Assembly (NCBI GenBank): GCA_026702755.1
Contig: JAPPBX010000094.1
Coordinates: forward strand, 1-35,133
Direction of reading: 5' to 3'
DNA: 35,133 nucleotides
From: Candidatus Poribacteria bacterium
GTDB lineage: Bacteria; Poribacteria; WGA-4E; WGA-3G
Shown: positions 1-35,133 of the stretch, piece after piece
Layout: the number at the start of each line of letters is the position of its first letter
How positions within the stretch are numbered: the stretch's first letter is position 1
Translations under genes and position numbers: made by a program
The notes under the pieces: model-generated
What the model saw: only the letters and a program-made list of their open reading frames with translations
Told to the model about the DNA's origin: nothing
Databases searched by the model: none

Positions 1-55
1 CACACACATTAAAACTGTCTTTCGATAGAATATTAATGATTTATGAAACACCCTC
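1..55. repeat. Left copy of a 55-base terminal inverted repeat
   Basis: These bases are the exact reverse complement of the last 55 bases of the window (35079-35133). Identity stops at base 56 (t here, a in the other copy). The repeat is AT-rich and begins CACACACATTAAAACTG. It overlaps the first possible gyrA start codon at 36, which argues for the downstream start at 84. A length of exactly 55 equals a k-mer size often used in short-read assembly, so the window probably ends at a repeat node. It shows no transposon-like gene content. Confidence 0.9.
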
Positions 56-83
56 TATTAAATTAGATAATACAAAGAGCAAA

Positions 84-2711
84 ATGGAAAACATACAAGA
101 ACGCAACATAGAAAACGAACTGCAAACATCGTACCTCACCTATGCGATGAGCGTCAACACGAACCGCGCGATACCTGATGTTCGTGACGGTCTCAAGCCG
201 AGTACTCGTCGGATCGTCTACGCGATGGGAGAGATAAATCTCACTGCAAACCGGCCTTATGATAAATGTGCTGCTGTTGTTGGCGAAGTGATGAAAAATT
301 ATCATCCACACGGTGATGGTCCTATCTACGGTACGCTTGTTGGTTTAGCGCAGCCGTTTAATATACGTTATCCATTGGTAGATGGACAAGGGAACTTTGG
401 AAGTATTGACGACGACCCACCGGGGGCGATGCGTTACACGGAATGCCGTCTTACTGTTATTGCAGGTGAGATGCTCACGGACATTGATAAGCAAGTCGTT
501 GACTTCCAACCCAACTACAAGGACTCTCTTGAAGAACCAACTGTTCTTCCTGGACTCTTACCCAACTTGCTTGTCAACGGCACCACGGGCATTGGTGTAG
601 GTTATCTTACGCGCATACCGCCACACAACCTCAGCGAGGTTGTTGATGCCCTACTTTGCAAGCTCACAGACCCTGATGCTGATGTAGAAACACTCATGGA
701 ACACATCGTTGGTCCAGACTTTCCTACTGCTGGCGTTATCGTTGGCACCAATGGTATCAGGCAAATGTATACTACCGGTAGAGGCAGTGTCACCATCCGA
801 GCCAAGGCTGTTATAGAAAGAGTTTCCATTCGTGGAGCAGAACGGGAGCAGATAATCATAACAGAAATTCCGTATCAAATAAAAAAGAATCAGCTGTTGG
901 AGCGGATGTATCAATTAGTTGTCAACAAAACCATTGATGGAATCCAGGATATCCGAGATGAATCAGACACAGAGATCCGCATTGTTATCGTCCTCAAACG
1001 CGGCGAAATTGCACAAGTTATCCTGAATCAGTTGTATAAACACACGCAGATGCAGACAAACTTCAGCGCGAGTCTTCTCTGTCTTGTAGAAGGGCTTCCA
1101 AAGATTCTGACGCTTGAAGAGATCCTCAGGCACTACCTTGCACATCGGAGGGATGTCGTCCGGCGGCGTACACAATTTGAACTTGCACGTGCAGAACGTA
1201 GAAATCACATCTTAGAAGGGTATCTCTTAGCACTGCAAAACCTTGAGGCAATCATAGAACTCGTTCAAACAGCAGAATCACCGCAAACAGCAGAGCAGGA
1301 ATTGCGAGACACCTATCAGCTGAGCGAAGATCAGGCAAGAGAAATACTTACGATGACACTTCGGCAGTTGACAGGACTCGAGCGGCAGCGCCTTCATGAT
1401 GAATATACGGAGCTTCTTGATCATATCGCGGAGTTTCGCGCTATCCTTGCCAACGAGGCATTGGTAACGGATATCATCCGAACAGAACTCGAAACCCTGA
1501 AAGAAAAATACGGGGACGAACGCTGCACAGAAATTACGAATGAAGTTAAGGAATTTGAAATCGAAGATCTCATTGCCGATGAAGAAATGGTAGTCACGCT
1601 GTCCCACGCTGGTTATATTAAACGGTTACCCATGGACACTTACCGCAAACAGCACCGCGGCGGTGTTGGAATCAGAGGGGCTGCGGCAAAGGATGGTGAT
1701 TTTTTAGAACATATTTTTGTTGCTACTGCTCATCAGAACATTCTGTTTTTCACAGATTGGGGCAAGTGTTACACACTGAAAGTCCATCAAATTGCAGAAG
1801 CCAGCCGTCAATCAGCCGGACGGGCAGTTGTCAACTTGCTTCGCTTATCGCAGGACGAGAACATCACGGCTTACGTTCCGGTCTCTTCCAAAGCCGCTAA
1901 TGAAAAAATTGAAGCGACTGATACCAATGAAATCACGATAGATGAACTTGAGACGGCTGATGCCGATGGAATAGCGGAAACAGACGATATTGGCGAAGTT
2001 ACGACGAATGAATTTGTTTTTATGGCGACACAACAAGGGATTGTCAAGAAAACAAAACTTGCCAGTTTTGAGAACACAATATCAAGTGGCATCATCGCTG
2101 TCAACCTTAATGATGGTGATAAACTCATTGGCGCACAAGTAACAAACGGGAATTCTGATATCATCCTTGTCACCCACAAAGGTGTTGCTATTCGGTTCAG
2201 TGAAAAAGATGTTAGACCTCTCGGACGCAATACGCGCGGCGTGCGCGGGATAGAACTTGGTGCCGATGACTTCGTCGCGCAAATGGTTATTGTTAATGGC
2301 GAACCGGGCGGAGAGGAAACGGAGGACGTAGTAGGGGCGAGGTCACCTCACCCCTACACCGGAGAAGACGATACCTTGTTGATTGTTACAGAAAATGGGT
2401 ATGGCAAACGAACAGCTGTCTCCGCTTACCGTTCACAAAAACGCGGGGGAAAGGGTATCATTGCCATCGGGAAATCTAAGCGAAACGGGGCAGTCGTCGC
2501 TGCAAAGCGCGTCGCAGATATTGATGAGCTCGTTCTTATTAGTTCAAGCGGATATGTCACCCGGACCGCAGTCGGGGACATTCGGCGTATCGGACGAAAC
2601 ACACAAGGTGTACGGATTATGGCACTTCAAGCAGACGAGACGCTTGTTGATGCAGCCAAAATTGAGCTTTCATCCACTCTTCTCGCGGAAGAATTAGACT
2701 TCCAAGAATAG
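84..2711 (+). CDS. gyrA: DNA gyrase subunit A
   Basis: This is the breakage-reunion subunit of type II topoisomerase, which with GyrB introduces negative supercoils. The N-terminus carries the YLTYAMSVN signature, HPHGD, DGQGNFGS and MRYTECRLT with the catalytic tyrosine at about residue 118 (codon 435-437). The C-terminal beta-pinwheel has two GyrA-box-like motifs, QHRGGVG (523-529) and QKRGGKG (785-791), plus GRNTRGVRG and GRNTQGVR. These favour GyrA over ParC. I chose the ATG at 84 (MENIQERNIENEL), which fits the family start; the ATG at 36 lies inside the terminal repeat and adds 16 unusual residues. Oddities: both main quinolone-contact positions are glycine, an acidic insert lies in the C-terminal domain (bases about 1895-2000), and a palindrome is inserted in frame at 2331-2357. 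The product is 875 residues, the usual size. No gyrB is seen here. Confidence 0.95.
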   Translation: MENIQERNIENELQTSYLTYAMSVNTNRAIPDVRDGLKPSTRRIVYAMGEINLTANRPYDKCAAVVGEVMKNYHPHGDGPIYGTLVGLAQPFNIRYPLVDGQGNFGSIDDDPPGAMRYTECRLTVIAGEMLTDIDKQVVDFQPNYKDSLEEPTVLPGLLPNLLVNGTTGIGVGYLTRIPPHNLSEVVDALLCKLTDPDADVETLMEHIVGPDFPTAGVIVGTNGIRQMYTTGRGSVTIRAKAVIERVSIRGAEREQIIITEIPYQIKKNQLLERMYQLVVNKTIDGIQDIRDESDTEIRIVIVLKRGEIAQVILNQLYKHTQMQTNFSASLLCLVEGLPKILTLEEILRHYLAHRRDVVRRRTQFELARAERRNHILEGYLLALQNLEAIIELVQTAESPQTAEQELRDTYQLSEDQAREILTMTLRQLTGLERQRLHDEYTELLDHIAEFRAILANEALVTDIIRTELETLKEKYGDERCTEITNEVKEFEIEDLIADEEMVVTLSHAGYIKRLPMDTYRKQHRGGVGIRGAAAKDGDFLEHIFVATAHQNILFFTDWGKCYTLKVHQIAEASRQSAGRAVVNLLRLSQDENITAYVPVSSKAANEKIEATDTNEITIDELETADADGIAETDDIGEVTTNEFVFMATQQGIVKKTKLASFENTISSGIIAVNLNDGDKLIGAQVTNGNSDIILVTHKGVAIRFSEKDVRPLGRNTRGVRGIELGADDFVAQMVIVNGEPGGEETEDVVGARSPHPYTGEDDTLLIVTENGYGKRTAVSAYRSQKRGGKGIIAIGKSKRNGAVVAAKRVADIDELVLISSSGYVTRTAVGDIRRIGRNTQGVRIMALQADETLVDAAKIELSSTLLAEELDFQE
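2331..2357. repeat. Palindromic element inside gyrA
   Basis: This 27-base near-perfect palindrome has arms GTAGGGGCGAGGT and ACCTCACCCCTAC around a central C, with one mismatched pair. It is read in frame and encodes VGARSPHPY between two beta-pinwheel blades of GyrA, a loop where an insertion would be tolerated. Its GAGGT/ACCTC core recurs in hairpins at 30445-30460 and 33635-33649. Confidence 0.8.
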
Positions 2712-2759
2712 TTATTCCTCGCGCGATGCTTGGGACTAACCGATAACTTTAATAGAAAC

Positions 2760-2784
2760 CGGTTTTGAACCACGGACAAAACCG
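2760..2784 (+). terminator. Hairpin after gyrA
   Basis: CGGTTTTG (2760-2767) pairs with CAAAACCG (2777-2784) across a 9-base loop, 48 bases after the gyrA stop. There is no U-run after it, so it is only a possible terminator or a spacer hairpin before the TPR gene. Confidence 0.35.
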
Positions 2785-2807
2785 ATTAGAAGGTCCATAG
2801 TAAAAAA

Positions 2808-4493
2808 ATGAGATACCTTAATGCACTCACGATCCTTATTTTAATCGTAGCATCTTTCTCGCTACAGCCTAATTTGCAAGCCCAAACCGAAGGTGAAACC
2901 CCTGAATTGGTAATACTCCCTGATGCAGATGCAGGACTGAATGCTGATATGATCCGCGCATCAGAACTCTACGCGGACCTAATGTGGGCAGTTTATTGCA
3001 GAACGAATGGCTATAACATCCCAAAAAGCAAAATCGCCTACGATGTATTAATCGATAGTTTGGAATCTGACAAGGACCTCGCTAGGCTCACAGAGAATAA
3101 ACTCTTATCTGAACGTGATTTAAGTTTCATTTATACAGAGCGTGCCTCACTCCGATATTCCAGGTTGCAGGACTTCACAGGTGCTGAAGAAGATATCGAA
3201 ACAGCCATCAGATTGAACCCTGAAAATGTAACAGCAATATGGATTCTTGCCCAAATAGTGACAATCCGATTCGATTACATGGAACGAAACGGAAACAAGG
3301 AGGTAACTGACATATTACAAGAGAAAATGTTCGCTACCTTAAAACGTGTGGTTGAATTGGATACCGATCACGAAGATGCATATCGCGTCCTTGGCAGCAT
3401 GGCACGCAAAATCGGCGATATTGAACTTGCAATTACGTCTTTCAAGGCACTTACGCGTATTGTGTCTCATGAGTCCCAATACCATAAGGAACTCGCTGAA
3501 CTCTATGAGATACAGAACCGATTTGCCGAAGCTGTACAGTCCTATGAAAGAGTCGTGACCATACGCCCCGAGCTGACACCCGAACTGACGGGGCTCCGAA
3601 ACCATATTGGACAACTTTACCTTCAAACAGGCGATTATCCGGCAGCTATAAAGGCTTTTCGCTATATTTTAACGTCGTTTGAGGATTCCCAAGACAGTCT
3701 ATCAGCAAAAACAGAAAGCGACAACACAAAGGTTCCTGCCACGTATAATATTGATGTCGCTGAAATTGACGCGCACCGCGGTATCGGCCTTGCATATCAG
3801 TTGCAGAATGACTTTGAGCAATCCGAATTTCATATCACGCGTGCGATTACTTTGATGGAAGAAAAGGTAAAACGGACTCGCAGCGGTTTCCGCGTGAGAA
3901 GTCGGGAACGCATCAGGTTGGCGAGAGATCTCCAAAACGCACGCTACGCGCTCGGACAGATTTATATCCAGCACAACGTCCCTCAGAAAGCTATAGAAAC
4001 CCTCGCCAAGATTCTGGCTGATGATGACGAAAATGTCTCCGCACTTTCCAGCATCGGAATAGCTTATCAAATGCAAGGCGACGTGAAGCGTGCAGAAATC
4101 CATCTACGTAGAGCGATTGAGTTGTCTTCCAAAGACGAATTACCGGATGCATATAACGCATTAGGATACCTCTACGCGGAACAGGGAATCAAGTTGGATG
4201 AAGCAGAAACCTTGGTCCGCCGGGCACTTGAAAGCGCGCCGAAATCCGGAGCGTATCTTGATAGTTTGGGACTTATCTATCTCAAGCAGGGGAAACTGGA
4301 TGCCGCTATAGAAAATTTGGAGCAAGCCATCCGTTATCTACCTGACACACCTGAGATTCTCTTGCATCTTGTTGAGGCTTACCTCGAAAAGGGATTGAAG
4401 CAGAAGGCGTTGCAGACTTTGGAGCAAGCCATCCAACTTGAACCAGATAACGCTGAACTTCTCCAAAAACTTGAGGCTGTTAAACCCCGATAA
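2808..4493 (+). CDS. Secreted tetratricopeptide-repeat protein
   Basis: This 561-residue protein is built almost wholly of TPR-type helical repeats. Examples are the stretches containing AEEDIETAIRLNPENVTAIW, AEIHLRRAIELSSKDELPDAY and AIENLEQAIRYLPDTPEILL. The N-terminus is a signal peptide (hydrophobic segment 7-19, likely cut after LQA at residue 25), so it acts in the periplasm or outside the cell. TPR arrays bind other proteins; no enzymatic motif is seen. The next gene, a secreted zinc protease, starts 27 bases after the stop, so the two probably share a transcript and the TPR protein may serve its export or assembly (inference). The start ATG has no clear Shine-Dalgarno. The repeat class is certain; the role is unknown. 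Confidence 0.85.
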   Translation: MRYLNALTILILIVASFSLQPNLQAQTEGETPELVILPDADAGLNADMIRASELYADLMWAVYCRTNGYNIPKSKIAYDVLIDSLESDKDLARLTENKLLSERDLSFIYTERASLRYSRLQDFTGAEEDIETAIRLNPENVTAIWILAQIVTIRFDYMERNGNKEVTDILQEKMFATLKRVVELDTDHEDAYRVLGSMARKIGDIELAITSFKALTRIVSHESQYHKELAELYEIQNRFAEAVQSYERVVTIRPELTPELTGLRNHIGQLYLQTGDYPAAIKAFRYILTSFEDSQDSLSAKTESDNTKVPATYNIDVAEIDAHRGIGLAYQLQNDFEQSEFHITRAITLMEEKVKRTRSGFRVRSRERIRLARDLQNARYALGQIYIQHNVPQKAIETLAKILADDDENVSALSSIGIAYQMQGDVKRAEIHLRRAIELSSKDELPDAYNALGYLYAEQGIKLDEAETLVRRALESAPKSGAYLDSLGLIYLKQGKLDAAIENLEQAIRYLPDTPEILLHLVEAYLEKGLKQKALQTLEQAIQLEPDNAELLQKLEAVKPR

Positions 4494-4520
4494 TCTTTTT
4501 TTCGGAAACGGTGTGTGAAA

Positions 4521-6266
4521 ATGTCGGTTTCAAATCTGCTTCGCGTGCCATATCTGTGCTCCTTATTCGTTCGTAGCACACTTATAAGTCTTTTGGTGAT
4601 GCTGTTGCTTTTAGGGGGAACCTACAAAAGTTCAGCATACATCTGCGGTACACCGCATTTGTCAAGCCCAAAAGCGTCTTTTAGGACAGACACACCTCAG
4701 CAGCTTCTGCCACCCAGAAATCCGACGGCACCTGCCTTGCCTGCTGCACCTGCTTTGCCAATTGGCACAGAGCGAACTTTTTTTGCCCCTGACTTTAGAA
4801 GCATGCAACAGTACACTGTTTCCGCGGTACTACGTGGTGTCGGTAGTTTTTGCTATGTTTTTGTTGAAGAAGCTGAGTGGAACACACGGGTTACCCCCAG
4901 AACCGTACAGGCAATAATCCGTGCTTTTGACGCTGCCACGCCAGCAAACCCGCAACAAGGAATTTACGCAACGCTGACGAAGTTCTTTGGAGCACCACCG
5001 GATATCGATGGAAACGGGAGGATTATCTTACTTCTACTTAATATTCGGGATGCACACGGCGTAAACCAGTACACGGCAGGTTTTTTCAACCCGACGGACC
5101 AGAGCCGTGGTTTACTCAGGACTCCCGGATTCCGAGGGTTTCCGATTCGTAGTAACGAAGCGGATATGTTATATATTGATACACAACCTCTTGACCCAAA
5201 TAGCGAAAGAGCGCATAATGTAATTGCACATGAATTCCAGCATCTCCTCAATTGGCAGCATGATGCAAGAGAAGCAACTTGGGTTGATGAGGGGTGTGCA
5301 ACGTACGCCGCATTTCTTTGCGGTTATTCCGTGCGGGAACATATAACTGCGTTTGAGAAGATGCCTTCTGTTTCGCTCATAGCATGGCCGGAGGGTAATG
5401 CGAACTCGCTTCCGCACTACGGTGCTGCTTTTCTATGGATGCTCTATCTCCATGAGCAATATGGGGGCATAGGAACGGTTGTGGAAATTGTCCAGAATCG
5501 CGGCACATCGCTTACTGGTGTTTCGGATGCCCTCGCATCGCGGGGTATTACACAAACGTTCTCTGAGATATTTACGGCTTGGAAACTTGCTAACTATTTA
5601 TCTGATTATCGTGCGATTTCGCTCTCTCTTGCACCTCGTCGCTGGCACCGTTCCTATCCGAGCGGTACGCAGCACGGGGAGCTCAGCAATTTTTCTGCGG
5701 CGTATATCGGCTTTGAAGATGCTGCAGGATTAACACTTGGATTCTCAAGTAGTTCTCCGGCGAGCAGTGCTGCTCATGCAATCGAATTTCACCGCACTGG
5801 TACTATCGACATTAATAAAATAGAGTTATCGGCGGGTAATGCCGGTTCTCTTGTTTTATCAAATACTGCTACAGAGGTTATTCTGGTTCCGAGTTTGCAA
5901 GCGGAGACCATTAACGCTCAAGTACAAAGCGCGACGTATCAGTATAGTGCAGCCCGCGGTGCACATATTACCTTTATTACGACTGCTCTTCCGAATCCGG
6001 TGCATCCGCGGTACTGGGATATCATCGCGAAACCGAATGAATCTCTCGTTGGGTTAGTGCCTACCGTGACGTTGATGCTGTTTGAGAACAACGTGGAACG
6101 CCTCTATAAGGAAGCACAGGCAATGTATCCAGTAATGCAAGATTCTCATGACAGTCGTCTCTATCGATTTTCATTCCTTCTTGAACCGGAGATAGCACCG
6201 GAATCTGTGGTATATCAGATTTCACTTGATTCGAGGCTCGCTGTTACAGGCTCGTTAACCGAATGA
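4521..6266 (+). CDS. Secreted zinc metalloprotease (HEFQH type, M30/M6-like)
   Basis: This is a predicted exported peptidase of the gluzincin type. The zinc motif HEFQH is at about residues 237-241 (codons from 5229), and W-V-D-E-G about 16 residues on supplies the third ligand Glu at about 257. The spacing HEFQHLLNW..(D)EG(C)A resembles hyicolysin-like M30 and immune-inhibitor-like secreted proteases; I cannot settle the family without a profile search. Residues 19-36 form a long hydrophobic signal segment. The region after about residue 380 looks like a beta-rich accessory domain. I prefer ATG 4521 over GTG 4515, two codons upstream. It lies 27 bases after the TPR gene and is likely cotranscribed. 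A role in breaking down external protein is inferred. Confidence 0.8.
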   Translation: MSVSNLLRVPYLCSLFVRSTLISLLVMLLLLGGTYKSSAYICGTPHLSSPKASFRTDTPQQLLPPRNPTAPALPAAPALPIGTERTFFAPDFRSMQQYTVSAVLRGVGSFCYVFVEEAEWNTRVTPRTVQAIIRAFDAATPANPQQGIYATLTKFFGAPPDIDGNGRIILLLLNIRDAHGVNQYTAGFFNPTDQSRGLLRTPGFRGFPIRSNEADMLYIDTQPLDPNSERAHNVIAHEFQHLLNWQHDAREATWVDEGCATYAAFLCGYSVREHITAFEKMPSVSLIAWPEGNANSLPHYGAAFLWMLYLHEQYGGIGTVVEIVQNRGTSLTGVSDALASRGITQTFSEIFTAWKLANYLSDYRAISLSLAPRRWHRSYPSGTQHGELSNFSAAYIGFEDAAGLTLGFSSSSPASSAAHAIEFHRTGTIDINKIELSAGNAGSLVLSNTATEVILVPSLQAETINAQVQSATYQYSAARGAHITFITTALPNPVHPRYWDIIAKPNESLVGLVPTVTLMLFENNVERLYKEAQAMYPVMQDSHDSRLYRFSFLLEPEIAPESVVYQISLDSRLAVTGSLTE

Positions 6267-6370
6267 TATTATAGACGCGCGGCAGGTGTTCTTCTTGTCG
6301 CGTTTAGGAGATCGTTCCTCCTTGTCTGAAAATTTCGTTTCATCAAATGGACATTTAAAAAGGGGAAAAG

Positions 6371-7333
6371 ATGCAATCTACACTCTATGCAGGAACTATT
6401 GGACAAAGCGTCTGGCGCAGTACCGACAATGGAGACACGTGGAACAGGGCGAGCAATGGACTCTTCCCAGAAGCCGATGTTCGCGCGATAGCTGTGAGTC
6501 CAAGCAATTCGGATACTGTCTATGCAGGTACTGAGAAAGGTATTTTCCGAACAAACGATGCTGCTGATTCATGGCACCGTCTCACAAGCCCTATGGACGA
6601 GCTGGAAGTTTGGGCAATTGCTATTGACCCGCGATCATCGGACACGGTCTATGCAGGGACGTGTCCCTCTGCGCTTTTCAAATCTACTGATGGTGGCGAT
6701 AGTTGGAAGCAACTCAACGCTGATTTGGCACAGGAATGTGAGGGGGTCCCGATTATTCCGCGTGTCACAACTTTTATTGTCGATCCCGAAGATTCACAAA
6801 CGCTCTACGCTGGAATTGAAATCGATGGAATGCGCCTAAGTACAGACAGTGGTGAAACGTGGGTAGAACGCAGTGAAGGACTCAGCAGTCTGGATATTCA
6901 CGGACTCTGTGTGGTGCCAGGTTCGCCCAAAACCATTATTGCTGCGACAAATAATGATGTCTGTGTAACTACAGATATGGGGCAGCAGTGGACACCATTG
7001 AACGTTAAAGCACATTATCCATGGCCCTACTGCCGTGCCGCATTCTTTCTTAATGGCGATGCGGGTCGCGTCTTTATCGGTGCGGGAAACGGTCCCCCAG
7101 GCGACCAAGGTGGAATTTTCTCAACGACCGATGCCGGTAAGACGTGGAGACGAGCTGACATTGGTAGAACAGCGAACAGCACAATCTGGACCTTCGCCCA
7201 TAATCCAAAGGTTAACAACCTCCTTATTGCTTGTAGCGTAAGCGGACAGCTTTACCGCAGTACAGATACCGGCAATTCGTGGACGAAACTCACACACGAA
7301 TTTGGGGAAGTTCGATCACTGGCTATCGGATAA
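6371..7333 (+). CDS. Asp-box (BNR) seven-bladed beta-propeller protein
   Basis: This 320-residue protein has seven Asp-box motifs of the form S/T-x-D-x-G-x-x-W: RSTDNGDTW, RTNDAADSW, KSTDGGDSW, LSTDSGETW, VTTDMGQQW, STTDAGKTW and RSTDTGNSW. They alternate with VYAGT-type strands. Seven motifs fit one seven-bladed propeller of the sortilin/BNR kind found in sialidases, photosystem assembly factors and exported repeat proteins. An AAGGGG Shine-Dalgarno sits 9 bases before the ATG, supporting this start. Unlike most such proteins it has no signal peptide. It follows the metalloprotease by 104 bases in the same direction. Fold is well supported; ligand and function are not known. Confidence 0.82.
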   Translation: MQSTLYAGTIGQSVWRSTDNGDTWNRASNGLFPEADVRAIAVSPSNSDTVYAGTEKGIFRTNDAADSWHRLTSPMDELEVWAIAIDPRSSDTVYAGTCPSALFKSTDGGDSWKQLNADLAQECEGVPIIPRVTTFIVDPEDSQTLYAGIEIDGMRLSTDSGETWVERSEGLSSLDIHGLCVVPGSPKTIIAATNNDVCVTTDMGQQWTPLNVKAHYPWPYCRAAFFLNGDAGRVFIGAGNGPPGDQGGIFSTTDAGKTWRRADIGRTANSTIWTFAHNPKVNNLLIACSVSGQLYRSTDTGNSWTKLTHEFGEVRSLAIG

Positions 7334-7337
7334 ATAC

Positions 7338-7367
7338 TTGACTAATTTCTGTAATTTATGGTATGTT
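7338..7367 (+). promoter_or_regulatory. Candidate sigma-70-like promoter
   Basis: TTGACT (7338-7343), an 18-base spacer and TATGTT (7362-7367) begin just after the stop of the Asp-box gene. This is a five-of-six and four-of-six match to the common consensus. It could drive the lipoprotein gene at 7797 through a long leader. The match is by eye only. Confidence 0.3.
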
Positions 7368-7392
7368 GTTAACAAAATGTGGGGCGAAGGAT

Positions 7393-7494
7393 AGAAAGTT
7401 TCAAAGTGTGCTAAAGTTCAGAAATCTGTAAAGTTGAAAAGAGATGTGTTTTTAACAGAAACCTCTTGCAAACTTCGCAACTTGCAAACTTTCT
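7393..7494. repeat. Inverted repeat, AAAGTGTGCTAAAGT family (copy 1)
   Basis: Arms AGAAAGTTTCAAAG (7393-7406) and CTTGCAAACTTTCT (7481-7494) pair apart from a few bases. The left half holds AAAGTGTGCTAAAGT, nearly the same as the arm of the element at 17896-18000 at the start of the PorV-like gene. Confidence 0.65.
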
Positions 7495-7654
7495 CGGGTT
7501 ATACAAAGGTGCGATCAAACAATCGCGCTTTACGATGAGACAGGTTTACAGACCTGATCGAAAGGAAACCTAAATTCTTTTGAGCCCAAGATATTGAATA
7601 TGCTGACGAGATTTTTAAGTGGGCGCGATCATATCGGAAATCTCGCGAAATGCA

Positions 7655-7745
7655 TAGTTACGGGTTATCGGTTTTTGGTTAAGATTTATGGCATCAGAGT
7701 CCTCTTTAACTCATAACTGGTAACTCGCAACTGATAGCCGGTAAA
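7655..7745. repeat. TTAA-centred palindromic repeat (copy 1)
   Basis: The left arm runs AGTTACGGGTTATCGG and ends in GGTTAAGA; the right arm begins TCTTTAACTCATAACTGG and ends CAACTGATAGCCGG. Each arm is a degenerate series of short CAGTTGTCGGTTATCGG-like units with a TTAA at the inner edge. Relatives are at 11419, 12165, 19038 and 34120. Confidence 0.65.
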
Positions 7746-7796
7746 CAGAAAGCTTAGTTTTCAAGTTACGCCCAAAATTATAGGAGGCACACTTCA

Positions 7797-8579
7797 GTGA
7801 TACGTTTCTTTACAACCCTATTTATACCGCTTCTCTGCCTTGTAATGGTAGGCTGTATTGGTGGTGATGGTGAAGTTAACATTGACACACCACCCCCGAT
7901 TAGTGACGCAAAGCGCGTTACAGTCGTTCCATTCTTCGCCGACGCGGGAGCAGAAGAAAATGTAATCAAGTTAGGTGGACGAATCAGCGTGAACCTTGCA
8001 ACCCGCTTGGAGCTTATATTCAAGGAAGCAGAGTGGATCTATGACATCTCAACTAAGGTGAAACCCGTTGACGATAAACTTACAGAGTTGGGGCTAACCC
8101 GGGAACAGGTTTACGCAGATCCAGCTTTGGCAGCAAAACTCGGACAGGCACTCGAAGCAGATATGGTCATCATCGGGATGGTTGATAATCCAAAGTTGAC
8201 TCGGCAGGACTATGACCAACATCTTATGAAACAGGGTCGGCAAGGCGGTATTTCCGGTACATCCACCTATATTCGTACCCGCCTAACTGCTATTGGTCGT
8301 GCTCGGGTCAAAGTCGTTGATGCCGGTTCTGGGGATATGCTTTTTAACAACCGTATCCGATCATATCTCAAGTACTGGTACGCCTACCAAACCCAGCAGA
8401 GTGAACAGATAATTTTTAAAAGCGATACAGATAGACTCGCCGATTTAGGGAAATATCTCTCGCTCAGGATTGCCTATAGCCTCTACCCAACCGGTTTGAG
8501 GTTGGAAACGGAAGAGCAGATTTTGCTTAAGCCGGATATCGTGTTAAAAGGGACAGGCGGTGTTGTTGAATTTAATTAG
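7797..8579 (+). CDS. Predicted lipoprotein, possibly CsgG/LpoB-like fold
   Basis: The GTG start at 7797 is supported by AGGAGG (7782-7787) nine bases upstream. The N-terminus is a lipoprotein signal ending LVMVGC, with the lipidated Cys at about residue 20. The mature part starts with a beta strand (KRVTVVPFF), a helix, and later EADMVIIGMV and RARVKVVDAGSGDML. This alternating pattern recalls CsgG, LpoB and related periplasmic lipoproteins that sense or form envelope complexes. That link is weak and by pattern only. The gene stands alone between the repeat-rich gap and a convergent minus-strand gene, with a strong hairpin after it. Lipoprotein call is fairly sure; function unknown. Confidence 0.7.
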   Translation: MIRFFTTLFIPLLCLVMVGCIGGDGEVNIDTPPPISDAKRVTVVPFFADAGAEENVIKLGGRISVNLATRLELIFKEAEWIYDISTKVKPVDDKLTELGLTREQVYADPALAAKLGQALEADMVIIGMVDNPKLTRQDYDQHLMKQGRQGGISGTSTYIRTRLTAIGRARVKVVDAGSGDMLFNNRIRSYLKYWYAYQTQQSEQIIFKSDTDRLADLGKYLSLRIAYSLYPTGLRLETEEQILLKPDIVLKGTGGVVEFN

Positions 8580-8610
8580 GACGTATGTGCCAGGTTCGTA
8601 ACCAACAATG

Positions 8611-8631
8611 GGCGCGGTTAGAAACCGCGCC
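8611..8631. terminator. Bidirectional hairpin between convergent genes
   Basis: A perfect 9-base-pair stem, GGCGCGGTT (8611-8619) with AACCGCGCC (8623-8631), closes a 3-base loop. It lies between the stop of the lipoprotein gene and the stop (8636) of the minus-strand gene. It is GC-rich without a clear U-run, and may end transcription from both sides. Confidence 0.6.
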
Positions 8632-8635
8632 TATT

Positions 8636-9109
8636 CTATGAAGGCGAGAAATTCACGAAGAAATTCTCAAGTTGCTGGGTGTACATTTCACCATACTGCA
8701 AAAGTTCGCGCGAGGCATCGTACAGTTCTGACGGAGCGAGTTCTTGATAAGGATTCGTGATTTTTTCATAGTGGTCTAAAGCCCTCATGAAAAAATCTAA
8801 TGTTTCTCGATCGATCGCGCTGTTTTGGTGTAAAGCACGGAAACTGTGGTGCTTTTGCTGTGGCGGTGTCTGCCCACTAAATTCGATGATAACGTTGTTT
8901 ATATCCACAGCGCGTTGAATAATCATGAGGAAGCAGCTTTTCACATAAGAATGTGTAATCCTATCCCCCTGAACGTATTCTTCTTGATTCGCCGGTAGCC
9001 CGTGCCTCAATTGATCAAAGCACTCATTTATCGATTCCAATTTCGCTCTCACTGGATTGAACCGCCGATTCACAGATCTCTTCGGACTTTTGGTATTTCT
9101 TTTTCCCAT
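8636..9109 (-). CDS. Orphan HepT/DUF86-like helical protein
   Basis: A 157-residue, all-helical, mostly soluble protein with a basic N-terminus. A GAGGA Shine-Dalgarno lies about eight bases before the ATG, so it is a real gene. The layout (long first helix, then QRAVDINNVIIEFSGQTPP, then a helix, then YEKITNPYQEL and a final helix) resembles the HepT/DUF86 toxin of HepT-MntA modules. In that family the segment normally reads like RNxxxHxY, with catalytic Arg and His; here those places appear to be Tyr114 and Asn119. No MntA-type nucleotidyltransferase gene lies beside it. It may be an inactive relative or a different helical family. Gene confidence is high, family assignment low to moderate. 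Confidence 0.6.
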   Translation of the reverse strand: MGKRNTKSPKRSVNRRFNPVRAKLESINECFDQLRHGLPANQEEYVQGDRITHSYVKSCFLMIIQRAVDINNVIIEFSGQTPPQQKHHSFRALHQNSAIDRETLDFFMRALDHYEKITNPYQELAPSELYDASRELLQYGEMYTQQLENFFVNFSPS

Positions 9110-9275
9110 TATGTTTTCCTCTTTCTCGTTAATTTTTGTTTTCTTAGGTGTTCTATTTTTTTAGACGTTGATAAATCTAAAAAGTTGTAGTTTTCTTCTT
9201 TTTACCCATCTCCAGTTTTTGTGTAATGGATCAAATGCCACTAATATTATTAAGTTAGCATCCCAGAAATTCCAA

Positions 9276-10268
9276 ATGCGAAAGAGAATATTAGTCGTTG
9301 TTATCTTTGCTTTTGTTTGTTGTCTCGTGTTTTTGTTCTATTGGCGAGCAACGAAACGTCCAGCCTTGATACAGACACCACTCGTCTATGAACCCTCCGC
9401 TGCGCTCTCACCGCAAGACACGCTCATGTTGCTTGAACACTTCAACGCAGCGATTACTAAACGCGAGACGGAACTCAAAAGCGGGGTCATTGAGTTTACC
9501 CTCACGCTTAGTAAGATAAAAACTCCATTTTCCAAAAACCCTGTTTATGAAGAGAGGTTAGAATGGCACGTCACCTATCGATTTTCCGGTCAACAACGAT
9601 TTTATCAGATTCAGGAACGCGTGAAGGTCAAACCAGGGTGGTTTCGGCGCGCGAAATGGAAGGAATCAAAGCGTTACAAATTTCAAGCGGATGACGGCGG
9701 CAAGAAAGGGTATGTTAACCGAGGAGATGGATGGCAGTGGACCTCCCATCACCCAATTACATTTAACAGTTACGGTAGTCCACTCCGCTGGAAATGGGAC
9801 GCTAATTTGACTCGAATGACGCAAAGGTTCGGACCGATCGTTGACGCACAGAATATCATCGGCGAGGAGGCACCGGGTAACTATTTTAAATTTGAGGATT
9901 GGCGCGCTGATAGGATTGAAACAACTGAACTCTGGTCCAATCCACAAAAGGATTACCGCACGACAAAAGTTGTACAGCGGACAAGATACATTAACAAGGA
10001 ATTGACGAATAAAACCTTAGTTTCTTCTGGGGAGCCGGTGACTGAGGGGTGGCTCTCTCCTCACATAAGTCAATTAAATTATACATGCCAATTGGCACAG
10101 TTTGAACCCGGTATTTGGTACCCCCAAACATCAACTGAGGTACGGGAGATGGTTGATGCCGAAAACTCACATTTTCTCATGGCGGAAAAGTTAACATTGC
10201 AGGTGCATAGTGCTGCCTTTAACATTCCAATCCCCGTAAAGGATTTGCTCTTGCAGCCTGATCGGTAA
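9276..10268 (+). CDS. Membrane-anchored exported protein of unknown function
   Basis: The open frame begins at 9168, but the ATG at 9276 (MRKRILVVVIFAFVCCLVFL) gives a classic positively charged start and a single membrane segment, so I use it. The product is 330 residues. The rest is a beta-rich domain with many aromatic residues (LEWHVTYRFSGQQRFYQIQE, then WRADRIETTELW). That style recalls LolA/RseB-like envelope proteins, but no signature confirms it. It is divergent from the orphan gene at 8636-9109 and followed by a quinone oxidoreductase gene with its own candidate promoter. No Shine-Dalgarno is evident. I do not recognise a function. Confidence 0.6.
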   Translation: MRKRILVVVIFAFVCCLVFLFYWRATKRPALIQTPLVYEPSAALSPQDTLMLLEHFNAAITKRETELKSGVIEFTLTLSKIKTPFSKNPVYEERLEWHVTYRFSGQQRFYQIQERVKVKPGWFRRAKWKESKRYKFQADDGGKKGYVNRGDGWQWTSHHPITFNSYGSPLRWKWDANLTRMTQRFGPIVDAQNIIGEEAPGNYFKFEDWRADRIETTELWSNPQKDYRTTKVVQRTRYINKELTNKTLVSSGEPVTEGWLSPHISQLNYTCQLAQFEPGIWYPQTSTEVREMVDAENSHFLMAEKLTLQVHSAAFNIPIPVKDLLLQPDR

Positions 10269-10298
10269 CTGGACCGTACCATCTTTGATTCTATGTGC

Positions 10299-10319
10299 TA
10301 AAGGTTTCGTCTGCCTTTA
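10299..10319 (+). terminator. Weak hairpin after the membrane-anchored protein gene
   Basis: TAAAGG (10299-10304) pairs with CCTTTA (10314-10319) over a 9-base loop, about 30 bases after the stop. It is short and AT-rich, so only tentative. Confidence 0.25.
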
Positions 10320-10322
10320 AAC

Positions 10323-10352
10323 TTGGTATAGCCTATCTAAATGTGTTAAAAT
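10323..10352 (+). promoter_or_regulatory. Candidate extended -10 promoter for the quinone oxidoreductase
   Basis: TTGGTA (10323-10328), an 18-base spacer, and TAAAAT (10347-10352) preceded by TGT, which makes an extended -10. Transcription would start near 10360, about 40 bases before the GTG at 10401. Confidence 0.4.
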
Positions 10353-10400
10353 TGAGAGCGTAGGATCTAACATTCAACAGTAAGAAAGCAGGGTAGAACA

Positions 10401-11381
10401 GTGAAAGCTATTGTTAGAACAGGCGATGGCGGACCAGAAGTCTTACAATTGGGCGACGCACCGTCACCAGAACCAACAGAAACCCAAGTCTTGGTGGATG
10501 TTCATGCCACCGCTTTAAATCGAGCCGATATGATTCAACGACGAGGCGGATATCCGCCGCCACCGGGTGAATCTGAGATACTGGGTTTAGAAATCGCTGG
10601 CACCGTTGCAAGGATGGGCAGTGCCGTGAAGGGGATGGCTGAAGGCAACCGCGTTTTCGGGCTCGTCGGTGGTGGCGGTTACGCCGAGCAAGCCGTCATT
10701 GATTACCGCATGGCGATGCCGATTCCTGACGACTGGACTTTTGAACAAGCCGCCGCGGTGCCTGAAGTATTCTTTACTGCCAACGAAAATATCTTTACTT
10801 TAGGCAAATTGTCGGCTGGTGAAACAATTTTGATCCATGCAGGTGGTAGTGGTGTTGGCAGTGCCGGAGTCCAAATCTCGCATCATGCTGGTGCGACTGT
10901 CTTTGTCACTGCAGGAACATCCGAGAAAATAGATAATTGCAAGGCACTCGGTGCAGCAGAGGGTATTAACTATAAAGAAAAGGACTTCGTTCCTGAAATT
11001 GGACGTTTGACAGATGAACGAGGCGTAGATGTGGTTTTAGACTTTATCGGAGCTCCCTATTTTGAGCGGAACCTCTCTATACTTAAAACAAAGGGTAGAC
11101 TCTTGCAAGTCGGGTTAATCGGTGGCACAACCACAGAAATTAACCTTAGCACAGTGATGCGCAATCGTCTCCAAATTATAGGTTCGGTTATGCGTCCACA
11201 ATCCATTGATGAAAAGATCGCTATCACACAGCGTTTTATGGAGCGGTGGTTACCTGAGTTAACGCGCGGTACGCTTCAGCCGGTTATCGACACTGTTTTC
11301 CCATTAGCACAAGCACAGCAGGCACATGAATATATGGAAGCCAATCTCAACTTTGGTAAAATTTTGTTGAAGGTGAGGTAG
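10401..11381 (+). CDS. NAD(P)H quinone oxidoreductase, PIG3 family
   Basis: A medium-chain, zinc-independent reductase that would pass electrons from NADPH to quinones or similar carbonyl acceptors in the cytoplasm. The N-terminal GroES-like part starts MKAIVRTGDGGPEVLQLGD and holds ALNRADMIQRRGGYPPPPG, the typical PIG3/QorA pattern. The Rossmann part has the nucleotide loop HAGGSGVGSAGVQ near residue 150, followed by GATVFVTAGTSEKIDNCKALGA. The end (LAQAQQAHEYMEANLNFGKI) is also characteristic. At 326 residues it is full length. The start is GTG with an AGGGT ribosome site. It appears to be a single-gene unit. High confidence in family; the physiological substrate cannot be read. Confidence 0.92.
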   Translation: MKAIVRTGDGGPEVLQLGDAPSPEPTETQVLVDVHATALNRADMIQRRGGYPPPPGESEILGLEIAGTVARMGSAVKGMAEGNRVFGLVGGGGYAEQAVIDYRMAMPIPDDWTFEQAAAVPEVFFTANENIFTLGKLSAGETILIHAGGSGVGSAGVQISHHAGATVFVTAGTSEKIDNCKALGAAEGINYKEKDFVPEIGRLTDERGVDVVLDFIGAPYFERNLSILKTKGRLLQVGLIGGTTTEINLSTVMRNRLQIIGSVMRPQSIDEKIAITQRFMERWLPELTRGTLQPVIDTVFPLAQAQQAHEYMEANLNFGKILLKVR

Positions 11382-11418
11382 AAAAAAATGAAGGAGCTGC
11401 ACCTTACAAAACACTAAT

Positions 11419-11495
11419 AGTTATCAGTTGTCGGTTAAGAGGGCGATTTGATACAACCAAGTTTCTCTTTAACTGAAAACCGAAGGCTGAAGACT
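11419..11495. repeat. TTAA-centred palindromic repeat (copy 2)
   Basis: The left arm AGTTATCAGTTGTCGG-TTAAGAG (11419-11441) and the right arm CTCTTTAACTGAAAACCG (from 11465) face each other around a spacer of about 23 bases. It fills most of the gap before the large C25 peptidase gene and leaves room only for its ribosome site. Confidence 0.7.
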
Positions 11496-11547
11496 CTTAA
11501 CAAGGCAATTAATTATTTTTAAAAGAGACAGGAGCAAACACAAACCG

Positions 11548-14500
11548 GTGCGTATCCGATTCAGGCTTGGTATTACACTAAGCATTCAAATTCTCATCTT
11601 TTTAGTATGTATAAGCAGTGCTTCCGCTGAGATTACCCAAGTTACATCAACCGATGGAATTACTCTTCAGCTCACCCTACCGGAACTGGTTACATCCGAT
11701 ATCGTTCGAGACAATGTCCGTTATCAAGAGGTGCGTTACGCTGACTGTAATTTCACCAATGAGCCGGGGAATCCCAAAGTTCCAGTCACACGCGTCATGC
11801 TGGGTATACCTGCGACAGCTACGATTGAGGCAGTTAATGTTTCTGCTGCACCTGTGGAGACACGCAGCAATGTGCGTCTCAGCCCTGTCTCAATTTTCGA
11901 CATCGATGAACGTGATTCACAGCACTCAGCATCGCAGCGTTGGGTGGAAAGTGGAAGCGTGTATCGGTCGAAAGGGAGCGCCTCTTTTCGGGCGAATTCT
12001 TCGTATCCCGGACACCCCCTTGCCCGAGTTGTCCGAGAGGGTTATATCCGCAGTCAACGCGTCATCGCTTTGACATTGTACCCTGTCCAATATATCCCAA
12101 GTGCCCGCCGTTTGCAGGTCTATTCACGCCTCACCGTGAACATCCGTTTTTCTTACGGCAAGAATAGCCGTCAGCCGTCAGCCGTCAGTCGTCAGCAAGA
12201 AAACGTTCATTTACCAGAAACCTCTTTACTGACTGCTGATAGCCGAAAGCCGATAGCCATTCCCGCCGAATCTGAAGCGTTTGAGCGTGCATTTTCACAT
12301 CAACTCCTTAATGCCGAACAAGCCGCTCGTTTCCGCGCCCCCCGACCCCTAATACCTGCAGCACCGACACTCGTTCCGAACGGCGGGAGTGAAACACGCT
12401 ATAAGATATCTGTCGAGGAGACAGGAGTCTACGCCGTAACGGCGGCATCGCTACAACGCGACTGGGGGATAGAACTCATCGGGATTGACCCTGCGAGGCT
12501 TCGACTCACGCAGGGAAACAGAGATATTCCAGTTTACATCAGTGGCGCGGCGGATGGCAGTTTTGACGCAACGGATGCTATCTTTTTCCTTGGGCATAAA
12601 CCCGGAAATCGATATAGTCGTTGGAATATCTATTGGCTCACAGTGGATAATAGTGGACGTATTCCGGCTCGGATACCGCAAGTTACCGCCAATCCCACGG
12701 ACCAGACAGCAACACAAGTGCCTACCTTCCGCTCTAAGGTGACTTTTGAGGAGGATTACCTAACGAGTAACCTTGAATTTGTCCATACTGAGACTGTTTC
12801 ACCCGGCGATAAACACGGTTGGTTTGACGCACTGGACTTCTGGTACTGGGACGGTATCAAAAATGGCGGTGATTCTGCCGAGATGCGTCTTGAGTTTCCG
12901 CTTTACGATGTCGCGAAAAGTTTCGATCCGCCACGCATTTCCGTTGACTTGCAGGGTGGGACACCGGTATCACATGAAATTTTGGTTTCTATTAACGGGG
13001 TCCGAATCCAATTCGCTAAATGGGAACAGCAGGATACGCTCACTGTTGAACGCACCTTGCGTACTTGGGATACACTCAAGGACGACAGGAACGGCGAACA
13101 GAACGTCCTATCCTTCGCTCGCGTTGATGATAATGTTGACGATGATACCACCCGATATCCGTATCATGTCTATCTCAATCGTTTTTATGTCGAGTATACC
13201 CGTCTTTTCCGTGCGGTTGCAAATGAGTTGTGGTTCATATCGCCGGAACCGGAAACTGATTCTCGAACCCGTCTCCCCGGTGCGCGTAAACTTCAGTACA
13301 AAGTTGAGGCGTTCCGTGATCCGAGCGTACATATCTTTGAGACGGATGGAATACATCTTACAGCCCGGATGCAAGGCGTTCACATAGAGTCAAATACAAC
13401 ACATACGGGTTCGTATAACGCGCTTTTTCAGGTGCTTGATACTCGAAGGACGCAATTTATTGCTGTTTCCAGCACTGCTCTGCGTCAACCGACACGCGTT
13501 GATATCGTCGCACCTACGGACTTAGCGACTGCGGTACACGGTGCTGATTATCTGATTGTGACACACTCCAATTTCTTGTCTGCCGCACAGAGATTAGCGG
13601 CGTGGCGCGCAACGCCTGGCGGTGGAGGATACCGCACAAAGGTCGTCACAACTGACGATATTTACAATACGTTTGGCGATGGGAGTGTCAGTCCGAAAGC
13701 ACTTAAAGCGTTTCTAAAGCACGCCTATCAATCTTGGGCACCGCCAGCACTGACTTATGTTGTCCTCTTTGGCGATGGCACCTTCGATTTTCGCGGTGTG
13801 GACACCGAAATCTATTCCGAGGCACCCGAACTTATTGGATATATCCCAACGCATTATATCCGAACCGACTCTTTTGGTCGTACCGCTGCTGACCACTGGT
13901 ACGCGACCGTCTCGGGACACGATGAATTCACCGATTTCTATATTGGTAGACTCAGCGTCGAAAACCTTAACCAAGCCGATGCGATTGTTGATAAGATTGT
14001 GGCTTATGAGCAGGCACCACCCAATGGAGACTGGCGGAGAAGGATTATCTCTGTCGCTGACGACGAGGTCAGCAACTCTGGCGATTTTATCTTCAAGAAA
14101 AGTCTTGATGAAATTGCGAAAGATCACACCCGCTTAGGCTATGAAACCGTTGAGGTTTTCCTTGAAGATGTTATTGATCAGGTTGAGGCACACCCAGCGG
14201 ATTATCCAGACCTCTTGCCACAACGCGTTGCAAAAGATAGGATCATTGAAGCACTTGGAGAGGGCGCCGTGCTCGCGCAATATGCTGGACATGGCGGGAG
14301 AATCGTCTGGGCACACGAAGCAATCTTTGATAACGCCTCTGTTGATCAGGTTGAAGAAACCGCCAAGATTCCTTTCATGTTAGTTCTCAGTTGTTATAAT
14401 GGCTATTTTGATAAACCCGGTGAACCCAGTATGGCAGAGAAGTTACTGCGGAAAGAGCGGGGTGGTATCATCGGTATGTTGAGCGCGACGCGTCTTACTT

Positions 14501-17500
14501 ATGGCAGAGGAAACGATGCCCTCAACCGAATCATCTTTGACATGCTTTTTAAACGCAACATCCGACAACTGGGTCCCTTGAGTTTTGATTCAAAAGTTGA
14601 ACTGCTGATGACAGAGGGTACGAGTCAGATTGATGTCATGATGGAATATACGCTTTTTGGTGATCCTGCCCTACAGATTGCTATTGCCAACGGTGAAATT
14701 CGGCCCACTATTGAGACGAAAACAGTCGCGCCGGGTGATACTCTCCGAGTCGCAGCAGGGCATATTCAAACGGCTACTTACGATGCGGCAACCCGCACAA
14801 AACGCTTTACGACAGACTCTGCTTTTAATGGGACACTCACCGTTAAAGCCCTGTTCCCCGGGAAAACAGCGATTGCCCAAGGTGTTGCGGGCCCCGTCAG
14901 ATACTACACTGGAGACGTGGTTCTGACAAAGACGCTAACTGTAAACCGAGGTGCTTATCCTGCAGTGACTTTCACTGTCCCACGGAACATTGCGAGCGGT
15001 GATGCTCACGTCGAATACTATGCGCAAAGCGACGCGACTGTCGCTGTCGGTGGTGATGGATTTACCGTCAACATCCCAAAAATTCTTAACATTCAACCTG
15101 AAGTGGTCAGTGAGGGCAAGTTTCGTATCTCTATCCAGATTTCCGATGAAAAAGAGGAACTGGCACAAGTGCTCTTGGATTGGCGTAATCCACAGAGTCG
15201 CGAATGGGAGAAGGTATCTCTCGTCCCCGCAGCCCCACCCTTGGCAAAGGATGGATGGTGGACGGTGCCTGAGCCGTTAAACGCCCCTACAGACGGTTCT
15301 GCCATCCGATATGACTTTAAGGTAACGGATATAGATGGGAATACGGTTGAAACTGGAAGACTCCAGTATTATCCTTATGTATACCCCAATCTTTTGGTTG
15401 TGGAGGCTGAGAGAGAGAGTAGGATTAGTTACGGCTATAACACCCAAACGAAACAGTGGTACCTCTCGGCGGATGTGCAGGTAGAAGGTGGTGATGGTGA
15501 TATACAAACGCCCATTGAAGTGGCATTTTTTAGTGGTAATCCGGATGTTGACAATGATACGCTTGTTGATGACGATGTTGACCTGCTTGGGACTGCCCGG
15601 ATTCAACCCAAAGACTGGATACAACGCAACCCGTTAGTGAACTCCGAAAGCGCGAAGAAACACCCCAGCAAAAACACTACAGGAAAAAGTGTTTATGAAC
15701 CGGATCCTTTGAATACACTGCCGATCGCGACTGCTACTTTAAATCTGAAGAATCAATTGCCCTCCGGCACGCACGACATATTTGTCTATATCGATGTGAC
15801 AAATACTGAAACGGATCAACCGGGCAAAGTACTCGAAAATGACGAGGAAGACAATATCGCTTACCGACGGCTTTCTGTTGACATGGGGGTGATCGGAAAA
15901 GAGGCTTCCTCAAGCCAAATTGTTAGTTTGGATCGAAACTGCCTTGTTACTGCACCTCCTGGAGCACTTCAAGGAACAACAGTATTGGCTATTCGTCCCT
16001 TGGACGAACAGGGATTTATCAATGTAGGGACTGGATTATCTATCCCCTACGCGAAAACCTCTGCCAAAAGCCCCCTTGCGGGGATGTCCAAGCGCGCACC
16101 GTTCCCTGGCGTTTCCGTTCACGGCTATGAACTCGTTGTTGACGCACAAACAGAATCTGAAATTAAACTAACCTCTCCAGTGGCGATTGACTTGAGCTTC
16201 GACCTCCGTACCCTTAGTGCTCAGCTCGCGCAAGAACTGCTGGGAGGTGTTGACTCTGAAGTGGTACCCTTGGGAGAAGGAACTGATAGATTAGGTGTTG
16301 CGGACACGATTAACACTGCTGTCGTATCCCATGCCCGTGAATTAGGCATCTATATGTTTAGTCCAACACTCGGAAATTGGACAAGACTTCCCTCTCAGCA
16401 ACTCGCTGATGCCACGGGCACGTTACAGCAACGCATGCATGTGACAAATATAAGTGAAAAGAATATTGGGCAAAGCGAACTTCGCGAGGTAGATATCCAA
16501 CCTGAAGGGACACGGACCGGCAAGTATGTGCTCTTTTTCACGGGTCCGCAAACGTATCGGCTTTTCCTTGCCCCTTCGGCGGAGGGTCCACAGGCACTTG
16601 ATCCGTTGGAAGTTATCGCACCAATGGAACAACTCGCTAACTTCAGCACAAACTTCCGAAACTTTAGGCATGGATTCACCCTGAACGTGGAACTTGATTT
16701 TGACCTACCCTTCACTTTTGGTGATGTCTTAACGTTCAATATAACCTCCCTTGTGCAACCTGCTACGGATGTCGAAGCCGACATCGGCACACCGCAGCAA
16801 GAACTCCGTTGGTACGCATCTGGATTTAGAGATAGGAACCAAGGCACGGGAACCCTCAGTTACGTTGAACTACCACCAGATACTACTATGCCTGAAGATC
16901 GATGGGTCATCTTTTTCCTTAATAGCACTGAGTTTCAGGTTGAGGGTGAAAGAACCGGTGTTTTACGTTCCCAAGCCGATGGAAATCCATTCCGAGGAAC
17001 AGTTGGAAAGTTGTTTTCATATCAACCTTACGGTTTACGTTTTCAAATCACACATGGTGATCGTCCCTTTGCTCCCGGTGACAGATTTCGATTTGAAACT
17101 CGACCCGTTGGGACCATTCGGGCAACGACAGATCGCCTGGGACCGATTACGCTGTTGCATACTGACGATACCGTTCCACCGGATATGCAGTTGACTATCG
17201 GTAACCAGCAACATTTCGTTCCCGGAGATGCCACAGATGCAGAACCCCTCATCGGAGCAACATTAACCGACCCAAGTGGACTTGATTACCTCACCCGACC
17301 GCTGTTGTTGGAAATTGGGAGTGCATTCGGGGAGTATGAACGTATTGACCCAGAAGCGTATCAGGTGACACATCACCCCGGCTCGAATCAACTCGTGTTG
17401 ACATATCCGTCTCCAGAACTTGAACCGCGGGAATATGAGGTCCGACTCACCGCGAGTGATGTCCATGGAAACACCGATACAAAACGCATCACATTTCGGG

Positions 17501-17805
17501 TTCACGATACCTTGCAGCTGCTCTCGTTTCTCAACTATCCAAATCCGTTTCCGCGTAAAACAACGCTCACCTGCGAATTGACCGCGCCTGCTGATTCGCT
17601 CGCTGTGAAAATCTATACGCTGAGCGGACGACTCATCCGCGAACTCTCGGTTCCAGCAACTCCGGGATTTCTTATGGTGGAGTGGGATGGTAGAGACGCT
17701 GATGGCGTTGAGGTTGCAAATGGCGTTTACTACGCAAAACTCCGAGTTAAGCGTGAAGGCGAAAAAGACATAACTGAAATACTCAAAATGATGAAACTCC
17801 GTTGA
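11548..17805 (+). CDS. porU: Gingipain-family (C25) peptidase, PorU-like, with FlgD-like sorting domain
   Basis: This 2085-residue exported protein begins with a signal peptide (likely cut after ASA, residue 27). A propeptide-type beta region follows, then a C25 caspase-like domain at about residues 667-1020. The predicted catalytic His915 is in YAGHGG and Cys949 is in LSCYNGYFD. Then come beta domains including a CARDB-like module (about 1280-1446). The last 90 residues (NYPNPFPRKTTL, LSGRLIREL, DGVEVANGVYYAKLR) match the FlgD-like type A sorting domain of type IX secretion cargo. PorU is the surface sortase of that system, and the next gene is its partner-type PorV barrel, which supports the PorU reading. 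A secreted gingipain-like protease is the alternative. Start GTG has GGAG 13 bases upstream. A repeat is embedded in frame at 12165-12258. Confidence 0.85.
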   Translation: MRIRFRLGITLSIQILIFLVCISSASAEITQVTSTDGITLQLTLPELVTSDIVRDNVRYQEVRYADCNFTNEPGNPKVPVTRVMLGIPATATIEAVNVSAAPVETRSNVRLSPVSIFDIDERDSQHSASQRWVESGSVYRSKGSASFRANSSYPGHPLARVVREGYIRSQRVIALTLYPVQYIPSARRLQVYSRLTVNIRFSYGKNSRQPSAVSRQQENVHLPETSLLTADSRKPIAIPAESEAFERAFSHQLLNAEQAARFRAPRPLIPAAPTLVPNGGSETRYKISVEETGVYAVTAASLQRDWGIELIGIDPARLRLTQGNRDIPVYISGAADGSFDATDAIFFLGHKPGNRYSRWNIYWLTVDNSGRIPARIPQVTANPTDQTATQVPTFRSKVTFEEDYLTSNLEFVHTETVSPGDKHGWFDALDFWYWDGIKNGGDSAEMRLEFPLYDVAKSFDPPRISVDLQGGTPVSHEILVSINGVRIQFAKWEQQDTLTVERTLRTWDTLKDDRNGEQNVLSFARVDDNVDDDTTRYPYHVYLNRFYVEYTRLFRAVANELWFISPEPETDSRTRLPGARKLQYKVEAFRDPSVHIFETDGIHLTARMQGVHIESNTTHTGSYNALFQVLDTRRTQFIAVSSTALRQPTRVDIVAPTDLATAVHGADYLIVTHSNFLSAAQRLAAWRATPGGGGYRTKVVTTDDIYNTFGDGSVSPKALKAFLKHAYQSWAPPALTYVVLFGDGTFDFRGVDTEIYSEAPELIGYIPTHYIRTDSFGRTAADHWYATVSGHDEFTDFYIGRLSVENLNQADAIVDKIVAYEQAPPNGDWRRRIISVADDEVSNSGDFIFKKSLDEIAKDHTRLGYETVEVFLEDVIDQVEAHPADYPDLLPQRVAKDRIIEALGEGAVLAQYAGHGGRIVWAHEAIFDNASVDQVEETAKIPFMLVLSCYNGYFDKPGEPSMAEKLLRKERGGIIGMLSATRLTYGRGNDALNRIIFDMLFKRNIRQLGPLSFDSKVELLMTEGTSQIDVMMEYTLFGDPALQIAIANGEIRPTIETKTVAPGDTLRVAAGHIQTATYDAATRTKRFTTDSAFNGTLTVKALFPGKTAIAQGVAGPVRYYTGDVVLTKTLTVNRGAYPAVTFTVPRNIASGDAHVEYYAQSDATVAVGGDGFTVNIPKILNIQPEVVSEGKFRISIQISDEKEELAQVLLDWRNPQSREWEKVSLVPAAPPLAKDGWWTVPEPLNAPTDGSAIRYDFKVTDIDGNTVETGRLQYYPYVYPNLLVVEAERESRISYGYNTQTKQWYLSADVQVEGGDGDIQTPIEVAFFSGNPDVDNDTLVDDDVDLLGTARIQPKDWIQRNPLVNSESAKKHPSKNTTGKSVYEPDPLNTLPIATATLNLKNQLPSGTHDIFVYIDVTNTETDQPGKVLENDEEDNIAYRRLSVDMGVIGKEASSSQIVSLDRNCLVTAPPGALQGTTVLAIRPLDEQGFINVGTGLSIPYAKTSAKSPLAGMSKRAPFPGVSVHGYELVVDAQTESEIKLTSPVAIDLSFDLRTLSAQLAQELLGGVDSEVVPLGEGTDRLGVADTINTAVVSHARELGIYMFSPTLGNWTRLPSQQLADATGTLQQRMHVTNISEKNIGQSELREVDIQPEGTRTGKYVLFFTGPQTYRLFLAPSAEGPQALDPLEVIAPMEQLANFSTNFRNFRHGFTLNVELDFDLPFTFGDVLTFNITSLVQPATDVEADIGTPQQELRWYASGFRDRNQGTGTLSYVELPPDTTMPEDRWVIFFLNSTEFQVEGERTGVLRSQADGNPFRGTVGKLFSYQPYGLRFQITHGDRPFAPGDRFRFETRPVGTIRATTDRLGPITLLHTDDTVPPDMQLTIGNQQHFVPGDATDAEPLIGATLTDPSGLDYLTRPLLLEIGSAFGEYERIDPEAYQVTHHPGSNQLVLTYPSPELEPREYEVRLTASDVHGNTDTKRITFRVHDTLQLLSFLNYPNPFPRKTTLTCELTAPADSLAVKIYTLSGRLIRELSVPATPGFLMVEWDGRDADGVEVANGVYYAKLRVKREGEKDITEILKMMKLR
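12165..12258. repeat. TTAA-family palindromic repeat read in frame inside the PorU-like gene (copy 3)
   Basis: The left arm is an almost tandem AGCCGTC series (TAGCCGTCAGCCGTCAGCC onward, 12165-12199). The right arm is TTTACTGACTGCTGATAGCC onward (12224-12258). The right arm shares ACTGACTGCTGAT with the intergenic copy at 34120-34236. Translated, it gives about 31 low-complexity residues (about 206-237: NSRQPSAVSRQQ through TADSRKPIAI) between propeptide strands, with no frameshift. Confidence 0.75.
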
Positions 17806-17816
17806 TAGTTTCAACC

Positions 17817-17870
17817 TTAACCAACAACTCGTGCTTTAGCAAAAGTATCTGTAGACGAGTTGTTGGTTAA
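17817..17870 (+). terminator. Long hairpin between the PorU-like and PorV-like genes
   Basis: TTAACCAACAACTCG (17817-17831) pairs perfectly with CGAGTTGTTGGTTAA (17856-17870), a 15-base stem with a 24-base loop. It sits 12 bases after one stop codon and 12 before the next start. There is no U-run, so it may be an RNA-processing or attenuating element, or one more palindromic repeat, as much as a terminator. Confidence 0.6.
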
Positions 17871-17881
17871 AACCAAAAACA

Positions 17882-19039
17882 ATGAAACATAAATCAAAGT
17901 TTAAAAGTGTGCTGAAGTCCATAAAATGTGCTAAAGTTATTCAAAATCCTTTCCCTCACTTCGGGACTTTAGCACACTTTAGAGACACTTGCAAACTTTT
18001 TGTCGTATCTATAATTGCGTTCTGTGTGGTGATTATTCCATCTGTTGATGCGAGATACACTGCCGATTTCCTAACACTTGGGGTTGGAGCGCGTGCACTT
18101 GGTATGGGCGGGGCAGGCACTGCTTTAAGCGATAATGCTTACGCACCGTATTGGAATCCTGCTGGGTTGGGACAACTCACCCGATATGAAGTCAGTTTCA
18201 TGCATTCTACACTCAATGAAGCCGATGCTTACGATTTTGTCAGTTATGTCCATCCACTCAAAAAGCGAGGCGCGATTGGTGTAAGTTGGCTCCGTGTCGG
18301 TGTTGACGACATTCCTATTACCAGCTTACCGGTCGTCAGTCGTCCTGTCGGGCCCGCGAACCGTCCAGAGGTCGTCGGCTCCTTTAACAATACCGACAAC
18401 GCTTTTCTTTTTGCTTCTGGTTGGAGGCTTCCATCCCGTTACGGTATTGATTTACATCTTGGTGGCACACTCAAACTCCTCTATATGAGTGGATATCGAA
18501 GTACGAACGCTATCGGTGGCGGTGCAAATATCGGTTTCATTGGGATGACAAACCCTGAAAAACCACATCAACTGATGCTTGGATTGCAGGTGAGCGATGT
18601 CTTTACGACGAAGCTCTACTGGAACACACCGCCACCATCGGCGGATCTTACATCGCACACTGAAACGATACTACCACACCTCAAAATCGGTATCGCCACG
18701 GTACATACACTCCCTATTTTCCGAAGTATGCTCATCCTTGCCTTGGATACCTACATCCAAAATCGGATTGGTCTGGAGATTGAACCTGACGTTGAGAAAT
18801 CGGAGGGGAGTCCTGTTGAGTTGCATGCGGGTGCTGAATGGACACTCTTTGATCTACTTTCTTTACGGATTGGACTCTCGGAACGGAGTGGGAGTCTTGA
18901 GAGTGTTCGCCAATTGACAGCGGGGGTTGGGTTGAATCTCCGATTCGTCACGGGTGCCGGGGCAGGATTAGACTATGCGTTCGCGAACCATCCAGCATTG
19001 GGCGGCAGTCATCGTATATCTCTCAGAATTAGATTTTAG
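17882..19039 (+). CDS. porV: PorV/PorQ-family outer-membrane barrel protein
   Basis: After a signal segment (hydrophobic residues 38-54, likely cut after SVDA at 57) the mature start reads TADFLTLGVGARALGMGGAG and then APYWNPAGLG. This is the PorV/PorQ family hallmark. The remainder alternates beta strands and ends in RISLRIRF with a terminal Phe, the usual outer-membrane insertion signal. PorV is the FadL-like barrel that binds type IX secretion cargo and delivers it to PorU; the preceding gene is a PorU-like peptidase. Odd: residues about 5-40 are encoded by a palindromic repeat, which makes the signal peptide unusually long, and no in-frame start codon downstream would give a shorter one with a charged N-region. 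There is no clear Shine-Dalgarno. The family is well supported; PorQ-like or another paralogue is possible. Confidence 0.83.
   Translation: MKHKSKFKSVLKSIKCAKVIQNPFPHFGTLAHFRDTCKLFVVSIIAFCVVIIPSVDARYTADFLTLGVGARALGMGGAGTALSDNAYAPYWNPAGLGQLTRYEVSFMHSTLNEADAYDFVSYVHPLKKRGAIGVSWLRVGVDDIPITSLPVVSRPVGPANRPEVVGSFNNTDNAFLFASGWRLPSRYGIDLHLGGTLKLLYMSGYRSTNAIGGGANIGFIGMTNPEKPHQLMLGLQVSDVFTTKLYWNTPPPSADLTSHTETILPHLKIGIATVHTLPIFRSMLILALDTYIQNRIGLEIEPDVEKSEGSPVELHAGAEWTLFDLLSLRIGLSERSGSLESVRQLTAGVGLNLRFVTGAGAGLDYAFANHPALGGSHRISLRIRF
17896..18000. repeat. Inverted repeat forming the start of the PorV-like gene (AAAGTGTGCTAAAGT family, copy 2)
   Basis: AAAGTGTGCTGAAGTCC (17904-17920) pairs with GGACTTTAGCACACTTT (17964-17980) with one mismatch. 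A third short unit, TGTGCTAAAGTT, lies between at 17926-17937. The flanks AAAGTTT and GCAAACTTTT resemble the ends of the copy at 7393-7494. The element is read through in frame. Confidence 0.75.
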
Positions 19040-19075
19040 TAGTTGTCGGTTATCGGTTATCAGTTGTCAGTTAAT
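19038..19075. repeat. Half copy of the TTAA-family repeat at a convergent junction (copy 4)
   Basis: AGTAGTTGTCGGTTATCGG, then TTATCAGTTGTCAGTTAAT. It overlaps the stop codon of the PorV-like gene and the last codons plus stop of the WD40 gene on the other strand, and fills the whole 20-base gap between them. Confidence 0.7.
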
Positions 19076-21303
19076 TCTTTGATGATTTTATCCCAATCCC
19101 ACACGACAATCGTGCCGTCTGTCCCTGTGCTGACGAGGGTTTTGCCATCCGGCGAGAACATCAGTGTTTCGACTTGTCCCGTATGCCCCTTGAGTGTGGT
19201 AAGTTTATCTCCAGTTGCCAGATTCCACAACTCGATTTCGCTTGTTCTAAGTCCAGTAACAAGCACGGTGTTATCTGGTGAAAACACTAAGGATATGGCA
19301 CCGTGGGGCACTTCTTTAAAATGGCTCTGTTCACGACCGCCCAACAAACGGATTTTTTTCTCACTTCCCACAGCAAGCAGGGTGCTATCTGAAGAAAATG
19401 CTAAGGCTGTGATAGGGTCTTGATACGTAGTCCGAAACCCACCGCCGGGTATCTTCTTTGCTGCTTCATCTAAATCTTGTCCTGCAAAGAACGGGGCTAA
19501 TGGAACACCCGTTTCTGGATCCCACATCTGAACACTTCCTCCCATAGTTCCACTGACAATCTTTTTCCCATCCGGTGAGAATGCCAAAGCATTGATTGTA
19601 GGCATTTGATGGGGCATCAAGCGTTGTGGATGTTCCAAAGCACCGTTTCGGTTCGGATTCTGTGGCTTCTTTTGCGCACTGTTTTCGTCTAAAAGAGGTA
19701 TATCGCGACTCTTCTTTGTCGCTATATCCCACAAGCGAATCCTACCCAAACTCCCGAAGGCGACTGTTTTTCCATTAGGTGAGAACGTCAGATTTGAGGG
19801 ACCGCTTCTTTCTGCCAGAGTCGCTATTTCGCGCCCAGTGCTTACGTCAATCAAGCGAACCAAGGGATCTGGCTTCTGTGTAGCGAGTATATGCCCTAAA
19901 TCAAAGCCTGAATCAAAAATCATACTGATTTTTGTCCCGACGCTGGCGAGTTTTGTTCCATCAGGCGAAAATGCTGAAGTCCTGAGCCAATCGCTATGCG
20001 CTGTCGTTTGATTTATAGGCCCTCGCGATGTCTTCAGATCCCACAAGGTAATTACCCCGTTAAACGCTACACTTACAAGCGTTGCACTGTCTTTAAAAAA
20101 GGCGATTGATTTCACCAATCCTGTGTGTCCGGTAATACGGATCGTTAGCGGATCTCGTGTTTTGGTGTTCCAGAGTTGAACTGTACCGTCTGTGCTCGCG
20201 CTTGCGAGCGTTTCTCCATCGGGTGAAAACGCCAGGGCGGTAATACTGTTGAGATGTCCAGTAAACGTCGCGATCGGTTCGCCCGTGTCGGTATTCCACA
20301 GCTGCACGGTCTTATCGGTGCCCCCGCTGGCAAGCATTTTCCCATCCGGTGAGAATGCTAATACGTGTACCCAATCTGTGTGTTTCTGGAGGATAGTCGG
20401 TTCCTTGCTGGCGAGGTCCCATAATCTGACAGTTGAATCGGCACCTCCACTGGCGAGTTTTGTGCCATCCGGCGAAAATGCTAATGCCAAAACATGATTT
20501 TTCTGCCCTCTTCGACGGGGTGAAGGACGAAGTGAAGGGTTGTCTAACGGCATAAACGACAAATGTATGTGTCCTTTAAGGCTGAATAGTTTTTTACCAG
20601 TCGTTGTGTCCCACAAATGAATCTTCCCATCCTTCTTTCCAACTGCAGCTTTGTCGTGTGTGAGCGCGTAGGATTCGGGAAGCTCTATCCTTCCAGGTTT
20701 ATGTCCTTCAAAATCTCTCCTATCTACCTTTCCAGTCTCAATATTAAGCGTACTAATTCTGCCTCCCCCACTACCCAAGTTGACAAGCGTTTTGCCGTCT
20801 TCGGAGAATAGAAGTACTGAAGCAGGGTGCTTTGCATCAGCGAGCGGCACTTTGCGACCTGTCGCTGTTTCCCATAATTGAGCTTCCGATTGCCAAAACT
20901 TTCCGCCGCCGCTTGCGATGAATCGTCCATCAGGCGAAAATGCGAGGGATTGGCACACGCCCGGGAACAGAGATATTTCCTTTCCTGTTCTTACATCGTA
21001 CACCCACACACCGATATCACTGCCGACAGCGAGTTTTGTTCCATCAGGCGAGAATTGTAGCGCGTTGATGCCGCCCTTTCCGAGCCGCGCTTTTGCCGCT
21101 TTGGGGAGTGCCCATTGTGTATAGTCTTTGAGGGTTTGGTCTGTTTGAGCTTCAGCAAGATGATTTCCAATACTTAGTATTAGAAAGATGGAGGTGACGG
21201 TTATCCAAAAAATGAACGGCTTACTGCTGGACGGTGCAATGAATTTGAGATGGAAAACCTGCCGGATAGCATTTTTTGTGAGATGTGAGGTAATAGTGTT
21301 CAC
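19060..21303 (-). CDS. Membrane-anchored 14-repeat WD40 protein, paralogue of the upstream sigma-WD40 fusion
   Basis: This 747-residue protein has a short basic N-terminus, one membrane segment (about 28-47) and then 14 WD40-type repeats (FSPDG...LASGG...VRLWD pattern), enough for two seven-bladed propellers. It could be a cleaved signal peptide, as AEAQ follows the segment. It matches the fusion protein encoded immediately upstream from the juxtamembrane stretch (KFIAPSSSKPF against PIAPTSSKPF) through the last repeat, but lacks both sigma domains and the linker of about 75 residues. It therefore arose by tandem duplication. The GTG start is 21 bases after the fusion's stop, so the pair is surely cotranscribed. 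An insert with a PSLRPSPRRRG stretch is absent from the paralogue. Ligand unknown. Confidence 0.85.
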   Translation of the reverse strand: MNTITSHLTKNAIRQVFHLKFIAPSSSKPFIFWITVTSIFLILSIGNHLAEAQTDQTLKDYTQWALPKAAKARLGKGGINALQFSPDGTKLAVGSDIGVWVYDVRTGKEISLFPGVCQSLAFSPDGRFIASGGGKFWQSEAQLWETATGRKVPLADAKHPASVLLFSEDGKTLVNLGSGGGRISTLNIETGKVDRRDFEGHKPGRIELPESYALTHDKAAVGKKDGKIHLWDTTTGKKLFSLKGHIHLSFMPLDNPSLRPSPRRRGQKNHVLALAFSPDGTKLASGGADSTVRLWDLASKEPTILQKHTDWVHVLAFSPDGKMLASGGTDKTVQLWNTDTGEPIATFTGHLNSITALAFSPDGETLASASTDGTVQLWNTKTRDPLTIRITGHTGLVKSIAFFKDSATLVSVAFNGVITLWDLKTSRGPINQTTAHSDWLRTSAFSPDGTKLASVGTKISMIFDSGFDLGHILATQKPDPLVRLIDVSTGREIATLAERSGPSNLTFSPNGKTVAFGSLGRIRLWDIATKKSRDIPLLDENSAQKKPQNPNRNGALEHPQRLMPHQMPTINALAFSPDGKKIVSGTMGGSVQMWDPETGVPLAPFFAGQDLDEAAKKIPGGGFRTTYQDPITALAFSSDSTLLAVGSEKKIRLLGGREQSHFKEVPHGAISLVFSPDNTVLVTGLRTSEIELWNLATGDKLTTLKGHTGQVETLMFSPDGKTLVSTGTDGTIVVWDWDKIIKELTDN
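20503..20541. repeat. Possible repeat-derived insert in the WD40 gene
   Basis: On the minus strand these bases encode NPSLRPSPRRRGQ. The parallel position in the tandem paralogue reads differently (ILPEENQVQFIDG). The DNA contains a CTTCG/CGAAG stem and purine/pyrimidine-skewed arms. Whether this is a dispersed repeat needs a genome-wide comparison. Confidence 0.35.
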
Positions 21304-21324
21304 GTATTTTTGGCCTTTGCTGTA

Positions 21325-24300
21325 TTACTTATCTTTTGCAGGTAAGCTTTTGATGATTTTATCCCAATCCCACACGAGAATTGTGCCGTCCTGTCCAGTG
21401 CTGACGAGTGTTGTTCCATCCGGTGAAAAGGCTAAGGTTTCTACTGCTAAGGTATGTCCATTGAGGGTCGTAATTTTTTCACCTGTTGTCATATCGAATA
21501 ATTCGATTCTGCCGTCTCTAAGTCCGGCGATGAGAACAGTGTCATCGGGTGAAAACGCTAACGATCTGACACGTGGTACATCTTTAATGTGAGGCTGGTT
21601 ACGGCTACCCAATAAACGGATTTTTTGTTGACTCCCGACGGCGAGTAATGCCCCATTTGAGGAGAACGCCAACGCTGTAATCTGATCTTCATATCTCACG
21701 GTAAAATTGAAAGGTCCTTGCTTATCATCCACCTCCTGTCCGGCGAGGAACGGAGCTAGCTCAACACCCGTTTCCGGATCCCACATCTGAACCTTTCCGC
21801 CCATGGTTCCACCGACAAGTTTTTTCCCATCTGGTGAGAAAATCAAAACCGTGACTTGATTTGACAATTGAGCCATTATATGCCGATGGGCCATCGCGTC
21901 ATCATTGTTTTGTTCTAAGAGTGCGATAGTAAGCACATCGCTCGTTTCCGTATGCCATACATAAATTTTATCCAAACCGTGGAAGGCTACCGTTTTTCCG
22001 TCAGGCGAAAAAGTCATACCTACTTCTTGATTAATTCTGCCGCCAACTGGCTTTGTCAGGGTGGCTAATTCACGTCCTGTACGCACATCAGTCAAACGGA
22101 TCAGGCGATCCGGCTCCCACGTGGGGGCGATCTTACTGTGACCTATGTTGAGAAATGTGGCGGATTTTGCACCGGCACTAACGAGTTTCGTGCCATCCGG
22201 TGAAAACACTGAAGTCATTAAGAAATCCCAAGGTTCTATCGTTTGGACCCCGGTTTTTTGTGATGTCTTCAGGTCCCAAAATGTAATTACGCCGTTAAAG
22301 GCAACGCTTGCGAGCGCGGAATTATCTCTAAAGAAGGACACTGCTTTCACCCACTCCGTATGTTCCATAATATTGAGGGGTAGCAATTCTCCTGTTTCTG
22401 TATTCCAGAACCGAATTGTGCCGTCCATACTTCCACTTGCGAGGGTACGTCCGTCTGGTGAAAATGTGAGTGCTACAATATTGTTGGTATGCGTAGTGAG
22501 TGTTGTGAGGTGTGCCCCAGTCGCAGTATCCCATAATTGCACAGTCTTATCGAAGCTCCCGCTTGCGAGCATTTTTCCATCCGGTGAGAATGCTAAAGTG
22601 TTTGTCCAGCCCGTGTGTTTTCGGAGGATAACCAATTCATCGTTGGTGAAAGTATCCCATAATCGCACCGTTTTATCCTTACCTCCACTGGCGAGTTTTG
22701 TTCCATCCGGTGAAAACGCTAAAGCTAACACAGAGTTGGGGGTCCCGTCTATAAACTGCACCTGATTTTCCTCTGGTAGAATCCCCTCATTTGCTTCAAA
22801 TTGTAACCTTTCCTGAATCCGTCCTGCATGACCGCTGAGAGTTGATAACTTTTTGCCGGTCCTTGTGTTTCCGAGTTCGATGTTCCCATCCTGTCTACCA
22901 ACTGCAAATTTATCCCTTGTGATAGCGTTAGATTGAGGCGAGTTTGTCCGGTTTACTGTTTCATTAATCTTCTTCACATTCCTCTCACCTGTTTCAACAT
23001 CTAAACTGACAATGGTATCTTTCCAGTTACCCAAACTGACAACTGTTTTGCCATCTTTAGAAAAGTGCAATGCTGCGGCAGAGGGAAGCTTCTCAATGTG
23101 CGACATTTTCTGACCGGTGGCTATCTCCCACAGTTGAAGTCCGGGGCGGCCCCCACTTGCAAGGAATCGTCCATCGGGCGAAAAAGCGAGGAATCGGCAC
23201 ACACCAGGGAACATGGAAATCTCTTTACCTGTTTGAGCATCGTAAATCCATATACCGATGTTACTGCCGACTGCGAGTTTCGTGCCGTCTGGCGAGAACT
23301 GAAGCGCATTGATGCCACCCTTTCCGAGCCGCGCTTTCGCCTCTTTGGGGAGTGCCCATTGTGAGTAGTCTTTGCTGATTTCGTCTGTTTGTGCTTCTGC
23401 AACCAATGCTGAGACATCATCGGATTGCTGTTCACGGTTTTTGTTGTGCTTGTTTGATATATCAGGGTTTTTGAGTTGTGTGCGGGCATCGGTTTTGACC
23501 GCGAGTTTCAACACAAGTTGTGCCTCAATGATGTCAATCTTCATCTCTGAAGAGGCGTTGAAATTATAGGGTTGCTGGAAATGGATTGCGTATCGGTGGG
23601 TTCCAATACCGAGCATTAGCAAAACGACTGCTATTGTAGAAGCTGAGATTGCCCACGGGAGGAACGGTTTACTGCTGGTCGGCGCAATCGGTTTGATGCG
23701 GGAAACTTCACGCATGATGTTCTCGGTGAGGTTGGGTGTGATTTGGAAGTTTTCTAAAGCCTCTCTGATTATAGGCTCTTCCTTTTTTAGACGCTGCTGT
23801 GCGCGACGGAGACGACTCTTAATCGTATTTGCGGAGACACCTAAAAACGCGCCAATCTCTGGACACGACATCTCACCGAAGTAGTGCAGTGTGAGGACCG
23901 TACGTTCGCTCTCTTGGAGTTTCGCAAGCAATTTTTTAACGACATCTCGCTGTGCTTCTGCGGTTGTGCGTTCATTTTCCTCGGTGACATATCTGGAATA
24001 CGCTGCTTGTTGTAACTGCTCGTTGTCTATCTCTTCCAATTGCTCCAGTGGCTCCGTTTTCAATTGCTTTTTACGGAGCCAAGATCTACAGCGATTTGCG
24101 GCAATCACATAAAGCCAACTCACGAAACGTTGAGGTCTCTTCAGTGTTGCGAGTCTCTTGTATGCTTTCAGGAATGTATCCTGTGTAATTTCCTCAGCAA
24201 TGTGGAAGTCTCCAATTTTCCGCCACGCGAGGGCGTGAACCTGCTTTTGGTATTTTCCCACGAGTGTGGCAAAGGCGTTATCATCGCCTTCAAGGACGCG

Positions 24301-24330
24301 TTGGATGAGTTCAGCATCGTTGTTTTTCAT
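21325..24330 (-). CDS. ECF sigma factor fused through a membrane segment to 14 WD40 repeats
   Basis: The protein has 1001 residues from the ATG at 24330, which has GAGGAG seven bases upstream; the frame stays open eight codons further, without need. Sigma region 2 spans about 5-87 (AEEITQDTFLKAYKRL, RFVSWLYVIAANRCRSWLRK). Region 4 spans about 130-184 (LQESERTVLTLHYFGEMSC, then GVSANTIKSRLRRAQQRL). A membrane segment lies at about 223-243 and a linker at 244-335. Fourteen WD40 repeats fill about 336-1000, consistent with two seven-bladed propellers. With one membrane crossing, the sigma part faces the cytoplasm and the propellers the periplasm. That is the layout of a one-protein sensor that releases or activates its own sigma factor (inference). 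No separate anti-sigma gene is present. The next gene is a paralogue without the sigma part, and the gene before it is anmK. Confidence 0.92.
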   Translation of the reverse strand: MKNNDAELIQRVLEGDDNAFATLVGKYQKQVHALAWRKIGDFHIAEEITQDTFLKAYKRLATLKRPQRFVSWLYVIAANRCRSWLRKKQLKTEPLEQLEEIDNEQLQQAAYSRYVTEENERTTAEAQRDVVKKLLAKLQESERTVLTLHYFGEMSCPEIGAFLGVSANTIKSRLRRAQQRLKKEEPIIREALENFQITPNLTENIMREVSRIKPIAPTSSKPFLPWAISASTIAVVLLMLGIGTHRYAIHFQQPYNFNASSEMKIDIIEAQLVLKLAVKTDARTQLKNPDISNKHNKNREQQSDDVSALVAEAQTDEISKDYSQWALPKEAKARLGKGGINALQFSPDGTKLAVGSNIGIWIYDAQTGKEISMFPGVCRFLAFSPDGRFLASGGRPGLQLWEIATGQKMSHIEKLPSAAALHFSKDGKTVVSLGNWKDTIVSLDVETGERNVKKINETVNRTNSPQSNAITRDKFAVGRQDGNIELGNTRTGKKLSTLSGHAGRIQERLQFEANEGILPEENQVQFIDGTPNSVLALAFSPDGTKLASGGKDKTVRLWDTFTNDELVILRKHTGWTNTLAFSPDGKMLASGSFDKTVQLWDTATGAHLTTLTTHTNNIVALTFSPDGRTLASGSMDGTIRFWNTETGELLPLNIMEHTEWVKAVSFFRDNSALASVAFNGVITFWDLKTSQKTGVQTIEPWDFLMTSVFSPDGTKLVSAGAKSATFLNIGHSKIAPTWEPDRLIRLTDVRTGRELATLTKPVGGRINQEVGMTFSPDGKTVAFHGLDKIYVWHTETSDVLTIALLEQNNDDAMAHRHIMAQLSNQVTVLIFSPDGKKLVGGTMGGKVQMWDPETGVELAPFLAGQEVDDKQGPFNFTVRYEDQITALAFSSNGALLAVGSQQKIRLLGSRNQPHIKDVPRVRSLAFSPDDTVLIAGLRDGRIELFDMTTGEKITTLNGHTLAVETLAFSPDGTTLVSTGQDGTILVWDWDKIIKSLPAKDK

Positions 24331-24438
24331 GAGTCGTCTCCTCAAAAAGGTCATTTCGTCATTGTGCCTTTATATATGGTGACGCTGTTTAGAGGCGGCG
24401 CGGGTGCATAATTCTGAAAAAAACTGAAGTTTCATTTT

Positions 24439-24466
24439 TTTACTGCTGGTTGCTGAAGGCTATTAG
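24439..24466. repeat. Degenerate half copy of the TTAA-family repeat
   Basis: TTTACTGCTGGTTGCTGAAG followed by GCTATTAG resembles the right arm of the copy at 34205-34236 (ACTGACTGCTGATTGCTGAT). It lies between the stop of anmK (24468) and the start of the sigma-WD40 gene. The match is imperfect. Confidence 0.4.
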
Positions 24467-24467
24467 G

Positions 24468-25682
24468 TTATGGACACACAAACTTTCCGAGAATTTTCCG
24501 AACAGATGCCCCTGTAGCGGAAGGTAGATTTCCAGCTTGTCCGTGGAGCGACTCGTTCGCCAGAATTGCAAACGCTATTGCTTCCTTCGCATCCGCTGAG
24601 ATACCTGAGTTATCTACGGGTTCAACCGATGTATTCACTAACACTTCGCTAAGTCGTTGCATGATTGTCTGGTTGTGGACACCACCGCCGCTTACATAGA
24701 GTGTGTCTATTGGGTTCTGTCCTGTTCCAAATCGCTTGATATAGTCAGCAATCGTTTGGACTGTCAATTCCGTCAACGTTGCAATACAGTCGTTCTCCAC
24801 AAGTTCGTATTTACGGCAAGCCTCCAGACATTCCATTGCGAAGGTGTTTCCGAAGGTCTCACGTCCAGTGGTTTTTGGGGGAAGGAGGTGGAAAAACGGG
24901 TGTTTTAGCCATTCGTTGATGAGTGGTTGATAAGGAGTCCCTTGTGCGGCACGCTGTCCTGCCTTGTCATAACGTTCTCTTCCGTCGGTTATCTCGTTCA
25001 CAACCGCATCGATACACATGTTCCCCGGTCCTGTGTCTGCAGCGGAAACTGAATCGAACGATCCGTTGGCTGGGAGTACTGTGAGATTTGCAATCCCTCC
25101 GATGTTCAGCAGTCCTACTGTTTTAACGCTGTCGCGGAACAGCAGATAGTCCGGATACGATACTAACGGCGCACCCTGTCCGCCCGCTGCCATGTCTGCC
25201 ACCCGAAAGTCGGCGATGGTGGGAATACCGGTTTCGTGTGCGATGACCGCAGGTTCGCCAATCTGCAGTGTCGATGGATTTTTAATTTTCCTTGCGGTTC
25301 GGTGAGGTGGGATTGTGTTTGGATCGTCAGGCAGGTGGTGAATCGTTTGACCGTGTGAACCTATGAGATGGATGTCGCTGGCGCGCATTCCGCTTTTTTG
25401 TAGAATGTGTTTGACAGCCTCCGCGAAAAGGTGTCCAATGTAAAAATTCATCTCACAAATATCGTCAACGCGGCTTGTATCGGGTTGGCAGAGGGCGAGG
25501 ATTCGTCGTGGCACATCGGGTGGAAAAGGAAAAGTCTCAAAAGCAATTAAGTTTACTTCCGTCTCCAAACTGTGTCCGGTGATTTCAACGATGGCGGCAT
25601 CAATGCCGTCAACAGAAGTGCCAGACATCAAACCGATAACGTACTTTTTGTCTTTTTTCAGGAGTTCATAAAATTCTATCAT
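24468..25682 (-). CDS. anmK: Anhydro-N-acetylmuramic acid kinase
   Basis: AnmK splits the 1,6-anhydro ring of anhydro-MurNAc and phosphorylates it to MurNAc-6-phosphate, a cytoplasmic step of cell-wall recycling. The family signature GLMSGTSVDGIDAA is at residues 17-30. It is followed by IGSHGQTIHHLP, the ADFRVADMAAGGQGAPL segment, LLNIGGIANLTVL and ADTGPGNMCIDA. The ATG at 25682 gives 404 residues, close to the family norm; the frame extends to a TTG at 25730 that I judge too far upstream. It lies 74 bases after namZ on the same strand. A separate MurQ etherase is not in the window. Family call is very secure. Confidence 0.95.
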   Translation of the reverse strand: MIEFYELLKKDKKYVIGLMSGTSVDGIDAAIVEITGHSLETEVNLIAFETFPFPPDVPRRILALCQPDTSRVDDICEMNFYIGHLFAEAVKHILQKSGMRASDIHLIGSHGQTIHHLPDDPNTIPPHRTARKIKNPSTLQIGEPAVIAHETGIPTIADFRVADMAAGGQGAPLVSYPDYLLFRDSVKTVGLLNIGGIANLTVLPANGSFDSVSAADTGPGNMCIDAVVNEITDGRERYDKAGQRAAQGTPYQPLINEWLKHPFFHLLPPKTTGRETFGNTFAMECLEACRKYELVENDCIATLTELTVQTIADYIKRFGTGQNPIDTLYVSGGGVHNQTIMQRLSEVLVNTSVEPVDNSGISADAKEAIAFAILANESLHGQAGNLPSATGASVRKILGKFVCP

Positions 25683-25726
25683 TTTTGTACCATTTCTATT
25701 TTGATGGTTATCATAAATAGTTGCCT

Positions 25727-25744
25727 GCAAACTGGAAAGTTTGC
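25727..25744 (-). promoter_or_regulatory. Hairpin between namZ and anmK
   Basis: GCAAACT (25727-25733) pairs with AGTTTGC (25738-25744) around GGAA. It resembles the GCAAACTTT flank of the repeats at 7494 and 18000. It could affect relative expression of the two genes; this is a guess. Confidence 0.35.
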
Positions 25745-25756
25745 GCTACATTTGTT

Positions 25757-26938
25757 CTAAGCGTAAGCGTGATACTGTGTTGTATTTTCACACCATCTCT
25801 GAAGTTCTTCAGCCCACCGTGCCTGAATCTTATCGAATGACTCTCCATCTAACAAGGCATTTCGGAGCCAGCTGTTCCCTGCTAACCTATCAAAGTGCGT
25901 AGGGCGGAACGCAAATTGACCTCTGTATTCAGTGACTAAAGTGGATAACATGTGAATGGCTGTTTCTACCGGACGAAAACGTTCTCTATCGGTAATGTGA
26001 ATCGCAACACCGTGACATGTCTGTTTCATAAACTTCGTATTTTCGGCGGCTGGTGCAGGTGTAAAAACAACAGGGCGGAACAGTACACCCGGTAGACTTA
26101 ATGCATTTAGAGTGTCAGGCCACCTTTCCCCGTTGCACCAAGGCGCGCCGATATATTCAAAGGGCTTCGTCGTTCCGCGTCCCTCACTCATGTTTGTTCC
26201 TTCAAACAGGCACAAACCCGGATAGAGCGTTGCTGTTGTGAGCGTTGGCATATTGGGCGATGGTGGTACCCACGGCAAACCGGTCTCATCGTACCACATT
26301 CCGCGTCGGTATTTGTCCATCCATGCGACTTTTAATCGGCACGATGGCACGCGTTCCGCCTTCAGAAGCATCGCCAATTCACCGATTGTCAGTCCGTAAC
26401 GAATCGGGATTTTATGGATACCGACGAACGATTCAAAACCGCTTTTCAACAGGGGTCCCTCTACAGCAGTACCCGTGATTGGATTGGGACGATCGGCAAC
26501 AATGAACTCAATTCCGCAGTCATTCGCCGCTTCCATCGCATACAACAAGGTCGAAATATAGGTATAATAACGCGCACCAACATCCTGCATATCGTAGACG
26601 AGTAGATCAATGCCTTCAAGTTGGTCCGCTGTTGGACGCATTGATTGTCCGTATAGACTGAAAACCGGTACGTTTATATTTCCATTAGGCGTGTCAACGC
26701 TATTGATGGCGATACCGTCTTGGACAGCACCCCAGAGTCCGTGCTCTGGCGAAAAAATAGCGGAGAGTTGGCACTCCGAAATTTCTGAGAAAAGTCGGTA
26801 ATTGCTCTGTAAGTTGTCGTCAACGCCTGTATGATTCGTAATCAGTCCAATTGATTTCCCTCGAATCCAGTCGAGTTCCTTTGTGAGCAGGACTGTCACG
26901 CCTAATTCCGTTTTTTGCGAGTTTGTTGTGGAAGACAT
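25757..26938 (-). CDS. namZ: Exo-beta-N-acetylmuramidase NamZ (DUF1343)
   Basis: NamZ-type enzymes remove MurNAc from the non-reducing end of peptidoglycan fragments. Signature stretches are GLITNHTGVD (31-40), FSPEHGLWG (62-70), YDMQDVGARYYTY (115-127), DRPNPITG and the FEGTNMSEGRGTTKPFEYIG segment. The length (393 residues) is that of the core family. Bacillus subtilis NamZ is exported, but this one has no signal peptide, so it would act on imported fragments in the cytoplasm unless the start is wrong. It lies between a serine hydrolase gene (55 bases upstream) and anmK (74 bases downstream), a coherent salvage set. Confidence 0.93.
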   Translation of the reverse strand: MSSTTNSQKTELGVTVLLTKELDWIRGKSIGLITNHTGVDDNLQSNYRLFSEISECQLSAIFSPEHGLWGAVQDGIAINSVDTPNGNINVPVFSLYGQSMRPTADQLEGIDLLVYDMQDVGARYYTYISTLLYAMEAANDCGIEFIVADRPNPITGTAVEGPLLKSGFESFVGIHKIPIRYGLTIGELAMLLKAERVPSCRLKVAWMDKYRRGMWYDETGLPWVPPSPNMPTLTTATLYPGLCLFEGTNMSEGRGTTKPFEYIGAPWCNGERWPDTLNALSLPGVLFRPVVFTPAPAAENTKFMKQTCHGVAIHITDRERFRPVETAIHMLSTLVTEYRGQFAFRPTHFDRLAGNSWLRNALLDGESFDKIQARWAEELQRWCENTTQYHAYA

Positions 26939-26993
26939 AAGAGGTCTGGTGTTATGAAGGTTTTATATGACGTTGGGAAATTGAACGCTGCTG

Positions 26994-28025
26994 TTAGGTG
27001 AATAGAATATCATGAAACATCTTCCGAAATTCAATAATACCGCGCCGATCAGCATCGGGATGCACTCGATTCGTTAAGAGGATCGCCGCCAGTTTTCTTT
27101 TTAGACATATCCGTATTGAAGTGCCGGTGAACCCTGTATGGTAGAGGCACCCATCGTCTGCCACAGCCCAGCCGATGCAGCGGCGTTCGCCTTCTGCTGA
27201 GGCGACTTGTTGCATCTTTCGGAAACTCTCCGGACGTAATAGTTCACCTCCGTTGTTCATTAACGTCCTACAAAATTTGCCCAGGTCTCTTGACGTAGAG
27301 AAGAGTCCTGCATTACCGGAGATGCCGCCGAGGAAGTGTGCGTTTTCATCGTGAACCTGTCCGATGATGACTCCTTCACGCCAGTCATAGCGTTCATAGT
27401 TTACCATACGGCGTTCAAAGCTGTTAGAATCCTCGGTGGCTGCGCAGTACTCACGCCACGCTTGTGGTGGATTGAACCGCGTCCATTCCATACCGAGTGG
27501 CGCGAATATCCGTTCTTTCGCCAATTCATCTAACGATTGTCCGGTTACGCTTTCAAGGAGTGCCCCTAACACGATATACCCCAAGCAACTATATACGGCT
27601 TTCTCGCCCGGTTGAGATTCCAACGGTATCCCTCCAAGGTAGGAGATTACATCCTCGCGTGATGGTGCGCGTAGATAGACAGGTAGCCATGCGGGGAGTC
27701 CTGAGGTGTGCGTTAGCAGATGGTGAAGCGTTACATCTGTTTGTCTGAAATCCGGTAAATACTTCTCCGCAGGTGTGTTGAGACAAATTTTATTCTTCTC
27801 AACTAACTGCATGCACAGCGTTCCGACGACAATGGGTTTCGTCAGCGATGCTAAATCGAAGAGCGTCGTCTGGAACATGGGGAGCCGTTTCGGTTTTACA
27901 GATCGAGACCCGAACGCTTCATGATAGAGCACCTTTTTATCCGTAAGAACATAGGCGACGGCACCCGGAAACACCTTTTCCGTGATACTGTTCTCCATGA
28001 GGGTTGAAATTGTGTTTTTTAGCAA
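26994..28025 (-). CDS. Serine hydrolase of the beta-lactamase/S12 family
   Basis: The catalytic SxxK is S60-L-T-K63 in DLASLTKP. The second motif is Tyr145 in AVYSCLGY, and the third is HTG in LYHTGFTG. Relatives include class C beta-lactamases, D-Ala-D-Ala peptidases and esterases. In Bacillus subtilis a member of this fold, from memory YbbE/AmiE, lies beside nagZ and namZ in the muropeptide salvage cluster, so a role in trimming peptide from muropeptides is plausible here. No signal peptide is seen, which speaks against antibiotic resistance. The frame starts at TTG 28025 with AGGA upstream; ATG 27998 (MENSITEKVFPGAV) is an equally reasonable start. It is the first gene of the leftward cluster. 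Confidence 0.85.
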   Translation of the reverse strand: MLKNTISTLMENSITEKVFPGAVAYVLTDKKVLYHEAFGSRSVKPKRLPMFQTTLFDLASLTKPIVVGTLCMQLVEKNKICLNTPAEKYLPDFRQTDVTLHHLLTHTSGLPAWLPVYLRAPSREDVISYLGGIPLESQPGEKAVYSCLGYIVLGALLESVTGQSLDELAKERIFAPLGMEWTRFNPPQAWREYCAATEDSNSFERRMVNYERYDWREGVIIGQVHDENAHFLGGISGNAGLFSTSRDLGKFCRTLMNNGGELLRPESFRKMQQVASAEGERRCIGWAVADDGCLYHTGFTGTSIRICLKRKLAAILLTNRVHPDADRRGIIEFRKMFHDILFT

Positions 28026-28121
28026 TTGGATTTTCCTGCGTCAATCCAGTTTCTTATTAAGAGAAGCGTCTCTTGGACAATTAAATTGTTATAGGAACGG
28101 AAGGAGACATAAACCCGCTTT

Positions 28122-28150
28122 TTGTTTGACGGGTGGGCTACTTGTATGAT
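28122..28150 (+). promoter_or_regulatory. Candidate promoter for the cupin-pgi pair
   Basis: TTGTTT (28122-28127), a 17-base spacer and TATGAT (28145-28150) lie in the 190-base divergent region between the leftward salvage genes and the rightward cupin gene. The -10 is good and the -35 weak. Confidence 0.3.
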
Positions 28151-28215
28151 ACACTATCTGTTATATTTTTGTCAGTATTTTTCATCAATATATACCGAAA
28201 TTCGGAGAATATACC

Positions 28216-28581
28216 ATGCAATCATCCGTAAAAGAACTTCAAGAGATAATAACAACCGAGAAGCCTTGGGGTGGCTTCATACAGTATGTGCTCAACCAAC
28301 CTGTCACTGTCAAAATTTTAGAAATTCGAGCAGGTGAGCAGGTGAGTTATCAGTATCACCACCACCGGAGTGAACTGTGGATTCCACTGGATGAGGGTGC
28401 CTGCTTAAAACTTGATGGTGCGATTCAGCGTCCAGAACGCATGGAACCTGTGTTTATTCCACGGGGGGCAAAACATCAACTCATCGGCGAATCTAAAGAT
28501 TACCGGATACTCGAAATTTCGTTTGGGCAGTTTGATGAAGAGGATATCGTTCGCCTTTCAGACAAGTATGGAAGAGCTTAA
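28216..28581 (+). CDS. Cupin, mannose-6-phosphate isomerase type II-like
   Basis: This 121-residue single-domain cupin matches the C-terminal isomerase domain of type II phosphomannose isomerase/GDP-mannose pyrophosphorylase proteins. It has KPWGGFIQYV at the start, VSYQYHHHRSELWIPL with the metal-binding histidines, VFIPRGAKHQL, and FDEEDIVRLSDKYGR at the end. It would interconvert mannose- and fructose-6-phosphate, or bind a sugar phosphate. The guanylyltransferase half is absent, so it is a stand-alone domain. GGAG lies eight bases before the ATG. The pgi gene begins 14 bases after its stop, so both act on fructose-6-phosphate in one operon. High confidence in fold; enzyme activity likely but not shown. 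Confidence 0.87.
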   Translation: MQSSVKELQEIITTEKPWGGFIQYVLNQPVTVKILEIRAGEQVSYQYHHHRSELWIPLDEGACLKLDGAIQRPERMEPVFIPRGAKHQLIGESKDYRILEISFGQFDEEDIVRLSDKYGRA

Positions 28582-28595
28582 GAAAAGGGAGATTT

Positions 28596-29999
28596 TTGTT
28601 GGACAGAGAACTGCGTTTTTCGGTTGATGATGGGGTGGACCTGTTTCCGCAAGCGGTGCAGGAGAAGGTTGATGCCGTTCTGCAGAAGGTTCAACTCTTG
28701 TTCCAGGAAGAAACATCAGCATCGCTCGCTGAGTTGGAAGGTGAACTGCGGGCGTGGACCCGGAGTCATTTCCAAGCCGAGGATATTGCTCAAGTTTCGG
28801 CGTTAGCTGCGCGTGCTCGTGAAGATTTCTCGGTGCTTCTCATCATCGGTGTCGGTGGGTCCGACCTAAGTGCTCGCGTCTTCCACGATTCTTTCAACCA
28901 TCCGTATCATAACTTGCTGTCGGTTGAAGAACGCGGCGGTGCTCCCGAAGTCTATTTCACAGGCGATACCTTTGATTCACGCAAGCTTGTCGGCTTACTT
29001 GAGATGCTGAAATCGCGGAAACTTCTTCATAAGACGCTCTTCAATGTCATTAGCAAATCCGGCACGACGACCGAAACCATGGCGACGCTGATGATTATCC
29101 GTGATGCGCTTGATGATGTCAATTGGCAGCAACGCGTCCTCGCTACTACCGGATTGACCTCCGACAGTGTCCTGTTCCGAATGCATGAACAATCTCCTTT
29201 CTATGGTGGAACGCTACTTCCTGTTCCGGATGGTGTCGGTGGACGATTCTCTGCCTTCTCCTCGGTTGGTTTATTCTTTCTCGCTATGACGGCAGGAAAA
29301 GGCGAAACCCCGGAGACTCGAATCCGAGCTGCAATAGGAGGTGTACAGCAGGCACATGACAACTTCGACCTTCCTTGTGAACATCAGGCTAACATCGCCT
29401 ATCAATTGGCACGATGGATTCATCTCGCTGAAGAAGTTGACAGAAAAGGGAATATTGTTTTTTACAACTACGCCGACAATAGTTCCCTCGGTGAATGGTT
29501 TGTTCAACTTTACACAGAATCTATTCAGGAGCGCGGCGGCGGTGCAAATGTCATAAACGCGAAGGGACCGACGAGTAATCACTCAATCCTCAACGGTATC
29601 ATTGCCGGTCCCAGGGACAAGGTTATCCTATTTATCCATTGGGAGGAACTTGGTCCCGATTTGGTCCTCCCCATAGATGCTGGAATGGACAGCAACTTGA
29701 TCGAGCTTGAAGGGCTATCCATGACGCAGATGCAAACTGCCTCCTATCGTGGGACTGCCTTGGATTTTAGTGAGAACGGCGTGTCCAATGCAACGCTAAC
29801 TTTACCGAAACGTGATATCCGGTCTGTCTGTCAATTGATGCGTATCTTGATGGACACCATTGCCGTGAAAGGCAGGCTCCAAGGGTTGCATCTTGACAAC
29901 GATAGTGGAAATGAGTTAACATACCTACAGGAGGGTGTTGAAGGCTATAAACGGAATTTTCGATCTTTTGCTTTGACCCCAAATGTGGACAACGAGTAG
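28596..29999 (+). CDS. pgi: Glucose-6-phosphate isomerase
   Basis: Pgi interconverts glucose-6-phosphate and fructose-6-phosphate in the cytoplasm. The double SIS fold is shown by IGVGGSDLS (about 84-92), VISKSGTTTET (151-161), PVPDGVGGRFSAFSSVGLF, the catalytic-Glu region WFVQLYTESIQERGGG, and NAKGPTSNHSILNG. At 467 residues it fits the shorter bacterial form. It has two successive TTG codons as possible starts (28596 and 28599) with AGGGAG upstream; no ATG is available nearby. A TTG start and the 14-base gap suggest coupling with the cupin gene. Confidence in function is high. Confidence 0.92.
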   Translation: MLDRELRFSVDDGVDLFPQAVQEKVDAVLQKVQLLFQEETSASLAELEGELRAWTRSHFQAEDIAQVSALAARAREDFSVLLIIGVGGSDLSARVFHDSFNHPYHNLLSVEERGGAPEVYFTGDTFDSRKLVGLLEMLKSRKLLHKTLFNVISKSGTTTETMATLMIIRDALDDVNWQQRVLATTGLTSDSVLFRMHEQSPFYGGTLLPVPDGVGGRFSAFSSVGLFFLAMTAGKGETPETRIRAAIGGVQQAHDNFDLPCEHQANIAYQLARWIHLAEEVDRKGNIVFYNYADNSSLGEWFVQLYTESIQERGGGANVINAKGPTSNHSILNGIIAGPRDKVILFIHWEELGPDLVLPIDAGMDSNLIELEGLSMTQMQTASYRGTALDFSENGVSNATLTLPKRDIRSVCQLMRILMDTIAVKGRLQGLHLDNDSGNELTYLQEGVEGYKRNFRSFALTPNVDNE

Positions 30000-30076
30000 G
30001 TGATTGAGATGTAATCCCTTCTTGTGTATGCGTTTCCAGAATTTAAAAGCGTAAATACTTTGCAGGCTGTACCAAA

Positions 30077-32164
30077 ATGAGGAATAAACTCTCTGCCTTA
30101 AAGTTTCATGATAAAATATTTATCGCTTACGGCTTCGTCTTCCTTGTGATGTTTGGCGTTGTCTTTGGCAGCACCAGTTTCCTAACTCGGCTCGCCTTTA
30201 AAAGAGAGGTTGATGCTTATATTGAGAAGCTTGAAGCCCAGATTTCAAACGATTATCAGGGTTTTCTTAACGAAATTCAGAAGCAGGTTCACGCGATAGC
30301 CTCGGACGTGAGGTTACACGACATTATAGAAAGGGGGGTGGAGTCGTCGTACCTTTATCTATCGGGACAGCAGTTTGATCTTTTAGAGTATGGTACTGCA
30401 GATGGAAAGCTGCTGTATCCGGACACGAGAGTGGGGAGAAGGACGGAGGTGTACACCTCCTCGGAAGACCAGGAAAGACATATACAACTCAGGCGTATTC
30501 CTGGGCAGAGCGATTTAGGACTACAGTATGTGGTTCAAGTAACAGAAGCGGGTGAGTGGGGATTTGTAAGAGGCGGCTACCTCCTACAGGACTGGTTGGA
30601 GAAGAAAGAAACGAGCATCATCCAGTCAGATGAGCATCCAATCTTTCTTGTTGGGAAACCGCAAATGTCAGACGCAGCGTCCTTCAACATCGAATCGAAT
30701 GCGACACCAACGGATTGGCTTCCATTGAACAATGCCTCGCGATATGCCCGCCGCTCATTTCAGTCGCTTCCGAGTTCACAGGGACAAGGAAAAATTTCCT
30801 TACAAGGGACAGAAGAAACAGATGGGCGCTCTTTTACGGCTTTTCGGATAACCCCGTTCAACTCACCTTTCGCAACGACGCGTGAAATGCCGCCTGTTGA
30901 GTTGTTCGTCGCGTATTCACATGAGCGTCAGATGAAATGGCAGCAGCAACTTACGCTCACACTGCTTTTGAGCGGTATTGGTGGGTTGGTGTTGGTTTAT
31001 CTGATTAGTTATATCATCAGTCGTCGGATTACGCGTCCTATTGCTGTTCTCCGTGAAGGAGTTGGGCACATTGCTGCAGGTGATCTCGATCATCGCGTTA
31101 AGATCCAATCACGAAATGAGGTGGGTCAGCTCGCCGAAGGGTTCAACCAGATGGCGCGAGACTTGAAGCAGGGTCTGGAGGAGCGTATGGCAGCGGAGCG
31201 TGCGGCAACATGGCGGGATGTCGCGCGACAGGTGGCACACGAAATCAAAAATCCGCTCTTTCCAATTCGGCTTTCCGTTGAAAATTTACAGCAAGCGAAA
31301 TCAAACCCTGAAGTTTTTGAGCAAATATTTAGTGAATGTACGAACACCGTTATTGAAGAGGTGGATCGGATTGGAAAGTTAATAGATGAATTCCATCAAT
31401 TCGCGCGGATGCCGAAGCCACAGAAAAAGCTGAGCCAACTGAATAACATTGTGAGATATGTGTTGGCGTTATACACCGGTAGGCAGATACCAGATCTGAA
31501 GCAGGAAGCTGATGTTGCAATGGCAATTTCGGAGGACGGAAACCCGGAACTACTGGATTCTTCTGAGAAGTCTTGGCTTGAAAATATCTCCAAGATTAAG
31601 GTTGAAACCGAGTTGGATACACTTCCGAAACTCTTTATTGACCCGGAACAGGTCGCGCGGGCACTCGGAAATCTGCTAAAGAATGCGATTGAAGCCATGC
31701 CGGAGGGTGGAATGCTTAACGTCAAAACCTCTTTTACGCTGAGCACATCGCAAGAAGATTCAAACGGGAGACCGAGGGAACTGGAGGACAGCGAAAACGT
31801 GAGAGACGAAGAGAATGTAGACATAGATGTTCCTGGCACCGTTACGGTTGAAATTGAAGATACTGGCTGCGGCATGTCCAACGAAACTATGGCTAATATC
31901 TTTGTGCCTTATTACACCACAAAATCAGAAGTGAATGGGACGGGTCTCGGTATGCCGATTGTCGGAAGAATTGTTGCAGAGCACGGTGCCAAAATAGATT
32001 TTCAGAGTGAACAGGGTGTAGGGACAACGGTTCGCGTCCATTTTCCGTGCAACCAAGGTGTTGATTCCGAAGAATTAGCCTCGGAAATTGAGGAATTGAT
32101 GCCGCTTCAAAGTTTCGTTCCGGAACTGGAGACGATAGATCAGAGGACAGACGCAGAAAATTAA
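30077..32164 (+). CDS. Membrane sensor histidine kinase, NtrY/AtoS-like
   Basis: This 695-residue kinase has a first membrane segment at about 13-35, a large periplasmic sensor region (about 36-288), and a second segment at about 292-315. A HAMP domain (about 316-368) follows, then HisKA with phospho-acceptor His388 in RQVAHEIKNPLFPIRLSVEN. The ATPase domain has the N-box LLKNAIEAMPEGG (N536), DTGCGM, and TTKSEVNGTGLGMPIVGRIV. The HEIKNPL style is typical of NtrY-like kinases paired with sigma-54 regulators, and such a regulator starts 41 bases downstream. Oddities: an acidic insert of about 30 residues lies between the N and G1 boxes, and a perfect 16-base palindrome (30445-30460) lies in the sensor domain. 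The ligand is unknown. Confidence 0.93.
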   Translation: MRNKLSALKFHDKIFIAYGFVFLVMFGVVFGSTSFLTRLAFKREVDAYIEKLEAQISNDYQGFLNEIQKQVHAIASDVRLHDIIERGVESSYLYLSGQQFDLLEYGTADGKLLYPDTRVGRRTEVYTSSEDQERHIQLRRIPGQSDLGLQYVVQVTEAGEWGFVRGGYLLQDWLEKKETSIIQSDEHPIFLVGKPQMSDAASFNIESNATPTDWLPLNNASRYARRSFQSLPSSQGQGKISLQGTEETDGRSFTAFRITPFNSPFATTREMPPVELFVAYSHERQMKWQQQLTLTLLLSGIGGLVLVYLISYIISRRITRPIAVLREGVGHIAAGDLDHRVKIQSRNEVGQLAEGFNQMARDLKQGLEERMAAERAATWRDVARQVAHEIKNPLFPIRLSVENLQQAKSNPEVFEQIFSECTNTVIEEVDRIGKLIDEFHQFARMPKPQKKLSQLNNIVRYVLALYTGRQIPDLKQEADVAMAISEDGNPELLDSSEKSWLENISKIKVETELDTLPKLFIDPEQVARALGNLLKNAIEAMPEGGMLNVKTSFTLSTSQEDSNGRPRELEDSENVRDEENVDIDVPGTVTVEIEDTGCGMSNETMANIFVPYYTTKSEVNGTGLGMPIVGRIVAEHGAKIDFQSEQGVGTTVRVHFPCNQGVDSEELASEIEELMPLQSFVPELETIDQRTDAEN
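30445..30460. repeat. Perfect 16-base palindrome inside the kinase gene
   Basis: GGAGGTGTACACCTCC is its own reverse complement. It is read in frame within the periplasmic sensor region (around RRTEVYTSSED). Its GAGGT/ACCTC halves match the core of the gyrA element and of the hairpin at 33635-33649. Confidence 0.7.
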
Positions 32165-32205
32165 AACTATCTGTTTTTTAAACACTTTGCCTTAGGACAA
32201 AAGAG

Positions 32206-33633
32206 ATGGAAACTATTCTGATTGTAGATGACGAAAAAAATATACTCAAGATGTTGTCGCAAGGACTCAAGATGCGAGGGTATCAAGCCCTAACGGCTGC
32301 AAATGGTGAGGAAGCATTGCAACAGTGTACGAAGTCCGATGTGGATCTTGTGTTATTGGATATCCGTATGGAAGATGGAATGGATGGTGTTCAGACGCTT
32401 GTAAAACTTCGTGAACGTCATCCAGAGTTAAACGTTGTGATGATGTCCGCACAACAGGATATCGAGATTGCTGTTAAGACAATGGAACTCGGTGCGAAAC
32501 GGTATATCACAAAACCGACTACTATCGATAAGATCCTCTCCAACGTTCAGCCGTTTTTGGAAATATCGCGGTTATCGCAAGAAAATGAGATCCTAAAGTC
32601 GCAGATTGCACCGACCGATGAGATGGTGGGTGAGAGTGCTGTTATTTCGCACCTTCGCTCACAAATTGAACGGGTTGCGGGAAGCAAACTCGGTGTCTTA
32701 GTTTCTGGTGAGAATGGGACTGGCAAACAACTGGTTGCCAATGCCGTTCATCGGCAGAGCAGGCGTGGCACGAAAACCTTTATTCCACTCAATTGTGCCG
32801 CCTTACCCGATGAACTCATAGAGAGTGAACTCTTTGGACATGAACGCGGGGCGTTCACTGGTGCGGATTCTCGAAGACAGGGTCGTTTTGAACTTGCGGA
32901 CGGTGGTACCATCTTTCTCGATGAGATTGGGGATATGAGTTTAAAGGCGCAAGCGAAGGTCCTCCGCGTCATTGAAACTGGTGAAGTCGAGCGTCTCGGT
33001 GGCAATCAGATTCGGACGGTAGATGTACGCATTATCGCAGCAACAAACAAGCATCTTCCCGAAGAAATTGAAAAGGGACGATTCCGACGGGATCTTTTCT
33101 ATCGACTCAATGTTGTGCCGATTACGGTGCCGCCGCTTCGGGAACGGATGGAAGATGTTCCGCTGTTAGTCCAATACTTTGCTGAGCGTTTACAATTGAA
33201 TATGGCATCTACCCCAAAAGTTATTGACCCAGGTGCTTACGCTGTGTTTCAAGGTTACAGTTGGCCCGGGAACATCAGGGAGTTGAAAAACATCGTTGAA
33301 CGGCTCCTGATTATGGTAAACCGAGACGTTGTGATGGCACCCGATGTCGTCGAAGCGTTATCGCTGGTTTCTCAACCTTCTTTATCAAACAACGCTTCGG
33401 GGGTCGTTCTGGATCCGAGTGTCTTACAGTCCACTTTGGGTACATCGCTCTATAAACCGGGGACAGCACTGAGTCAGATGATGGATTCTGCGGAGGCGGA
33501 GTGCATCCTTGCAGCACTGGAAGAAAATAAGTGGAATATCCGGCGGACGGCAGAAGCGTTAGAGGTTGAACGCAGCAACTTGTACAAAAAAATGAACAAG
33601 TATGGTATTTCTCGTCCGAGTTCTGGCAATTAA
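32206..33633 (+). CDS. Sigma-54-dependent response regulator, NtrC family
   Basis: This 475-residue regulator has three standard parts. The receiver domain (about 1-120) has phospho-acceptor Asp52 in LVLLDIRM. The AAA+ domain has Walker A GENGTGK (168-174), the sigma-54 contact loop GAFTGA (215-220), Walker B GGTIFLDEIGDM and an arginine-finger region RRDLFYRLNVVPI. A Fis-type helix-turn-helix ends it (ALEENKWNIRRTAEALEVER, then NLYKKMNKYGI). It would drive sigma-54 promoters when phosphorylated by the kinase 41 bases upstream. The genes after it encode a pseudopilin and a prepilin peptidase. I searched those gaps by eye for a TGGC-N7-TTGC promoter and saw none. Confidence 0.95.
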   Translation: METILIVDDEKNILKMLSQGLKMRGYQALTAANGEEALQQCTKSDVDLVLLDIRMEDGMDGVQTLVKLRERHPELNVVMMSAQQDIEIAVKTMELGAKRYITKPTTIDKILSNVQPFLEISRLSQENEILKSQIAPTDEMVGESAVISHLRSQIERVAGSKLGVLVSGENGTGKQLVANAVHRQSRRGTKTFIPLNCAALPDELIESELFGHERGAFTGADSRRQGRFELADGGTIFLDEIGDMSLKAQAKVLRVIETGEVERLGGNQIRTVDVRIIAATNKHLPEEIEKGRFRRDLFYRLNVVPITVPPLRERMEDVPLLVQYFAERLQLNMASTPKVIDPGAYAVFQGYSWPGNIRELKNIVERLLIMVNRDVVMAPDVVEALSLVSQPSLSNNASGVVLDPSVLQSTLGTSLYKPGTALSQMMDSAEAECILAALEENKWNIRRTAEALEVERSNLYKKMNKYGISRPSSGN

Positions 33634-33634
33634 A

Positions 33635-33649
33635 GAGGTGTGTAACCTC
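33635..33649 (+). terminator. Small hairpin just after the response regulator gene
   Basis: GAGGT (33635-33639) pairs with ACCTC (33645-33649) over GTGTA, starting one base after the stop codon. It shares its core with two palindromes inside genes, so it may be a repeat rather than a working terminator. Confidence 0.35.
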
Positions 33650-33684
33650 GGACTATCGTCCCTTACGGAGTATTTGGACTGACA

Positions 33685-34119
33685 ATGCTACGGAAAAACA
33701 TCAACGAAAACGGTGGGATGACTTGGCTTCAGCTGCTTATCCTTATTGTCATAGTAGTCGTGATTGGTGTACTCACTTTTCCACCTTGGTTGGAATATCG
33801 TAAAGTGGGTACGGCGGATGTAGATGTGGAAACGATTGCCGTTGCTATCAAGAAATACCACAGGCACACGGGCGAGTATCCAACACGTTTAAACGCGCTG
33901 ATAGCGGATCCGGGCGTTGAGGGATGGCGTGGCAGTTATCTGGAGTCTATCCCTGAGACACCCTGGGGCGGGAACTATGTCCTTCACCAGGACACCTATA
34001 AAGTAGGGATTGCGGAAAGTCACCCGCGCGTTCCCGAAAAATATCGAATCGGTGGTGTTGCAGAAATTAGCAGAGTCTACCATGCCGACGCGCACCTCGG
34101 TGAGAAGTATTGGTGGTAA
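33685..34119 (+). CDS. GspG-like pseudopilin lacking Glu5
   Basis: This 144-residue protein has a short leader, then GGMTWLQLLILIVIVVVIGVL, a prepilin-type segment with likely cleavage between Gly11 and Met12 by prepilin peptidase. The globular part (VAIKKYHRHTGEYPTRLNAL, then SYLESIPETPWGGNYVL) matches the major pseudopilin GspG of type II secretion (YPT.. and PWG.PY). Position +5 of the mature protein is Gln16 rather than the nearly invariant Glu, as is known in some minor pseudopilins. The matching processing enzyme is encoded 165 bases downstream. It may form part of a type II secretion or pilus-like machine whose other genes lie elsewhere. No strong ribosome site is seen. Confidence 0.82.
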   Translation: MLRKNINENGGMTWLQLLILIVIVVVIGVLTFPPWLEYRKVGTADVDVETIAVAIKKYHRHTGEYPTRLNALIADPGVEGWRGSYLESIPETPWGGNYVLHQDTYKVGIAESHPRVPEKYRIGGVAEISRVYHADAHLGEKYWW

Positions 34120-34236
34120 TTAGTTGTCGGCTATCGGCTTTCAGCCGTCGGCTGTCAGTTAAAAGATACGCTGTGGTAGGTATAACAAAGGCAACTGCCA
34201 CAAGAAGTTAACTGACTGCTGATTGCTGATGGCTAA
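34120..34236. repeat. TTAA-centred palindromic repeat (copy 5)
   Basis: The left arm runs TTAGTTGTCGGCTATCGG on to GTCAGTTAAAAG (34120-34165). The right arm is AAGTTAACTGACTGCTGATT on to GATGGCTAA (34205-34236). A spacer of about 39 bases separates the arms. It fills most of the 165-base gap between the pseudopilin and the prepilin peptidase. It is the clearest intergenic copy of the family. Confidence 0.75.
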
Positions 34237-34284
34237 TTTGTAGAAAACATTGCTGACAACTGGAGACTAACAACGATAAAAAAT

Positions 34285-35076
34285 ATGTGGGTGTTTATTT
34301 TTTTCTTCGGTTTAGCAATTGGCAGTTTTCTCAATGTCTGTATCTATCGTATTCCACGCGCGGATATCTCAATCCACTCACCACGTCGTTCCTTTTGCCC
34401 TGAATGTGGTAATCCCATAAACGTTTACGACAATATTCCTGTTTTGAGTTATCTGCTTTTGCGGGGAAAATGTCGGCAGTGTCGCGCAAAAATTTCAGTG
34501 CTATACCCGTTGGTTGAACTTGCAACGGCAGGGCTGTTCCTTGGGATGTACTATCGTTTCGGGTTGACCCTCGAATTTCTGCTCGCGCTCGTTTTCGTTG
34601 CGGTCCTGGTACCAATTTTCGTAATTGATGCCCAGTTCTATATTATTCCGACTGTTCTTGTCTGGACAGGACTAATTCTCTGTTTAGGTATTGTCGGCAC
34701 AATCGCGTATCAACGCGCTGATATTTGGTACCTGCTCACGCGGATCATTGGTGCCGTTGCTGGTCGTATAGTATTTTGGTTGATTGCTGTAATTGGAAGA
34801 AAAATCTATCGCAAGACAGCAATGGGTGGTGGCGACGTTGAACTGATGACTCTCAACGGATTGGTCCTCGGTGCATGGCCCGAACTGGCGATGGTGATAG
34901 GCTTTTCTTCTCTGAGTGGTGCAATTATTGGTAGCGTGCTTATTGTTTTTAAAAAGAAGAAAGGTCTTCAAAGTGAGATCCCTTATGGTCCTTTCCTCAT
35001 TGGTGCTGCTGTGCTTGTGCTTTTATGGGGAGATGGGCTTTGGCATCAGTACTTGCAGTTTGTTGGGTGGAATTAA
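34285..35076 (+). CDS. pilD: Prepilin peptidase (type IV prepilin leader peptidase/methyltransferase)
   Basis: This inner-membrane aspartic protease removes prepilin leaders and methylates the new N-terminus. The sequence starts with a membrane segment and GSFLNVCIYRIP, followed by the cytoplasmic zinc-type cysteines CPEC (38, 41) and CRQC (63, 66), with the NIPVLSYLLLRGKC motif. The catalytic aspartates are expected at Asp115 (FVIDAQ) and Asp184 (MGGGDVEL). The usual GxGDxKL here reads GGGDVEL, and the lPd after the first Asp reads IPT, both mild departures. It is 263 residues with several hydrophobic stretches, as in the family. The pseudopilin upstream is its likely substrate. The gene ends two bases before the terminal repeat. 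The symbol could equally be gspO. Confidence 0.93.
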   Translation: MWVFIFFFGLAIGSFLNVCIYRIPRADISIHSPRRSFCPECGNPINVYDNIPVLSYLLLRGKCRQCRAKISVLYPLVELATAGLFLGMYYRFGLTLEFLLALVFVAVLVPIFVIDAQFYIIPTVLVWTGLILCLGIVGTIAYQRADIWYLLTRIIGAVAGRIVFWLIAVIGRKIYRKTAMGGGDVELMTLNGLVLGAWPELAMVIGFSSLSGAIIGSVLIVFKKKKGLQSEIPYGPFLIGAAVLVLLWGDGLWHQYLQFVGWN

Positions 35077-35078
35077 TT

Positions 35079-35133
35079 GAGGGTGTTTCATAAATCATTA
35101 ATATTCTATCGAAAGACAGTTTTAATGTGTGTG
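35079..35133. repeat. Right copy of the 55-base terminal inverted repeat
   Basis: Exact reverse complement of 1-55; identity stops at 35078. It follows the prepilin peptidase stop by two bases. See the left copy. Confidence 0.9.

Follow-up and report, generated by a model that had tools for sequence, protein, structure and literature searches.

The best-known cases of palindromic repeats translated in frame are those of Rickettsia and Wolbachia, which are intracellular bacteria with small genomes. The Rickettsia palindromic elements (Ogata et al. 2000, as described in PMC2229807 and PMC10969869) are palindromes of ~100–150 bp found both between genes and in frame within conserved genes, where they occupy solvent-exposed insertion places (PMC2229807, PMC10969869), and different types occur at one site in related species, at hot-spots (PMC3767692). 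In-frame fusions are also made by bacterial MITEs, namely ERIC, the 107-bp Correia element and YPAL (PMC2229807). Repeats of the heptamer TAACTGA have been described from Beggiatoaceae, Cyanobacteria and Bacteroidetes (MacGregor 2015, PMC4679880); one direction is open and reads LSVISYQ, the other carries stops, and the repeats are mainly direct, lying just upstream of starts and peripherally if in ORFs, with one inverted case in BOGUAY (PMC4679880). Poribacteria are not mentioned in that study, and we found no earlier description of Poribacteria palindromic or inverted repeats in the open-access literature.

Here we describe a heptad-armed palindrome that is read in frame within a PorU-like protease gene of a Candidatus Poribacteria sponge symbiont. 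Judging from the sequence comparisons below, we put at roughly 0.85 the probability that this stretch is a copy of a non-autonomous, MITE-like palindromic element, which would have multiplied within one Poribacteria genus and been kept in linkers.

A palindromic repeat within a PorU-like gene

The window, that is, the whole stretch of 35,133 nucleotides that was analysed, is one contig (C94) of a 5.84-Mb genome (G000); all assemblies compared are MAGs, and translation is predicted here from the genes. Its forward strand carries, at 11548..17805, a gene for a PorU-like C25 peptidase of 2085 residues, in which Pfam recognises Propeptide_C25 (residues 48–205), Peptidase_C25 (668–1043) and a C-terminal FlgD_ig domain (2005–2067), a domain set that makes the label 'PorU-like' fair. 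The gene has a match in 60 of the 60 related genomes searched, and the best matches are free of internal stops.

Directly behind the propeptide domain, positions 12165–12258 of this ORF code for residues 206–237 (NSRQPSAVSRQQENVHLPETSLLTADSRKPIA) and comprise a left arm, AGCCGTCAGCCGTCAGCCGTCAGTCGTC, and a right arm, ACTGACTGCTGATAGCCGAAAGCCGATAGCC. The initial annotation had read this segment as a member of an intergenic repeat family that encodes about 31 residues of the protease, and both parts of that reading held. With its outer GAAT...ATTC pairing the whole palindrome, delimited by its fold and by two arm-model matches (12162–12210 and 12214–12262), spans 12162..12262 on the forward strand (residues 205/206–238), and one strand by itself folds into a long hairpin (fold z −5.14). 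On the same strand, the left arm (12166..12196; heptad run score 35.0) is made of three AGCCGTC heptads, AGTCGTC and AGC, and is followed by the loop AAGAAAACGTTCATTTACCAGAAA (12197..12220) and by the right core with the start of the right arm, CCTCTTTACTGACTGCTGA (12221..12239), an exact 19-nt match to the family core motif. The outer heptads of the right arm (12228..12258) have CCGA instead of CTGA, which leaves the PorU copy without an in-frame stop.

In the family at large, heptad arms (consensus AGYYRWC, with AGTTATC common among the heptads) face each other, and between them lie the core TTAAAGAGG...CCTCTTTAACTGA and a loop that varies. The elements are ~60–180 bp long and lie mostly between genes, non-coding copies having a median length of 102 bp (range 58–221). 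A profile search of the whole G000 genome confirmed that copies are many: the core-plus-arm motif matches 184 times, exactly so in the PorU copy, and once in the reversed control; for three-heptad arms the counts are 191 and 12. Random-sequence controls gave no equal similarity, since AGCCGTCAGCCGTC (≤3 mismatches) matches the window 14 times against 2.03 expected, a count never reached in 100 shuffles, and ACTGACTGCTGATAGCC matches it 3 times against 0.05 expected. An arm HMM trained on 47 non-coding pairs, all outside the window, detected the right arm of the PorU element at E 6.7e-9 and the left arm at E 1.6e-6, and on the reversed genome it returned 0 matches at 1e-6 and one at 1e-4. Shuffles, reversed controls and arm HMM together rule out chance similarity as the source of the PorU repeat. 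Rfam gave zero matches up to E 1 in 11300–12600.

Per genome, the heptad family has 11 to 317 matches in this genus and 0 to 18 in sister genera, and it is near-absent elsewhere in the phylum. The reversed-control pattern is also unusually frequent in one genome, G009 (57 and 29 matches), which hints at another repeat family there. The window itself begins and ends with a 61-nt inverted repeat (1–61 and 35073–35133; 98%), probably an assembly-graph end and not biology.

The arms do match intergenic copies, as had been proposed; the copy named as closest, at 34120–34236, gave way to one between two genes on another contig (G000:C15:31012–31101), which is 90% identical over 90 nt of arms and loop and has a near-identical loop. 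Among the further copies listed in the initial annotation, two proved to be full and non-coding: one is a complete hairpin at 34114..34237 (arm matches E 2.9e-6 to 0.002; fold z −4.86), and the other, given as 11419, lies just upstream of the PorU-like gene at 11414..11500 (arms E 5.9e-4 and 7.8e-4; fold z −3.31). That at 19038 is a single arm, or half element, on the reverse strand (19037..19074; E 1.4e-6), and that at 7655 is a weak, probably decayed copy with one arm (7656..7744; E 0.03).

Filled and empty sites in PorU and other genes

At the place of residues 206–237, related PorU proteins have no such peptide or a different one; where relatives carry similar peptides, these also stand on heptad-repeat DNA, and the same peptide on unrelated DNA was not seen. 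Of 36 congeners, 20 have a linker of the heptad type and 16 a non-heptad one; the other genera tested have none of the heptad type, and linker length is hypervariable (17–52 residues). Mapped on the flank tree, built from protein sequence, linker type changes at least 7 times, which is fewer than under random placement (mean 12.6), yet far from a single change. Sister pairs (L035/L041, L047/L049, L036/L039 and L021/L022) have flanks that are mostly 86–100% identical and linkers that are 43–52% identical, and in discordant sisters the flanks on either side keep ~90% identity as far as the linker. In two non-sister genomes (L051 in G006, L055 in G019) the linker is filled by a different heptad-like stretch, reading SSLETGNW.

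As PorU linkers vary everywhere, the cleanest proof of insertion comes from other genes of the same survey, with in-frame copies also present in COX15/CtaA, TPR, ASPIC/VCBS and tRNA-synthetase-like proteins. Residues 175–211 of the COX15/CtaA-family protein are the element, and most congeners, 86–93% identical before the site, are without these ~35 residues, their flanks being joined by a few residues. In G000, G001, G007 and G009 the TPR protein has the element after its signal peptide; the site is empty in the next relative (G017) and in most congeners. The ASPIC/VCBS protein is without insert in other genera (LLFQNDG-F) and has many different inserts in this genus. A copy also precedes the anticodon-binding domain of the tRNA-synthetase-like protein; the site is variable in all congeners, hence there is no clean empty site, and this case hints only faintly at insertion. 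That the repeat is a source of new peptide segments, as first suggested, is literally so, at ~25–50 residues in at least five proteins; such a phenomenon was known before from the Rickettsia palindromic elements.

Apparent coding copies at the N-terminal end of ORFs (C36:41634 and others like it) did not count as proof, because translation could plausibly begin at a later start codon, and we excluded C11:14681, C1:152402 and C87:13373, in which the ORF was short or the arm calls overlapped, as doubtful cases or noise. Another small palindrome, GTAGGGGCGAGG...CCTCGYCC, occurs in frame as well, in CtaA-like genes (L163, L165–L167, L169, L173) and in ASPIC genes (L220–L223, L227), where it sits within the heptad element itself, and a third, TTTTGACCAACAACTCG...CGAGTTGTTGGTCAA, lies inside heptad elements at L217 (ASPIC, G001) and G000:C15:24211–24353. 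The ASPIC insert of G009 (L229) has grown into several tandem units, a long array (SRQSAVGSQED), so that inserts can also expand by tandem duplication.

The strongest competing explanation, to which we give about one chance in four, is that whole alleles have passed by homologous recombination among co-resident Poribacteria after a few ancient insertions. Such exchange would account for the insertion points and right junctions that the distant species G000 and G009 have in common in their CtaA-like and TPR genes, and for the IPAESEAFERA shared by G000 and G020 in PorU. However, the ~90% identical flanks of discordant sisters would confine an exchanged tract to little more than the linker, and no PorU linker is as near to the PorU copy as a non-coding copy in the same genome. 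At the sites common to G000 and G009, either the same site would have been struck twice or a short tract exchanged. Returning to insertion of a multiplying element, it is an even bet that heptad elements insert repeatedly at the same permissive linkers in conserved proteins, with fast turnover among sisters and with several unrelated small palindromes nesting there, the linkers acting as continuing landing pads where new peptide segments arrive.

Probable mobility and translation of the copies

The copies are short and dispersed, with inverted-repeat ends and no transposase coding capacity, as MITEs are. Their ends are palindromic (AAT...ATT); the compared filled and empty sites are without a clear target-site duplication, and no excision was found. 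No transposase ORF lies between arm pairs in the 821 kb of G000 surveyed for paired copies, where arm-flanked ORFs are housekeeping genes; the surveyed contigs were chosen partly for heptad matches, and densities are therefore biased upward.

A RAYT could in principle have mobilised the elements as REPINs, given their paired inverted arms that form a hairpin and the presence in G000 of four genes that score above cut-off as Y1 transposases, but we consider this unlikely. Heptad arms are absent within about 1.5 kb of the five Y1 loci; the arms are tandem heptads, not a single short REP; and two Y1 genes adjoin a different repeat, CCCCGTAGGGG. These two RAYT-like genes (L153 and L154, on G000:C21) stand beside CCCCGTAGGGG-type repeats that may be a REP family of their own and resemble GTAGGGGCG palindromes.

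On the favoured reading, a MITE-like element spread within the genus, copies would be moved in trans by a separate enzyme and land anywhere, and most coding insertions would then be removed. Paired copies inside ORFs number 6 of 59 at threshold 17 (a few more if it is looser), against ~88% coding sequence, a rarity which implies that most coding insertions are presumably lost. The survivors would keep the frame and lie in loops, in linkers or immediately after a signal peptide, with the TGA of the right arm now CGA. Their peptide is probably neutral filler, and the element would afterwards decay, disappear or give way to another copy, so that the site keeps changing between sisters.

How a copy may be translated follows from its arms. 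None of the three forward frames has a stop in the left arm, which reads SRQPSAV in rotation in the PorU copy; because seven is not divisible by three, every frame yields the same seven-residue cycle, which makes in-frame capture easier. The right arm, being the reverse complement with normally one TGA per heptad, has stops in every frame, and 35 of 53 non-coding copies have zero open frames of six. In the sense right arm, TGA and CGA stand at 5:14 among coding copies and at 219:95 among non-coding arms (p 2e-4); the left arm shows no such shift. Read from these counts, the contrast shows how copies would escape stops, though it is partly circular because being in an ORF requires the absence of an in-frame stop. 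From a translated insert, tryptic peptides such as QPSAVSR and QQENVHLPETSLLTADSR would be expected.

AlphaFold2 (32 orthologues) predicted a beta domain before the insert and a helix after it, with protein residues 206–236 (construct 187–217) at pLDDT <50 and devoid of secondary structure, and the borders of this segment match those of the element. The simplest reading of the model is a disordered, flexible tether from the propeptide to the next domain, without sign of function. Selection for the inserted peptide itself, say as a tether, variable or accessible to proteases, that joins the propeptide to the mature enzyme, would suit its place directly behind the propeptide domain (residues 48–205) and the repeated replacement at the same point of PorU; we hold it to be quite improbable, for the same peptides occur in unrelated intracellular and membrane proteins, 16 of 36 congeners do with non-heptad PorU linkers, and conservation of the insert beyond the constraint of the DNA repeat was not seen. 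Least probable is that heptanucleotide replication slippage grew a low-complexity PorU linker whose intergenic likeness is convergence: heptads are slippage-prone, the linker does range from 17 to 52 residues and heptad number does vary, up to the long array of the G009 ASPIC gene, but the PorU copy is a full palindrome that also has a non-heptad core (the exact 19-nt motif) and a loop (within the 90% match over 90 nt), and unrelated genes have the same heptad-armed unit and empty sites, so that the common core and loop largely refute slippage as the origin, while arm length may still slip after insertion.

Comparison with described systems

Set against small palindromic units of other bacteria, the Poribacteria element resembles ERIC, Correia and YPAL in making in-frame fusions, but these have other sequences and possess defined TIRs, several of them with target-site duplications as well, of which no clear counterpart was seen at the compared Poribacteria sites. 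Like REPIN/RAYT systems (PMC3116915), it is an inverted pair that forms a hairpin, mostly intergenic and non-autonomous; unlike them, it has no RAYT adjoining the repeats, and its arms are heptad arrays. With the TAACTGA repeats it shares the heptamer itself, since reverse-complementing TAACTGA gives TCAGTTA, of which AGTTATC is a rotated form, and also the way it codes, open when read one way and stop-bearing when read the other, whereas the Poribacteria heptads form inverted hairpin arms that are dispersed between genes, with some in gene interiors.

The likeness to the Rickettsia palindromic elements lies in the long stem-loop (z −5.1, −4.9 and −3.3 for three Poribacteria copies) and in the in-frame presence in several unrelated genes whose outside orthologues are without the insert, at exposed positions and with the type at one site differing between related species. 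The two differ in host, which is Poribacteria and not Rickettsiales, with the comparison made by description and not by sequence; in the arms, which are tandem heptads in Poribacteria; and in coding logic, as the Poribacteria element has stops in one arm that are relieved in coding copies, while the Rickettsia elements have a conserved open frame. By analogy, we suggest that the Poribacteria element works like the Rickettsia palindromic elements, and we do not file it as one of them. The same in-frame behaviour is now seen in the large (4–7 Mb) genomes of a distant sponge-symbiont phylum, where the capture of repeats into proteins and the turnover of linkers can be tested by comparative genomics, given over 35 species of the genus, sites both filled and empty, and a plain rule on which copies are translatable.
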